Shown in pieces: positions 1 to 64,000 of a DNA stretch of 64,000 nucleotides. Positions within the stretch are counted from its first letter, which is position 1, and the number at the start of each line of letters is the position of its first letter. The notes beneath the pieces were generated by a model. That model made no database searches. It worked only from the letters and a program-made list of their open reading frames with translations, and was not told the DNA's origin. The position numbers were made by a program, and so were the translations under genes. Source of the stretch: Paenibacillus borealis (lineage in GTDB: Bacteria; Bacillota; Bacilli; Paenibacillales; Paenibacillaceae); assembly GCF_000758665.1 (NCBI RefSeq), contig NZ_CP009285.1, positions 2,232,001 through 2,296,000 on the forward strand, read 5' to 3'.

Positions 1-119
1 GAAAAATAGTTATTAGACAGTTTCTCATCTATCTGGCAATTGGTGTACTCGTACAGATCTCTCTAAATATTATTTTTGAGAATCCGTTTAAAGATCCGCC
101 TGCCCCGTCATTTTTTTGA
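1..119 (+). CDS. C-terminal end of a membrane protein (partial)
   Basis: An open frame enters from the left edge (first full codon at base 3) and stops at TGA 117-119, giving 38 residues. They contain one strongly hydrophobic stretch (FLIYLAIGVLVQISLNIIF) followed by a short proline-rich polar tail ending in PSFF. This looks like the last transmembrane segment and cytoplasmic tail of a small membrane protein. The upstream part lies outside the window, so the family cannot be named. The frame choice rests on hydrophobic pattern and uninterrupted reading only. Confidence 0.5.
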   Translation, partial: KIVIRQFLIYLAIGVLVQISLNIIFENPFKDPPAPSFF

Positions 120-390
120 ATGAGCGCAGCTCGTGTCAAGACCCCTGCGCAGGCTGCCGCTAAGTGCTTCAATTATAAGGTTGTTCCGGCAGGCAAGCCT
201 ACATGATGCGTGTGAATTATGAAATGTATAGTATTCCTGCCGGGACACCCTTTGCTAATAAGAGTAACCTTTCAATTCATATGCACGGTGAGCAACCTGA
301 AACTGCGTCTAGGCTAATCTGCATATTCACAATACTCAGCTAATCCGTTCATAGACAGAAATATGATAATTTACAGCCGGAAGCTGTAAT

Positions 391-575
391 AAGTGGATTT
401 ATGTCACTTCATTTTTCGCACCATCTGCTGAATCAGGATTAGATGGATTTATGTCACTTAATTGTGACCAATATGCTCATATCAGCCAATATGCATGGAA
501 TTAAGTGTCATTTATCCAACTAAAATCTCATATTCGGAAATTTCCAGGAAATTAAGTGTTGTTATGCCACTTATT
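391..575. repeat. Cluster of four short palindromic intergenic elements
   Basis: Four related elements of about 20-24 bases lie at 391-409, 441-463, 500-522 and 551-575. The first two read (A)AGTGGATTTATGTCACTT; the last two are in the opposite orientation (ATTAAGTG...TTATCCAACTA and ATTAAGTG...TATGCCACTTATT). The same family occurs again at 27588-27775. The elements are imperfect inverted repeats (AGTGG/CCACTT arms). The rest of 120-673 holds no gene I can support; CCGGCAGG (187-194) and CCTGCCGG (237-244) form a distant inverted repeat. Confidence 0.6.
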
Positions 576-673
576 AGGCGTATAGCCCTCGTTCCGCCAG
601 CGTACACCGCACGCAGCCGCCGTCAGTCTGCATCTCTCCCGGCTTTAACCGCCCTCAGCCTCAGCAAAAGCTG

Positions 674-2179
674 TCAGGCAAACAGCGGATTCCCCTTCAT
701 ACCTACCCACAGCGGTGATTGTTCCAGGCAAGCGGCCAGTTGGAGCAGCAGGTCCTCGCGTCCTTTGGAAGCCATGACCTGAACCCCGATTGGCAAGCCT
801 TCCGGAGTGAGGTGCACAGGGACGCTCATTGCCGGCTGACCGGTCAGATTGGCCAGCTGGGTGAAAGGTGTATAGGTCAGACTTGGCTCGAACATCTCGT
901 AAATCATCCGCCGCTGAGCGTCTTTAGACAGCCTGCTGACTTCCAGTAGCTGCTGAATCTCCTCAGGCGTCTGAGTCAGCTCCCCGATCTTCGGTGCGGA
1001 ATCCGCATTCGCAGGTGTGATATACAGATCGAAGCGGTCCATCAGCGCCGCCATCTGCGCGGCAGCCACATCCCATTCATGCAGACTGTGTACGAATTCT
1101 GCGGCCGAGACCTGCTTGCCGGCTTCAGCCAGCACCCAGGTGACAATATCCACTTCGCTTGCCGCAATCGTGCGGCCCATACCGCTCTCAAGTGACAGGA
1201 ACATTGCGGATACCTCTCCGGCATTCATCGTATAGTAGTTGTCCATCAGCCTGACCCCGTTAACCGGACTCAGCTTTTCCTCGACCGCGTAGCCTTCCGA
1301 TTCCAGCCACTTTACAGTGTTAAGCACAGCTTGTACAGCTTCTTCCGATACCGGTGTGCCTACCGGCGAAGCTGTAGTGTACGCGATCCGCAGCTTCCGC
1401 TGCGCAGGCTTCAGCAGATCATCCAGATAGACCCCCGGATACAGCGGGGTCTGAAAAGCCGCTTCCGGCTGCACCACCTGCAGCAGATCAAGCATCGCGG
1501 CACTGTCACGCACAGTCCGCGTCAGGGCAAAGTCGATCGACGCGCCCTGCCACTGGCGGCCGATACCCGGGCCGACCGGCGTGCGCCCGCGCGTCGGCTT
1601 CAGCCCGAACAGGCCGGTGAACGAGGCCGGTATGCGGATGGAGCCGCCGCCGTCACTGGCTCCGGCGGCCGGAACGATCCCTGCGGCAACGGCCGCCGCA
1701 GCACCGCCGCTGGACCCGCCGGGTGAATAGGCGGGGTTCCACGGGTTGCGTGCCGGGCCGTGAAGCAGCGGCTCGGTAATATTTTTGAGGCCGAATTCAG
1801 GCGTATTCGTGTGTCCCAGCGGAATGAAGCCGCCCCGGCGGATACGGGCAACGTAATTAGAGTCCCGTTTGGCGATATTGTCCTTCATGAGCATGGCACC
1901 GGAAGTTAGCGGTTCTCCTCCGATCGCCTGGGAGATATCCTTCAGCAGGAAGGGAACTCCGGCAAACGGCCTGGAAGTGTCCTCATCAAGGACGGGCATC
2001 TCATCCGCTTCCTTCAGCGCGGCCTCCCGTCGGGTACGTACCACCGCATTCAGCAGCGGATTCATTTCATCGAGCCGGGCATAGGCTGTTTCCACAAGCT
2101 CACGGGGGGAGACTTCACGTGCCTTGATGAGGGCGGCAAGCCCCAGAGCATCATAAGCGGAATAATTAGACAACGGCAT
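674..2179 (-). CDS. Amidase signature family protein
   Basis: A 501-residue amidase, the usual length for the family, which hydrolyses C-N amide bonds with a Ser-cisSer-Lys triad. Visible are Lys80 in PFLLKDIS, the glycine/serine loop GGSSGG at 154-159 holding the cis-Ser, and the nucleophile Ser180 in [10 protein letters not shown]. There is no signal peptide, so it is likely cytoplasmic. The substrate cannot be told: GatA-like proteins share these motifs, but no gatC or gatB lies alongside, and a stand-alone amidase of the 6-aminohexanoate/aryl-acylamide type is more likely. It is monocistronic and is followed on its coding strand by the palindrome cluster at 391-575. Confidence 0.88.
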
Positions 2180-2396
2180 GTGGATAACCTCTTTCTGGCA
2201 GGGATAAGCAGGCTATATAGCTATAGCCGCAGTCTGCGGATAGTAATAGACGGGACCAGCTTCTCTAGTATACTTCGGAGCGGCAGACTTCCCAAATGCA
2301 CTGCTTTACAGAGTGAACTTTAGAATCTAACTTGCTGCACTGGCGAGATCGCCGATTTACAGGGGGTTCGTTAGTCAGCTGCTATCATTCTTAAGT

Positions 2397-3371
2397 TCAG
2401 CTTATATAGAATTCACCCGTGTCGATACTTTTGCGCACGGCTTGTATATCCTTCAGCGGCGGGAGGCCGAACAGTCTCCGGTACTCGCGGCTAAACTGGG
2501 AGGCACTCTCATAACCGACTTCCATAGCGGCAGTCGTCGCGTCCATGGAACCGCTGAGCATGAGGCGTCTGGCTTCCTGGAGGCGGAGCTGCTTCTGATA
2601 CTGCAAGGGACTCATCGCTGTAACGGCTTTGAACTTATGATGCAGGCCAGACACACTCATATTATTGGCCTCTGCGAGCTCCCGGGCGGTGAAGGAGCGG
2701 GTGTAATTCTGATGAATCCATTCGATGGCCTTGCCGATACCGTCAGCCTTTTGGTCAAAAAATACCTCCTGAAAGAATAAATGCCCGTAATCGCCGGACA
2801 GCAGATTGAAGATCAGCTCATGCTTGATGAGTCCGGACAGATATCCGGCTTCCCTGGCGCTGCCCGTGCTGGCAAGCTTCAGCAGCCGGCTGAACAGCTC
2901 CAGGAGGCCGGAATCGGCCTTGCCAATGAAAGCGGCGGTATTCAGCTTCTTGTCTCTGGGCTTCACACTGATCCCTGCCTGCGTCATGACCGAAGCGATT
3001 TCCTGCGTTGTGATGTCAATGCGCAGACCAATATAAGGCGTGTCTCTGGTAACCCCCGCTATCTGGGCGAAGGCGGGCAGAGTAATCATCGATACCATAT
3101 AGTCTCCCGGCAGATATTCAAGGCTGGTTGAGCCGTAGTGCAGCTTCTTGCGGCCTTGTAGGATCAGACAAAAGGAAGGCGTCAAGACACTTGGGATCAG
3201 TGGGGTCTGCCGGCTGTTGCGGGAAACCGAAAGATACGGGATCACTGTGGGATGGCGGCCATCGGCAAGGGTAATCTTCTCAGTCTGCGCGATGATCCGG
3301 GCGAGCTGCTCCTTGTGATCATTAGCAATTTCTCCAGGGACGGCGCGGGTTTCAAGCCGTTGCTCTGTCAT
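2397..3371 (-). CDS. AraC family transcriptional regulator
   Basis: A 324-residue regulator. The first ~190 residues look like the AraC_N cupin-like domain (pattern PSFCLILQGRKKLHYGS...YLPGDYMVSMITLP). The last ~100 residues carry two helix-turn-helix motifs (ARELAEANNMSVSGLHHKF and AAMEVGYESASQFSREYRR). It is divergent from the SDR/aldo-keto reductase pair at 3590, separated by 218 bases. That arrangement suggests, but does not prove, that it controls those genes, perhaps in answer to an aldehyde or similar compound. Confidence 0.88.
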   Translation of the reverse strand: MTEQRLETRAVPGEIANDHKEQLARIIAQTEKITLADGRHPTVIPYLSVSRNSRQTPLIPSVLTPSFCLILQGRKKLHYGSTSLEYLPGDYMVSMITLPAFAQIAGVTRDTPYIGLRIDITTQEIASVMTQAGISVKPRDKKLNTAAFIGKADSGLLELFSRLLKLASTGSAREAGYLSGLIKHELIFNLLSGDYGHLFFQEVFFDQKADGIGKAIEWIHQNYTRSFTARELAEANNMSVSGLHHKFKAVTAMSPLQYQKQLRLQEARRLMLSGSMDATTAAMEVGYESASQFSREYRRLFGLPPLKDIQAVRKSIDTGEFYIS

Positions 3372-3425
3372 TGTTCATTCCGCCTTTCGGTTTGTCTGGT
3401 TTCGTTCCGCTCTTGCCTGTGCTGT

Positions 3426-3437
3426 TACTGTACAGTA
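3426..3437. promoter_or_regulatory. Palindrome in the AraC/SDR divergent promoter region
   Basis: The sequence TACTGTACAGTA is a perfect 12-base palindrome about 55 bases upstream of the AraC regulator start and 150 upstream of the SDR start. Its place suggests an operator for one or both genes. AraC proteins usually bind direct repeats, so another factor could be involved. Confidence 0.3.
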
Positions 3438-3589
3438 TAGCCGTATCTTGGCCGGAAGCAATAGGGCAGAATCGAATGGGAAAAGAGGATTTGCAGCTTT
3501 AGGCAAGTTTTAGGCAGGAATAGCCTATTAACTCGGGTGGCAGTCAAGCGATAATAACCTTGAGATGTTATTCAAGGAGGTCCTGAATC

Positions 3590-4617
3590 ATGACGGTTAC
3601 CCTGCAACAACCTATCGGCTCCGGTTTCGGAGCCTCCACAACTGCTAATGAGATTCTGCGCAGCACAAACCTCAGCGGCGTCAATGCCATTGTTACCGGC
3701 GGATACTCAGGGATCGGCCTTGAAACGGTGCGTGCACTGGCTTCCGCCGGTGCAAAGGTCATCGTCCCGGCGCGGGATACCGCCAGAGCGGGTGCTGCAC
3801 TTGCCGGTATCGTTAATATCAGAATTGAGAGTATGGACCTGATGAACCCGGCCTCAATTGATGAATTCGCTGCAAGGTTTCTTGCTTCCGGCCAGCCGCT
3901 GCATCTGCTGATTAACAGCGCAGGCATTATGGCTGCTCCCCTGATGCGCGACACGAGGGGATATGAGTCGCATTTCTCTACCAATCACCTGGGACATTTC
4001 CAGTTGGCGGCCCGTTTGTGGCCGGCGCTGCGTCAGGCGAACGGGGCGCGAGTCGTATCCGTATCTTCATGGGGACACCGGCAATCCCCGGTCGTGTTCG
4101 GCGATCCGAACTTCGAACACCGCAGCTATGACCGCATGTCTGCCTACGGCCAGTCGAAGACGGCCAATATTCTGTTCGCGCTTGCCCTGGACAAGCGCGG
4201 CCGGGACGAAGGTGTGCGCGCCTTCTCGGTTCATCCGGGCAGTATCGCCGGTACAGGCCTAGAAGAGCATCTGTCCTTCGAGGAGCTTCAGGCTGCCGGT
4301 GTTATTGACGGAGAGGGCAAGCCGGTCCTTGATCCTTCACGGAATCTGAAGACAGCAGTGCAAGGAGCAGCGACCAGTGTCTGGTGTGCGGTAAGTCCGC
4401 AGCTGGAAGGTAAGGGCGGCGTCTATTGCGAGAACTGCGATATTGCCCCGCTGGTGGAGAATGCCGAAGCTGTCACCCGTAACGAGGCAGCCCGCCGTTT
4501 GGGCTCGATGGCACTTGGCGTGATGCCGCACGCAGTCGACCCTGAAGCGGCGGACCGCCTCTGGAGTCTGAGCGAGCAGCTGACGAATGTAGAATTCACA
4601 ATTGGAGGAGAGGAATA

Positions 4618-4618
<1 letters not shown>
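3590..4618 (+). CDS. SDR family NAD(P)-dependent oxidoreductase
   Basis: A 342-residue short-chain dehydrogenase/reductase with a Rossmann fold. The cofactor motif TGGYSGIG is at 36-43, the NSAG motif at 109-112, and the catalytic YxxxK at Tyr186/Lys190 after a serine near 160. It resembles the retinol-dehydrogenase/protochlorophyllide-reductase-like group, with an extended C-terminus. The start has a strong site (AAGGAGGT) 9 bases upstream. Its stop overlaps the next gene by one base (TAATG), so it is translationally coupled to the aldo/keto reductase. The substrate is unknown; the pairing suggests carbonyl detoxification. Confidence 0.9.
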
Positions 4619-5613
<995 letters not shown>

Positions 5614-5650
5614 GCACAATCTTAACCCTAACCCCGTATACCCACTTGAA

Positions 5651-5699
5651 ACGCCCTGCATGATGGTAGCTGATGCCTTCATTATGCAGGGCGTTTTTT
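5651..5699 (+). terminator. Rho-independent terminator after aldo/keto reductase
   Basis: Perfect 11-base arms ACGCCCTGCAT (5651-5661) and ATGCAGGGCGT (5684-5694) are followed by a run of T. It ends the SDR-AKR transcript. Confidence 0.9.
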
Positions 5700-5822
5700 C
5701 GTGAAATTTAAGAAATCTGACAGTTGAGCAAAAATTACTGAGCATTTGGTGATAATCCAAGCTCTTATTTTATACGTAGTACCAACTCATCTTTTGTTCC
5801 TGAAAATAGACCCCGCATGGAG

Positions 5823-5850
5823 AAATTAGAGGGATAAATCCCTCTAATTT
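5823..5850. repeat. Perfect palindrome in the spacer before the GH88 locus
   Basis: Arms AAATTAGAGGGAT (5823-5835) and ATCCCTCTAATTT (5838-5850) pair perfectly around a two-base centre. There is no T run in either direction, so it is not an ordinary terminator. It sits about 180 bases upstream of the lipoprotein gene at 6032. The rest of the 5700-6031 spacer shows no gene and no convincing promoter. Confidence 0.6.
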
Positions 5851-6031
5851 CGCCGGAACTCGCCAAAAATGGCACCCTCAGAGCGATTTTGCCCATTGCA
5901 TTGGAGAAATTATCACTGCCGCAGCCGGAAATCAGCATGGAATCCCTGTTTTCGCCCATATCGTAAGCCCTGCCCATTCGTTAATCTGTGGAAGAGATGC
6001 ATCTCACCACACCTTATTCGGAGGTCATGTA

Positions 6032-7678
6032 ATGAAAAGACGCTTAACTTCTGCACTGATTCTTATGATGCTCGCAGCATCGCTCTCCGCCTGTTCTTCC
6101 AATAATAATCCGGCGGCGGGCAACAACGGCAATACAGGCAATACAGGTAACACGGCAAATGATACCGAAGCAAGCGGGCCGGTCACGTATCCGATCCAGA
6201 CGGACGAGAAGCTCTCCTATTGGGGAGAAATCAACGGCAATCTGATCAGTGTAGCGGCGACGCATGATGAAATTCCTTTTTTCCAGGATTGGCAAAAGCA
6301 AACCGGCGTTCCGCTGAAATTCACGGCCCCGCCGACCGGTCAGGTTAAAGAAGCACTTAATGTCATGCTGGCTTCGGGCGATCTGCCGGATATGATTGAG
6401 TACAACTTTTTGGGCGACTTTCCGGGGGGGCCTGAGAAAGCGATCAATGACGGATACATTCTGAAGCTGAATGATCTGATTGACAAGCATGCGCCGAATC
6501 TGAAGAAATATCTGCAGGATCATCCGGACATTGACAAGATGGTCAAGACGGACAGCGGCAGCTATTATGCGTTCCCTTTTATCCGGGGGGATGAGTTCCT
6601 GCGCGTGTTCCAGGGGCCGATTATCCGCAAGGACTGGCTGGATGAGCTGGGCCTGCCGGTGCCGGAGACCATTGATGACTGGACCAAGACCCTAACCGCC
6701 TTTAAGGAGAAAAAAGGGGCAGCCGCACCGTTCTCCGTAGTCAGCAAGCCGCGTTTCTTCAATGAATCCGGCAACGGCGCCTTCCTGGGGGCTTTCGGCG
6801 TGACCCGCGGCTTCTATCAGGAAGACGGCGTGATCAAGTTCGGCCCTGCCGAAAGCGGCTTCAAGGAATACCTGAAGCTGTTCCGCCAGTGGTATGCGGA
6901 CGGCCTGCTGGACAAGAATATCGCCACCTCGGATTCCAAAGCGCTGGATGGCAACATGGCCTCAGGGGCAACCGGCGCATCCGTAGGCAATGCGGGCGGC
7001 GGAATCGGCAAATGGCAGCCGCTGGTGGAGGGCAATGATCCGAAGGCTGTGCTGGTTGCCGCACCTTATCCGGTGCTGAACAAAGGCGAAACGCCTAAGT
7101 TCGGACAGAAGAGCCAGGCTTACGCCTCCGAAGGAACGGTAGCGATCACAACCTCAGCCAAGGACCCGGTGCTCGCTGTGGAAATGCTGGATTACGGCTA
7201 CAGTGAGGAAGGGCATCTGTTCTTCAACTTCGGTACGGAGGGCGTCAGCTACAATATGGAGGACGGTTATCCGAAATACACCGACCTGCTGCTGAAGAAT
7301 CCGGATAATCTGGCTCCGGCGCAGGCGATTTCGAAGTATGCCCGCGGCAGCTACAATGGTCCGTTTGTGCAGGATCAGCGTTATGCCGAGCAATTCTTCG
7401 CCCTGCAGACCCAGCGTGACGCGGTGGGCATCTGGAAGAACACGGATGCGGACAAATACAATCTGCCGCCGATTACACCGACTCCGGAGGAGAGCTCCGA
7501 GTATGCGACGATTATGAATGATATCAATACGCTGGTGGATGAAATGACACTGAAGATTATCCTCGGCCAGGAGCCGCTGGAGCAATACGAGAGCTATGTG
7601 GACAAGATGAAGTCGCTGAAACTGGACCGTGCGATCGAAATCCAGAAGGCAGCACTGGACCGCTATAACGCAAGATAA
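6032..7678 (+). CDS. Extracellular solute-binding lipoprotein (YtcQ/LplA type)
   Basis: A 548-residue family-1 substrate-binding protein for an ABC carbohydrate importer. It has a lipoprotein signal (KRRLTSALILMMLAASLSAC; lipid-modified Cys21) and a low-complexity Asn/Gly/Thr linker, then the mature binding fold. It is membrane-anchored on the outside. The ribosome-binding site is CGGAGGTCA before ATG 6032. It opens a cluster with two permeases, a GH88 hydrolase and a regulator, so its ligand is probably an unsaturated uronic-acid oligosaccharide (inference). A close paralogue lies at 13343. Confidence 0.92.
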   Translation: MKRRLTSALILMMLAASLSACSSNNNPAAGNNGNTGNTGNTANDTEASGPVTYPIQTDEKLSYWGEINGNLISVAATHDEIPFFQDWQKQTGVPLKFTAPPTGQVKEALNVMLASGDLPDMIEYNFLGDFPGGPEKAINDGYILKLNDLIDKHAPNLKKYLQDHPDIDKMVKTDSGSYYAFPFIRGDEFLRVFQGPIIRKDWLDELGLPVPETIDDWTKTLTAFKEKKGAAAPFSVVSKPRFFNESGNGAFLGAFGVTRGFYQEDGVIKFGPAESGFKEYLKLFRQWYADGLLDKNIATSDSKALDGNMASGATGASVGNAGGGIGKWQPLVEGNDPKAVLVAAPYPVLNKGETPKFGQKSQAYASEGTVAITTSAKDPVLAVEMLDYGYSEEGHLFFNFGTEGVSYNMEDGYPKYTDLLLKNPDNLAPAQAISKYARGSYNGPFVQDQRYAEQFFALQTQRDAVGIWKNTDADKYNLPPITPTPEESSEYATIMNDINTLVDEMTLKIILGQEPLEQYESYVDKMKSLKLDRAIEIQKAALDRYNAR

Positions 7679-7747
7679 TGGCAGGATGATCAAGGGGCAG
7701 AGGGCGGAGGCCCTCGCCCAACCCTGGATTCGAGGTGAAACTGCCGC

Positions 7748-8704
7748 ATGGCAAAAACGCAAACCGGCGCAGGACAAAGAGCTTTGGCACCTGCGCGGAC
7801 AACAAACCGCTTCCTCCGTGATTTCCGGATCAATAAGTACCTGTATCTGATGATGATTCCGGTCATCGCCTATTATTTTATTTTTCATTATGCCCCCATG
7901 TACGGCGCACTGATTGCCTTCAAGGAATATTCGCCGATGAAGGGCATTCTCGGGAGCGACTGGGTCGGACTGAAGCATTTTCACGATTTCTTCAACAGCT
8001 ATTACTTCTGGCGGATTCTGAAAAATACGCTGGTCATCAGCTTCTACTCCCTGATCTTTGAATTTCCCGCGCCGATCATTCTGGCCCTGCTGATCAACGA
8101 GATCCGCAGCAAGTCATTCAAACGGGTGGCCCAGACGATCACCTATATGCCCTATTTCATTTCACTCGTAGTCATTTGCGGAATCATTACCGACTTCACG
8201 AACGCTGACGGTGTGATCAACGGGCTGTTTACGTTCTTCGGCTATGACGGGCAGGCCATGCTGCAGAAGCCGGAGTTATTCCGTCCCATCTACATCCTGT
8301 CCGAGATCTGGCAGCGGATCGGCTGGGAGTCGATCATCTATATTGCCGCCCTGATGAGCATTGATGTGGAGCAGTATGAGGCGGCGCGGATGGACGGAGC
8401 CAGCCGGATCAAGCAGATGTTCTATATTACGCTGCCCGGCATTCTGCCGACCATCTCCATTATGCTGATTCTCCGGATGGGGAATCTGCTGAATGTCGGC
8501 TTCGAGAAGATTATCCTGCTGTACAACCCGATTACTTATGAGACAGCCGATGTGATCTCGTCCTTCGTCTACCGCAAAGGGCTGCTTGAATTCGGCTGGA
8601 GCTACAGCTCTGCCGTAGGCTTGTTTAATTCGGTAATCAACCTGTTCCTGCTGATTACCGCGAATTACGTGAGCCGCAAAGTCAACAAAAATAGCTTGTG
8701 GTGA
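7748..8704 (+). CDS. ABC carbohydrate transporter permease (LplB type)
   Basis: A 318-residue inner-membrane permease with about six transmembrane helices and a short hydrophilic N-terminus. It carries the binding-protein-dependent transport signature, with the EAA loop EAARMDGASRIKQMFYITLPG. It works with the YtcP-type permease directly downstream (9-base gap) and the lipoprotein at 6032. No ATPase is in the cluster; such importers commonly share an MsmX-type ATPase encoded elsewhere. Confidence 0.93.
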   Translation: MAKTQTGAGQRALAPARTTNRFLRDFRINKYLYLMMIPVIAYYFIFHYAPMYGALIAFKEYSPMKGILGSDWVGLKHFHDFFNSYYFWRILKNTLVISFYSLIFEFPAPIILALLINEIRSKSFKRVAQTITYMPYFISLVVICGIITDFTNADGVINGLFTFFGYDGQAMLQKPELFRPIYILSEIWQRIGWESIIYIAALMSIDVEQYEAARMDGASRIKQMFYITLPGILPTISIMLILRMGNLLNVGFEKIILLYNPITYETADVISSFVYRKGLLEFGWSYSSAVGLFNSVINLFLLITANYVSRKVNKNSLW

Positions 8705-8713
8705 GGTGAACCC

Positions 8714-9595
8714 GTGAAGGAACAAAGCTCTCTTTTCGATAAAATCTTCTATGCCGGCATCTATGTGCTGCTGGTCTTTCTGATCATCGTTACGCTCTAT
8801 CCGCTGCTGTATGTGCTGTTCGCATCCTTCAGTGATGCCGGCCAGCTGATGGTGCATAAAGGCATCCTGTGGCGTCCGCTTGGCATCAGCTTCGATGCGT
8901 ACCGGAGCGTGCTGGCCAATTCGGGCATTCTGACCGGATACCGCAATACACTGTTTATCGTCGTGGCCGGACTTGCCGTGAATCTGGTGATGACGGCCCT
9001 GGGCGCATACGTGCTGTCCCGCAAAAATGTGCTCTGGAACAATACGTTTATGCTGCTGATCCTCTTTACGATGTTCTTTAACGGCGGGCTGATTCCCATG
9101 TATCTTGTGGTCAAGGGAGTGGGTCTGCTGGATTCACTGTGGTCTACGATTCTGCCCTTCTCCATCAGCACGTTCAATCTGATTATCATGCGTACGGCCT
9201 TCATGGGCATTCCCGACAGCCTGGAGGAATCGGCCAAAATCGACGGGGCTAATCATTTTACGATTCTGTTCCGCATTATTATTCCGCTCTCCATGCCGGT
9301 GATTGCTGTAATGATCCTCTATTATGCCGTCGACAAGTGGAACGGCTGGTTCTATGCCTCTGTATTCATCAGGAGCAGGGAGCTGTACCCGCTTCAGCTG
9401 GTGCTCCGGGAAATTCTGATCGCGAATTCTACGGACAGCATGTCAGCGGGAGCCAGTGCGGGCGACCGCCAGCAGATTGGCGAGACGATCAAATACGCGA
9501 CGATTATGGTCGCCACGGTACCGATCCTGTGCGTGTATCCTTTTGTACAGCGTTTCTTTGTCAAAGGGGTCATGGTCGGCTCTGTTAAGGGCTGA
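8714..9595 (+). CDS. ABC carbohydrate transporter permease (YtcP type)
   Basis: A 293-residue permease with six predicted transmembrane helices and the EAA motif EESAKIDGANHFTILFRIIIP. The C-terminus ends FVKGVMVGSVKG, typical of the LplC/YtcP group. The start is GTG 8714, preceded by GAGGTGA. It is the second channel subunit for the upstream permease. It is followed within 40 bases by the GH88 gene, so import and cytoplasmic cleavage are likely encoded on one transcript. Confidence 0.93.
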   Translation: MKEQSSLFDKIFYAGIYVLLVFLIIVTLYPLLYVLFASFSDAGQLMVHKGILWRPLGISFDAYRSVLANSGILTGYRNTLFIVVAGLAVNLVMTALGAYVLSRKNVLWNNTFMLLILFTMFFNGGLIPMYLVVKGVGLLDSLWSTILPFSISTFNLIIMRTAFMGIPDSLEESAKIDGANHFTILFRIIIPLSMPVIAVMILYYAVDKWNGWFYASVFIRSRELYPLQLVLREILIANSTDSMSAGASAGDRQQIGETIKYATIMVATVPILCVYPFVQRFFVKGVMVGSVKG

Positions 9596-9633
9596 CGGCA
9601 ATCCCAAATCCACTATTGAAAAGGAGACTGGTT

Positions 9634-10758
9634 ATGGCAGCAATCCAGCAGTTACTTGATATTCCTCTCATATGGGAGAAGCTTGAACATAAAACAGAGC
9701 GGATGCTGACGTTAATCGGCGGTAAATCGCCGCATGTTGCCAAGGATAACGGCAAATATGACGATCAGCGGCTGGACTGGTGGACGTCGGGCTTCTGGCC
9801 TGGCATCCTGTGGATTATGCATGACATGACCGGCAGAGCCGCTTACCGCGAAGCAGCCTGGAACTGGGATGAACGGCTCGAACGGCTAACGCTGGCCCCG
9901 AATTCCTTCGATCATGATGTCGGTTTTCAGTTTTTGCCGACGGCCGTAATCAAGTATACGCTGACCGGTGATCCGGACGCCCTGCGGCGCGGCTTGGCCG
10001 CAGCGAGCTTCCTGGCGGGGCGCTACAATCTGAACGGCAGGTTCATCCGGGCCTGGAACGGCGACAAGACGGGCTGGTCTATCATCGACACCTCGATGAA
10101 CCTGTCCCTGCTGTTCTGGGCTTCGCAGCAGACCGGCGATCCCCGGTACGCCCAGATCGCGCAGGCGCACGCCGGGACCGTGCTGAAGCATTTCATCCGC
10201 GAAGACGGCTCGGTTAATCATATCGTCAGCTTCGATCCGCATTCCGGCGAAGTCCTGGAGGTGCTGGGCGGCCAGGGCCATGCACCGGACTCCGGCTGGA
10301 GCCGGGGAACTGCCTGGGCACTCTACGGCATGGCGAATACTTACCGCCATACGGGGGACAAGACCTTCCTGCATGCGGCCCGGCGTGTAGCCCATTTCTT
10401 CCTCGCCCACCTGCCGGAGGATCATGTGGCCCATTGGGACTTCAGGGCAGGCAGCAGCCTGGACGGTGAACCACGGGATACTTCCGCAGCAGCTTGTGCG
10501 GCATCAGGGCTGCTGGAGCTGGCAGAGAGCTTGTCCGCTGTAGACGGAAGAATCTACCGGGAATCCGCAGAACGGATACTGAAGTCCCTGTATGAGCACT
10601 ATGGAACGTGGGAAGATGCAGAGCATGAAGCGATCCTTCTGCATGGTACGGGGCACAAGCCTGCCGGAGACAATGTGGATGTGTCGCTGATCTACGGAGA
10701 CTATTTCTTTGTCGAGAGTATAGCCAGGCTCGCGGGCTGGAAGCACCGTATTTTCTAG
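9634..10758 (+). CDS. GH88 unsaturated glucuronyl hydrolase
   Basis: A 374-residue cytoplasmic enzyme of the (alpha/alpha)6-barrel GH88 family. These enzymes hydrate the double bond of 4,5-unsaturated uronic acids and so release the sugar made by polysaccharide lyases. Family patterns visible are DWWTSGFWPGILW near 48-60, the aspartate of FDHDVGF (Asp95) and that of IIDTSMNL (Asp152), matching the two catalytic Asp of the Bacillus sp. GL1 enzyme, plus HWDF and DTSAAA in the C-terminal half. I chose ATG 9634, with AAGGAG 8 bases upstream, over an in-frame TTG at 9616. Likely substrates are disaccharides from glycosaminoglycans or plant/bacterial uronans. Confidence 0.88.
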   Translation: MAAIQQLLDIPLIWEKLEHKTERMLTLIGGKSPHVAKDNGKYDDQRLDWWTSGFWPGILWIMHDMTGRAAYREAAWNWDERLERLTLAPNSFDHDVGFQFLPTAVIKYTLTGDPDALRRGLAAASFLAGRYNLNGRFIRAWNGDKTGWSIIDTSMNLSLLFWASQQTGDPRYAQIAQAHAGTVLKHFIREDGSVNHIVSFDPHSGEVLEVLGGQGHAPDSGWSRGTAWALYGMANTYRHTGDKTFLHAARRVAHFFLAHLPEDHVAHWDFRAGSSLDGEPRDTSAAACAASGLLELAESLSAVDGRIYRESAERILKSLYEHYGTWEDAEHEAILLHGTGHKPAGDNVDVSLIYGDYFFVESIARLAGWKHRIF

Positions 10759-10810
10759 TGCGGGCCCGCTCTGCCCATGTGTGTACCAGCCTGTCAGGCA
10801 ATCTATCAGA

Positions 10811-10850
10811 ACACCCGAAATGGCACCGGCCATTCGGGTTGTTTCTGATT
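10811..10850 (+). terminator. Probable terminator after the GH88 gene
   Basis: CCCGAAATGG and CCATTCGGG pair with a one-base bulge, and a T-rich tract (GTTGTTTCTGATTTT) follows. It separates the transport/GH88 operon from the regulator at 10950. Confidence 0.55.
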
Positions 10851-10949
10851 TTGTCTATCGGTTTCTACTTTTTAACCATTCCCTCTTCAGAGATGGCCGT
10901 TATAATAAGGTTACGCTGAATCCAAAACATACAGATATGAGGGGTCTTC

Positions 10950-13313
10950 TTGAATTTTAAATATTTGTGGGAAAAACGGAAGAGTATTATAGTGACCTGG
11001 CTTGTTTCCTACAGCGCTGTGCTGGTTGTACCAATGGTAGTCAGCCTGCTGGTGTACATGCAGTCCAGCCAGGCACTGAAGAGCGAAATTCACCGTGCCA
11101 ACGACTCCATGCTGAGGCAGGTCCGGTATACGATTGATACCCAGATTGATTTAATGAAACGGCTGAATATGGAGATTACCTGGAACACCAAGCTTCAGGA
11201 TCTGATGTATTCGAGCAAATCCTCCGGCGATGCCCAGTTCACTGCCTATCAGCTGGCCAAGGAATTCCGGATGTACCAGACCTCTTACGCGTCAATTGAT
11301 GAGTTCTACGTAACCTGGGAGCAGGAAGCGGCTGTCATCCGGCCGGGCAATGTGCGCGATTTCGCAACCGCTTTCAACACTATTCATAACACAGGAACCA
11401 TGAATGTTGGACAGTGGCTGGAGAATATTCATCAGTCGGCCAATAACCGTTTTCTGCTGTTGCCGCATCTCGATTCCGCTGAACCCCGGACCGGAATCGC
11501 CTATCTGATCCATCTGCCTAAGGATTTGAACGGGCGGGAGACGGGGACGGTTGTGGTTATGGCGGATACCGGCAGGTTCCAACAAGCGATTGAGAGTATC
11601 TCCGGCTTCAGCGGCGGACAGGTGCTCATCCTGAATGAAGAGAATGAAGTGCTGCTCTCCAATCTGCCGGTATCGATCAATCAGGACAGCCTGCTGAAGC
11701 ATTTGCCGCCGGACGGCAGCCGGATGGTCAATATGCCGGCGAGAGACGGTGACTCGGAGCTGTTCTATATTCAGTCCTCTGTGTCCAAACTGAAATATGT
11801 GCTGGTGATTCCAAGCAGCATTTATTGGGAGAAGGCGGAGTATGTCCGGAGATTCACCTATATCAGCCTGTTCATCAGTCTGCTGAGCGCCGGAGTCTTA
11901 ACCTGGTTCTTCATGCGCCGCAATTATTCGCCGATCCAGAAGCTCGTCCAGCTGCTGACCGACAAGAATTCCCATGAAGAACGGACCGACTGGAATGAGC
12001 TGAGCTTTATTCAACGGGCCATCTCGAATACGAGGAGAGAGAAGGAGACCATCGCGCTGCAAATGCAGATCCATCAGCATGTGCTGCGCTCCAATATGCT
12101 CAACCGGCTGCTGAAAGGGAAGATGGATACCCTCCTTCCTTACGAAGAAGCCCTGAAGTCCTTCGATATTCAGCTGCGCTCGGATGACTTCGCCGTGATC
12201 CTGTTCGTGGTGGAGAATAGCGAGAGCCTGTCGGCCCAGTTGCCGGGCATTGACCTGAATGAGAAGAACAAGCTGGTCCAGTTCATCATCAGCAATGTGG
12301 TGGAGGAGCTTGCAGGCCATTATCATCACGCCGGTTACATGGTCGAAGTGGATGAGATGATGGTATGCCTGGTGAATTGCGGAGAGCCGGAATCCGTCCT
12401 CTTCAGAGAGGATCTGGCCACCATCGCCGCTGAAGCACAGCGGTTCCTGAGCAGCTATCAGATGGATCTTACCGTATCCATCGGAGGCATCCATTCCTCT
12501 CTGCCCGGGATTGCCGAAGCCTATCGTGAAGCCGTCGATGCCATGGCGTATAAGATGGTGCTCGGCAAGCAGGAGATCATAACCTATGACGAGATCCGCA
12601 GTGAACAGGCGGATCATCCGCAGACCGGATACTACTACCCGCTTCAGGTCGAGCAGCAGATTATTAATATGATCAAGGTTGGCGACTTTGAGCAGGCGAC
12701 CCGGCTAATCAGCGAGGTGACAGACCGCAATTTCAATCAGCCCATCACCTCGCTTACCCTGGCCAGATGCCTGATCTTCAATCTGGCCGGAACCATGGTC
12801 AAGGCGGTCAATGAGCTAGGCGGCGGGGACAACAGCCTGCTCGGGGACAATCCGCTGTGGCTGGACAAGATTATTGCCTGTGACACCATTCTGGAGATGA
12901 AGGCAGAGCTTCAGACGCTGCTCGCCGAGGTTTGCGCCTACGCTGCGGCCCGGCTGGAGCAGAACGTATCCCATGAACGGGCCGAATCGCTGCGTGATCT
13001 GGTGGTGAAGGTAACGGAGCATATTGAAGAGCATTACAGCGACTCGAATCTGAGTGTTAATCTGATCGGCGAGCACTTCAATCTGAAGGGCAGCTATCTG
13101 TCCAAGCTGTTCAAGAATCAGACGGGTGAAGGCGTTCTGGATTACATCAACAAGTACCGGATCGGACAGGCCAAGGCCATGATCCGGGCCAGACAGGGAT
13201 CAATTGCCGACATTGCCAAGCTGGCAGGCTATAATGAGGCAGCGACCTTTATCCGGGTATTCAAGAAATATGAAGGGATTACTCCGGGCAAATACAAAGA
13301 GATCAATGGATAA
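10950..13313 (+). CDS. YesS-like membrane AraC-family regulator
   Basis: A 787-residue one-component regulator. A transmembrane helix at about 13-35, an extracellular sensor region, and a second helix near 295-315 (YISLFISLLSAGVLTWFFM) precede a cytoplasmic middle region. A C-terminal AraC DNA-binding domain (about 690-787) contains LIGEHFNLKGSYLSKLFK and IAKLAGYNEAATFIRVFK. The start is TTG 10950 with GAGGGG just upstream. A TATAAT at 10901-10906 could be its -10 box, though no good -35 is seen. It is likely the activator of the flanking transport/GH88 genes, sensing extracellular sugar or a loaded binding protein. Confidence 0.88.
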   Translation: MNFKYLWEKRKSIIVTWLVSYSAVLVVPMVVSLLVYMQSSQALKSEIHRANDSMLRQVRYTIDTQIDLMKRLNMEITWNTKLQDLMYSSKSSGDAQFTAYQLAKEFRMYQTSYASIDEFYVTWEQEAAVIRPGNVRDFATAFNTIHNTGTMNVGQWLENIHQSANNRFLLLPHLDSAEPRTGIAYLIHLPKDLNGRETGTVVVMADTGRFQQAIESISGFSGGQVLILNEENEVLLSNLPVSINQDSLLKHLPPDGSRMVNMPARDGDSELFYIQSSVSKLKYVLVIPSSIYWEKAEYVRRFTYISLFISLLSAGVLTWFFMRRNYSPIQKLVQLLTDKNSHEERTDWNELSFIQRAISNTRREKETIALQMQIHQHVLRSNMLNRLLKGKMDTLLPYEEALKSFDIQLRSDDFAVILFVVENSESLSAQLPGIDLNEKNKLVQFIISNVVEELAGHYHHAGYMVEVDEMMVCLVNCGEPESVLFREDLATIAAEAQRFLSSYQMDLTVSIGGIHSSLPGIAEAYREAVDAMAYKMVLGKQEIITYDEIRSEQADHPQTGYYYPLQVEQQIINMIKVGDFEQATRLISEVTDRNFNQPITSLTLARCLIFNLAGTMVKAVNELGGGDNSLLGDNPLWLDKIIACDTILEMKAELQTLLAEVCAYAAARLEQNVSHERAESLRDLVVKVTEHIEEHYSDSNLSVNLIGEHFNLKGSYLSKLFKNQTGEGVLDYINKYRIGQAKAMIRARQGSIADIAKLAGYNEAATFIRVFKKYEGITPGKYKEING

Positions 13314-13342
13314 ATTAACGAAGCGGGACGGGGGATTAACTA

Positions 13343-14980
13343 ATGCGGATCAAGAGAAGTAGCAAATCTGTCCTGCTGTTGCTTCTGAGTCTGATGCTGT
13401 TGACATCCTGCAGGGAATGGAGTCCACAGGCAGATCAGACGCAGCAGGGACCACCGCCGTCAGCAGCGGAGGTCCTTCCCGGAGCAGACGGTTATCCGTT
13501 ACAGACGGACAAGACGCTGACCTATTGGGCGGAGCTGAACGGCAACGCCGGGAACATTAAGCCTACCTTCCAGGAGGTGCCCTTCTTCCAGGAATGGCAG
13601 CGCCGCACCGGGGTGAAGCTGGACTTCATCCAGCCTCCGGCGAATCAGGCCAAGGAGGCGATCAATGTCCTGCTGGCTTCAGGTGAACTGCCGGATATGC
13701 TGGAATATGAATGGGCCAGCTTCCCGGGCGGCCCCGAGAAGGCGATCAGCGACGGATATATTCTGCGGCTGAATGATGCAATCGAGAAGTATGCGCCTAA
13801 CCTGCGGCGGTATTTGAGCCAGCACCCGGAAATCGACAAACAGGTGAAGACGGACAATGGCAGCTATTATGTCTTCCCGTTCATCCAGGGAGATGATCCG
13901 CTGCTTACCTACCAGGGGCCGATTATCCGCCAGGACTGGCTGGATGAACTGAATCTCCCGGTCCCGGCTACCATTGATGACTGGCATACGGTGCTGAAGG
14001 CGTTCAAGGACAAGAAGGGGGTTGCCGCCCCGCTTACGTTCCTGGGAGTGCCGAATCCGTTATTCGGAATTGAGAGCGGTGCTTTCGTCGGCGCCTACGG
14101 GATTAAGAAGGGATTCTATCTTGATCAGGGAGAAGTGAAGTATGGACCCGTCGAGCCCGGCTATAAATCTTTTCTTGCCTTATTCCGGAACTGGTATGCA
14201 GAGGGCCTGATTGATAAAAATATCGCGACCGTGGATACGAAGACGCTCGATGCCAATATGATCTCCGGCAGAAGCGGGTCCAGTATATGGAATGCCGGAG
14301 CCGGAATAGGCATGTGGCAGCCTGCAATCAAGGACCTGTGGCCGGAGGCGAAGTTTGTTCCGGCACCTTATCCGGTTCTGCATAAGGGAGAGAAGCCGAA
14401 GTTTGGTCAAAGGGCTAACGCTTATATGGGCAGCGGAGGCGTAGCGATCTCAAGCGGCAGCAGGAATGTGGAGGAAGCCGTCCGGATGCTGGATTATGGC
14501 TACAGCCCTGAGGGACATTTGCTCTTCAACTTCGGAATGGAAGGCACAAGCTATGCCATGAAGGACGGTTACCCGAAATATACGGATCTGATTATGCATA
14601 ACCCGGATAAGCTGGCTCCGTCGCAAGCCCTTGCCATGTATACCCGTGCCAGCTATTTCGGGCCATTCGTCCAGGATGTCCGGTATCTGGAGCAATACTA
14701 TTTCCTGCCGGAACAGAAGGAGGCGGTGCAGATCTGGTCGGACACTGATGCCAGGAACACCATGCTTCCGCAAATCTCCAAGACGGAGAAGGAGAGCACC
14801 GAGTTCTCCGCCATCATGCTGGATGTGACGACGCTTGTGGATGAGATGTCCCTGAAGATTATTTTTGGCATTGAGCCGCTGGACAGCTTTGATGATTATG
14901 TAGCCCAGATTAAGGCGCTGGGTATTGACAGGGCCCTTGAGATTCAGACAGCGGCGCTTACCCGGTATATGGAACGGTAG
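13343..14980 (+). CDS. Second extracellular solute-binding lipoprotein
   Basis: A 545-residue binding lipoprotein (signal ending LLLLLSLMLLTSC; lipid Cys near 23). It is a clear paralogue of the protein at 6032: both begin the mature region with YP(I/L)QTD..L.YW.E.NGN and share the PGGPEKAI(N/S)DGYIL block. It lies 29 bases after the regulator stop and has no permease of its own, so it probably feeds the permeases at 7748-9595 with a different ligand, or helps the regulator sense ligand (inference). Confidence 0.9.
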   Translation: MRIKRSSKSVLLLLLSLMLLTSCREWSPQADQTQQGPPPSAAEVLPGADGYPLQTDKTLTYWAELNGNAGNIKPTFQEVPFFQEWQRRTGVKLDFIQPPANQAKEAINVLLASGELPDMLEYEWASFPGGPEKAISDGYILRLNDAIEKYAPNLRRYLSQHPEIDKQVKTDNGSYYVFPFIQGDDPLLTYQGPIIRQDWLDELNLPVPATIDDWHTVLKAFKDKKGVAAPLTFLGVPNPLFGIESGAFVGAYGIKKGFYLDQGEVKYGPVEPGYKSFLALFRNWYAEGLIDKNIATVDTKTLDANMISGRSGSSIWNAGAGIGMWQPAIKDLWPEAKFVPAPYPVLHKGEKPKFGQRANAYMGSGGVAISSGSRNVEEAVRMLDYGYSPEGHLLFNFGMEGTSYAMKDGYPKYTDLIMHNPDKLAPSQALAMYTRASYFGPFVQDVRYLEQYYFLPEQKEAVQIWSDTDARNTMLPQISKTEKESTEFSAIMLDVTTLVDEMSLKIIFGIEPLDSFDDYVAQIKALGIDRALEIQTAALTRYMER

Positions 14981-14983
14981 AAC

Positions 14984-15017
14984 AAACCCCCTGCAGAGAG
15001 GCTCTCGCAGGGGGTTT
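14984..15017. terminator. Bidirectional terminator between convergent genes
   Basis: AAACCCCCTGC (14984-14994) pairs perfectly with GCAGGGGGTTT (15007-15017), with AGAG/CTCT extending the stem. It lies between the convergent genes ending at 14980 and 15045 and can serve both. Confidence 0.8.
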
Positions 15018-15044
15018 ACTATGCTCAATCACAATATGTGTCAA

Positions 15045-15626
15045 TCAAGTCCGCTCATCCGTAAGATATTTCTTCACCGGAGGCGGGCTATAATCAGCCA
15101 ATTGCTGCAGAATTCCCTCCGCAGTCGTATCGTTCAGCATGATGGAATGCTGTTTCTCCTGCATGAACTTCTCCTGGACCATGTTGCCAAACAGGGCAAT
15201 CAGCGGATCGTAATAACCGTTGACGTTCAGCAGCCCGCAGGGCTTCTGGTGCAGACCGAGCTGCGCCCACGTGAAAATCTCGAAATACTCCTCCATCGTG
15301 CCCGGCCCGCCCGGCATGGCAATGAATCCGTCGGCAAGCTCAGACATCTTCAGCTTCCGTTCGTGCATGGAGTCCACCATAATCAGTTCGGTCAGACGGG
15401 TATGCTCGATTTCTCTTTTTTTGAGAAAATGGGGCAGAACCCCGATCACGCGTCCCCCCGCCTGCATGACGCTATCTGCAATAGCGCCCATTAAGCCGAC
15501 AGTAGCTCCGCCATAGATCAGCGTGATGCCCCGTGCAGCCAGCTCTTTGCCCAGAGCAACAGCATACTCTTTGTATACGGGCGAAGCGCCGTCATTCGAA
15601 CCGCAGAAAACAGCGATACTCTTCAT
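15045..15626 (-). CDS. LOG family protein (TIGR00730)
   Basis: A 193-residue Rossmann-fold protein of the LONELY GUY family. Characterised members cleave nucleoside 5'-monophosphates such as cytokinin ribotides to base plus ribose 5-phosphate. The family motif PGGPGTMEE is clear, as is the N-terminal IAVFCGSNDG. The length is typical. In Firmicutes the relative is YvdD. It is cytoplasmic and stands alone. The real substrate in this organism is not shown by sequence. Confidence 0.92.
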   Translation of the reverse strand: MKSIAVFCGSNDGASPVYKEYAVALGKELAARGITLIYGGATVGLMGAIADSVMQAGGRVIGVLPHFLKKREIEHTRLTELIMVDSMHERKLKMSELADGFIAMPGGPGTMEEYFEIFTWAQLGLHQKPCGLLNVNGYYDPLIALFGNMVQEKFMQEKQHSIMLNDTTAEGILQQLADYSPPPVKKYLTDERT

Positions 15627-15685
15627 ATTATGCTGACTCTCCTTTGCCTAAAGGTAATGTACCTTCAAGTGAACGAAGGTTTTCC

Positions 15686-16540
15686 CTAATAATGTATCAC
15701 GGATTTCCGGCTATGTAATTTGTTTCTCCGCAGCAGCAGCAGAATTCCAATAGCAAATCCCATACAGGTAAGCGAAGCGGTTGTAGCGTAGCTGCCCGTC
15801 CAGATCATCAGATTCACATTCAGCAGCGAGTGGATGCCCACTACGATGAACAGATTCCGGGTCAACACATAGAGGAGTGCAAACAGCATCCCGAGAATGA
15901 CCAGCTGGATAAAATCATACACAAACTCCATTCCGCTAAGTCCGCCGTAAATCCGGTTCGGGATATGCATGAGGGCAAAGATCGTTTGTGAGATGAGCAT
16001 CGCTTTAACTATGCGGGAAGAAGGCTTGACCGTTCCAGACAACCAATGCTGGATTTGCACAAAAAGGAAGCCGCGGAAGATGATCTCCTCCAGCAAGGCA
16101 TTGCCGAACAATTGTCCGAGCAAAGCGCCCAGAAGCAGATTCGGAAAGTCGGCAAGGTCTTGATTCCATGTAAGTGCTGTACCGGCAATGAGATTGATGC
16201 AGGCACTTATTACATTGACCGCCAGCCAGAACACGAATGTCCACAAGCATCCGGCCAGCAGCTTCTCCCGTCTCAGTCCCAGATCCCGCAGCGGAATCCG
16301 GACCATTGCCCATAAATAAATAACGACGATGACCATGAGACCGAGCAGCCCCGCACATAACGTGGCATTCATCCACCCGCGGGTAAGCCGGTTAATGCCA
16401 TCGAAGGTCCCCTTTTCAAAGAAAAAGAGGTTCACTGTCATCGCGAAGATAATCTCAAGAATGATAAGGCCGACGATAAACCAGGCTGAAATACGTTTTC
16501 CGGTATAAATTCCTGCGTGTTCCCCTGTCTCAAGCTGCAC
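15686..16540 (-). CDS. CPBP family intramembrane metalloprotease
   Basis: A 284-residue membrane protein with about seven to eight hydrophobic segments. It carries the CPBP/Abi signature: EEIIFRG (glutamate pair plus Arg), a FALMHI motif containing the second-site His, and a later HSLLNV with His. Members are prenyl-protease-like integral membrane proteases; bacterial ones often act in self-immunity to peptide toxins or have no known role. No bacteriocin gene is near. It is read leftward toward the LOG gene, 59 bases apart, so they may share a transcript. Confidence 0.85.
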   Translation of the reverse strand: MQLETGEHAGIYTGKRISAWFIVGLIILEIIFAMTVNLFFFEKGTFDGINRLTRGWMNATLCAGLLGLMVIVVIYLWAMVRIPLRDLGLRREKLLAGCLWTFVFWLAVNVISACINLIAGTALTWNQDLADFPNLLLGALLGQLFGNALLEEIIFRGFLFVQIQHWLSGTVKPSSRIVKAMLISQTIFALMHIPNRIYGGLSGMEFVYDFIQLVILGMLFALLYVLTRNLFIVVGIHSLLNVNLMIWTGSYATTASLTCMGFAIGILLLLRRNKLHSRKSVIHY

Positions 16541-16622
16541 CTAAGTAACACTCCTTTGGATGAAGAAAAATTTACCAGTTAATCCCTCTCCATTACTATA
16601 TTGGCTATGAATAGGATTCACT

Positions 16623-16667
16623 GTCACAGAAGTCACAACAGTCACAGAAGTCATTAAAGTCACACCG
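16623..16667. repeat. Five 9-base tandem repeats upstream of licT
   Basis: Five consecutive 9-mers each begin GTCA: GTCACAGAA, GTCACAACA, GTCACAGAA, GTCATTAAA, GTCACACCG. They end about 80 bases upstream of the licT promoter. They may be a regulator binding array or simply a microsatellite. Nothing else of note lies in 16541-16748. Confidence 0.6.
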
Positions 16668-16748
16668 CTGCACTGCCACGATCCAACCAGTCATAAAAAG
16701 AGCGCTGCTATGGGCATAATTAGCAAAGCGGATTTCTGATACTTACGG

Positions 16749-16776
16749 TTGACACCGTTTTCAGCTTATGTTAAAT
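16749..16776 (+). promoter_or_regulatory. SigA-type promoter of the licT-bglP operon
   Basis: TTGACA (16749-16754) and TTAAAT (16771-16776) are spaced by 16 bases. The antiterminator target begins about 10 bases beyond, as expected for a transcript that carries it at its 5' end. Confidence 0.65.
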
Positions 16777-16785
16777 TGTTTCCGA

Positions 16786-16814
16786 GGCTTGTTACCGGTA
16801 ATGCGGGCAAAACC
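16786..16814 (+). promoter_or_regulatory. Ribonucleic antiterminator (RAT) upstream of licT
   Basis: A 29-base element with the family pattern GGCTTGTTAC...GCGGGCAAAACC. Its 3' end overlaps the left arm of the following terminator, so binding of LicT would stop the terminator from folding. It implies that licT is autoregulated by beta-glucoside supply. Confidence 0.88.
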
Positions 16815-16862
16815 ACAATGGGAATGATTGATTCGTTTCCGTTGTTGTTTTGCCCTTTTTTA
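16805..16862 (+). terminator. LicT-controlled leader terminator 1
   Basis: GGGCAAAAC (16805-16813) pairs with GTTTTGCCC (16847-16855), followed by a T run. The left arm is shared with the RAT. Confidence 0.88.
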
Positions 16863-16887
16863 TTCCTCAAAAGCAGGTGGGTCGAAA

Positions 16888-17721
16888 GTGATAATCAAAC
16901 AGATTTTTAACAATAATATCGTTAGCACCGTGGACGATAAGGATCAGGAGCTGCTTATCCTCGGCCGGGGTATCGGTTTCCAGTTCCGGGCGGGCGACCC
17001 GATTGACGAGGCGCGGATTGAGAAAGTCTTCCGGCTTCAGGATTCCTCCATTTACGAGCGCTTTAAGGCAATTGTTACAGAAATGCCGATTGAAATCCTG
17101 CAGGTGACAGATGATATTGTAAGTCTGGCGCGGATGCAGCTGGGCAAGCAGATCAGTGACGGCATTTATGTGTCGCTTTCGGATCATATTCATTTTGCAG
17201 TGCAGCGTCTGGAGCGGGAGCAGATTGTCCGTAACCCGTTATCCTGGGAGGTGCAGCATTTCTACAAAGCCGAGTATGATGTGGCGAAGGAAGCGTTGAC
17301 GATTCTGCGGGAGCGGCTGGGGATTGATTTTCCCAAGGATGAGATCTGCAATATCGCGCTTCATTTCATCAATGCCGAAGTCAATGACTCGATGAACGAT
17401 GTGACGCATCTGATGCAGCTGCTGCAGGAAATTATGAACATTATCAAATATCATTTTGGCGTGGATTTGGATGAGGACAGCGTCAACTATTTCAGGTTCA
17501 TTACGCATCTCAAATATTTCTGCCAGCGGGTCATCACCCATTCCAGCCACGACGATACCGAGGAGTATTTGTACAAGGTGGTTAAGAAGAATTATCCGGA
17601 CACCTTCAAATGCATCCGCAAGATTGAGTCCTTTATCCTGAAGAACTACGAGTACGTCATGACCCATTCCGAGCAGCTCTATCTGACCCTGCATCTGGAA
17701 CGGCTGATGAAAACCAAATAA
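16888..17721 (+). CDS. licT: BglG/LicT family transcription antiterminator
   Basis: A 277-residue protein, the same length as B. subtilis LicT. It has an N-terminal CAT RNA-binding domain (about 1-58, starting MIIKQIFNNNIVSTVDD) and two PTS-regulated PRD domains with conserved histidines (SDHIHFAV; ALHFINAE in PRD1; FITHLKYF and LTLHLERL in PRD2). I chose GTG 16888, 7 bases after AGGTGGG, over an upstream in-frame ATG at 16828 that lies inside the terminator. It binds the RAT elements before itself and before bglP when beta-glucosides are present and PTS phosphorylation allows. Confidence 0.93.
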   Translation: MIIKQIFNNNIVSTVDDKDQELLILGRGIGFQFRAGDPIDEARIEKVFRLQDSSIYERFKAIVTEMPIEILQVTDDIVSLARMQLGKQISDGIYVSLSDHIHFAVQRLEREQIVRNPLSWEVQHFYKAEYDVAKEALTILRERLGIDFPKDEICNIALHFINAEVNDSMNDVTHLMQLLQEIMNIIKYHFGVDLDEDSVNYFRFITHLKYFCQRVITHSSHDDTEEYLYKVVKKNYPDTFKCIRKIESFILKNYEYVMTHSEQLYLTLHLERLMKTK

Positions 17722-17726
17722 CAAGG

Positions 17727-17755
17727 GGCTTGTTACTGTTCAATCAGGCAAAACC
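17727..17755 (+). promoter_or_regulatory. Ribonucleic antiterminator (RAT) upstream of bglP
   Basis: A second 29-base RAT (GGCTTGTTACTG...CAGGCAAAACC) begins only five bases after the licT stop and overlaps the arm of the next terminator. So bglP is controlled separately from licT by the same protein. Confidence 0.9.
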
Positions 17756-17817
17756 CGAATGAAAACCGGCATGCGTTTCTATCGCGTATGCACGTGTTCA
17801 TTCGGGTTTTTTTATTA
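17750..17817 (+). terminator. LicT-controlled leader terminator 2
   Basis: AAAACCCGAATGAA (17750-17763) pairs perfectly with TTCATTCGGGTTTT (17797-17810) and a T run follows. Confidence 0.9.
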
Positions 17818-17838
17818 CAATAATTAGGAGGAAGACGA

Positions 17839-19746
17839 ATGAAACACCAGGAAACAGCGCAGCAAATCGTCAAGTCGGTGGGCGGAGTATCCAATGTGAA
17901 GTCGGTTTACCACTGTGTAACGCGTCTGCGCTTCGAGCTGAAGGACAACAATAAAGCGGATCAGGCCGCGCTCAAGAAGCTGGATATGGTGATGGGCACC
18001 AACATCTCGGGTGAGCAATTCCAGGTTATTATCGGCAATGATGTGCCTAAGGTATTTGACGAAATGGTTAAAGAGTACCCGGCGCTCAAGCAGACAGCGG
18101 AAGGAAATAAGCAGGTTGACGGGAAGAAACAGAATGTGATTCTGAAGATTTTTGAGACAATTGCCGGTGTATTCGCACCGATGCTGCCCGCAATCACGGC
18201 TGCCGGTATCCTCAAGGGACTGCTCGCATTATTTGTGACCCTGGAATGGCTGTCAGCGGGAACCGATACGTACCGTATTCTGTCCGCGATTGGTGATGGC
18301 GTATTCTACTTCCTGCCGATGCTGATCTCCTTCAGCGCAGCACGTAAATTCGGCAGTAACCCGTATATTGCGGTTGGTGTCGGCGCGGCGCTGATGTACC
18401 CGGATATGGGCGCACTATTGTCCAGCGGGAACCCTGTATCCTTCCTTAGTATTCCGGTAACAGCGGTCTCCTACGGATCTTCCGTAATTCCGATTCTGTT
18501 AGCAATCTGGATCCTTTCTTACGTGGAAAAAACCGTTGACCGCTTCATCATACCGTCACTCAAGCTGCTGCTCGTGCCGCTGATCTCCTTACTGGTGATG
18601 GTTCCGGTCACGCTGATCGCGATTGGACCTCTGGGAACCTTCGTCGGAGACGGATTGTCCGGCGGCATTAACTGGCTGCTGAATGAAGGCGGCCTGATCT
18701 CCGGGATCGTACTTGGCGGGGCGATGTCCCTGATTGTTATGACGGGTATGCACTATGCACTGGTTCCGGTGATTATCAGCAACCTGGCTACACTCGGCTT
18801 CGATAAGTTCCTGCCGCTGACCTTCATCTCCAATATGGGACAGGCAGGCGCTACACTCGGCGTATTCTTCCGGGCCAAAGATAAGAAACTGAAATCCGTC
18901 GCCTTGTCCACCAGCTTCACCGCACTCATGGGTGTAACGGAGCCGGCCATGTACGGTGTCAATATGAAATACAAAAAGCCGTTCATCGCTGCGATGATTG
19001 GTAGTGCGGCAGGCGGCGGCTTCGCGCTGGCGTTCGGCGCCAAGGCCTATGCGCTGGCTGGTAACGGCGGTATCCCGGGTCTGCCGGGATTGGTTGGACA
19101 GACCTTCTGGTACGCTTTTGGCGGGATGGTCATAGCCTTTGTAGTTGCAGCGGTTGTTACAGTGTTGCTTGGTTTCCACGAAGAAGCTGATGATGCGGAG
19201 CAGATTTCCGGCAGCATCGCCGCTAAACCGGCAGATGTGACTCCGGCAGCACCGGCACCGGTAGAGGTTGAAGTTGAACCGGCATCCGCTACCGCAGACA
19301 GCACCGCTTATGCACCAATGACCGGCAAGGCGATTCCGTTAAAAGAAGTCAATGACCCTACCTTCGGCGATGAGCTGATGGGTAAAGGCATTGCGTTTGT
19401 GCCTACAATCGGGGAGCTCATATCTCCAGTCAGCGGTACCGTAATGAATGTCTTCAAAACCAAGCATGCTATGGTTATCCGCAATACTGACGGCATGGAA
19501 CTCCTGATCCACGTCGGGATCAACACCGTGAAGCTGCGCGGTCAATTCTTCGAAGCGCATGTACAGGCCGGTGATCCGATACAGGCCGGCGACAAGCTGC
19601 TCACCTTCGATCTGGCGCAAATTGCCCAGAATTATGATATTACGACCGCTATGGTCGTGACTAATACGGCCGACTATAAGCAGATTCTGCCGCTTAAGCT
19701 GGGTGAGGTTGCTTTCGGCGAGCCGGTGCTGAAGGCGGAGTTGTGA
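17839..19746 (+). CDS. bglP: Beta-glucoside-specific PTS transporter, IIBCA
   Basis: A 635-residue phosphotransferase permease in domain order IIB-IIC-IIA. IIB (about 1-90) has the phosphocysteine in VYHCVTRLRF. IIC (about 100-460) has ten or so hydrophobic segments. An Ala/Pro/Glu-rich linker leads to IIA (about 490-635) with the phosphohistidine region MELLIHVGINTVKL. It imports and phosphorylates aryl-beta-glucosides, cellobiose or salicin-type sugars. The start has TAGGAGGAAG upstream. Its product feeds the 6-phospho-beta-glucosidase at 20249, but a 500-base spacer of unusual sequence lies between them. Confidence 0.94.
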   Translation: MKHQETAQQIVKSVGGVSNVKSVYHCVTRLRFELKDNNKADQAALKKLDMVMGTNISGEQFQVIIGNDVPKVFDEMVKEYPALKQTAEGNKQVDGKKQNVILKIFETIAGVFAPMLPAITAAGILKGLLALFVTLEWLSAGTDTYRILSAIGDGVFYFLPMLISFSAARKFGSNPYIAVGVGAALMYPDMGALLSSGNPVSFLSIPVTAVSYGSSVIPILLAIWILSYVEKTVDRFIIPSLKLLLVPLISLLVMVPVTLIAIGPLGTFVGDGLSGGINWLLNEGGLISGIVLGGAMSLIVMTGMHYALVPVIISNLATLGFDKFLPLTFISNMGQAGATLGVFFRAKDKKLKSVALSTSFTALMGVTEPAMYGVNMKYKKPFIAAMIGSAAGGGFALAFGAKAYALAGNGGIPGLPGLVGQTFWYAFGGMVIAFVVAAVVTVLLGFHEEADDAEQISGSIAAKPADVTPAAPAPVEVEVEPASATADSTAYAPMTGKAIPLKEVNDPTFGDELMGKGIAFVPTIGELISPVSGTVMNVFKTKHAMVIRNTDGMELLIHVGINTVKLRGQFFEAHVQAGDPIQAGDKLLTFDLAQIAQNYDITTAMVVTNTADYKQILPLKLGEVAFGEPVLKAEL

Positions 19747-19754
19747 GGTTGCCG

Positions 19755-19955
19755 GTTTAGGTTTGGTCGTATCTTCGATCTTTTATGGGGATTAGCTTGG
19801 ATCTTCGATTTTGGTTTTAGTTTTCGGTCTTTGGTTTTTGTCTTAGTTTTTGGTCTTTAATTTGGATCTTAGTTTTGACCTTCGATTTGGAGCTTAGCCT
19901 AAGTTATTTGCTAGGCGCCAGCTCCGGTCTTAGCCTGAGTTTGAGCTTAGTGATT
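19755..19955. repeat. G/T-rich degenerate repeat after bglP
   Basis: About 200 bases are built from variants of TCTTAGTTTT, GGTCTTTGG and GATCTTCGATTT, with very few A or C in the first 120 bases. The repeats are irregular (about 12-25 bases). No open frame with coding character is present. The origin may be slippage or decay; no function is visible. Confidence 0.55.
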
Positions 19956-20035
19956 TCGGAACGAAGCGATCGGGTTGGCTTAGAATTTTGTCACCTCCGA
20001 ATGCTTCATTCTAACAAAAGGCTATTAGTAACGGA

Positions 20036-20192
20036 GGGAAGTTTGGAACTGTAGGAGCGATAGCGTCCGCCTGAAAGCTTTCCGCAGGAAAGCTCGCATC
20101 GGAAGCATAAGCTATGTTTGGATTTCTACCGCTGACAGCGGAATAAATTCAGGAAATCCAAACATAACAGCGGCCGAAAGTCCAAACTTTCC
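20036..20192. repeat. Nested inverted-repeat structured element between bglP and 6-phospho-beta-glucosidase
   Basis: Several stems nest. The outer pair is GGGAAGTTTGGA (20036-20047) with TCCAAACTTTCCC (20180-20192), one bulge. Inside are AGCTTTCC/GGAAAGCT (20076-20083/20087-20094) and a perfect 14-base stem TATGTTTGGATTTC/GAAATCCAAACATA (20113-20126/20153-20166), which encloses CCGCTGACAGCGG. It has no terminal T run. It may be a dispersed intergenic repeat or RNA structure; a fragment resembling its left edge lies near 36176. Confidence 0.6.
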
Positions 20193-20236
20193 CGCAGTTA
20201 CGGCCTGCCTTTTGGCCCGTGAATTATTAATAATGA

Positions 20237-21703
<1,467 letters not shown>

Positions 21704-21732
21704 GCAGCTCCTGGCTGGCGCTGCCTTCCGCA

Positions 21733-21761
21733 TTGACAACGATTTTAGAAGCGGCTATACT
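21733..21761 (+). promoter_or_regulatory. SigA-type promoter of tyrS
   Basis: TTGACA (21733-21738) and TATACT (21756-21761) with a 17-base spacer, directly ahead of the T-box leader. Confidence 0.8.
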
Positions 21762-21767
21762 TTCTGT

Positions 21768-22036
21768 AATCTTATAGTTGGTATACGTTGAACGAGCCAG
21801 TAGCAGACTTGTCCCTGTTCCCAGAAAGCCGGGGGTTGATGGAACCCGGTATATACAATGGACTGCGAATTACACCTCGGGAGTATCTTGGGTAATGCCA
21901 AGCGGAGCTAAGCGAACGATAACTCGCGGAAGAGTGGTACGGACATGTTTGAATGTGATGTCTGTGCAATTTGGGTGGTAACACGGTTAATAATAATCGT
22001 CCCTGTGTCTGAATAGACAAGGGGCGATTTTTTGTT
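21768..22036 (+). promoter_or_regulatory. Tyrosine T-box riboswitch
   Basis: A full T-box leader. Stem I contains the conserved apical sequence AGAAAGCCGGGGGTTGATGG and a specifier codon TAC (Tyr) at 21871-21873 in the context GAATTACACC. The T-box sequence GGGTGGTAACACGG is at 21973-21986. A terminator (AATCGTCCC ... GGGGCGATT plus T run) ends at about 22036. Uncharged tRNA-Tyr would favour the antiterminator and switch on tyrS. Confidence 0.93.
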
Positions 22037-22127
22037 GCCCAAATTCGGGAATTGCAGAGTTACCCGGTAAGCTGGCTGTTTTTCAATGCATACCAATTAC
22101 ACACAAAACAAACCAAAGGGGCTGTAC

Positions 22128-23390
22128 ATGTTGAACATTATCGACGAGTTGCTGTGGCGCGACGCCATTAACCAGCAGACAGATGCGGACGGACTGCGCG
22201 AATTAACAGAGAGTAAGGCTGTATCGCTGTATTGCGGCGTGGACCCGACAGGCAACAGCATGCATATCGGTCACCTGATTCCTTTTATGATGCTTAGACG
22301 CTTCCAGCTGGCCGGGCACCGTCCGGTCATTCTGATCGGCGGGGCTACCGGAACGATCGGTGATCCGAGCGGACGCCAGAGCGAGCGTTCCCTGCAGACG
22401 CTGGAGCAGGTCCAGGAGAATGTAGATGCGCTGACGGCCCAGATGAAGAAGCTGTTCATTACGGAAGGCGACAATCAGGTGCGGATGGTTAACAACTACG
22501 ACTGGACCAAGGACATGAATGTCATTGAATTCCTGCGCGACATCGGCAAAAACTTCAGCATCAATACGATGCTGGCCAAGGACGTAGTTTCCAGCCGCCT
22601 GGACAGCGGGATTTCGTTCACCGAGTTCTCCTACCAGATCCTGCAGTCTATGGACTACCTGCATCTGTACCAGCATGAGGATGTGCAGCTGCAGATCGGC
22701 GGTTCGGACCAGTGGGGCAATATCACCAGCGGCCTGGACCTGATCCGTAAAAAAGAAGGTGCCGATGCCAAAGCCTTCGGCCTGACGATCCCGCTGATGC
22801 TCAAGGCAGACGGCACCAAGTTCGGTAAATCGGCCGGCGGCGCGGTATGGCTGGATCCGAAGCAGACCACGCCTTACGAGTTCTACCAGTTCTGGGCGAA
22901 CACCGATGACCGCGATGTGGTGAAATACCTGAAATACTTCACCTTCCTGAGCAAAGAAGAAATCGAGGCGCTGGAGGAGAAGGTTGCGACGGAACCGCAC
23001 AAACGCGAGGCGCAAAAAACACTTGCCGAAGAGATGACCCGCTTCGTGCACAGTGAAGAGCTGCTGGAGCAGGCCAAACGCATCAGCGCTGCTCTCTTCA
23101 GCGGAGACATCAGCTCCCTGACCGCCGATGAAATTGAAGAAGGATTCAAGGAAATGCCGACCTTTACCGCCACTAAGGAATCGAAGAACATTGTCGATTG
23201 GCTGGTCGACCTGGGCATCGAGCCATCCAAACGCCAGGCGCGTGAGGATATTACCAAAGGTGCAATCTCCATTAACGGCGAACGCGTCAACGAGCTGGAG
23301 ACAGAGATTACGGCTGAGCTTGCCATCGGCGGCAGATTCATCATCGTCCGCAAAGGCAAGAAGAACTACAGCCTGGTGAAATTGGGCTAA
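22128..23390 (+). CDS. tyrS: Tyrosine--tRNA ligase
   Basis: A 420-residue class I synthetase that charges tRNA-Tyr. It has the HIGH motif (HIGHLIPFM), KFGKS (TKFGKSAGG), the substrate-binding DQWGN, and a C-terminal S4 RNA-binding domain (from about 350). I chose ATG 22128, 6 bases after AAAGGGG; an upstream in-frame ATG at 22086 has no such site. It is controlled by the T-box upstream. Confidence 0.97.
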   Translation: MLNIIDELLWRDAINQQTDADGLRELTESKAVSLYCGVDPTGNSMHIGHLIPFMMLRRFQLAGHRPVILIGGATGTIGDPSGRQSERSLQTLEQVQENVDALTAQMKKLFITEGDNQVRMVNNYDWTKDMNVIEFLRDIGKNFSINTMLAKDVVSSRLDSGISFTEFSYQILQSMDYLHLYQHEDVQLQIGGSDQWGNITSGLDLIRKKEGADAKAFGLTIPLMLKADGTKFGKSAGGAVWLDPKQTTPYEFYQFWANTDDRDVVKYLKYFTFLSKEEIEALEEKVATEPHKREAQKTLAEEMTRFVHSEELLEQAKRISAALFSGDISSLTADEIEEGFKEMPTFTATKESKNIVDWLVDLGIEPSKRQAREDITKGAISINGERVNELETEITAELAIGGRFIIVRKGKKNYSLVKLG

Positions 23391-23483
23391 CTGTAGCTGC
23401 TGGCTGAGAAGTCCATAGACAAACAAGTAAACAGGCAAACAGGCAAATAGTAAACAGGCAAATGGGCGAATTAAGTAAACTAT

Positions 23484-23531
23484 AAGAGGCTATCCCGCTG
23501 TGTCAGCAATGACGGGGATAGCCTCTTTTTT
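23484..23531 (+). terminator. Terminator after tyrS
   Basis: AAGAGGCTATCCC (23484-23496) pairs with GGGATAGCCTCTT (23515-23527), followed by a T run. Confidence 0.9.
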
Positions 23532-23574
23532 ATAAGGTGATTAATTTGTTTTAGGGTGTCTGCAAAGGACCTGA

Positions 23575-23915
23575 GTTGTCAGCGTGGCTGTGAGGATGTA
23601 ACCAATAGTCGCAAGGAAGTGAGTGTGGTAGTGAGCGAGGTAATCAGTAGTCAGTGTGGTAGTTAGGAGGTAACTAGTAGTCAGCGCGGTAGGGAGGAGG
23701 GAATAGTGGTCAGTGAGGTAATTAGTAGTCAGCGTGGTGCGAAGTAAACAGTAGTCAGTGTGGTGGTAAGCGAGATGATCTGTGGTCAGCGTCGTAAGGA
23801 GGAGGTAACCAGTAGTCAGTGCGGTAGTGGGCAAGTAATCAGTGGTCAGCGTGGTAGGGAGGAGGTAACCAGTAATCAGTGTGATAGTGAGCGAGGCAGT
23901 TAGCGAGCGAAAGCT
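23575..23915. repeat. G/A-rich ~30-base degenerate tandem repeat
   Basis: About eleven units, mostly 26-31 bases and each opening with AGTCAG, run through this stretch. Two unit types alternate: one ends GAGCGAGGTAATCAGT, the other GGAGGAGGTAACCAGTA, giving a 60-base higher order. Frames stay open on the minus strand and give a TTLTTDYL-type peptide repeat, but no start or ribosome-binding site supports translation. Confidence 0.7.
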
Positions 23916-23986
23916 CCGCTCTTTTGGGGCTATTTGGTTGGAATCGCCGGGCGGACTCGGCCTCCTGGACGAGAATCCTGCACAAA

Positions 23987-24150
23987 ATACAACTTTCTCC
24001 TCCTATATCCGCTTCAAATTGCGAATTGTTGTATGAAATGCAACATTTTACTTCATCAAAGTGGTTTATCCTGACAATTGTTGTATTTCATACAACAATC
24101 CCCTCAAACTCCTTGGAAACTAGGGGCAGAGTTGTAATAAGTACAACATT
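23987..24150. repeat. Cluster of ATACAAC palindromes
   Basis: Three small hairpins share GTTGTA/TACAAC arms: 24028-24044, a perfect 10-base pair with a 3-base loop at 24077-24099 (ATTGTTGTAT/ATACAACAAT), and 24131-24147. A lone ATACAAC is at 23987. There is no gene in this stretch. Confidence 0.65.
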
Positions 24151-24226
24151 TCTGCCTGGACAGGCTGTAAAGCTTAATCTTTGCTCAAAAAACTCATTCG
24201 CTGCCGGCAGAACACTCGGAACAACC

Positions 24227-24521
24227 CTCAGCACAAACCCAGCGCACACCCATTGCTCAGCACAAACCCAGCACAAACCCAGCACAAACCCAGCACACAC
24301 AACGCTCAGCACACATCCAGCACAAACCCAGCACAAACCCGGTACACACAACGCTCAGCACACATCCAGCACAAACCCAGCACAAACCCGGTACATACCC
24401 AGCACAAATCCAGCACACAACCAACACCCAGCACACAACCAGCGCACACCCAACGCTCAGCACACACCCAGCATAAACCCGGCACGCACTCAGCACACAT
24501 CCAGCACACATCCAGCACAAC
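24227..24521. repeat. C/A-rich 11-base tandem repeat
   Basis: About 26 units of the type CAGCACAAACC, with variants CAGCACACATC, CAGCACACAAC and CGGTACACACA and occasional 7-base units (CAACGCT). A block of 49 bases is repeated (24307-24355 and 24356-24404). G and T are rare on the plus strand, so several frames stay open by composition alone. The period is close to one DNA turn. Confidence 0.8.
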
Positions 24522-24529
24522 GCCATAAT

Positions 24530-24605
24530 CCCCGCAGCAGCCAGAAGCCCGGCTCTGTACCGAATGACTATCGGTTCGCTTGAGAGAACGGGTGTCTTCT
24601 GCGGG
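24530..24605. other. Inverted repeat beside the CA-rich array
   Basis: CCCCGCAG (24530-24537) and CTGCGGGG (24598-24605) are complementary, and CCAGAAG, CTTCTG and GCTGCTGG offer alternative pairings. A smaller CCGAATGACTATCGG hairpin lies inside. It may be a weak terminator or an RNA fold; no T run follows. Confidence 0.35.
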
Positions 24606-24632
24606 GCTGCTGGAATCTACACCTTTTTGTCA

Positions 24633-24661
24633 TTGATAATCATTATCATATGATCTATTGT
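24633..24661 (+). promoter_or_regulatory. Perfect Fur box overlapping a predicted promoter
   Basis: TGATAATCATTATCA (24634-24648) matches the 7-1-7 Fur operator core of Bacillus exactly. It overlaps a possible rightward promoter: TTGATA (24633-24638), 17 bases, TATTGT (24656-24661). No iron gene lies next to it: on the right is the 3' end of a small minus-strand gene, on the left the repeat region. It could drive an antisense or small RNA. Confidence 0.65.
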
Positions 24662-24712
24662 TAGGGATAGAAGAGAATGAGACAGGACTGGAACTAACGG
24701 ATCTAATCAGGA

Positions 24713-24898
24713 TTAATCCTCAAGCAGCGCCAGGTCATCTTCGAGTTTGGCAATTTTCTCCCGGATAGCTTCTGCCCGGACTTCATCTTGTGTTTCTATG
24801 GCCTTGGCCAGTTCCTCTGCAGCAATCCCGATCTGGTATTCCAGATAAGTGTAATCCGATGCGGCGGCAGGGTGGCTGGAACGCTGTGAATAAGTCAT
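24713..24898 (-). CDS. Small hypothetical protein, helical and acidic
   Basis: A 61-residue protein. After a polar N-terminus (MTYSQRSSHPAAASDYTY) it is rich in Ala, Glu, Leu and Lys with a heptad-like pattern (IREKIAKLEDDLALLED), so a short coiled coil or helical hairpin is likely. The start has AAAGGAAG about 9 bases upstream on its strand, and no competing frame has as good a start. I do not recognise the family. The transcript predicted from the Fur box would run antisense to it. Confidence 0.6.
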   Translation of the reverse strand: MTYSQRSSHPAAASDYTYLEYQIGIAAEELAKAIETQDEVRAEAIREKIAKLEDDLALLED

Positions 24899-25196
24899 GG
24901 TCTCGCACTTCCTTTCTATTAATAATGTGATGCCCGGCTATGGGCATCGTGTCCATCGTATCCCTCGTAACTACAGTATGTTCATGATACAGCCTTTCTG
25001 TGAGCGGCTCAACCTTGGTCACCCGTGATAGCAGTATTTTTGCGCCCGAAATAAGGCTTTGCCCGTCGAATTGCGACATTACTCACAGACAGTAAGCCCG
25101 GTTCTGGTTTTACCATAAGAAGTATTGAAAATTAAAGCTTATTTTTTCAGTAACGTTTGCAAGGGGAGATCCCGCGAAGGAAGGTTGATATACATA

Positions 25197-26228
25197 ATGA
25201 AAGCTTTATCTTTTAACACAGTAGACGAAGCCAGGCGGTATCTGGAGGAACTGGGCGGCAGCAGAGGCTTAGTGCTGTTCGCTTCCGCTGCGGCTGTCAG
25301 CGAGTTGTCCCGGCATGCACCTTCCCGGGCGGTGTTGTGCTCAACCAAAGGCGAATATACCCCGCAGGGCTACCGCAGCGGCGTAGTCACAGGATTCGAA
25401 TACGAATCAGGGATAGCCGATATTGTAGAGATTCTGCATCCGCCCGTACTTAGCGTCGGGCAACTAAGTGCTTCTTATCACAAAGTCCAAGCCAACGCTA
25501 ACGCCTTTATGCTGCTGCTATGTGACGGTACAGGCGCGATGGAGGAGACGATCCTCTCCTCACTGTTCTTCATTGCCCCGGAATTTAAAATCGTCGGGGG
25601 AAGTGCAGCGGATGATGAGCATGGGGAGACTTATATTTACATAGGAAGTCGCCGGGTGCGGAATCTGGGGATTTTCTTCAATATGCCGGGCCGTACCGCA
25701 CTGGTTAAAGAGAATATTTATGTTACCACCGGGAAGACGCTGCTGGTGACGGAAGCCGATGTGTTCGGCAGAACGGTGTATTCCTTCAACGGACGTCCTG
25801 CTGCGGAAGAGTACGCGCGTGTTCTTGGTGTCCCGGAAGCAGAGCTGGCAGAGCATTTCCTGAGCAGCCCGCTGGGCAAAAGATACGAAGACGATCTGAT
25901 CATCGCCTCGCCGATGGTGATTAATCCGGATGGCTCTGTCACATTTTACAGCCAGGTTATGTCTAGTACTTATGTGGAGGTGCTGAGTGCAGCAGATCCG
26001 CTTGCCGTGCTGGAGGAGACGCTGGGCGGGAGTCCGTACAAGCCTTCTTTTGTGCTCAACATTAACTGTACGCTGCGGGATCAGCTGTTTATCCGGGACG
26101 GTCTGTGGGCGGCATTTGACGGGATTATGCTCGGATTCTGCGGCAACACTACAGGCTTCATCAGCTACGGAGAGCAATATTATAAAAAGCATGCCAACCA
26201 GACCATGATTCTGCTGCTGGTTGAATAA
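25197..26228 (+). CDS. FIST domain signal-transduction protein
   Basis: A 343-residue protein with FIST_N (about 25-210, including [17 protein letters not shown] [14 protein letters not shown]) and FIST_C (about 215-340, with the C-terminal [16 protein letters not shown]). FIST domains are sensors proposed to bind small ligands such as amino acids, and are often linked with chemotaxis proteins. Here the gene precedes a soluble methyl-accepting protein by 17 bases. ATG 25197 has AAGGAAGG 12 bases upstream. It is cytoplasmic, as no signal or membrane segment is seen. Confidence 0.85.
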
Positions 26229-26245
26229 GGGAGAGTAGATTGATT

Positions 26246-27361
26246 ATGCAGTGGATAACCAGATTACGCACTTCATGGGGCAAAAGCACCTCTGCCGGAG
26301 GTGTTCAAAGTCACAGTACACTAGCCATTCTTGATAAACCGGCCAGCTCCGGACAGTCGGACGGGACGGCAAAAGCAGATGAAACAGCGGTTAAGGCTCC
26401 TGCACCTCAAGAGAATACTGGAGGGACGGCTGCCGCTGCCTCCGCTTCAGCCGCTGAACCCTATGGAATTCACGCTTATACCCTGGCCGCACAGATCCGC
26501 CGCGAAACTGACGAGATCCTTAAGGAAGAGGCGCAGATGGTAGAGGAGTTTGCAGCTTTACGGGCGGGCAGCGGTGAGCTGATCAGCCAGATTGGCGGGA
26601 CCCAGCAGCTGCTGGAGCATCTGAAGACCAACAGCGGACAGACCGAAGATCTCATCAATGAAATGTATGGCAGCCTCTCGTTCTCCTCCAATAAAATAGA
26701 ATTCGCCAAGGAGGCTAATATCCAGATCTCCGCTGAAATGGAGAAGGCCTCGGCGGTATTCTCTGAATTTGTCAACTTAAATGCGGAGCTGCGGGAGCAT
26801 TTCCGGAGCATCGAGCAGCTGGCGAAGATCATTACGGATATTGCTGAGCAGACGAATCTGTTGTCGCTGAATGCAGCTATCGAGGCGGCGCGGGCCGGTG
26901 AGCATGGACGGGGCTTCTCGGTGGTTGCTACAGAAATCCGCAAGCTGGCCGACAGCACCCGCAGTCATGTGAAGGAAATTATGGGCTCCCTCTCCGGGAT
27001 GACGAACGTGATGGAACTGCTGGGCAGCAAGTCCGATGACGGGACAACGGCGATGACAGAGACGAATGCGAAGATCAGCCAGTCCACGGTATACATGAAC
27101 GAGATCGTGGAAGCGGAGGAAGAGGTATTCCAGCATCTGGAGAAGATTCAAGAGTCGCAGGAGAGCAGCATGGAGGATGTAGAGCAGATCAATAGCGATC
27201 TGCTGCGTATTCTGGAGAAATCGGGGCAGGATGCAGGGCAGTTCCAGAAGATGGTGCTGACCGTCCAGCAAAAAGCCGATCACTATCAGCAGCTGCTTAA
27301 TCATCTGCATCAGATAGAGCTGCTGCAGCAGCTTGATGAAGCCCGGAAGACCAGCGTATAA
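26246..27361 (+). CDS. Soluble methyl-accepting chemotaxis protein
   Basis: A 371-residue receptor-like protein without any transmembrane segment. The first ~75 residues are low-complexity Ala/Ser/Thr/Pro. The signalling hairpin is clear: [26 protein letters not shown] is split by the tip around residues 205-230, flanked by long coiled coils. ATG 26246 lies 10 bases after AAGGGAGAG; TTG 26240 is too close. It is probably co-transcribed with the FIST gene and may receive its signal from the FIST protein (inference), then act through CheA/CheW encoded elsewhere. Confidence 0.87.
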
Positions 27362-27383
27362 GCAGAAGCGGGTATCCGATACC

Positions 27384-27429
27384 AAAAGACTGCATCCGGC
27401 AGGGGGAATTGCTGCCGGTGCAGTCTTTT
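27384..27429 (+). terminator. Terminator after the chemotaxis protein gene
   Basis: AAAAGACTGCA plus CCGGCAG pair with CTGCCGG plus TGCAGTCTTTT across a short loop. Both ends are A/T-rich, so it may work in both directions. Confidence 0.85.
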
Positions 27430-27587
27430 GCCTGATTTAGGCCAGCCAGAAACTGTGGTTGGCTTTTTTGCGGTTTAGGAAATTATACACTGTAAAAAAA
27501 TGCAGATAACTCCGAAGAAGCGGCTAAAAAGCCGGGAGCAGCATTGGCAAGAGCAAGTACAAGGGGGTGACTGCGCTAAGGCAGGAA

Positions 27588-27775
27588 ATAGTTGGATTTT
27601 CTCCACTTAACACATGAACGGAGGAGTCCTTGTCAGGGAATAGTTGGATAAACAACACTTAATACTCCAGAAACTGCTCAAAGTAGAGGGAACGCTCAAA
27701 TTTAAATGACGTTTATCCAACTAATTACCTCAGACGCTCCAAAACATCCGAAATAAGATACGTTTATCCAACTAA
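27588..27775. repeat. Second cluster of GTTGGAT/AAGTG palindromic elements
   Basis: Four elements lie at 27588-27610 (ATAGTTGGATTTTCTCCAC), 27641-27663, 27706-27725 and 27757-27775. All carry AGTTGGAT or its complement ATCCAACTA, and some carry AAGTG/CACTT at the other end. They match the family at 391-575. The remaining gene-free sequence from 27430 to 27845 shows nothing else I can name. Confidence 0.65.
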
Positions 27776-27845
27776 CAATGCAACGCAGAGCCAGAGGGAT
27801 ACGACCTATGAACACCATTCTATGAAGCTGCTTATATGCTTCGCG

Positions 27846-29879
27846 CTATACAAGCTCAGTGAAATGGCCCGCTGCTAGTTGCCGGCCCGGCTGCAGGGCA
27901 ATCAGCCTGTATTCGTAAGCACCGAGCGGCAACGGACCGGCTGGCACGGGCTCGCTGCTCAATACATCCTGTCCGGCCCGCGGCAGGGTTACACTGCCTC
28001 CGAGTCCGTCCATGTTAACGATAGTCCATAATTCCCCGTCGGCCCCGCGTCTTGGACAGACGACCGTGCCCCGGGTGACATCACTGCGCAGCGATACACC
28101 AGCACGGGAGGCATAATGATCAATCAGCGCGCGCAGCAGCCCGTCGCCCGCTTCTCCCGAGGGCAGAGAGCCGAGCAGTACGATGGCTCCGCTGCCATAG
28201 GGCTGCTCGGTCAGGAAGGCCAGGCCCGGTGTCCGGCCTGCCGTGATTCTGCCGGTCACGGTTGCTCCGCCCGGCAGCGGCTCGAATGCCGCGCTCCACA
28301 GGGACAGCGGCGCGGAGAGGCCGAAGGCCTCGCCCATGCTGCCCGTTCTCTCCATCGGGTAGACATATTTGGTGTTCACCCCGGCGATGCGCTCAAGTAC
28401 ACCCAGTGCGGCACCGGTATGCAGGGTATGGTCGGCCGTGCGGCCTCCGCTCAGCGGACCGGCGATCCAGATGCCGCCAGCCTCTGCAAAGCTGAGAGCC
28501 TTCTGCATATATTCCGGCGACAAATAATGCACGAAAGGGGTGAACAGCAGCTTGTAGCCCCTGAGCTCTCCGCCTTCGGGCAGCAGGTCACGGTGTATGC
28601 CCATATCGAGAATCCGTTTATAGAAGTCCCCCAGCAGTGAGCGGTAGCTCAGCTTCCGGTGCGGCTCTGTCGCCAGGTACGCCTTGGTCCGGTCCGAATA
28701 AGTAATTGCGACCTCGGCCTGCACCGGCCGGGTAGCCAGGATGTGCGGCTCGATCAGCAGCCGCGCTGCGGAGGCTTCAAGCACATTGTCATAACCGAGC
28801 GCGGGCTGGCCCCAGGCGCTGATGACTGAGCTGTGCGTCTGCTCGCTGCCGGAGCGCTGCTGCCGCCACGGCCAGTAGCAGAAAGCTCCGGCTCCCAAGG
28901 CATAGGCAGACACGGCTTCAGCAGTGAGATAGCCGTCCGGATGGGGCTCGGCGTAGCTTGTAAGTGAAGCAGCATAAGCCGGGCTGGTCTCCAGCAGCCA
29001 GAAGTCCCGTCCGGGCTTGATATTACGCCACAGATCACAGTTAAGCAGATAGGCGTGCTTATTGGCCTGTGAGGCATAGGTGTCATAAGAGGCGAAATCA
29101 AGCTCCCGGAACAGCTGTTCATTGTCCACATGGAAAGCGACACTGCTGTTATGGGTTATTGGAGCTGGTGAGTAGCGGCGGAGAATAGCCGCCTGCTCAG
29201 CCGCGAATTCGGCAGTCTTCTCCATCTGGAACAGGCGGTACATGGTTACGAGGGAGGCGTTATGCAGGAAGGGAGTAGCCACCGGCTGCGGCACCTGATC
29301 AAATTGCTGATAGGTCTGGCTCCAGACTCCCGTTCCCCAGGCTTCATTCAGCTTCCCGATATTGCCGTAGCGGTTCTCCAGCCATTCATGCCACAGTGAC
29401 TTGCAGGTCCCGCACATGCATTCTGACACATGTGCCTTGAGTTCATTGTCGAGCTGCCAGGCGACAAGACCCGGGAGCCGGCCCAGCTCTCTGGCCAGAT
29501 GTCCGGCGATGACCGCAGCCCGCTGCCGGAAATAGGGGTGATTCGTGCAGACATGCTGCCTGGACCCGTGGCTCATGACTGCTCCATCCGCCCTGATAAT
29601 CAGGCGTTCCGGATGCCCGTGTGTCAGCCAGACCGGCGGGGTTGCCGTCGGGGTGCACATTATGGTATCGATGCCGCGGGCATGCAGCAGCCGGATATGC
29701 TCAGCGAAGGGGCGGATATCAATGGAGCCTTCCTCCGGCTCCAGCTCCGACCAGATGAACTCGCCCATCCGGACGAGATTAATGCCGGTTTCCTGCATGA
29801 GCTGAAGATCATGCTGCCGGACCTCTTCTCCCCACAGCTCGGGGTACCATGCAGCGCCGTAATATAGCTTATGATTCAC
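27846..29879 (-). CDS. Beta-galactosidase (GH42)
   Basis: A 677-residue GH42 enzyme with a TIM-barrel catalytic domain, a trimerisation domain from about 390, and a C-terminal beta domain. The acid/base is Glu146 in WQLDNELKAH and the nucleophile Glu297 in FWLLETSP. The zinc-site cysteines Cys111, Cys154, Cys156 and Cys159 (ECMCGTCK) are present. There is no signal peptide, so it acts inside the cell on imported galacto-oligosaccharides. GTG 29879 has TAGGAGGTC 8 bases upstream. It is divergent from the pectin-type operon and corresponds in context to B. subtilis YesZ, which removes galactose from rhamnogalacturonan side chains. Confidence 0.94.
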   Translation of the reverse strand: MNHKLYYGAAWYPELWGEEVRQHDLQLMQETGINLVRMGEFIWSELEPEEGSIDIRPFAEHIRLLHARGIDTIMCTPTATPPVWLTHGHPERLIIRADGAVMSHGSRQHVCTNHPYFRQRAAVIAGHLARELGRLPGLVAWQLDNELKAHVSECMCGTCKSLWHEWLENRYGNIGKLNEAWGTGVWSQTYQQFDQVPQPVATPFLHNASLVTMYRLFQMEKTAEFAAEQAAILRRYSPAPITHNSSVAFHVDNEQLFRELDFASYDTYASQANKHAYLLNCDLWRNIKPGRDFWLLETSPAYAASLTSYAEPHPDGYLTAEAVSAYALGAGAFCYWPWRQQRSGSEQTHSSVISAWGQPALGYDNVLEASAARLLIEPHILATRPVQAEVAITYSDRTKAYLATEPHRKLSYRSLLGDFYKRILDMGIHRDLLPEGGELRGYKLLFTPFVHYLSPEYMQKALSFAEAGGIWIAGPLSGGRTADHTLHTGAALGVLERIAGVNTKYVYPMERTGSMGEAFGLSAPLSLWSAAFEPLPGGATVTGRITAGRTPGLAFLTEQPYGSGAIVLLGSLPSGEAGDGLLRALIDHYASRAGVSLRSDVTRGTVVCPRRGADGELWTIVNMDGLGGSVTLPRAGQDVLSSEPVPAGPLPLGAYEYRLIALQPGRQLAAGHFTELV

Positions 29880-30035
29880 TTGCTTGACCTCCTAAGGAGC
29901 CCGGTATGAGCGTATTTTGTCTTCCGGCATCATAGTTGTCCCCCGTGCAGCAGGCAATAGTAAAGTTTTGCCGGCTTTGGACTTTATTGTAGCGGGGTGT
30001 ATCAAGGCTAGCAGGTCGCTGTCCAAAAAGTCCGA

Positions 30036-30064
30036 TTGCCGGAAAATTCCGCTGAAACCATAAT
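30036..30064 (+). promoter_or_regulatory. Predicted promoter of the rhamnogalacturonan operon
   Basis: TTGCCG (30036-30041) and CATAAT (30059-30064) with a 17-base spacer lie about 60 bases upstream of the first permease gene. The weak -35 box fits a promoter that needs an activator. Confidence 0.45.
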
Positions 30065-30123
30065 AGGAATCGCAGCCAAGGCACGGCAGTGCAAGGCTGC
30101 TTATCTATATGGAGGTGAATGTA

Positions 30124-31092
30124 ATGAAGCAAGGAGCGGCAATAGGGACAGCGGATATACATGCTGCTGCAACCTACCGCAGCAGGCGGGAGCTGCGCTT
30201 CAGACGTCTGAAGCGGGACAAATGGCTCTACATCCTGCTGACCCCTGGACTCCTGTATTTTCTCGTATTTAAATATGTACCGATGTGGGGAGTGCTGCTC
30301 GCGTTCAAAGATTATCAGCCTTTTCTGGGCTTCTGGAAAAGTGATTGGGTCGGTCTTGAGCATTTTCGCACGTTCTTCCAGAATCCTGACTTCTTCATGC
30401 TGCTGCGCAATACGCTCGTGTTGTCGCTGTATAATCTGGTGTTCTTTTTTCCGGCCCCGATTATACTTGCGCTGCTGCTGAATGAAGTCCGGCTGTCCTT
30501 CTACAAAAGAACCATTCAGACGATGATTTATGTGCCGCATTTCATCTCCATGGTCATTGTCGCCAGCATCTCGTATGTGTTCCTGACTACACAGGGCGGT
30601 GCTGTCAACGAATTCCTGTACTCGGTAACCGGGAGCAAGATTGATTTCCTGGCCAGCCCTGACTGGTTCCGCCCGCTGATCATTCTCCAGACCATCTGGA
30701 AGGAATGCGGCTGGGGAACGATTATCTTTCTGGCGGCACTGGCCGGTGTCGATGTAGAGCAATATGAAGCAGCCGTAGTGGACGGGGCCAGCCGCTGGCG
30801 CCAGACCTGGCATATTACACTGCCGGCGATCCGCAGCACTATTGTCATCCTGCTGATTCTGCGGATGGGAACCATTCTGGATAATGGTTTTGAGCAGATT
30901 TATCTGATGATGAACGCGCTGAACCGTGAAGTGGCCGAGGTGTTTGATACATATGTCTACGCACTTGGCATAACGCAGGGAGCCTTCAGCTACAGTACGG
31001 CAGTCGGACTGTTCAAGTCGGTTATCGGGGTTGTACTGGTGCTTGGCACCAACTGGCTCGCCAAGAAATCGGGCGAATCGGGACTTTATTGA
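30124..31092 (+). CDS. ABC carbohydrate transporter permease (LplB type)
   Basis: A 322-residue inner-membrane permease with six predicted helices after a basic N-terminal tail. The EAA loop is EAAVVDGASRWRQTWHITLP. ATG 30124 lies 6 bases after GGAGGTG; an in-frame ATG at 30109 is upstream of that site. It is the first gene of the operon running to about 41810, and is likely paired with the YtcP-type permease and binding lipoprotein that follow. It resembles YtePQ/LplB-type rhamnogalacturonan transporters. Confidence 0.93.
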   Translation: MKQGAAIGTADIHAAATYRSRRELRFRRLKRDKWLYILLTPGLLYFLVFKYVPMWGVLLAFKDYQPFLGFWKSDWVGLEHFRTFFQNPDFFMLLRNTLVLSLYNLVFFFPAPIILALLLNEVRLSFYKRTIQTMIYVPHFISMVIVASISYVFLTTQGGAVNEFLYSVTGSKIDFLASPDWFRPLIILQTIWKECGWGTIIFLAALAGVDVEQYEAAVVDGASRWRQTWHITLPAIRSTIVILLILRMGTILDNGFEQIYLMMNALNREVAEVFDTYVYALGITQGAFSYSTAVGLFKSVIGVVLVLGTNWLAKKSGESGLY

Positions 31093-31108
31093 AAGGGAGG
31101 CTGCGTGC

Positions 31109-31993
31109 GTGGCTAAACGTTACCGGAGTGCCGGAGAAATTACTTTTGACGTATTTAATTATTTTGTATTGGGAGTTATCGGAATCGCCGCAATCCTGCC
31201 GTTTCTGTTTGTGGTCTCCGGTTCGTTCGCAACCGAGGCGGAAATTACGAAGCGCGCTGTCTTTCTGATTCCGACTACCATCTCGTTTGATGCCTACCGG
31301 TTCATTTTCTCCACGGATACCATTGTGAGAAGTATCGGGGTATCGCTGTATGTAACGGTGATCGGAACGGCGGTCAACTTGTTTTTCACGGTTACCATGG
31401 CGTATCCGATGGCCAAACGTTATCTGATGGGCCGAAATGTAATCCTTAATCTGGTTATTTTCACCATGCTGTTCGGGGGCGGGATGATTCCTACCTATCT
31501 GGTAATCCGCGAGCTGCAGCTGCTGGATACGCTGAATGCCTTGATTCTTCCGGGGGCGATCAGCGCCTTCAACCTGATTATCGTCAAAAACTTCTTCCAG
31601 GAGCTCCCGGTCGAGATTGAGGAGGCGGCCCGCATCGACGGATGTACCGAGCTGGGTCTGCTGTGGAAGATCGTACTGCCGCTCTCCAAGCCTGTGCTGG
31701 CGACGTTCACCCTCTTTTATGCGGTCGGACACTGGAATAACTTCTTCTCGGCGCTGCTCTACATTAATGATCCGTCCAAGTGGCCGCTGCAGGTGATGCT
31801 GCGCCAGATCGTTATGCTGTCCCAGTCGGCAGCCGGCGATCTAAGCTCGATGGACCCGAATTTCGTACAGCCGCCTGAGCAGTCGATCAAGATGGCAGTT
31901 ATCGTGGTCGGCACACTGCCGATTATGTGCGTCTATCCGTTTCTGCAAAAACATTTCGCCAAAGGGGTGATGCTCGGTTCGGTTAAGGGGTAA
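31109..31993 (+). CDS. ABC carbohydrate transporter permease (YtcP/LplC type)
   Basis: A 294-residue permease with six predicted helices and the EAA loop EEAARIDGCTELGLLWKIVLP. It ends FAKGVMLGSVKG like its counterpart at 8714. I chose GTG 31109, 8 bases after AAAGGGAGG. It forms the heterodimeric channel with the previous gene, 16 bases away. Confidence 0.93.
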   Translation: MAKRYRSAGEITFDVFNYFVLGVIGIAAILPFLFVVSGSFATEAEITKRAVFLIPTTISFDAYRFIFSTDTIVRSIGVSLYVTVIGTAVNLFFTVTMAYPMAKRYLMGRNVILNLVIFTMLFGGGMIPTYLVIRELQLLDTLNALILPGAISAFNLIIVKNFFQELPVEIEEAARIDGCTELGLLWKIVLPLSKPVLATFTLFYAVGHWNNFFSALLYINDPSKWPLQVMLRQIVMLSQSAAGDLSSMDPNFVQPPEQSIKMAVIVVGTLPIMCVYPFLQKHFAKGVMLGSVKG

Positions 31994-32028
31994 ACAAGTT
32001 ATGCCAACATACAAAGGGAGGCTAAGTA

Positions 32029-33636
32029 ATGAAGATTGAGCGCAAACAAGGTTCCATACATTTGAAACGATGGTTGTTTATGTTACTAGCTGTTATTATG
32101 ATTTTAAGTGTGTTTACCGCCTGCGGGAACAATGGGGAGAACGCTGCAGCAGGGCAGAAGGATACGGCCGGCAGTGAAGGGAATGCTGCGGGCGGAACAG
32201 AAGCTGCAGAACCGCTGGATCTGACGCTGATGCTGCCGATTTTCAAAACGAATTATCCGAAGGACGGCAGTCCGGTTGCCGCCAAGCTGGAGGAGCTTAC
32301 TAACACCAAGATTCATTTCGAGTGGGTGCCGAATGCTTCCTATACCGACAAATTCAATATTACACTGGCTTCAGGCAAGCTGCCTGACATTATCTATGTT
32401 GGTGATGTGAAGGCATCCAGCTTCGTCAATGCGGCAAGATCGGGTGCTTTCTGGGAGGTAGGTCCTTACCTGAAGGATTATCCGAATCTGAGCGGAGCGA
32501 AGGAAGTTATTCTGAGCAACTCAGCCATCGACGGCAAGAACTATGGTGTCTACAGAGGGCGGGCACTGGGCCGCAACGGCGTGGTTTTCCGCAAGGACTG
32601 GCTGGAGAAGCTGGGGCTGGAGACTCCGCAGACTGTGGATGATTTCTATAATATGCTAAAAGCGTTCAAGGAGCAGGACCCTGACGGCAACGGTCAAGCC
32701 GACACGTACGGCATGGTGCTGGTGAAGTGGACAGGCGGATGGGCCAGCGGCTTCGATACGATCAAGCTATGGTTCGGTTCCCCGAACAAATGGGGTGTAC
32801 AGGATGGCAAGCTGGTTCCTGAGCATGAGTATCCGCAGTACTTGGAAGCGCTTAAGTTTATGAAAAAGCTGTATGATGAGCAGCTGATCAACTCAGACTT
32901 CGCGGTGATGGACAGCTCCAAATGGAATGATCCGGTCGTTAACAACAAAGCCGGGGTCATTGTTGATGTGGTGGATAACGGGGCACGGCTCGACGACAAG
33001 ATTCATGCCGCACTCCAGAAGGAAGGCACAGATGAGCCTGACCGCCATTATATGGATGTCATCGGCGGGGTGACAGGAACGGACGGCGCACTGCATACCC
33101 TTCCGACCTCCGGTTTCTCCGGCATGCTGGCCATACCGAAGTCTTCGGTCAAAACCGAGGCAGAGCTGAAGCAGGTGCTGACGTTCCTGGACCGCTTGAA
33201 TGAAGAGGATCTTCAGACGATGCTGAACTACGGAATTGAAGGTGTCCATTACAATCTGGTGGACGGTTATATTGAACGCTCAAGTGACACAGTTCTGCTG
33301 GAATCGGAAGTGGAAGGGCTGAACCAGATGCTGCCGTTCATTCCGGAGGACAAGGCGAAGCAAGTGAAGCAAACGGCATTGCGCTTGAAACAGACCGAAG
33401 TGCAGAAGGCCAATGAAGCGACGATTGTGACCAATCCTGCTGAAGCGCTGATCTCTGCAGTGTATACCCAGAAGGGCTCGCAGCTGGATAACGTAATTAA
33501 TGATGCGCGCATCAAATTCATTGTCGGCCAGATTGATGAAGCGGGCTTGAAATCAGCGTTTGAGGTATGGCGGAAGACCGGCGGAGACGAGCTTGTGACT
33601 GAAATGAACGAATTGTACGCAAAAACGGGCAAATAA
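32029..33636 (+). CDS. Extracellular solute-binding lipoprotein (LplA type)
   Basis: A 535-residue binding lipoprotein. The signal has a long N-region and hydrophobic core, with the lipobox VFTAC near residue 28. The mature part is the family-1 carbohydrate-binding fold with DPDGNGQADTYG, a calcium-loop-like segment common in LplA proteins. It is only distantly like the two lipoproteins at 6032 and 13343, so it likely binds a different sugar; the neighbours suggest rhamnogalacturonan oligosaccharides. Confidence 0.93.
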   Translation: MKIERKQGSIHLKRWLFMLLAVIMILSVFTACGNNGENAAAGQKDTAGSEGNAAGGTEAAEPLDLTLMLPIFKTNYPKDGSPVAAKLEELTNTKIHFEWVPNASYTDKFNITLASGKLPDIIYVGDVKASSFVNAARSGAFWEVGPYLKDYPNLSGAKEVILSNSAIDGKNYGVYRGRALGRNGVVFRKDWLEKLGLETPQTVDDFYNMLKAFKEQDPDGNGQADTYGMVLVKWTGGWASGFDTIKLWFGSPNKWGVQDGKLVPEHEYPQYLEALKFMKKLYDEQLINSDFAVMDSSKWNDPVVNNKAGVIVDVVDNGARLDDKIHAALQKEGTDEPDRHYMDVIGGVTGTDGALHTLPTSGFSGMLAIPKSSVKTEAELKQVLTFLDRLNEEDLQTMLNYGIEGVHYNLVDGYIERSSDTVLLESEVEGLNQMLPFIPEDKAKQVKQTALRLKQTEVQKANEATIVTNPAEALISAVYTQKGSQLDNVINDARIKFIVGQIDEAGLKSAFEVWRKTGGDELVTEMNELYAKTGK

Positions 33637-33716
33637 AATCCGGCCCCTCTCCAGGCACCGGCCGGTTTATCCCGTTAAAGCTGCGTGACAGCAACTCTAA
33701 ACTATGGATTCGGCTG

Positions 33717-36092
33717 GTGAATGAAATGGAGAATGGAACGGCAGGAGAACGGAACGGTTATACAAGGAGACGGGGTGGCCGGAAAGGCCGGTATTACCGC
33801 AATAATCTTATTATTGTGCTGATCGTCTCGTCCATCCCCGGTCTGATCATCGGGTCACTTGTGTACTTTATGGCAGGAGGCAATCTGGAGAAGGAGCTGC
33901 TTGAGATGCATAACAGGCAGATCGAGCAGCGTGCGGATAACATTAATGACCAGCTGTCCAATCTGGAGCTGATGCTGGCCCACTGGGCGTTCGAGCCGAA
34001 GTTTGACTACAGCCTGAGCAACATGGACTTCACCCTGAATCATGAACGGGCCTGGGATATTACCAAAACCCTGGTGGTCATGCAGGGCTCGAATTCGATG
34101 GCGCGGCAGGTGGAGCTGTATCTGGCAGGCGATCAGCCGGTGCTGTTCAGCACAGAATACGGGACACTGGCCCCCGAAGAGGACGCAGTGTACGGGAAGC
34201 TGCTGGAGCAGGAGCGGAGCACCTACTGGACGGAGTGGGCGTTTGATCCGGCCAAGCCGGAGCAGAAGGAGCTGACGCTGGTGCATCATATTCCCGGCGG
34301 CAGCCTGGAGCCCTTCGGGGCGCTGCTGCTGCGGATGGACACGGAGAAGGTATCCGCCATGCTGCGGACCATGACCCCGTACAACACAGGGGAAGTATTC
34401 ATGCAGCAGAAGTCCGGCGGCCTGTTCATCTCCGGAAACGGGATTGATGCCGCTACGCCCTTTGTTGCTGCGCTGCAGAAGGCGATAGCAGACAGAGGCA
34501 GCCAGGGCAGCACCTCGTTTCTGTATGACTGGGATGGAGTTACCTTCGCGGTGACCTACGGTGATTTCTCACGGATTGCCAGTGAATGGATGTATGTGTC
34601 GGCTTCTCCGATATCCAGTGTGACCTCTCCGGTGGTGAGGCTGTCCCGGATGATCATCCTGGTCAGCCTGTGTGCACTGCTGCTTGCGGCAGTGCTGTCC
34701 TGGATTGCTTCACGCAAAATCTACTCACCCGTCCGCCGCCTGCTCCAGACGCTGCTCCCCGAGCATGCGGTCTCCGGAAGCCGGGTGGACGAGATGACGC
34801 TGATTGAGCGGCACTGGCAGAATCTGCACGGGCAGCGGCATGCCCTCCAGTACACGCTTTCGGAGCAGCTTCCGCATGTGCAGCAGAGCTTCCTACACCA
34901 ATTGTTCCAGGGGTACCTGTACGCATATTCCGAGCAGGACCTGCAGAGCCGGATGAAGCAATACAAATGGGAAGTGGAGAATTGCGTTTTTGTGGTGCTG
35001 TATATCCAGCTGACCGGGATCTCCAGCCTGGAGGGCAAGTTCCGCAGCGGTGATGAGAGCCTGGTATCCTTCGCGGCGGTGAACATTATCGGCGAAATGG
35101 CCGCTGAGCATTTCGGGCGGGCAGAGACCGTCAATCTCCATGATCTTACGTCGGGCATCCTGCTGATTGAGCCGGGAAGCGGTCCGGAGCAAGGCCGGGT
35201 CCAGGCTTTTGGCGAAGAACTGGCTGCCACCATCAACCGGATGCTCAAGCTGCAGGCAACTGTGGCGTACAGTGCGCCTATAGACAGTATTTCCGGCATT
35301 CCCCGGTCATTCGAAGCCGCGAAGCAGGCGGCCAGCCACTGCAGGTATGGGGGCGGGAATCAGGTGGTCAGCCTGGAGCAGCTGGAGCGGGAAGGGCAAG
35401 GCGCACAGCTGCCGCAGTATTCGTTCGCGCTGGAGCGCGGCCTCATTCAGGCGCTGCGTACCGGTGAGGCGGAAGAAGCAGACCGGCTGCTGGAGGAGTT
35501 CCTGGAGACGCTGTCTGGCGGCGGCGCGAAGGTCATTGACGTGCAGCAGGGCATGCTGCATCTGCTCGGCGCGATCCTGCATGCGGTGCTTGAGGCAGGG
35601 ATTGCCCCGAATCAGCTGTTCAAAGGCAAGAACCTGTATGCAAGCCTCTCACAGATCCATGAGCCGGGAATGATCCTGTCCTGGTTCCGCGTGCAGGTGG
35701 TGGCCCCTTTCCTGAAGGAGCTGTGCGAACGTTCGGACGCCGGGATCCGGCGGACGATTGATCAGGCCATGCTGTACATCCAGCAGCATTATATGGACAA
35801 TATTTCGCTGGACAGCTGTGCGGATTATACGGGCACCAGCCCTTTTCTGCTCAGCAAGTCGTTTAAACGGGTAACCGGAATTAATTTTATCGATTATTTA
35901 ACGGAATTGCGGCTGGATAAAGCCAAGGAGCTGCTGCGCGACACCGATCTGAAAATGAACGATGTCGCCCTGCAGGTCGGCTATCAGCAGAGTTATTTCA
36001 ACCGGATATTCAAAAAACAGGAGGACATCACTCCGACACGCTACCGTGAACTGAGCCGGCATGAAGGAGAGAAGGAGAACGGAACAAGGTGA
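33717..36092 (+). CDS. YesS-like membrane AraC-family regulator
   Basis: A 791-residue regulator built like the one at 10950. A transmembrane helix near 30-52 (LIIVLIVSSIPGLIIGSLVYF), an extracellular sensor, and a second helix near 305-325 (MIILVSLCALLLAAVLSW) precede the cytoplasmic region. The C-terminal AraC domain (about 690-785) contains DSCADYTGTSPFLLSKSFKR and VALQVGYQQSYFNRIFKK. The start is uncertain: GTG 33717 or ATG 33726, neither with a strong site. In B. subtilis YesS activates the rhamnogalacturonan genes; the same role is likely here. Confidence 0.88.
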   Translation: MNEMENGTAGERNGYTRRRGGRKGRYYRNNLIIVLIVSSIPGLIIGSLVYFMAGGNLEKELLEMHNRQIEQRADNINDQLSNLELMLAHWAFEPKFDYSLSNMDFTLNHERAWDITKTLVVMQGSNSMARQVELYLAGDQPVLFSTEYGTLAPEEDAVYGKLLEQERSTYWTEWAFDPAKPEQKELTLVHHIPGGSLEPFGALLLRMDTEKVSAMLRTMTPYNTGEVFMQQKSGGLFISGNGIDAATPFVAALQKAIADRGSQGSTSFLYDWDGVTFAVTYGDFSRIASEWMYVSASPISSVTSPVVRLSRMIILVSLCALLLAAVLSWIASRKIYSPVRRLLQTLLPEHAVSGSRVDEMTLIERHWQNLHGQRHALQYTLSEQLPHVQQSFLHQLFQGYLYAYSEQDLQSRMKQYKWEVENCVFVVLYIQLTGISSLEGKFRSGDESLVSFAAVNIIGEMAAEHFGRAETVNLHDLTSGILLIEPGSGPEQGRVQAFGEELAATINRMLKLQATVAYSAPIDSISGIPRSFEAAKQAASHCRYGGGNQVVSLEQLEREGQGAQLPQYSFALERGLIQALRTGEAEEADRLLEEFLETLSGGGAKVIDVQQGMLHLLGAILHAVLEAGIAPNQLFKGKNLYASLSQIHEPGMILSWFRVQVVAPFLKELCERSDAGIRRTIDQAMLYIQQHYMDNISLDSCADYTGTSPFLLSKSFKRVTGINFIDYLTELRLDKAKELLRDTDLKMNDVALQVGYQQSYFNRIFKKQEDITPTRYRELSRHEGEKENGTR

Positions 36093-36280
36093 GACGGTAC
36101 CAACTGATTTCTCATTTACCGTGTTCCTATATAAGAAGCACTAAAGAAATGAACAAAAAGCGAAAGGAGAGGAGGGGAAATTTGGAACTGACTTAAGTGT
36201 GTCTTATATAATAAGTAGCTTTCTCCGGCCCGGATCATTAGTCTCTGTGATCGGTGATGTCACATAAGGAGATGACCGTA

Positions 36281-38932
36281 TTGTCCTCAGCCATGCCGAT
36301 ACATTTACGGTGGTTGAACCAGCCTGCAGCTGCTGCGGGGGTTACCTGGGGTGTACCCTGGTCCAAGGGAGAGCTGAAGCGCGGAGACTTGTCCGCCCTA
36401 TGTCTTAACGGAGCTGCGGACGGTTCCGCTCTGCCTCTGCAGAGCCGCCCGGCTGCCTATTGGCCGGACGGCAGCATCAAGTGGTCGTTTCATTCAGCCG
36501 TATGCCCGGAAGGGAGTACGGATGGTTATACGCTGGAACAGTCTGCGGAGCCGGTGGCTATGCCGGCAGCACTGCAGGTGTCCGTTCAAGAAACAGAAGA
36601 AGCCTATATTGTCGATACCGGCACTATCCTGTGTACTGTGGGCAAGCAGGGTACGGGACTGATCTCCCGGATCATCCGCCGGGTTCAGGCGGCATCTGCA
36701 GGTTCCGAAGAGCAGCTCCTGTGCAGCGGAAGTGAGCTGGTCTGCCTCCGTGAGCAGCGGGATACGCTCAGCGGTGAGCTGACACTGCTGCAGGAACGCT
36801 TTACGGGTGTGACCCGCAAGGCCAGTCTGGAAGAAGCCGGACCGCTGCGTGCTGTGATTTGTCTGGAAGGCAGGCATAGAAACATCAGGGGAGCCAGAGA
36901 ATGGCTTCCTTATACTTTACGGCTGTACTTCTACGCCGGACTGGAATCCATCCGGCTGGTGCATACCTTTCATTATGACGGTAATCCGCAGCAGGATTTC
37001 ATCAAGGGGCTGGGCATTGTGTTCAAGGTGCCGCTAAGCGGTCCGCTGTACAACCGCCATGTCCGGCTGGCGGGCAGTGAAGGCATCTTCAGCGAGTCTC
37101 CGAAGACGCTTCATACCCGCAGAACTAAAGGCAAATACGCTGACATGTTCGCCGGGCAGCTGGAAGGAAAGAGCCTGCAGTTTGACCTGGAGGAGGATGC
37201 TTATTTTACAGGGCTGCTTCAGGATTCGGCGGTGTGGGACAGCTTCCGGCTGGTTCAGGATTCGTCCGAGCATTATGGGATACATAAGCGGACAGGGGCG
37301 GGCTGCACCTGGATTAAGGGGGCAGAAGGCCGGCGGGCAGGAGGGCTAAGCTATGTCGGGTCGGAGTGCGGCGGGCTGGCCGCCGCAGTGAAGAACTTCT
37401 GGCGGAAGCACCCGTCCGGGCTGGAGATTACCGGCACCTCCGGCAGTGAAGCAGCATTAACAGTCTGGTTCTGGTCGCCGGAAGTCCCGGCTATGGACCT
37501 GCGCCACTATGATACGAAGACGCATGTGGAGTCCTCCTATGAAGGCGCGGATGAACTGCGCGCTACGCCCTACGGTATTGCGAGCACCAACGAGCTGACC
37601 TTGTGGTGCACCGCACGCACGCCGGAAACTGCACAGCTGCTGCGGATGCAGCAGGAAGCGGATGAACCGGCGCTGCTGGTCTGCGCTCCGGAGTATTATC
37701 ACCGCAGCCGGGCGTTCGGACTCTGGAGCCTGCCGGACCGGAGCACAGCGGTTAAGGCCTGCCTGGAGGACCGGCTGGACGGTATTATCAGCTTTTACCA
37801 GTCCGAGATCGAACAGCGGAAATGGTACGGCCTCTGGGATTACGGTGACTTCATGCACAGCTATGATCCGGTCCGTCATGTCTGGAATTATGATCTGGGC
37901 GGCTGCGCCTGGCAGAATGCCGAGCTGGTGCCGAACATGTGGCTGTGGGTGAGCTTCCTGCGGACCGGGCGTGCAGATATATTCCGTATGGCGGAAGCGA
38001 TGACCCGGCACACCAGCGAGGTGGATGTCTATCATTTCGGGGAATACGCAGGTCTTGGCTCGCGGCATAATGTCGTGCACTGGGGCTGCGGCTGTAAGGA
38101 AGCGCGGATTGCCATGGCCGGCCTGCACCGCTACTTCTATTATCTGACCGGCGATGAGCGGACCGGTGGCATCATGGACAGTGTGAAGGATGCGGATTAT
38201 TCCACGGTGACGCTGGACCCGATGCGGGCTTATTTTCCGAAGGATGAGTTTCCGACACATGTGCGGGTAGGTCCGGATTGGGCGGCATTCAGCTCCAACT
38301 GGATGACCCGCTGGGAACGGTATGAAGATACGGCGTACCGCGACAAAATCATAACGGGAATTGATTGTATTAAAGCGGCCAATCTGCGGCTGATCTCCGG
38401 TCCAACCTATGGATATGATCCTAAGACGGGAATGCTTAGCGCCATGGGTGATGATAACTGGGGACGGCATCTGGCGATCAGCATGGGCGGGCCGCAGGTG
38501 TGGTTCGAGCTGGCGATGATGCTGGAGGACCCGGAGTGGGAGGATATGCTTGCAGAGTTCGGCGTGTTCTACAATCTGCCCGAGGAAGAGAAGGATGTCA
38601 TTGCCGGAGGTGCGATTACAGGCAAGCTGCGGTTTGAGCATCCGGTCCTGAGTGTGGCTATCGCCGCCTATGGCGCATGGTACAGGGATGACCGGGCCAC
38701 TGCTGAACGCTGCTGGAGCATCCTGCTGGAGAATCCGTTCGGAGCCGTTAATCTCCAGGAAGAGCAGATCCGGGTTACCTACATGGAACCTCTTAATGAG
38801 ATCGGCTGGATGAATACAAATGAAGCTTCACAGTGGTCGCTGAACACGATCATTGCCTTGGAGCTGATTGCTGAAGCTCTACCGGAGCGGGGAGCAGGGA
38901 CGGATACAGGGAAGGCGGTGGCGGCTGAATGA
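36281..38932 (+). CDS. YetA-like exo-rhamnogalacturonan lyase family protein
   Basis: About 883 residues, the size of B. subtilis YetA and fungal PcRGLX (PL26). Domain order fits the family: an N-terminal RIFT-barrel part with the signature GVTWGVPWSKGEL, a central beta-sandwich, and an alpha/alpha-toroid in the last ~400 residues (WYGLWDYGDFMHSYDP, HNVVHWGCGCKEAR). No signal peptide, so it would act on imported oligosaccharides. The best start is TTG 36281, 9 bases after AAGGAG 36266-36271; in-frame ATG 36257 lies before that site. It overlaps the next gene by 4 bases. Lyase activity is inferred from family and context, not from identified catalytic residues. Confidence 0.83.
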   Translation: MSSAMPIHLRWLNQPAAAAGVTWGVPWSKGELKRGDLSALCLNGAADGSALPLQSRPAAYWPDGSIKWSFHSAVCPEGSTDGYTLEQSAEPVAMPAALQVSVQETEEAYIVDTGTILCTVGKQGTGLISRIIRRVQAASAGSEEQLLCSGSELVCLREQRDTLSGELTLLQERFTGVTRKASLEEAGPLRAVICLEGRHRNIRGAREWLPYTLRLYFYAGLESIRLVHTFHYDGNPQQDFIKGLGIVFKVPLSGPLYNRHVRLAGSEGIFSESPKTLHTRRTKGKYADMFAGQLEGKSLQFDLEEDAYFTGLLQDSAVWDSFRLVQDSSEHYGIHKRTGAGCTWIKGAEGRRAGGLSYVGSECGGLAAAVKNFWRKHPSGLEITGTSGSEAALTVWFWSPEVPAMDLRHYDTKTHVESSYEGADELRATPYGIASTNELTLWCTARTPETAQLLRMQQEADEPALLVCAPEYYHRSRAFGLWSLPDRSTAVKACLEDRLDGIISFYQSEIEQRKWYGLWDYGDFMHSYDPVRHVWNYDLGGCAWQNAELVPNMWLWVSFLRTGRADIFRMAEAMTRHTSEVDVYHFGEYAGLGSRHNVVHWGCGCKEARIAMAGLHRYFYYLTGDERTGGIMDSVKDADYSTVTLDPMRAYFPKDEFPTHVRVGPDWAAFSSNWMTRWERYEDTAYRDKIITGIDCIKAANLRLISGPTYGYDPKTGMLSAMGDDNWGRHLAISMGGPQVWFELAMMLEDPEWEDMLAEFGVFYNLPEEEKDVIAGGAITGKLRFEHPVLSVAIAAYGAWYRDDRATAERCWSILLENPFGAVNLQEEQIRVTYMEPLNEIGWMNTNEASQWSLNTIIALELIAEALPERGAGTDTGKAVAAE

Positions 38933-39624
38933 CTGCGCAGAAGGACCTGGCGCTGATCCCGGAAGGCTGGCGGGAGATCTACCGAAATCCCCTGGAAGAG
39001 CCCGGGCAAGCGGCGGATTTCCGGATGGAAGGTGACGGCATAGCAACCTTTCCGCTGGGACGTCTAAGGCTGGAGAGTGTGCGGGGGGCGGAAGAAGGGC
39101 AGAAGGCGAATGTGGTCTTCTGGTGCCCGGAGGTTTTCCCGGCGGAGCTTGCGGTATCGTGGAAGTTCCGCCCGCTGCGGGAACCGGGACTGGCCATTCT
39201 GTTCTTCGCTGCTGCAGGCAGCGGGGGCAAGGATCTGTTTGATCCGTCCCTGCCGGTCCGCACGGGGGAATATGACCAGTACCATCATGGGGAGATGAAC
39301 GCTTTTCACATTTCTTATTTCCGCCGGATGTGGGAAGAGGAGCGGTCCTTTCATACCTGTAATCTGCGTAAAAGCTACGGCTTCCACCTTGCCGCGCAAG
39401 GCGCTGATCCGCTGCCGGATGTGGCTGATATGACCAGAGCCTACCGGATGCTGGTCGTGAAGCACGGGCCTGCCGTGACCTTTGCCGTGGACGGGTTACC
39501 GCTGCTGCATTGGGTGGATGATGGCTCGTCCTTCGGTCCGCTGCTCGCAGGCGGCCGAATCGGCTTCCGGCAGATGGCGCCGCTGATTGCAGAATACAGT
39601 GATCTGACTGTCTATGCTCCGTGA
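38929..39624 (+). CDS. YesU-like DUF1961 family protein
   Basis: A 231-residue protein closely like B. subtilis YesU: shared blocks include VFWCPE.FP, LFFAAAG..G.DLFDPSL, YRNPL, FHLAAQGADPLP and IGFRQMAP. The fold is a concanavalin-type beta-sandwich. Its activity is not established, but in B. subtilis it belongs to the rhamnogalacturonan cluster. It starts within the stop of the YetA-like gene (ATGA overlap), so the two are translationally coupled and may act on the same oligosaccharide. It is cytoplasmic. Confidence 0.88.
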   Translation: MTAQKDLALIPEGWREIYRNPLEEPGQAADFRMEGDGIATFPLGRLRLESVRGAEEGQKANVVFWCPEVFPAELAVSWKFRPLREPGLAILFFAAAGSGGKDLFDPSLPVRTGEYDQYHHGEMNAFHISYFRRMWEEERSFHTCNLRKSYGFHLAAQGADPLPDVADMTRAYRMLVVKHGPAVTFAVDGLPLLHWVDDGSSFGPLLAGGRIGFRQMAPLIAEYSDLTVYAP

Positions 39625-39705
39625 ATGACTGGATTTTCCCGGCTGTCCGGATTCACGATAGCGGTATAGATCATTCATTTGATATTCAAAGGAGGCATAA
39701 CAGCA

Positions 39706-40506
39706 ATGTCCGGAGTGTATTACTGCTATCCGCAAGGGCGGCATAAGGCGCTGACGATGAGCTATGACGACGGCAGACGGGCGGATGAACGGCTGGTCGG
39801 CCTGTTCAACAAGCACGGGATCAAGGGCAGCTTTCACCTGAATTCAGGGCTGCTTGGAGAAGGCGACCGTATTAGGGCAGAGGAAGTCGCCGCCTTGTAC
39901 CGCGGTCATGAAGTCAGCGCGCATACGCGGAGTCATCCTACGATGGCCCGCTGCCCGCAGGAGTATATCGTCGAGGAGATTATGGAGGACCGCAAAGTAC
40001 TGGAAGGGCTGATCCGCCAGCCGGCCCGTGGAATGTCCTACCCGAACGGGTCCTATACGTCAGAGATCAAAGGGCTGCTGCCGCATCTGGGCATCGAATA
40101 TGCCCGTACTGTACAGACCACAGGCGGCTTCGCCCTGCCGGAGGACTGGCTGGAGTGGCAGGCCACCTGTCACCATAACCGGGATCTGCTGGCACACGGG
40201 GAGACTTTTATAGGACTGCATAAGCGTCAGTACCTGTACTTGATGTATGTGTGGGGCCACAGCTATGAATTTGACAATGACAACAACTGGGAGCTGATGG
40301 AGCGCTTCTGTGCAATGGCCGGCGGCCGTGATGACGTCTGGTACGTGACCAATCTGGAGCTGGTTCATTATATGAAGGCCTGCCGGGGGCTGATCTTCTC
40401 GGCCGCGCGGGATTTTGTCTGCAATCCGGGAGCTGCTGCCGTCTGGCTGGAGGTTGACGGAATTGTGATTGAGGTGCCTGGAGGGCAGACTGTGGATCTG
40501 GGCTGA
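39706..40506 (+). CDS. Polysaccharide deacetylase family protein (CE4-like), cytoplasmic
   Basis: A 266-residue NodB-homology protein. Motif 1 is SYDDG (Asp21-Asp22), motif 2 is AHTRSH with metal ligands His73 and His77, and motif 3 is YPNGSYT. There is no signal peptide, unlike peptidoglycan deacetylases, so its substrate should be intracellular. In the rhamnogalacturonan locus it may remove acetyl groups from imported oligosaccharides, the job done by YesT/YesY esterases in B. subtilis (inference). I chose ATG 39706, 10 bases after AAAGGAGG; an earlier in-frame TTG lies upstream of that site. Confidence 0.85.
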   Translation: MSGVYYCYPQGRHKALTMSYDDGRRADERLVGLFNKHGIKGSFHLNSGLLGEGDRIRAEEVAALYRGHEVSAHTRSHPTMARCPQEYIVEEIMEDRKVLEGLIRQPARGMSYPNGSYTSEIKGLLPHLGIEYARTVQTTGGFALPEDWLEWQATCHHNRDLLAHGETFIGLHKRQYLYLMYVWGHSYEFDNDNNWELMERFCAMAGGRDDVWYVTNLELVHYMKACRGLIFSAARDFVCNPGAAAVWLEVDGIVIEVPGGQTVDLG

Positions 40507-40541
40507 TTACAGGACAGGGATAGAGATAAGGAGGAATTACT

Positions 40542-41810
40542 GTGGCAAATACTAATCAAGCGCTGCACCGGCTGGCCGGCATCGATATTTCAGCCGCCGG
40601 TCCAAGATGTAAAATGCTGATCGGTGATCTGGACGGGGACGGAAGGGCTGAGCTGCTGCTGGTTCAGCCGGATAACCGCCAGGATGTCCGATATATTCCG
40701 CATCAGGTGCAGTGCCTGACTGCCTATGATCTGGAGGGCCGCCTGTTGTGGCAGACCGGCAAGCCGGATAATGGTGCAGGCAGTTCGGGTTCGGATTATC
40801 CGGCACAAATCTACGATATTGACGGGGACGGCGCGCTTGAGGTGCTGTGTGTGATGGATGACCGGCTGCAGATTCTGGAGGGGGCGACGGGCAAGGTCAA
40901 GTCGGTACATCCGCTGCCGGGCAAGGAAGCCCACGACTGCATCATCATTGCCAACCTGAAGGGCAGCAGCCATCCTTCCGACATTATTCTCAAAGACCGC
41001 TATCATCAGCTGTGGGCGCTGGATTCCAGCTTCCGGTTATTGTGGACCCATCAGGGCAATGTGGGGCATTATCCATGGGTGTTTGATCTTGACGGAGACG
41101 GCCGTGATGAGGTTATGGCCGGATACGATCTGCTGGATGCGGATGGTAAGCAGCTATGGAGCTGCCATGATCTGGAGGATCATGCGGATTGCCTGTGGGT
41201 CGGTGATGTGAACGGAGACGGAGTGCCGGAGCTGGTGATCGGCGGCAGTGTGACGGTGATGTATGACCGTGACGGGCACGAGCTATGGCGGTACGAAGGC
41301 TCCATTGAGTCGCAGCATCTGGCGCTCGGACGGTTCCGCCCCGACCTGCCCGGTCTGCAGATTGCCGGTCTTGACCGTATGGTCCGTGAGGATGACGGCA
41401 AAGGGCTCCGGGGCAAAGACGCCATGTTCCTGCTGGACCAGTCCGGCCAGGAGCTGTGGAAGGAAGAGCGCACCACGGATGGCTGGCTGACCATCGTCGA
41501 AGCGGTCAGTCATTTCTGGAAGGATGCACCGGATTACATTCTGGCTTACCGCCGGGGTGAAGCTGTGCTTCCCGCGCTCTATGACGGCTACATGAATGTC
41601 GTTGCCCGGTTTGCTGAGCAGGGCTATGCCGTACACGGTGATCTGCTGGGCAGCGGGACCGAGCAGGTTATTATTTATACGGATGAGCTGGCGGCCGTCT
41701 ATGCCGGCGAACCGCTCCCGCTGGAGGCGGTACATCCCGGGCGGCAGCTGCCGCAGCCCAAACGGCTGTACAGCTCCACCCTGTATCCCGGCGGTGAGGT
41801 GGCGTTGTAA
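40542..41810 (+). CDS. FG-GAP/VCBS-type beta-propeller protein
   Basis: A 422-residue protein with at least four calcium-binding blade motifs: DLDGDGRAE (about 29), DIDGDGALE (about 90), DLDGDGRDE (about 183) and DVNGDGVPE (about 226). This predicts a seven- or eight-bladed propeller. The blades resemble the catalytic propeller of PL11 rhamnogalacturonan lyases (YesW/YesX), but the protein is shorter and I cannot assign catalytic residues. No signal peptide is seen, so it should be cytoplasmic, like YesX. GTG 40542 has a GGAGGAAT site close upstream. It is the last gene of the operon, followed by a strong terminator. Confidence 0.8.
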   Translation: MANTNQALHRLAGIDISAAGPRCKMLIGDLDGDGRAELLLVQPDNRQDVRYIPHQVQCLTAYDLEGRLLWQTGKPDNGAGSSGSDYPAQIYDIDGDGALEVLCVMDDRLQILEGATGKVKSVHPLPGKEAHDCIIIANLKGSSHPSDIILKDRYHQLWALDSSFRLLWTHQGNVGHYPWVFDLDGDGRDEVMAGYDLLDADGKQLWSCHDLEDHADCLWVGDVNGDGVPELVIGGSVTVMYDRDGHELWRYEGSIESQHLALGRFRPDLPGLQIAGLDRMVREDDGKGLRGKDAMFLLDQSGQELWKEERTTDGWLTIVEAVSHFWKDAPDYILAYRRGEAVLPALYDGYMNVVARFAEQGYAVHGDLLGSGTEQVIIYTDELAAVYAGEPLPLEAVHPGRQLPQPKRLYSSTLYPGGEVAL

Positions 41811-41835
41811 TAGGCGGGGGGCTATGATGGCTGAG

Positions 41836-41878
41836 GCTGTCTATTAAGTAGATTCATTACTTAATAGGCAGCTTTTTT
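41836..41878 (+). terminator. Terminator of the rhamnogalacturonan operon
   Basis: GCTGTCTATTAAGTA (41836-41850) pairs with TACTTAATAGGCAGC (41858-41872), with one G-T type mismatch, followed by a T run. Confidence 0.9.
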
Positions 41879-41972
41879 GTGCAGCAGTAGAGCTCAGAAC
41901 GCAGTGAGACTTGATAGCCGCAAACGCAATAGCAGCATACGGAGCAAGGATCATGTGCATATAATCCGCGTA

Positions 41973-42884
41973 TCACTCTGCCCATGGACCCTGGCCGCCG
42001 GAGATACGGATGAAGTCCACGAAACTGCGGATGTGTGCAGCATAGATGGGCTCGTCCCGGTACGCCAGGCAGATATGTCTCCGGTTGGAGTAGCCTTCTC
42101 CGGGGAGGGGACGCCGGATTAACTCACCGGCAGCGGTCTCTTTGAGCACACTTCGCAGCGGGAGCACACCGATGCCTGAATTGAATTTCAGCGTCTCCTT
42201 AATTGTCTCAATGGCCCCAAGCTCCATTACCGAATGGAACTGCAGCCCGATATATGCTGCCCACTCCTCAGCCAGCTGCCGGGAGGTAGAGCCCTGTTCA
42301 TGCAGCAGGAAGATTTCACCCTCAAGCTGGTCAGTGCTGAGTGTCTCCACTGAGGCCAGGGGATGCCGCGGATTCATGACAAGCTGCAGCTCGTCTTCGA
42401 TGAGCGGCACGATCTGCAGTCCTTTTTCAGGCTCATCCGGCAGCGAGACGATCGCCACATCAATTTCATGATGCCGCAGCAGGGAGAGGACGGTATCAGC
42501 CTTTTTGACAGTCAGCAATAAATCGGTAGCCGGATGCTCATGCTTGTAATCCGCCAGGAACGGGGGCAGGAAATAAGTAGCCGGTGTGTAGCTGGCCCCG
42601 AGCTTCAATTTGTTGTGGCCATGCTTTGCCCTTGCATGCATCCGTTCAGCGGCTTCCTCCATCAGTGAAACTACGCGGCGTGCATAGGGCAGCAGTTCTT
42701 CTGCCGCTTCCGTCCGAATCAGCTTCCGCGACTGCTTACGGAACAATTGGGTTCCCAGGCTCTCCTCGAGCTTCCGCAGATGAAAGCTGACGGTAGGCTG
42801 AGTGAGTCCCAGCTGATCGGCGGCTTCCTGCAGGGTCTCCCTGCGCATGACCTCCACGAACACCTTAAGCTGCTGCACGTTCAT
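41973..42884 (-). CDS. LysR family transcriptional regulator
   Basis: A 303-residue regulator with an N-terminal winged helix-turn-helix (LQEAADQLGLTQPTVSFHLRKLEE) and a LysR substrate-binding domain. It is of the CysL/YwfK-like group. I prefer the ATG at 42884 (8 bases after AGGGAGAG) to the ATG at 42893, which is only 3 bases from that site. It is divergent from the ABC importer at 43057 and probably controls it. Confidence 0.9.
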   Translation of the reverse strand: MNVQQLKVFVEVMRRETLQEAADQLGLTQPTVSFHLRKLEESLGTQLFRKQSRKLIRTEAAEELLPYARRVVSLMEEAAERMHARAKHGHNKLKLGASYTPATYFLPPFLADYKHEHPATDLLLTVKKADTVLSLLRHHEIDVAIVSLPDEPEKGLQIVPLIEDELQLVMNPRHPLASVETLSTDQLEGEIFLLHEQGSTSRQLAEEWAAYIGLQFHSVMELGAIETIKETLKFNSGIGVLPLRSVLKETAAGELIRRPLPGEGYSNRRHICLAYRDEPIYAAHIRSFVDFIRISGGQGPWAE

Positions 42885-42920
42885 ATCATTCACTCTCCCT
42901 CTTTTCTTGAATATAGATCT

Positions 42921-42950
42921 TATCTATTAAACATTCAATACACATAGATA
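42921..42950. promoter_or_regulatory. Inverted repeat in the LysR/ABC divergent region
   Basis: TATCTAT (42921-42927) and ATAGATA (42944-42950) are perfect inverted arms in a very A/T-rich spacer. This fits a LysR operator between divergent genes. Confidence 0.45.
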
Positions 42951-43056
42951 TATTTAATAAAACTAGTTATCCGGCTTAACGTGGCTCTTACACTATCTTG
43001 TTAAAGTTTGAAGTAACGCGAAGGCGGAAAAGTATTTCCAAGGGGGATTATTCAAC

Positions 43057-44169
43057 GTGAAACGAGAGTGGCAGAGAACAGCGGGTGTTGTAGCAGGTTT
43101 ATTATCACTATTGGCCGTGACGGCCTGCGGGGGACAAAATCAGAACGCTGCGGGTACTGCCGCAAACGGAAATAATCAGGTTGCCGAAGCTGCAGGTGCC
43201 ACTGCTGGTGCGGGCGAAAGCACAAGTGCAGGCGGAGGTACAGAGAGCCTTACGGTGTATTTGAATGATTTTGATGCGGTCATCGGAGAGATGTTCGAGA
43301 AGAAGACCGGGATCAAGCTTAACATCGTATCCGGGAACGGGGCGGAAATTATGTCCCGCATCGAAGCGGAGCAGGGCAATCCGCAGTGGGATGTCGTATG
43401 GATCGACGCGATGCCTTCCATTTACGGGCTGGATGCCAAAGACCAGCTTCTGACCGGCTGGACTCCGGAGAATGTGGCCGGACTGAAAGACAACTATGAA
43501 TCGCTGATCCCGGAGGATGGTTCCTATTATCCGACCGGAGCCCATGCAGCGGGGATCATCGTCTACAATAAGAATAAAATCAGCGGAGCGGATATCCCTG
43601 CTACCTGGGAAGATCTGAAAAACAGCGTCTACAAGGGCAAATTGGGCATGGCCGATCCGGCAATCGCGGCACCGGCGTATCCGTTTGTGGCAAACTTTTT
43701 TGAAGATAAAGGGATTGATGGGGGAAAAGAATATTTCAACAGCCTACTGGAGCAGGGGCTGCGCGTCTATCCGAAGAATCCCCAGGTCGTACAAGCTCTG
43801 ACCTCCGGTGAGATTGATATCGCCGCCCTCCAAGAATCGAATGCCTACTCCATGCTGGCAGCCGGAGAACCGGTGGAGCTGGTATGGCCTGAAGACGGCG
43901 CGCCGGCCTCAGTGCGGGTTGCAGCCATTCAGAAGAATACCGGGAAGGCCGATGCAGCTAAGCAGTTCGTGAGCTTCCTGCTGGAGCCTGAAGTGCAGCA
44001 GGAGCTGATCGACAGCGGCGATGAAAGCTATTTCGAACCCTCCGCTGAAGGTGCAGCTCCTAAAGCTGACCGGGCCAAGGAAGCCAAGCTGAACTTCACG
44101 GATGCCGCATATTCAAGTGAGCATGAAGCCGAGATCAAGCAGTGGTTCGCTGATCAGGCTGTACAATAG
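43057..44169 (+). CDS. ABC transporter substrate-binding lipoprotein (iron/phosphonate type)
   Basis: A 370-residue periplasmic-type binding protein of the Fe(III)/2-aminoethylphosphonate family. It has a lipoprotein signal (GVVAGLLSLLAVTAC; Cys near 24) and an Ala/Gly/Asn-rich linker. The mature fold includes FEKKTGIKLNIVSGNGAEI and WDVVWIDAMPSIYGL. GTG 43057 lies 10 bases after AAGGGGG. The ligand cannot be told: iron, a phosphonate, an organophosphate or thiamine-type ligand are all known for this family. The metallophosphatase in the operon slightly favours a phosphorus compound. Confidence 0.87.
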   Translation: MKREWQRTAGVVAGLLSLLAVTACGGQNQNAAGTAANGNNQVAEAAGATAGAGESTSAGGGTESLTVYLNDFDAVIGEMFEKKTGIKLNIVSGNGAEIMSRIEAEQGNPQWDVVWIDAMPSIYGLDAKDQLLTGWTPENVAGLKDNYESLIPEDGSYYPTGAHAAGIIVYNKNKISGADIPATWEDLKNSVYKGKLGMADPAIAAPAYPFVANFFEDKGIDGGKEYFNSLLEQGLRVYPKNPQVVQALTSGEIDIAALQESNAYSMLAAGEPVELVWPEDGAPASVRVAAIQKNTGKADAAKQFVSFLLEPEVQQELIDSGDESYFEPSAEGAAPKADRAKEAKLNFTDAAYSSEHEAEIKQWFADQAVQ

Positions 44170-44175
44170 ACGGTT

Positions 44176-45861
44176 ATGCTCAGACTTCTGAATGTAAACC
44201 GGCTGGGCTGGATGGTCAGCATCCTGCTGGCAGTACTCGTCCTGTGCCCGTTAGCGGCGGTAATCATTCAGGTGCTGCTGCCGGGGGTATTCTTTGGAGA
44301 GCTGAATATTGGGGATCTGTCTCTGCTGCTGGATGTATTCAACCGTCCGCTGTGGAGGAAGTCCCTGGAGAATTCTCTCCTGCTGGGAATTGGAACGACG
44401 CTGTTTGGAACCCTGCTGGGGACGGCGCTGGCAGTGATCCGTTCCCGTTGGAGGTTCGCTGGCGCCACTGCGCTTGATGCGGCAGCCTGGATCCTGTTCA
44501 TTATGCCCTCCTTCATCCTTGCCCAGGGCTGGATCATGTTCTCGGCAGGCAATGGTCTCGCAGCTTCACTGCTGGGCTGGAAGTGGGTCAGCGGTGCGGT
44601 ATTCACGCCCGGGGGACTGATTGCGGTGATGACATTCAGCAAGTTTCCCTTGGCTTATCTGAGCGTAAGAGCGGCAATGGAATGGAAAATGGATATGCTG
44701 TCCCAGGCAGCACGGCTATGCGGTGCCCGTCCATGGCGGGTATGGCTTACAATTGAGGCGCCGCTGCTGCTGCCATCGATCTGCTCGGGCGCTTTGCTGG
44801 TATTCATGGACACCATAGGCGATTTCGGATTGCCTTCGGCGATAGCGGTGGTATACCGCTTCCCCACGCTACCGTATTCCATCTATTCTGCCATTTATAC
44901 TTCACCCATCCGTTTTGATATGGCCGGGGTGCTGTCGCTGTACCTGGTTCTGCTCATCACACTTGCAATCGCTGTCCAGTTCTACATCCTGCGCAGATCC
45001 CGTTATGACATTTTGTCGGGACGGGCCGAGCGTCTGGTCCCCGGATCATCCGGCAGATATAACTGGCTGCTCAGCGGCACGGTCATTCTGCTGCTGATTG
45101 TCGTGATTGGCATTCCGATTGGATCGAGCATTGTGATGTCTGTCCTGCAAGTACAGTCGGACGGACTGGTCCGGAGCAACCTGACCCTTCAGCATTATGC
45201 CGAACTGTTCCGTCACGGAGCGGACTTGTTCCCGGGAATCGGCCGGTCGCTGGCGATTGCAGCTACGGCTTCATTAATCGGGCTGCTGATCGGGCTGGGT
45301 GCTGCGTTTGTCCTATCCTATTCCCGGTTCAGGTTTAAAAAAGCCATTGAAGCCGCGACGCTGATCTCATTTGCTGTGCCGGGAGTGGTGCTGGGTATCG
45401 GATATATTTTTGTCTGGAATCAAAAATGGCTCGAAGTGCTGGGCCTGAGGCTCTACGGCAAGCCATCGATTCTCGTTCTGGCGGCCATTGCCGGAGCTAT
45501 CCCGGTGATTACCCGGATTATTACCGGCTCCATGGCTAAAGTTCCGGAGCAGCTGCTCGATGCTGCACAGATGCAGGGAGCCTCTCTGATCAGCCGGGTG
45601 CGAAGGATTCTGATCCCGCTGATCCGCGGGGCACTGGTTTCCGGCGCGCTTGCCGCGTTCGGCTCCTGTGTGTTCGATCTGGCGGTCAATTCCATTCTGT
45701 TCCCGCCGAACTTTGTGACGCTGCCGATCGTAATCGATGATGCATTCGAGGATATGCGGTTTGGCTACGCCTCCGCAGCAACGGTTACCGGAGGCGGCAT
45801 CATTGTACTGATTCTGACCGTGATTGAAGCGGTCTTCAAGAAGAAAGGGGCTACAGCATGA
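44176..45861 (+). CDS. ABC transporter permease, FbpB type (fused double domain)
   Basis: A 561-residue permease with about twelve transmembrane helices in two homologous halves, each with an EAA loop (for example DAAQMQGASLISRVRRILIP in the second half). This fused layout is typical of the iron(III)/AEP importer family. It starts 6 bases after the binding-protein stop and overlaps the ATPase gene by ATGA, so the three are translationally coupled. Confidence 0.92.
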   Translation: MLRLLNVNRLGWMVSILLAVLVLCPLAAVIIQVLLPGVFFGELNIGDLSLLLDVFNRPLWRKSLENSLLLGIGTTLFGTLLGTALAVIRSRWRFAGATALDAAAWILFIMPSFILAQGWIMFSAGNGLAASLLGWKWVSGAVFTPGGLIAVMTFSKFPLAYLSVRAAMEWKMDMLSQAARLCGARPWRVWLTIEAPLLLPSICSGALLVFMDTIGDFGLPSAIAVVYRFPTLPYSIYSAIYTSPIRFDMAGVLSLYLVLLITLAIAVQFYILRRSRYDILSGRAERLVPGSSGRYNWLLSGTVILLLIVVIGIPIGSSIVMSVLQVQSDGLVRSNLTLQHYAELFRHGADLFPGIGRSLAIAATASLIGLLIGLGAAFVLSYSRFRFKKAIEAATLISFAVPGVVLGIGYIFVWNQKWLEVLGLRLYGKPSILVLAAIAGAIPVITRIITGSMAKVPEQLLDAAQMQGASLISRVRRILIPLIRGALVSGALAAFGSCVFDLAVNSILFPPNFVTLPIVIDDAFEDMRFGYASAATVTGGGIIVLILTVIEAVFKKKGATA

Positions 45862-46991
45862 GACAGGCACAGACGGTTCACGGGACCGGCAGGCCGCCGC
45901 TGCTTGAGGTCAGAAATCTGCTGAAGAGCTACGGCGATTATCAGGCGTTAAGTGGCCTCAGCCTCGAACTTCAGGAGGGCGAAATCATCAGTGTGCTGGG
46001 CCCTTCCGGCTGTGGCAAATCGACGCTGCTGCAGCTTGTGGCAGGCTTAAGCCGCCCGGACGGAGGCGAAATTCTGCTGCACGGGCAGACTATTGCCACC
46101 GCCTCCAAAATGCTGCCGCCGGAAAAACGCGGCATCAACATGGTCTTTCAGGATTATGCATTATGGCCTCATATGAATGTGTTTGAGAATGTTGCTTACG
46201 GTCTGAAGGAGAAACGGATGCCGTTACAGCAGATTAAAGACAAGGTTGCAGGCGCTCTTGCCCTGCTGCAGCTGGAAGGCTTCGAACGGCGTCTGCCGCC
46301 CCAGCTGTCCGGCGGACAGCAGCAAAGGGTGGCGATTGCCCGTGCGCTCGTAACAGAGCCGCGGCTGATGCTGCTTGATGAACCGCTCTCCAATCTGGAC
46401 ATGCGCCTGCGCGTTGAGATGCGGACGGAAATGTCGGTGCTCTTCCGCAGGCTGAAGATGAGTGTGTTCCATGTAACCCATGATCCGGAGGAAGCCTTCG
46501 CAATGGCGGATAAGCTGCTGCTGATGCGCAGCGGTGCAATTGACCAGTTCGACACGCCGTTCGCCTGTTATCATAAGCCGGCAAGCAGGCAGGCAGCCTC
46601 ATTGCTTGGAGCGGTCAACGTGCTGCAGGGGCATTTTGCCGGCACGGCCGAGGAGCCGGCTATCGGATGCTCAGCCGGACTTCTCTCCGGAATCTTATGT
46701 GAGCCCGGAGGGAAGCTGAAGGTGGACGGGCCCGCAGAGCTGCGTTTCCGCCCGGAAGCACTGGCACTCCTGCCGGAAACCGCAGATGCAGCCGTAGAGA
46801 AGAAGGGCGGGCAAACTAATATTCTGGAGGCCAGAGTTATCCACTGTACCTTTGAAGGAACGAAGTGGCGGACGCTGGCCGAAACCTCAGGAAGTGAGCG
46901 GCTCTATCTGTTCAGTGAAGAACACTTAGAGACAGGCGGGGTCATCCGTATGGCGCTCCCCAGCCACGCTGCTTATTTGTATGGGCTGTAA
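45858..46991 (+). CDS. ABC transporter ATP-binding protein (FbpC/PotA type)
   Basis: A 377-residue ATPase. Walker A is GPSGCGKST, the Q-loop FQDYALWPH, the signature LSGGQQQR, Walker B LMLLDEP and the H-loop [10 protein letters not shown]-terminal TOBE-like regulatory domain follows from about 245. It powers the FbpB-type permease upstream. Its end overlaps the metallophosphatase start by 11 bases. Confidence 0.94.
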
Positions 46992-47685
46992 GAAAGGTGA
47001 TTTTACCCGAAAGGCCGTTGATATTGTGCCGCATACACTACAGAAAGCTTACCGGTTGCTTGCGGTTTCCGACATTCATGGACATGCCGCAGGATTGCAG
47101 CAGCTGCTTGATGCCGCCGCATATAATCCCAGGACAGACCAGCTGATTCTGGTAGGGGATTACATAGATGAGGATCCGCAAAGCCGCTCAACGCTTGAAC
47201 TGATACGAAGCTTGACCCGGGACGGCGCACTTGCCGTTCCCGGCAATATGGAGACACGCCTGCTGAGCCAGCCCGGGGAGCACACAGCGGCGGAATTAAC
47301 CCTCCGCAGCTGGCTGCGTCAGTTGCCTACATATGTGGAGGCGGACGGATATCTGTTTGTACACGCCGGGTTCCGTCCCGGCGTTCCCCTGGAGCAGCAG
47401 ACGCTGCTGGATATGACCGAGATCCGCCAGGATTTCTGGGAAGCGGAGCTTCCCGCCTTTGCCGGACGGGGAATTGTGTTCGGACATACCCCGACCTTCA
47501 AGCTGGGGTCGGCAGCGGGGAAGATTTGGAGAAGAGACGGGAAGATAGGCATAGATACAGGAGCGAAGCATGGCTGCCGGCTGACGCTGCTTGATATCCA
47601 TAATGGCATTGCCTATTCGTGTTCAACGGAATCCGGCAGACAGAGGTATACAGATTTTTGTGTTGATTATCTGGACTGTTGGTGA
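46981..47685 (+). CDS. Calcineurin-like metallophosphatase
   Basis: A 234-residue protein of the Ser/Thr phosphatase/ApaH-like group. Metal-ligand motifs are SDIHGH, GDYIDEDPQ, GNME (variant of GNHE), VHAG and GHTP. No signal peptide. The start is uncertain: ATG 46981 overlaps the ATPase gene; GTG 47026 is an alternative. Co-transcription with the importer suggests it may hydrolyse an imported phosphoester, but protein or dinucleotide phosphatase roles are also possible. Confidence 0.85.
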   Translation: MGCKKGDFTRKAVDIVPHTLQKAYRLLAVSDIHGHAAGLQQLLDAAAYNPRTDQLILVGDYIDEDPQSRSTLELIRSLTRDGALAVPGNMETRLLSQPGEHTAAELTLRSWLRQLPTYVEADGYLFVHAGFRPGVPLEQQTLLDMTEIRQDFWEAELPAFAGRGIVFGHTPTFKLGSAAGKIWRRDGKIGIDTGAKHGCRLTLLDIHNGIAYSCSTESGRQRYTDFCVDYLDCW

Positions 47686-47723
47686 GCATTCACCATGCTG
47701 CATTTTCATTAGACAGCATAATA

Positions 47724-47761
47724 ACAGCCCGCAATGTGGATTGCTCCACATTGCGGGCTGT
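47724..47761. terminator. Strong hairpin between ABC operon and small gene
   Basis: A perfect 17-base stem, ACAGCCCGCAATGTGGA with its complement, has a 4-base loop (TTGC). Only a short T run (TTTGC) follows. It likely terminates the phosphatase transcript and perhaps the small convergent gene at 47816. Confidence 0.65.
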
Positions 47762-47815
47762 TTGCATTGCAAGCGCTATGCCGATTGGTATGTAGATTCA
47801 ATGTTTTTTGCGAAG

Positions 47816-47995
47816 CTAGTCTTTATCGATAAGTTCAAGCTTTTCGAGGATTTTAATCGTTGTTAAGGCAGACAGCTGGACGGCCAGCTCCATGCTTTTC
47901 TCCGGGATTCCGTCTTTCTCCAAGGCAACCCTGTTCTCTGAGAAGACCTCTTCTGTTACCTGGCTGATGAGATTCTTGACGATTTCGTTATTCAA
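47816..47995 (-). CDS. Small hypothetical protein
   Basis: About 59 residues, starting at a TTG with GAGGAGGAGTG upstream; the alternative ATG at 48016 lies before that site. The composition is Glu/Leu/Ile-rich and amphipathic (LSALTTIKILEKLELIDKD at the end), so it is probably helical. There is no signal peptide and no known motif. The good ribosome-binding site and isolated position support a real gene; its function is unknown. Confidence 0.6.
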   Translation of the reverse strand: MNNEIVKNLISQVTEEVFSENRVALEKDGIPEKSMELAVQLSALTTIKILEKLELIDKD

Positions 47996-48199
47996 AGTGC
48001 ACTCCTCCTCTCCCAAAAGATAGTCACAATATATTATTTCGGCTGAGACTGGAGTTTTTCTTTGAAAGAATAGAATTTATGTGCTTCCGCAATTCATGTT
48101 CCTGCTTTTAACTATGGGCACAGACATGATCCCCGATTTGTAGTAAACTGGAATGAATGTAAATTCTGCTCGCAATTATTCTACAGAAAAGAATGTGAT

Positions 48200-49591
48200 A
48201 TGTTTATGCAGCTTCAGGCTCGACTGCCGGCCAGGAAATGGCTGGAGAAATACCTTTCCGGGGAAGGGATGGATTACCGGCAAATTATAGCTTTATTTAT
48301 TCCGATCCTGATTGACCAGGCCTTCATTATCGGGCTTAATCTGGTAAACACTGCGATGATCAGCTCCTCCGGCATGGCGGCGGTCAGTGCGGTGAATATG
48401 GTAGATTCACTGAATATATTCCTGATTAACGTGTTTGTTGCGATTGCGACCGGCGGGACGGTGGTCGTTGCGCAGTACAAAGGCAGCGGGAACGACCGGA
48501 TGGTGTCCCAGGCTACGGCGGGTTCGGTCACCTCGGTATCGCTGATCGCCGTGGGGATTGGCCTCCTGCTCATGGGCTTCCACACGCCGATACTGAACCT
48601 GCTGTTCGGAACCGCTTCCGCCGAGGTACTGGATAATGCCCGGATCTATATGATCGGCAGCAGTATCTCTTATCTGGGGATCGCCGTGGTTCAGGCCGTG
48701 TGCGGTGCGCTGCGTGGCGTCGGCAGGACGCGGGCTTCGCTGATGCTGTCGCTGATCATGAATCTGCTGTATGTACTCCTGAACGTAGTCTTCATTAACC
48801 TGCTGGATATGGGTGTGCTGGGAATGACGCTTGCGGTCAACATCGCTCGGTATGCAGGCATGGTCTGTGCCTTGGTGTATCTGTTCAAGCTGGATACTGT
48901 GCTGCGTGTCCGTGTCCGCGACCTGTTTCATACCCCGATCTCCATGCTGCGCAGAATTATGTTCATCGGCGTGCCGTTTGCAGCGGAGCAGATGTTCTTC
49001 AACGGCGGCAAGCTGCTGACCCAGATCTTCATTGTCAGTCTTGGCACCTATGCCATTGCGACCAATGCGATCGCCGGCTCACTGGCGATGGTGTTTCAGA
49101 TTCCGGCCAGTGCGCTGTCACTGACGATAGTGACGGTGGTCGGTCAATGTATCGGGCGGGGGGATGCTGCCGATGCCAGGAAGTTCATCAAGTCCTTCCT
49201 CTGGATCGGCTCAGCCTCTTATGCCTTGGTTGCCTTGATCCTGATGCCGCTTTTCCATCCGCTGGTGTCGATCTTCTCGCCGCCTGCCGAGATCATTGAC
49301 GATTTGTTCGTGGTTCTGCTGGTGAATGCCATTGCCCAGGTTCCGCTATGGGCGGTCAGCTTCATTCTGCCGTCCGCGCTGCGGGCAGCGGGGGATTCCC
49401 GCTTCACCTCCATCACCTCCATGCTGTCAATGTGGCTGTTCCGGGTCGTATTCGGTTACATTCTCGGGATAGTGCTTGGCTACGGCGTCCTGGGCGTCTG
49501 GCTGGCAATGAACTGCGAGTGGGCGGTCCGCGGAGCTGTCTTTCTGTGGCGCTTCAGGGGCAAGAAGTGGTATGCGCACAAGCTGATTTAA
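48200..49591 (+). CDS. MATE family efflux transporter
   Basis: A 463-residue membrane protein with twelve predicted helices in two homologous halves. MATE features include ISSSGMAAVSAVNMVDSLN in helix 2, GGTVVVAQYKG, and VCGALRGVGRTRASL in the first half; the second half repeats the pattern (AANAIAG-like ATNAIAGSLAMVFQIP). It exports drugs or metabolites using a cation gradient. The ribosome-binding site is weak. It is a single gene. Confidence 0.93.
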   Translation: MFMQLQARLPARKWLEKYLSGEGMDYRQIIALFIPILIDQAFIIGLNLVNTAMISSSGMAAVSAVNMVDSLNIFLINVFVAIATGGTVVVAQYKGSGNDRMVSQATAGSVTSVSLIAVGIGLLLMGFHTPILNLLFGTASAEVLDNARIYMIGSSISYLGIAVVQAVCGALRGVGRTRASLMLSLIMNLLYVLLNVVFINLLDMGVLGMTLAVNIARYAGMVCALVYLFKLDTVLRVRVRDLFHTPISMLRRIMFIGVPFAAEQMFFNGGKLLTQIFIVSLGTYAIATNAIAGSLAMVFQIPASALSLTIVTVVGQCIGRGDAADARKFIKSFLWIGSASYALVALILMPLFHPLVSIFSPPAEIIDDLFVVLLVNAIAQVPLWAVSFILPSALRAAGDSRFTSITSMLSMWLFRVVFGYILGIVLGYGVLGVWLAMNCEWAVRGAVFLWRFRGKKWYAHKLI

Positions 49592-49799
49592 TCAGCTGTC
49601 TGCCGGAGGCTTCATGTAAGAGAAACGGCGCATTAATGAGCAAATCACCGGCTGCATAAGAGCAGGACCAAAGAGTGCGCTTTCATTCGTGATTGGACAG
49701 CATTCTTTGGCTTCTTTTGCCATCTGGAACATTTTACAATAAACGGCCATAAGCGTAAGATTCAAATCAACAACCGAATGAAATTGAACTGTTCTCAAA

Positions 49800-49985
49800 T
49801 GCTGAATTCCGGTAGCGGGAACGGGGGAACCAATGGTGAATGCGGCTTTCGTACAGATGCTGACATTCACCCGGGGTGAATCCTTGCAGCGGGCCAACAA
49901 GCCGCTCCGGCAAGGTAGGGCAATCTCGATGCCCGAATCCGTCAGCTAACCCCGTAAGCTTCGAAGAGAGAGGATGAGCGCCATG
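49800..49985 (+). promoter_or_regulatory. Cyclic di-AMP riboswitch (ydaO-yuaA class)
   Basis: Class-specific blocks occur in order: GCTGAATTCCGGTAGCGGGA and ACGGGGGAACCAATGG (49801-49836), GGGGTGAATCC (49873-49883), AGGTAGGGCAATCTC (49913-49927), and GCCCGAATCCGTCAGCTAAC then CGTAAGCTTCGAAGAG (49931-49967). This matches the known ydaO-type aptamer, in which c-di-AMP binding promotes termination. It lies upstream of the NfeD-like gene and flotillin, with a terminator in between. Confidence 0.88.
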
Positions 49986-49994
49986 ATCGAATGA

Positions 49995-50033
49995 CCGACC
50001 ACGGAGAGCCCTGCCGCTTCTGTGGTCTTTTTG
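49995..50033 (+). terminator. Riboswitch-controlled terminator
   Basis: GACCAC and GTGGTC flank an imperfect stem including GAGC/GCTT, followed by TTTTT. It is placed 10-45 bases after the aptamer as an expression platform. Confidence 0.7.
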
Positions 50034-50141
50034 CTGCGCCTGCAGGACAGGGAAAGCGGTATAGATGAGGAGGAATAAATCTTATAACAACGATAATTAG
50101 AAGGTTTGGCGCGGTTCTTTACTGCTTGAAAGGAGGGAACT

Positions 50142-50681
50142 ATTATCGTTACTGTATTTATCGTGTGCTTCTGGGTAGGGCTGCTGCTCCTCCTCAGCGG
50201 CGGAATTCATGGGCATGGCCTGGCGGGTCATCTGCATGCGGGGGGCGTTGATGCCGGAGGTCCGGGCTTTGTGCCGCTCCTCCCGCTGATGGTGTTTGTC
50301 ACAGTCTGGGGAGCTACTGGTTATGTCTTTACCCGGTTCAGCGGAATGCACTTGCTTGCAGTGATACTGATCTGCACCGTGACGGCTTTGCTGCTGGGCT
50401 GTCTGATGTATACGGTGCTGGCCCGGGTAATGACCCGGTATGACAGCAGCATGAAAGAAATGGATTATGAGCAGGCGGGACAGCTGGGATACATCAGTAT
50501 TGCTGCCTCGGACGGGGCGGTCGGGGAAATGAAATATGTGCTTCACGGCACGATGCGCTCCATAGGTGTACGGGCAGAAGCCGGCCAGCAGCTCGGGAAA
50601 GGTGACCGGGTCATTATTTTGAAGGTGAATAAAGGAATGGCGGCCGTAACCCTCTTCGAGCGGGAGACCGGACAATTATAA
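50142..50681 (+). CDS. NfeD-like membrane protein (YuaF type)
   Basis: A 179-residue protein with two or three N-terminal membrane helices (including VFIVCFWVGLLLLL and LLAVILICTVTALLLGCLMY) and a C-terminal OB-fold domain (about 100-179, with GAVGEMKYVLHGTMRSIGVR and GDRVIILKV). It is the partner of flotillin in B. subtilis (yuaF-floT). The start is odd: AGGAGGG (50131-50137) is followed only by ATT 50142 or ATC 50145 in frame; GTG 50163 is 25 bases away and would cut the first helix. A non-standard ATT or ATC start is therefore likely. Confidence 0.8.
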   Translation: MIVTVFIVCFWVGLLLLLSGGIHGHGLAGHLHAGGVDAGGPGFVPLLPLMVFVTVWGATGYVFTRFSGMHLLAVILICTVTALLLGCLMYTVLARVMTRYDSSMKEMDYEQAGQLGYISIAASDGAVGEMKYVLHGTMRSIGVRAEAGQQLGKGDRVIILKVNKGMAAVTLFERETGQL

Positions 50682-50703
50682 ATAACGGGGAGTGTCTAAC
50701 CAT

Positions 50704-52125
50704 ATGGTTATTCTTTATGTAATCGCAGCTATTGTTGTTGTCATCCTGCTGGCCTTGTTCAGTATCGTGAGCTCCTATAAAAAGGTTCCGCCCAATCAGG
50801 CAATGATTGTCTACGGTCTAGGCGGAAAAAGAGTAGTACAGGGCGGCGGGACATTCGTCATCCCCGGCTTCCAGAATAATAAGACCATCTCCATGATGCT
50901 GATGAGCTTCGATGTCATCCCCGCGCAGGCGATGTTCTCCCGGCAGGGCATCAAGCTCAACCTGGAGGCGGTAGCCCAGATTAAGATCAAAAGTGATCCG
51001 ACCGCGATCCTAACGGCCAGCGAGCAGTTTATCGACCGGCCGGAAGAGGACCGCGAGACCATTATTCTGCATTCGGTAGAAGGCCATTTGCGCGGCCTAA
51101 TCGGGCAACTGACCGTAGAATCCATTCTCAAGACACCTGACGAAATCAACAGCAAGATGCGGGAGACCTGCTCGGAGGATCTCGATAAGATGGGGCTTGA
51201 GGTGGTCAGCTTCACCATTAAGAAAATTACGGATGACAAAGGGTACATCGATAATATGGGGGTTCCGGAAATTGAGCGTATCCGCCGCGATGCCAGTATT
51301 GCCAAGGCTGAAGCGGAACGCGATATTCAGATTAAGCAGGCCGAGGCGGAGAAGGAATCCTCCATTGCCAAAGCCAATGCTCACCAGGCCACCATTGAAG
51401 CGGAAACCGCCGCCCGCGCGAAGGAATCCCTGTTCGAGAAGGAACTGAACATTAAGCAGGCGGACTTTAAGCTGGAGACAGAAGTGAAGAAGGCACAGGC
51501 GGATCTTGCCTATGAATTACAGCAGAACAAAATCAAGCAGTCGCTGGTTACCGAACAGGTCAAGATCACGCAGATGGAAGCGGAAGCGAACCGGACTGTA
51601 CGGGAAATCGAAGTGGAGCTGAAACAGAAGGAGCTGGAGGCAACGGTGATCAAGCCTGCCGAGGCGGAGAATCAGGCTACGGTTATGAGAGCGGAAGCAG
51701 CCAAGCAGCGGCAAATTCTTGAGGCGGAAGCAGAGGCAGCCATGACGACCAAGCGCGGGTTGGCCACGGCGGAAGCAGAGCTGGCGAAGGGAAAAGCGAA
51801 TGCAGAAATTGTCCAGTTGGCAGGAGCCGCAGAAGCCGGGGCACTGCAGAAGAAGGCCGAGGCTTACAAACAGTTTACGCAGGCCGCACTTACTGCAGAA
51901 TATTTGAAGATTCTGCCTGAGCTGGCGGACCGGATCGCTTCTCCGCTGGCCAAGGTCGATAAGATTACAGTGATTTCCCAGGATGGAGCCTCAACCGGTG
52001 TGAACAAAATTACCGGTGATATCGCCAAAATCATGGCTCAGGTTCCTGAATTGACCCAGACACTTACCGGTATGAACGTGACCGAGGCGCTTAGCGGTCT
52101 GCTCGGCCGGGGGAATGAGCAGTAG
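50704..52125 (+). CDS. floT: Flotillin family protein
   Basis: A 473-residue flotillin. An N-terminal membrane segment (VILYVIAAIVVVILLALFSIV) is followed by an SPFH domain (about 30-200) and a long Ala/Glu/Lys-rich coiled coil (about 200-370, with repeats such as AEAEKESSIAKANAHQATIEAE). It scaffolds functional membrane microdomains. I chose ATG 50704, 11 bases after GGGGAG, since GTG 50692 overlaps that site. It lies 22 bases after the NfeD-like gene, under the same c-di-AMP riboswitch. Confidence 0.94.
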   Translation: MVILYVIAAIVVVILLALFSIVSSYKKVPPNQAMIVYGLGGKRVVQGGGTFVIPGFQNNKTISMMLMSFDVIPAQAMFSRQGIKLNLEAVAQIKIKSDPTAILTASEQFIDRPEEDRETIILHSVEGHLRGLIGQLTVESILKTPDEINSKMRETCSEDLDKMGLEVVSFTIKKITDDKGYIDNMGVPEIERIRRDASIAKAEAERDIQIKQAEAEKESSIAKANAHQATIEAETAARAKESLFEKELNIKQADFKLETEVKKAQADLAYELQQNKIKQSLVTEQVKITQMEAEANRTVREIEVELKQKELEATVIKPAEAENQATVMRAEAAKQRQILEAEAEAAMTTKRGLATAEAELAKGKANAEIVQLAGAAEAGALQKKAEAYKQFTQAALTAEYLKILPELADRIASPLAKVDKITVISQDGASTGVNKITGDIAKIMAQVPELTQTLTGMNVTEALSGLLGRGNEQ

Positions 52126-52147
52126 GTCTGCAGCAGTGTATTCAATC

Positions 52148-52192
52148 AGCCCCGTACAGCGGCAAGAGCCTTCCGCCCTGTACGGGGCTGGT
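52148..52192 (+). terminator. Hairpin after floT
   Basis: AGCCCCGTACAG (52148-52159) pairs with CTGTACGGGGCT (52178-52189), followed by GGTTTAG. The weak T tract lowers confidence. Confidence 0.6.
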
Positions 52193-52359
52193 TTAGCTTG
52201 TCCGCATGCGCAGCTGAAACGTGGAAAGAGAACTTTTTTCGTATCATCCTGATTGAAAATGATCTATAAAAAGCACGGTACAATCTTTAGTTTCGGGTAA
52301 GACGCGTTTATGGCATTATGCTACGATTTGGGTTAAGAAAGGGGGCAGTCTTCAAATCT

Positions 52360-52373
52360 TGTAAGCGCTTAAC
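52360..52373. promoter_or_regulatory. Catabolite-responsive (cre-like) element before the xylanase
   Basis: TGTAAGCGCTTAAC holds the central palindrome GTAAGCGCTTA(A) of CcpA sites; the last two bases differ from the consensus. Placed about 40 bases before the start codon, it would allow glucose repression. Confidence 0.5.
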
Positions 52374-52409
52374 TAAAATGAACCCAAATTCATACAGAGG
52401 AGGCAATGC

Positions 52410-55400
52410 ATGAGTAGAATAATCAAGCAAGTCTTTCTGGTGTTACTGGCAGCGGTCCTGCTTCTTCCGGCAGGCTGGTATGCTCCGGCTGCACAAGCGG
52501 CGGCAGAGGTCACTAGAACGGTATATCACGAAACCTTTGCAGGTGGTGCAGGCATCGCCGTTCCATCAGGAGGCGCCAGCCTGAGTGCAGCCACGGGTAT
52601 TTCTTTTGACGGGAATGCCGATGGGGCAGCGTTATATGTAAGTAACAGAGTGAACAACTGGGATGCGGCAGATTTCAAATTCAGCGATCTCGGTCTTGAG
52701 AACGGTAAAAAATACACCGTGACTGCTGTCGTCTATGTTGACGCCAGAGTGAGTCTGCCTGCAGGTGCAATGGCTGCCCTGCAAACGGTGAACAGCTACG
52801 GGAATTATGCAGAAGTGCCGTATGAAGCCGGCAAATCCGTTACGCTGACCAGAGAATTCACCGTGGATACCAGCAAGGATCAGGCCTTGCGCATTAATTC
52901 CAACGAAGCCGGAGCAGCAGTACCCTTTTACCTGGGGGATATTCTCTTCACAGAACAGGCAGCACCGGATGACGGGGAAGAGCCTGCCCGGGACCCGGCT
53001 CTGCCATTCCCTGCGATTACCTTTGAAGATCAGACGGCAGGCGGATTCACCGGCAGAGCCGGAACAGAGCAGCTTACCGTAACGGATGAGGAGAATCATA
53101 CGGTGGACGGTTCCTACGCGCTGAAGGTGGAAGGCAGAACCTCTACCTGGCATGGGCCATCCCTTCGTGTGGAGAAGTACGTGGACAAGGGCAGTGAGTA
53201 TAATATCTCCGCCTGGGTGAAGCTGATTGATCCGGCAAGCGCGCAGCTTCAGCTGTCTACGCAGGTGGGCAATGGCAGCAGCGCGAATTATGTGGCTCTG
53301 TCCGCCAAGACGATCAGCACCGTTGACGGATGGGTTGAATATGCGGGGAGCTACCGTTACAACAGTGTGGGCGGCGAGTATCTGACCCTTTATGTGGAGA
53401 GCTCTAATAACGCATCAGCCTCCTTTTATATCGACGATATCCGTTTTGAGCAGACAGGCACAGGCCCGGTTGATATACAGAAGGATCTGATTCCTGTAAA
53501 AGAGGCTTATCAGCATGATTTTCTGATCGGCAACGCCATTACTGCGGAGGATTTGGAAGGTGTCCGGCAGGAGCTGCTGACGATGCATCACAATGTCGCT
53601 ACAGCCGGTAATGCCATGAAGCCGGATGCACTGCAGCCGACAAAGGGGAATTTCACTTTTGCTGCGGCGAATGACATGGTGGACAAAGTTCTGGCCGGCG
53701 GCATGCAGATGCACGGGCATGTACTGGTGTGGCATCAGCAGTCTCCGGTGTGGATGAATACGGCAACAGATGCTGAAGGGAAGACGATCCCCTTGGGACG
53801 GGAGGAAGCCCTCACGAATTTGAGAACGCATATCCGGACCGTCATGGAGCATTTCGCTGATAAAGTAATCTCCTGGGATGTGGTCAACGAAGCGATGAAT
53901 GATAATCCCGCCAATCCTGCGAACTGGGAAGGGGCGCTGCGTCAATCTCCCTGGTATAATGCCATCGGGGCAGACTATGTGGAGCAGGCCTTCCTGGCAG
54001 CAAGAGAAGTGCTGGATGAACATCCGGAGTGGAATATCAAGCTCTATTACAATGATTACAACGAGGATAACCAGAATAAAGCCCAGGCGATCTACAGTAT
54101 GGTCAAGGGCATCAATGATACGTATGCGCTTACACATCCCGGCAAGCTGCTGATTGATGGCATCGGAATGCAAGGGCACTACAGTATTAACACGAATCCC
54201 GACAACGTCAGAATGTCCCTCGAGAAGTTTATTTCCGCCGGGGTGGAAGTTAGCATTACCGAGCTTGATATTCAGGCCGGAAGCAATAATCAGCTGCCTG
54301 ACAAGCTTGCGGAAGCCCAAGGGTACTTATACGCGCAGTTAATGGATATTTTCAAGTCCCACTCCGCCAATATTAAGCGTGTCACCTTCTGGGGCCTGGA
54401 CGATCATACAAGCTGGAGAGCTTCCGCGAATCCGCTGCTGTTCGATAAGAACCTGCAGGCCAAACCGGCATACTACGGTGTCATTGATCCTGCTAAATAT
54501 ATGGCAGAGCATCAGCCGGATCAGACAGATGCCAATGTGTCAGAGGCGGTCTACGGCACACCTGTCATTGACGGGACGGCGGATACAGTCTGGACCACGG
54601 CTCCTGAGCTGGCGGTTAACCGGTATCAGCTGGCTTGGCAGGGCGCAAGCGGAACTGCCCGTACCCTGTGGGATGAGCAGAATTTGTATGTGCTGATCCA
54701 GGTCAGCGATGCGCAGCTCGACAAGAGCAATGCGAATGCATGGGAGCAGGATTCTGTCGAGATTTTCCTGGATGAGAATAATGGCAAGACCTCCTTCTAC
54801 CAGGACGATGACGGACAGTTCAGAATCAATTATGACAACGAAACTTCTTTCAGTCCGGTCGCTATCGGGGAAGGCTTCGAGTCGGCAACCAAGGTATCCG
54901 GAACAAGCTACACTGTTGAAATGAAGATTCCGTTCAAAAAGGTAACGCCAGCCGGCGGCGCCAAAATCGGCTTCGACGCACAGATCAACGATGCCAAAGA
55001 CGGCGCCCGGCAAAGTGTTGCCGCATGGAATGATACGAGCGGGAACGGCTATCAGGATACCTCTGTATACGGCGTGTTAACCCTTAAGGCGAAAGATGGC
55101 GATACGGAACCACCGGCAGCTACACCTACGCCAACGCCGACACCGGCTGCAACAGCAGAACCAACTGCGGAACCAACCGCAGAACCATCACCAACAGCTA
55201 CACCAACCCCGGCACCCGGCGTTACGGACAACTTCAGCAGCAGTGCAGCTACCCCGAAGCCTGTTACCGCAGAGATTAAGGATGGCGTGGTTACGATCAG
55301 ACCGGAGGTTAAGAACGAGGGAGGAGTGGCGAAGGCCACGGTTACGGGCGATATTCTAGGGAAAGCGCTGGAGCAGGCAGTCCCGGCAGCAGACGGCAGA

Positions 55401-56441
55401 AAACAAATCGTCATCGACATACCCGGGCAGACGGGTACCTCCTCTTATGAGGTAGAATTGCCGGTGCAGAGCATGAAAGGGCAGGGGAGCTTCGTGCTGG
55501 TGATTAAGACAGACCAAGCAACACTCGCGATTCCTAGCGGGCAGCTGGCTGGCCTTACAGCAACTACAGAATACGTATCCATTCGTATACAAGAGTCCCC
55601 TGCCTCCAGCCTGGACGCGGCAGCGCGCAGACTGACCGGCAATCGTCCGGTGATCGGGCTGAATCTGTCGGCCGGCGGCCAGAGTATTGCCTGGAACAAC
55701 AAGGATGCACCTATTACGGTCTCTATTCCTTACAAGCCGGCAGTAGAAGAACTGGGCTATTCAGATTCACTCGTGGTCAGGCATCTCAATGAGAAGGGAC
55801 ACATAACAGCCGTCGTGAACAGCCGTTATAATGCGGCGGAAGGATCCCTTGTATTCCAGACATCAGAGTCCGGCACGTTTGCAGCAGCCTATGCTCCCTT
55901 GACGTTCACGGATCTGGGGAACCTGTCTTGGGCTGAGCAGGCTGTCGCTGCCATGGCGGCCCGAGGGATCATCACGGAAACCTCCGGCAGCAGCTTCTCA
56001 CCAGCGGTATCCATGAGCAGAGCAGATTTCACCGCATCTCTAGTGAGAGTGCTTGAGCTCAAGGGCGCAGGTGAAGCTGGTGCGGGATTCAGCGATATCC
56101 GGAATAGTGCTGAATATAGCAAGGAGCTTGCTGCCGCGAAGCAGCTGGGGATCGTCAGCGGCTATGCAGATAACACCTTCAGACCGGACAATCCGGTCTC
56201 CCGCCAGGAGATGATGGTGATTGCAGCACGCGCCTTGAAATCAGCCGGGATAGCGGCTCACGGCAGCGGAACTCTGGATGCTTATGCGGATGCAGAGCAA
56301 ATCTCCGCTTACGCCCGGGACAGCCTGGCAGCTCTGCTGAAATACGGGGTGGTGAACGGCAGGAACGGCAAGCTTGCCCCGGATGATACACTCACCCGCG
56401 CGGAAGCTGCGGTCATTCTGTATCGGATCTGGAAGCTGTAA
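52410..56441 (+). CDS. Modular GH10 endo-xylanase with CBMs and SLH domains
   Basis: A 1343-residue secreted enzyme. Order: signal peptide (1 to about 31, AQA cleavage), two CBM22/CBM4_9-like domains (about 35-190 and 205-350), a GH10 barrel (about 360-690) with acid/base Glu494 ([10 protein letters not shown]) and nucleophile Glu618 (ITELDIQAG), a CBM9-like domain (about 710-895), a Pro/Thr/Glu linker (about 897-937), a beta-rich domain of unknown function (938-1160), and three S-layer homology repeats (about 1165-1343). It cuts xylan at the cell surface and stays attached by the SLH repeats. It is a single gene with a cre-like site upstream. Confidence 0.95.
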
Positions 56442-56473
56442 TTAGGATTTAGAGTCTTCTGATTGAGCGCAGC

Positions 56474-56515
56474 AACAGCCAGCCGCCGGGCGGATTCCCG
56501 GAGGCTGGCTGTTTA
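56474..56515. terminator. Terminator between convergent xylanase and truncated oxidoreductase
   Basis: ACAGCCAGCC and GGCTGGCTGT, with CCGGG/CCCGG inside, form a long stem followed by TTTAT. Confidence 0.75.
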
Positions 56516-56545
56516 TGTTGCAGGTTTATTTTCAAGTATAGCAGA

Positions 56546-57136
56546 TCAGCGTCCGTTGTAATTCCGCACTAGCTCATCCATCACGCGGCTGGTGCGGATA
56601 GCGGTGCCGCGTCCCAGAAGCTCATCTACAATGGACTGGATCAGCGGCTGCTGGATATGGGGCGGGTGGGCAATGGATTCAGGGTGCGACCCGTCTTCCG
56701 TCCGGAGAATAACCGGCTGGTCAGCAAAGGTGGAGAAGGTGATGCTGCCGCGGCTGCCGACGATTTCTGTAACATCTTCGTTTGAATAGGCATTGAAACA
56801 CCAGATGCCCATTCCATGGACGCCCGATTCAAACAGGTACCGCCCGGAAACCGTATCTTCCGGTGCATAAGGGCTTCCGAAGTTGGACGCATGTCCGCTG
56901 ACATCCTTAATCGGGCCAAGCAGGAAATCGAGCAGATCCAGCGTATGGCTGCCCACATCCAGCAATAAGCCGCCGCCGGAAATGGCCGGGTCCACCCGCC
57001 AGTTCTCCTCACATACCGCCGCGAGCGGTTTAGTCATATGCAGGGTGCGCACGAATCTGATTTCGCCGATCGCTCCCGTATCCAGCCACTCCTTGACCTT
57101 GCGGAAGCGCGGAAGCCCTCTCCGGTAAGACAGCAT
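56546..57136 (-). pseudogene. Truncated Gfo/Idh/MocA oxidoreductase (C-terminal part)
   Basis: A 196-residue frame matching only the C-terminal alpha/beta domain of Gfo/Idh/MocA enzymes (RRGLPRFRKVKEWLDTGAIGE, GGGLLLDVGSHTLDLLDFLLG, DPAISGGG). A complete member is about 330 residues; the N-terminal NAD-binding Rossmann domain is missing. The frame continues only to the stop region of the gene upstream at 57178, so the 5' half has been lost, most likely by deletion. No ribosome-binding site precedes the ATG. Probably inactive. Confidence 0.8.
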
Positions 57137-57177
57137 TGTCGCGTCTCCAGGCGGCTTGGCAGGAGAAATCTTGCAGT

Positions 57178-58023
57178 TTATGCGAAATAATGGCCTGCTT
57201 CCAGATCGTCGATCAGTCCGGGCTGTACCGGCTGCCAGCCCAGAAGCTCACGTGTTGCCGCGCTTGCCTGCGCAGTGTTGTACAAGCTTGTGATGTCGAA
57301 GGCCGCGATAGCACCAAGGAAGCCGAAGTGGTCTGCGGCTTCTTCAGGGGTTATGCTGGCCGCCAGCACGCTCAATTGCCGCCCGATGACCGCGGCGATC
57401 CCGCGGAGCGGAATGCCTTCATCGCCGGCGCCCAGCAGCCGCGAGCCCGCCGGGGCGGATTCCAGCGCCAGGCGGTACAGCACCGCCGCATCCAGGCGGT
57501 GAACCGCCGGCCAGCGGTTCGTTCCATCGCCGATGTAGGCGGCGAAGCCCTTCTCCCGGGCGATGCGGATCATCATCGGCACAAAACCTCTATCGCCTTC
57601 GCCGTGCACGGACGGTGCAAGCGAGACGACGGATGCCCGGATGCCCCGCTCAGCCATTGCGATCACTGCTGCATCTATGGCATGCCCGTTCGCGTGCGCC
57701 GTGGTAATGTACGGCTTCCCGGAGCCTTCCAGCACCGCTCCCATAGCTTCAACGGCCCCCAAATCCAGGGCCAGCGCCCCCTCGAAGTCAGAGAAATCAT
57801 TGGTGAACGCCAGATGAATCACGCCATCCGCAGCAGCGGCGCCGCTGCGCAGAGTATCAAGGTCTTTCAGTGTGCCGTACAATACTTCAGCCCCAGCCGC
57901 CTTTAATCCTGCGGCTTTCTCCTCAGAACGGCAAAGACCCGTCACGGTATGTCCCGCGCCGGTCAGTTCCCGGACGACCGCAGAACCGATGTACCCCGTT
58001 GCTCCTGTAACAAAAACATGCAT
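57178..58023 (-). CDS. NAD-dependent epimerase/dehydratase family SDR
   Basis: A 281-residue atypical SDR with the N-terminal cofactor motif VFVTGATGYIGSAVV and the extended-SDR pattern. Instead of a clear YxxxK it has HANGHAIDAA around 110-120, and AP(S/T)VHGEGDRGF later, which resembles the SDR_a1 (YwnB/YhfK-like) group. The start is the ATG at 58023, 8 bases after GAAGGAGG; the ATG at 58041 lies upstream of that site. It is divergent from a MerR regulator, a common pairing for redox or aldehyde response. Confidence 0.87.
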   Translation of the reverse strand: MHVFVTGATGYIGSAVVRELTGAGHTVTGLCRSEEKAAGLKAAGAEVLYGTLKDLDTLRSGAAAADGVIHLAFTNDFSDFEGALALDLGAVEAMGAVLEGSGKPYITTAHANGHAIDAAVIAMAERGIRASVVSLAPSVHGEGDRGFVPMMIRIAREKGFAAYIGDGTNRWPAVHRLDAAVLYRLALESAPAGSRLLGAGDEGIPLRGIAAVIGRQLSVLAASITPEEAADHFGFLGAIAAFDITSLYNTAQASAATRELLGWQPVQPGLIDDLEAGHYFA

Positions 58024-58044
58024 AATGATATCCTCCTTCATAAG

Positions 58045-58092
58045 TTGACTGCCTGATCAAATTAAGCATAAACTATGAAGTGAACTCTAGGG
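58045..58092. promoter_or_regulatory. SDR/MerR divergent promoter region
   Basis: Rightward TTGACT (58045-58050) and TAAACT (58069-58074) with an 18-base spacer could drive the merR gene. CTATGAAGTGAACTCTAG (58073-58090) is an imperfect dyad like the operators of aldehyde-responsive MerR proteins. Prediction only. Confidence 0.4.
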
Positions 58093-58117
58093 CAAGCGGT
58101 CCAAAGGAGAATTAATG

Positions 58118-58531
58118 ATGAAAATTCAGGAACTGGCGGACAGGATGGGACTCACGATCCATACGATCCGCTTTTATGAAAAGGAAGGCCTGCTCGATGA
58201 ACGGCATGTGCGCCGGGAAAGCAACAATTACCGCAATTATTCAGAAGAGGCTGTACGGCGGCTGAAGCTCATCAAGAAGTTTCAGTCGATTGGCTGTTCG
58301 CTGGCTGAGCTAAAAGAGGCTCTGCAGGACCACGATACCAATGGCCGGACCAACCTGCAGATTATTGATTGGATTCACAGCAAGAAGCTGGTGATTGAAC
58401 ACAAGAAGGAAGAGTATGAGCAAATGCTGGTCACCCTTAACTGGATGCTGGAGTACCGGACGCTGCTGATGACAGATCCGCAGCGGGCGCAAGAGATGAT
58501 GAAGAGCTGGCAGGCGGGCTCATCAGTGTGA
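58118..58531 (+). CDS. MerR family transcriptional regulator
   Basis: A 137-residue MerR protein. The winged helix-turn-helix is MKIQELADRMGLTIHTIRFYEKEGLL, then RNYSEEAVRRLKLIKKFQSIG, then a coiled-coil dimer helix ending in a short tail without conserved cysteine clusters. It is therefore of the AdhR/YfmP organic-stress type rather than metal-sensing. ATG 58118 lies 8 bases after AAAGGAG. It is divergent from the SDR gene and likely controls it. Confidence 0.9.
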   Translation: MKIQELADRMGLTIHTIRFYEKEGLLDERHVRRESNNYRNYSEEAVRRLKLIKKFQSIGCSLAELKEALQDHDTNGRTNLQIIDWIHSKKLVIEHKKEEYEQMLVTLNWMLEYRTLLMTDPQRAQEMMKSWQAGSSV

Positions 58532-58567
58532 TCGTATGACAGTTCCCACACGCTTCAAGCGCCTGTA

Positions 58568-59770
58568 TCATATTTCAGGCGCCTTAATGAAACAGGATAA
58601 CCCGAAGGCAACAAGTAAAAGTGCAGCCAGTGCTTCAAACGCCGACAGACTGCTGCCTGCTTTTAACAGATTCAGTGCAACCTGCGGACCCGCTGAGGCC
58701 CCAATGAACAGCATAAGCGAATATACGGTGATTGCCGGGCCGCGCCTCTCTCCTGCGAGCAAGCCTATCAGTGATATCAGTACAGGTATCATGACGGAGA
58801 TGCCGGAAATATAAACAATGCTCATTACGACAAGTACGGGCAGGCTGGAGCTTAATCCGACTGCGCCAAGGCCTGCGGCAGCGAGCAGAAGTCCGGCTTG
58901 GAGCGTTCGCTTGAAGCCGAATTTGGCTGCCAGACGTCCCGCAAACGGCGCCAGGATCATTCCCGCGAGTCCTGCGGCTCTTACCTGCATGAGCTGAGCG
59001 GCAGTAAGAGCAAAGGAAAGCTTCGTCAAATAGTCCTGAAATATCGTGTACATGCCGACAAACGTGAGAAGAATCGTCAGGCAGATCAGATAGCACAGCA
59101 CAAGCCGTTTTTGGAGGAATAAGGCGGGCAGCTGTTTGTAGAGTGCGGCCAGCCCTGCCTTTGTCCTGATCTCTTCACCCCGCGGAATGAAGATGCTGAA
59201 CAACACTGTGGCTACGAGACATAAGCCCCCATGAATATAAAATACATAACTCCAGCCCCATTTTTCACTGACCGCACTGCTGAACAGCTGCCCGGCGATG
59301 GCCGAAACAAGAAATCCGGTGCTTACAAAGCCCATGGCGGCAACTCTGCGTTCTTGCGGGAAGCTCTCGGCGACATAGATCATAACCGTCGGCGCAAAGG
59401 TTGCTGCGGCCAGTCCTTGTACTGCGCGGAGCGCAATCAGAGCAGATAGGCCCGGCGCCAGCCCCAGCATAGGGGTGATAAGACCAAGAGCCAGCAGACC
59501 TGAGAGCATCAGAGGCCAGCGGCCGAAACGCTCAGACAGTGGAGCAAACAGCAGGAATCCCAAGGCGTAAGCGAACGTAAAAGCACTGCTTGCCCATGCC
59601 ACCCTGGCCGGCGATGCCTGAAAGGCATCAGCCAATAAGGAGCCTAACGGCAGCGTAACATAGATGCCGGATACGACAACAAGTGAACAAAGGACCAGAA
59701 CGGCAGTTATCATAGAATACCGTGCAGGCGAATCAATCTGTTTCTGAACAGGTTCTGCCAAAAGTATCAT
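58568..59770 (-). CDS. MFS transporter
   Basis: A 400-residue major facilitator protein with twelve predicted helices. The loop 2-3 motif is SERFGRWPLMLSG and PSARVAWASSAFTFAYALGFLLFAPL precedes it, typical of the AraJ/YceJ drug-efflux type. It likely exports a drug or metabolite. The start is ATG 59770, with GGATG nearby; a start at residue 20 is possible. It is convergent with the merR gene; a short GCGCCTG/CAGGCGC hairpin lies at its 3' end. Confidence 0.9.
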   Translation of the reverse strand: MILLAEPVQKQIDSPARYSMITAVLVLCSLVVVSGIYVTLPLGSLLADAFQASPARVAWASSAFTFAYALGFLLFAPLSERFGRWPLMLSGLLALGLITPMLGLAPGLSALIALRAVQGLAAATFAPTVMIYVAESFPQERRVAAMGFVSTGFLVSAIAGQLFSSAVSEKWGWSYVFYIHGGLCLVATVLFSIFIPRGEEIRTKAGLAALYKQLPALFLQKRLVLCYLICLTILLTFVGMYTIFQDYLTKLSFALTAAQLMQVRAAGLAGMILAPFAGRLAAKFGFKRTLQAGLLLAAAGLGAVGLSSSLPVLVVMSIVYISGISVMIPVLISLIGLLAGERRGPAITVYSLMLFIGASAGPQVALNLLKAGSSLSAFEALAALLLVAFGLSCFIKAPEI

Positions 59771-59980
59771 CCATTCTTATGTGTATTCGTTATAGAGTAT
59801 TGCTCTGCACTCATTATAATCTGCGCTTCATCGTGACCTTTGCCCGTTCCCTTTCACTTGTTGCCCGATCCTACACGAATTCCAGCCTGGCCTTTGAACG
59901 CAAATAAGCCCGCAAGCCATCCGGCTGCGGGTATTCATAGGACGTCAACTTATGGGACTGTCTCAATGGATTATTAAGAA

Positions 59981-60057
59981 TGGTCGAGACGACAGGATTC
60001 GAACCTGCGGCCTCTTACTCCCGAAGCAAGCGCTCTACCAAGCTGAGCTACGTCTCG
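59981..60057 (-). tRNA. tRNA-Pro (anticodon CGG)
   Basis: On the minus strand, CGAGACG pairs with CGTCTCG as the acceptor stem. The D arm has GCTC...GAGC, the anticodon stem CTTGC/GTAAG encloses TTCGGGA (anticodon CGG, reads CCG), the T arm is GCAGG-TTCGAAT-CCTGT, and the 3' end is A-CCA, encoded in the DNA. 77 bases. Confidence 0.95.
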
Positions 60058-60075
60058 ACGTGTGGAACAATTCGA

Positions 60076-60104
60076 ATTATACGCCTGTATGTAAGCGCTG
60101 TAAA
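60076..60104 (-). promoter_or_regulatory. SigA promoter of tRNA-Pro
   Basis: On the minus strand TTTACA (60104-60099) and TATAAT (60081-60076) are 17 bases apart, about 20 bases before the tRNA. Confidence 0.75.
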
Positions 60105-60158
60105 TATCCTTTTTAGTACAGTTTACTGCCCTCACCCAGGCAATTTCCCTGCCCGAGA

Positions 60159-60187
60159 TTGACAGATATCAGGCCGCTGGCTATACT
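60159..60187 (+). promoter_or_regulatory. SigA promoter of alaS
   Basis: TTGACA (60159-60164), 17 bases, TATACT (60182-60187). The T-box leader begins just after. Confidence 0.8.
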
Positions 60188-60193
60188 GAAAAT

Positions 60194-60482
60194 GTTAAAA
60201 TGCAAATCGGACAAAACGTTGATGAAAACAAGTACGCCGGAGAATGGCTCCATCAGAGAACAGGTTCCTTTGCGGATTTCCCGCAATTGGCTGTGAGAAC
60301 CTTGAAGGCAGGCCGGCAGAAAGCTAGTTTCGGAGTGCGGGGACAATCCCGCCGGGGGGCACCCGTTAACAGCCGCACAAGGCGATCGTCTGCAATAGTC
60401 CGTGTTCTCACGGAACAAGGCGATAACCAGGGTGGTACCGCGATAATCATCGTCCCTGAATCTAATTCAGGGGCGTTTTTTG
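60194..60482 (+). promoter_or_regulatory. Alanine T-box riboswitch
   Basis: A T-box leader with the Stem I apical pattern TTGGCTGTGAGAACC, a likely specifier GCT (Ala) at 60323-60325 in GAAAGCTAG, the T-box AGGGTGGTACCGCG at 60429-60442, and a terminator CGTCCCTGAA...TTCAGGGGCG plus T run to 60482. Uncharged tRNA-Ala would turn on alaS. Confidence 0.92.
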
Positions 60483-60569
60483 TTTTTGATTTTTCGGGTA
60501 ACTTTTTCGGGTAACAATGAGATTTCCGGCCAAAGTGCCGCACTAATGATGAGACGGGAGCTGTACATG

Positions 60570-63203
60570 ATGAAAGCAAGTGAAATCCGTTCCAAATGGC
60601 TGCATTTTTTTGAGAGTAAAGGTCACCGCATTGAGCCGAGCGCATCGCTCGTGCCTCACAACGATCCATCGCTGCTGTGGATTAACGCAGGCATGGCGCC
60701 GCTGAAGGCCTACTTCGACGGACGGGAGATTCCTGAGAATCCCCGCCTGACTAACTCACAGAAATGTATCCGTACCAATGATATTGAGAACGTAGGCAAG
60801 ACGCGCCGTCACCACACGTTCTTCGAGATGCTGGGTAACTTCTCCATCGGCGATTACTTCAAGGAAGAAGCAATTACCTGGGCATGGGAATTCCTGACCG
60901 GCAAGGAATGGATCGGCTTTGACGGCGACCGGATTTCCGTTACCGTGTATGCAGAGGACGAAGAAGCGTTCAAGCTGTGGAATGAAAAAGTCGGTCTGCC
61001 TGCAGAACGCATCATCAAGCTGGGCGACGAGAACTTCTGGGATATCGGCGAGGGCCCTTGCGGCCCTTGCTCGGAAATCTTCTATGACCGCGGCGAAGCT
61101 TACGGCAATGACATGAGTGATCCTGAGATGTATCCGGGCGGCGAGAACGAACGCTGGCTGGAAGTGTGGAACCTCGTGTTCTCGCAGTTCAACCATAATA
61201 AGGACGGCAGCTACACACCGCTTCCTAACAAGAATATTGATACCGGTGCAGGTCTGGAGCGCTTCGCTTCCATCCTGCAGGATGTGGACTCCAACTTCGA
61301 TACCGATCTGTTCCAGCCGATTATCCAGAAGACTGCCGGTCTTGCCGGTGTAACCTACAAGGATAATGTTGAACAGGATATCGCGCTAAAAGTCATTGCT
61401 GACCACGTGCGTACCGTTACTTTTGCAGTAGGTGACGGAGTACTTCCTTCTAATGAAGGACGCGGATATATTATCCGCCGTCTGCTCCGCCGTGCCGTAC
61501 GTTACGGCAAGACCCTGGGACTGGATCGTCCGTTCCTGCATGAGCTGACAGAGACCGTTGGCGACATTATGGGAGTATATTATCCTTCCGTTGTGGAGAA
61601 CCGTGAATATATTGCCAAAATCATCCGTCTGGAAGAGGAACGCTTCCATGAAACACTGTCCGACGGTCTGGCTATCCTGGGCGAGATCAGCGCCAAAGCC
61701 AAAGCTGACGGCCTGAGTGCAATTGCCGGAGCCGACGCATTCAAGCTCTATGACACTTACGGCTTCCCGTTTGACCTGACCGAAGACTTCGCTTCCGAGC
61801 AAGGGCTTACGGTTGACCGTGAAGGCTTTGATGCCGCGATGCAGGAGCAGCGCGACCGTGCCAGAGCAGCACGCCAGGACAGTGCCAGCATGAAGATCCA
61901 GGGCGGCGCACTGGCCGAGCTGACGGTTAAAAGTGAATTTGTTGGATATAATGACACGGTAACCGAGTCCAAAGTGCTGGCAATTGTTGTTGACGGCGCA
62001 CTTGTAGATGTCGTCAGCGAAGGCGCTGAATGCCAGGTTATTCTTGCAACGACTCCGTTCTACGCTGAGAGCGGCGGTCAAGTCAGCGACACCGGACTGT
62101 TGACCGGCGGCGCTGTGACTGCCAAGGTTACCGGACTCTTCAAAGCTCCGCACGGCCAGCATGTGCACCTTGTTACTGTCGAGGCCGGAGACCTGAAGGT
62201 TGGAGATACAGTCCGTGCCGAAGTGAACCGTGCACAGCGTGAAGATATCGTGAAGAACCATACGGCAACCCACCTGCTGCACAAAGCATTGAAGGAAGTG
62301 CTTGGCGGCCATGTCAATCAGGCAGGCTCGTTAGTAGAAGGCTCGCGCCTGCGCTTTGACTTCTCGCATTTCGGAGCTATCACGCCGGAGGAGCTTAGCG
62401 ACATTGAGCAGCGCGTGAACGCCCAGATCTGGCGCGGCCTGGACGTAGTCATTGAGAACAAGCCGATTGATGAAGCCAAAGCTATGGGAGCGATGGCACT
62501 CTTCGGAGAGAAATACGGCAATATCGTCCGTGTCGTGCAGGTCGGCGACTACAGCCTTGAGCTGTGCGGCGGATGCCATGTAGCCAATACATCGCAGATC
62601 GGAATCTTCAAGCTGCTCAGCGAGAGCGGCATCGGTTCCGGTGTGCGCCGGATCGAAGCGGTTACCGGCCGCTATGCCTACCAGTTCACAGAGAGCCAGC
62701 TGGACTTGCTGAAGCAATCGGCAGCACTGCTGAAGTCCTCGCTTACGGATGTGCCTAAGCGGATCGAAGCCCTGCATGCCCAGGTTCGTGAGCTGGGCCG
62801 CGAGAATGAATCCCTGCAGTCTAAGCTGAGCGCGACCTTTGCAGCTGAGCTGACCAGCAGTGTGATTACAGTAGGCGGCGGTACGCAGCTGCTGGCGGTA
62901 TCCGTCCAAGCCGGCAATATCGATGCACTGCGCTCGACCGCAGATGAACTGAAATCCAAGCTTCCGGATGCCGTACTGGTACTCGGTGCAGTGATGGATG
63001 ACAAAGTGAACTTTGTGGTTGCTGTGCCGCAGGACCTGGTGAAGAAAGGCTTCCACGCCGGCAAGCTGGTTAAAGAAATCGCTGCTGTCTGCGGCGGCGG
63101 CGGCGGCGGACGTCCGGACATGGCACAGGCTGGCGGCAAGGATGCCTCCAAGCTGGGCGAAGCACTGAAGAAGGCCGAAGAGCTTGTAGCTGCATTGGCT
63201 TAA
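60570..63203 (+). CDS. alaS: Alanine--tRNA ligase
   Basis: An 877-residue class II synthetase. Order: catalytic domain (1 to about 240, with [20 protein letters not shown] and [10 protein letters not shown]), tRNA-recognition helices, an editing domain with HTATHLLH and the zinc motif CGGCH (about 565-670), then the C-Ala domain with a Gly-rich stretch near the end. I chose ATG 60570, 9 bases after GGGAG (60556-60560); ATG 60567 is also possible. Upstream in-frame codons fall in the leader terminator. Controlled by the alanine T-box. Confidence 0.97.
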
Positions 63204-63245
63204 GGGAATGCCTGAAATAGCTTAGAAACCACCCGGATGAAGATA

Positions 63246-63283
63246 CAGCGGTACTGAGGGCAACATATCAGTGCCGCTGCTTT
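63246..63283 (+). terminator. Possible terminator after alaS
   Basis: CAGCGGTACTGA (63246-63257) pairs with TCAGTGCCGCTG (63268-63279), followed by CTTTATT. The remaining spacer to 63522 holds two similar ATAGCTTAGAAACC/ATAGCTTAAAAACC strings and a TATGAT (63435-63440) that may be a -10 box. Confidence 0.5.
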
Positions 63284-63522
63284 ATTCACAAAATGTATAA
63301 TTTTTTGGGTTATTCATTATTGACCCGGGGCTTGCAATAGCTTAAAAACCAAAAAAACATCTATATTTGTAGATAAAATGCCAAAAAAAGCGCTTTTACA
63401 GTGGCAGGATTTCCTCGTTGGGCCATGAATATGTTATGATGAAGGCAGCAAGTAAGCTGTACAGCAGCAACTTTGCGAAGCCGCCCGAATAGGGGTGATT
63501 TTGCAGAAGGAAGGTGTCACAA

Positions 63523-63798
63523 ATGGACTCCATGGACAAAACGGTCAAATTCAATGTGAAGGGCGACGAAAAGGAAGCTTCTCCCCAGGAAATTTTACTC
63601 GCCGTGTACGACGCGCTGGTGGAGAAGGAATATCATCCGATCAACCAGATCGTAGGGTATCTTCTTTCCGGAGATCCGGCTTACATTCCGCGCCACAACA
63701 ATGCGAGAAGTTTGGTCCGGAGAAAAGAACGTGATGAGCTGATTGAGGAACTGGTCCGTTTCTATCTGGCCAATCATCGGGTGGATCAGCCGAAATGA
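63523..63798 (+). CDS. IreB family regulatory phosphoprotein (UPF0297, YrzL)
   Basis: A 91-residue protein, close to the family length of about 88. The signature [16 protein letters not shown] is at the N-terminus, with threonine candidates for PASTA-kinase phosphorylation, followed by [18 protein letters not shown] and [15 protein letters not shown]. IreB regulates cell-wall stress and cephalosporin resistance in enterococci. ATG 63523 is 8 bases after AAGGAAGG; a GTG at 63514 overlaps that site. The alaS-IreB-ruvX order is conserved in Firmicutes. Confidence 0.93.
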
Positions 63799-64000
63799 TG
63801 AAGAAGCTGGGACTGGATTACGGCGACCGCAGAATCGGTGTTGCCACAAGCGATATTTTCGGATGGACAGCGCAGGCTCTGGAGACGATTGAGCGGCGCG
63901 GAAACGGCAACGAATTCGACCGTATCCGTGAACTGGTCAAGGAGTACGAAATCGGTGAGATTGTCGTTGGACTGCCGAAGAATATGAACGGCTCAGTAGG
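63795..64000 (+). CDS. ruvX: Holliday junction resolvase RuvX/YqgF (partial)
   Basis: The first 68 residues of a YqgF/RuvX protein, cut by the right edge. The N-terminal [17 protein letters not shown] is the family hallmark with the catalytic Asp, and [15 protein letters not shown] is the next conserved block. It overlaps the IreB stop (ATGATGA); ATG 63798 is an alternative start. Proposed roles are Holliday junction resolution and pre-16S rRNA end maturation. Confidence 0.93.

Follow-up and report, generated by a model that had tools for sequence, protein, structure and literature searches.

Positions 49733-52125 of the DNA analysed here, a 64,000-nucleotide stretch of the Paenibacillus borealis genome (the window), very probably constitute one transcription unit on the forward strand, in which a promoter, a cyclic di-AMP (c-di-AMP) riboswitch aptamer and an intrinsic terminator precede an nfeD-like gene and a second flotillin gene. 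With good confidence, we regard this single unit, its control by a c-di-AMP OFF switch and its product, a second scaffold apart from FloT, as the joint best explanation of the data. The elements of the unit and its upstream boundary are as follows:

49668-49719, forward strand: intrinsic terminator ending the upstream unit (stem 49668-49710, T-rich tail), from fold energy
49733-49761, forward strand: sigma-A-type promoter, TTTACA-17-TAAGAT, from a consensus scan (9 of 12 consensus bases)
49790-49975, forward strand: c-di-AMP riboswitch aptamer (ydaO/yuaA, RF00379), from the Rfam covariance model
49918-49927, forward strand: GGGC-AA-UCUC, a strand of an aptamer hairpin and proposed antiterminator, from duplex energy
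49966-49973, forward strand: aptamer tail GAGAGAGG, conserved in the leaders
49974-49994, forward strand: short frame ATG AGC GCC ATG ATC GAA TGA, with stop
49997-50032, forward strand: intrinsic terminator of the riboswitch (stem 49997-50027, T tract 50028-50032), from fold energy
50080-50091, forward strand: conserved motif TCTTATAACAAC, from the alignment of leaders
50145-50681, forward strand: nfeD-like gene (two-helix membrane part, His-rich loop, YuaF-like domain; ribosome-binding site at 50130-50137)
50692-52125, forward strand: second flotillin gene, not FloT (SPFH and flotillin domains; 477 aa)

The aptamer, terminator, gene order, conservation and lack of a sigma-W-type match are all read from the sequence. 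A ydaO-class aptamer had been claimed in a preliminary description of the window, with a covariance-model search as the check, and RF00379 indeed matched 49790-49975 on the forward strand over all 134 model positions (1-134) with 93.1 bits (E = 1.3e-20; the gathering cut-off is 38 bits). The sole other match of the Rfam search in the whole 64 kb was one tRNA. As expected for a member of RF00379, an expression platform adjoins the aptamer (the terminator at 49997-50032). This hairpin and its T tract, also anticipated in the preliminary description, were well supported: the stretch 49990-50036 has a folding energy of -17.8 kcal/mol (z -4.3; 0 of 200 shuffles were as good), and the terminator is almost unchanged across 28 aligned leaders. 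The RNA reads as an ordinary member of the c-di-AMP riboswitch class, and the ligand that its class points to is c-di-AMP. The P. borealis genome encodes two diadenylate cyclase domains. Upstream, the unit is bounded by a terminator of -20.5 kcal/mol (stretch 49664-49722; z -3.4; 2 of 200 shuffles as good). Simple consensus scans for terminators and promoters are no proof on their own, because they returned 3 terminator-like sites versus 3.0 in shuffles and, in the region, 5 promoter-like sites versus 2.0. The weight of the promoter at 49733-49761 therefore rests on conservation: TTTTAC and GCGTAAGATTC are present in all 27 leaders with upstream DNA among the 28 aligned. The aptamer, both terminators and the promoter are predicted to make up a transcription unit of their own.

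The downstream genes had been described as a YuaF-like gene and floT. An NfeD-like gene followed by a flotillin gene is present, but the latter is not floT; it encodes a second flotillin that has diverged strongly. Its product exceeds the Pfam cut-offs for flotillin domains (Band_7, 95.6 bits, cut-off 23.6; Flot, 40.6 bits, cut-off 27), and it scores only 330.5 bits with the NCBIfam FloT model NF058507, below the equivalog cut-off of 700, whereas a paralogue elsewhere in the genome (L042, G000:C1:2334148-2335572) reaches 846.8 bits and is the FloT equivalog. A tree built from 57 flotillins groups all nine rows of the window type together (100/100); their branch is long and separate from the 41 Bacilli FloT rows, to which the window flotillin is 34-39% identical. 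Given the midpoint root and a long-branch warning, the tree does not fix the deeper placement of this group. The score and the separate branch together rule out that the gene is floT. Among the best 120 of 7675 protein database matches, identity is 94-96% to Paenibacillus copies, 84-89% to three entries (some from metagenomes) and 63-74% to further Paenibacillus-named genomes and metagenomes, followed by 45-51%, with a few named Chloroflexota, Nitrolancea and Bryobacteraceae. An old horizontal origin of the window flotillin is a reasonable guess from these sequences.

The NfeD-like frame has 179 codons and probably starts at an ATC at 50145, not at 50142. When the window and 32 orthologous loci are compared, ATC lies behind the ribosome-binding site in 32 of the 33 and ATA in one; in at least five of them (L015, L018, L021, L026 and L027) an in-frame stop is located 18 nt upstream of the ATC, and the stretch from this stop through 12 codons starting with the ATC is free of ATG, GTG and TTG. 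The protein has no Pfam match, resembles YuaF only weakly in a direct comparison (E = 0.45) and aligns with 24% identity to the NfeD of the FloT operon of the same genome. The latter matches the YuaF structure 2k14 (E = 4.4e-9), as does a joint profile of 24 sequences, and it is through this alignment and this profile that the protein is linked to the YuaF domain and placed among NfeD/YuaF-like proteins. A His-rich loop, HGHGL-x-(G/S)-H-x-H, is found in 15 of 16 window-type rows (L065 retains HGHGL) and is missing from eight FloT-type NfeD rows. In the window, this loop (50199-50240) lies between the membrane helices, and metal binding is possible.

The association of riboswitch and flotillin is conserved in relatives. 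This flotillin is held, with at least 94% identity and among the matches listed, by 33 of 100 genus genomes (P. borealis included), and 67 do not hold it. RF00379 is located in front of the flotillin unit in 31 of the 33 (18 of 20 loci, 9 of 12 loci in a second set that repeats L014 and L029, G045 in a longer stretch, and three further genomes). Thus, in the proposal that the riboswitch heads an NfeD-flotillin operon, the aptamer and its linkage to the operon stand, and the identification of the gene as floT does not. These 31 genomes and the occurrences in a sister family (see below) also rule out a local coincidence. In the 28 leaders of the 31 that were aligned, the aptamer core, tail and terminator are near-invariant and the side loops are variable. 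The 67 genus genomes without the flotillin count against the best explanation, as do three of those that have it. In G088 (L040) the promoter and genes are kept and the aptamer and terminator are gone; in G080 (L103) the outer part, tail, terminator and genes are present and the aptamer core is missing. Both of these exceptions, which lack a working aptamer, look like losses. In G045 the riboswitch lies ∼2.2 kb upstream of nfeD, with an opposite-strand ORF in this insertion. In one subgroup (L021, L026, L027, L029, L031, L032, L034, L041 and L044), the stretch between terminator and nfeD is swollen by repeats, with a maximum of 2.2 kb in G045.

The presence of a conserved motif past the terminator also counts against the best explanation. 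At its place, ∼50 nt 5′ of nfeD, ATAACAAC occurs in 32 of 33 loci, including G088 with its lost riboswitch, and resembles a -10 box. A promoter near TATAACAAC (50080-50091) might accordingly drive nfeD and the flotillin gene and bypass a real riboswitch for the most part, leaving c-di-AMP with little effect, and the expansion of the terminator-gene stretch in the leaders of one subgroup would fit such an arrangement. However, the alignment contains no conserved -35 element, and an ECF-type match is found in 0 of 32 testable leaders (L015, without the exact motif used, was left out). A separate promoter between 50033 and 50142 was also the objection raised in the preliminary description; the scan's sole promoter-like site in that interval (50118-50146) runs up to the probable start codon. 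That 31 of the 33 genomes retain both elements, aptamer and terminator, in full argues that they matter, and we consider a bypass improbable. As an element of a wider regulon, TCNTATAACAAC was rejected, because it has 9 sites genome-wide versus 6 for the reversed pattern.

Outside the genus, the flotillin was searched for at E 1e-100 in 394 genomes of the family and was found in the 33 genus genomes only. A search of 392 genomes of the order with the related P. aceris flotillin gave matches in 62, of which 30 belong to a sister family. Among the matches listed for these 30 genomes, RF00379 is located ∼720 nt 5′ of one flotillin copy in G572 and ∼780 nt 5′ of the flotillin in G536, which is split into two frames; the spacing in the window is 717 nt. 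Both leaders have the tail and terminator sequence in common with the window, and the gene order is the same, with an NfeD-like frame (39% and 41%) between riboswitch and flotillin. In the P. aceris group of the sister family (L259-L286), the flotillin is ∼72% identical between the two groups and the NfeD-like partner 34-40%; the five partners that were read are His-rich, like that of the window. Unlike in the window, no aptamer motif was found in the 900 nt upstream in any of the 28 loci, and 25 of the 28 have an ECF-type GAAAC-N15-18-CGTN match 5′ of nfeD. A third kind of locus, that of G599, combines NfeD with a flotillin and shows no aptamer motif in 12 kb. From this sister-family comparison, related flotillin operons carry an ECF-type promoter in some lineages and a c-di-AMP riboswitch in others.

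The unit is in some genomes a neighbor of kimA. In P. albidus (G002) it is directly followed by a riboswitch and KimA, which was named from its match to 6s3k (E = 9.4e-261; no NCBIfam model fitted). G572 has an aptamer motif and a relative of KimA, named from 52% identity to P. albidus KimA, ∼4.7 kb further on. Such neighbors, along with the natural losses in G088 and G080, could mean that the riboswitch no longer regulates the operon, being either a relic or copied from a nearby kimA. We find this very hard to credit, as 31 of the 33 copies remain intact, a second family has retained the platform, and the two P. albidus leaders, one before nfeD and one before kimA, are widely different beyond the common core. 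On the same divergence of these two leaders, the idea that the leader was recently copied from kimA was rejected.

The two flotillin operons of this one genome have differing promoter types. The FloT operon (L042) has TGAAAC-N17-CGTT 5′ of nfeD and lacks RF00379 within the 7 kb analysed. The sigma-W-type pattern TGAAAC-N15-18-CGTN was found 5′ of nfeD in 10 of 10 NfeD-FloT paralogue loci, in addition to the paralogue of P. borealis itself, and in 0 of 30 window-type loci. The B. subtilis yuaF-floT(yuaG) operon resembles the window in having an NfeD-like gene followed by a flotillin gene; according to the available part of PMC5052260 it is sigma-W dependent, and yuaF, floT and floA go up through sigma-W when outgrowing spores are under salt stress, whereas the window has a sigma-A-type promoter and a riboswitch. 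It had been suggested that c-di-AMP would directly set membrane microdomain levels. This is not supported, because the FloT equivalog has a sigma-W-type promoter without a riboswitch, so general microdomain levels need not track c-di-AMP. The simplest reading of the sequences would be two flotillin scaffolds with two inputs.

For riboswitches of this class, the accessible portions of PMC6488665 and PMC5575661 report that transcription is terminated with c-di-AMP bound, and that c-di-AMP drops on K+ limitation in B. thuringiensis. By analogy, the riboswitch of the window is most likely an OFF switch: at high c-di-AMP the aptamer would be occupied, the terminator would form and the operon would be off, and a drop in c-di-AMP, such as under K+ limitation, would let the leader refold and the polymerase read through. 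Refolding could perhaps proceed by pairing of the GGGC..UCUC strand of the aptamer hairpin with GAGAGCCC (50004-50011), which is contained in the terminator loop. The predicted duplex with 49918-49927 has -12.3 kcal/mol versus -7.8 for the local hairpin, and 17 of 2000 shuffled terminator loops were as good. Among the 28 leaders, L038 and L039 deviate in this duplex (-10.4); both sister-family leaders retain GAGAGCC (duplex -9.2), and in G080 the aptamer strand is lost and the terminator loop altered. It counts against the candidate antiterminator that the local hairpin is formed first. RNAalifold folding of the alignment did not predict it, and the candidate pairing showed no covariation.

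The aptamer tail resembles a ribosome-binding site and leads into a very short frame (49966-49994; also L002, L132, L043 and others), even before terminators. In the genus, ATG AGC GCC ATG ATC NNN TRA follows the tail in 32 of 32 leaders examined (31 with riboswitch, and G080, in which the aptamer core is lost), and the stop of the frame lies directly 5′ of the terminator. Translation of this frame might thus be the regulated step, with a ribosome that is gated by the aptamer hindering the terminator. A start codon 3-12 nt past the tail is found in 44 of 54 terminator-type riboswitches of the class versus 23.8 in shuffles, a test that ignores kinship and any structural need for these bases; CTG is not enriched there (4 versus 8.0 in shuffles). 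L003 and L213 were left out of this test, and 5 of 80 fetched tails had no locatable position. Against such a mechanism, 10 of the 54 have no start codon at this place, the frame runs on in L140, L186, L187 and L204, where it is probably the gene itself, and the stop is lost in L290, one of the two sister-family leaders (judged by eye). We regard it as unlikely for the window, and as a mechanism general to the class it was rejected, since start codons are enriched past the tail but the exceptions are too many.

Bacterial flotillins are thought to organize membranes, but there is debate over when cells need them and for what reason; c-di-AMP is a signal for K+ and turgor. With c-di-AMP-dependent termination as the preferred mechanism, the sequences suggest that a K+/turgor signal decides when a second membrane scaffold is made, and the product would be a scaffold distinct from that of FloT and needed when K+ or turgor is low. 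More tentatively, FloT would serve under a sigma-W-type envelope-stress promoter, and the second flotillin with its His-rich NfeD, which has its control and sometimes its place in common with KimA, might form a low-potassium domain that organizes or protects K+ uptake systems. An extra flotillin under riboswitch control couples a single scaffold to a single signal and opens the need for flotillins to testing, and G088 and G080 provide natural alleles without a working aptamer for direct comparison.

That flotillin is not a usual target of the class, as the preliminary description stated, agrees with a survey of other Bacilli flotillin loci, 0 of 40 of which (35 outside the family) had RF00379 in the fetched DNA. 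The survey started from 49 flotillin places over the cut-off, with four of G000/G006 and five weak ones (G409, G377, G389, G359 and G432) omitted; the DNA comprised 4.5 kb counted from the Flot domain at the protein end, and thus ∼3.4 kb before a typical gene, with L243 and L238 shortened by contig ends. RF00379 was likewise not found at ten NfeD-FloT loci of the genus or family, seven distant-flotillin loci (mostly Clostridia) and one P. rhizophilus remnant. Surveys of the riboswitch class were reportedly made by Block (2010) and Nelson (2013). Class targets named in the available parts of PMC5670726, PMC13385884, PMC7266159, PMC5575661, PMC6488665 and PMC5052260 are K+ and amino-acid transporters, wall remodeling, osmotic shock and sporulation genes. 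The B. thuringiensis kdpFABC leader (RF00379; excerpts of PMC6488665) is similar to that of the window in aptamer, terminator, leader length and position before a membrane-protein operon; the target in the window is an NfeD-flotillin pair, in contrast to the transporter or wall enzyme typical of the class. In the P. riograndensis transcriptome, Table 3 of PMC5670726 gives one ydaO-yuaA element, before a wall hydrolase, and the supplementary list of 98 motifs of that study may already include the element of the window. No riboswitch-flotillin link was found in the literature covered, to which supplementary files and many subscription papers did not belong, and a text that names both ydaO and flotillin mentions the two separately in its available parts. 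The new parts are the flotillin target, the fact that two families have it, and the difference from FloT with its sigma-W-type promoter; the RNA class is already known.

The P. borealis genome contains nine RF00379 copies. Based on downstream frames and Pfam, the other eight precede an alpha/beta hydrolase; a small frame without match and then KdpA; two frames without match (divergent to the KdpA copy); one frame without match; a KimA-like amino-acid-permease-family protein; a G5/3D wall protein; and two NlpC/P60 proteins. The top-scoring c-di-AMP riboswitch of the genome (L001, G000:C1:4286067-4286199; 109.1 bits) lies directly 5′ of the alpha/beta hydrolase gene and probably acts on translation, because no terminator was found. 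Two divergent c-di-AMP riboswitches (L002 and L004, G000:C1:6055078-6055788) are located ∼360 nt apart, one facing the small frame and KdpA and the other the two frames without Pfam match.
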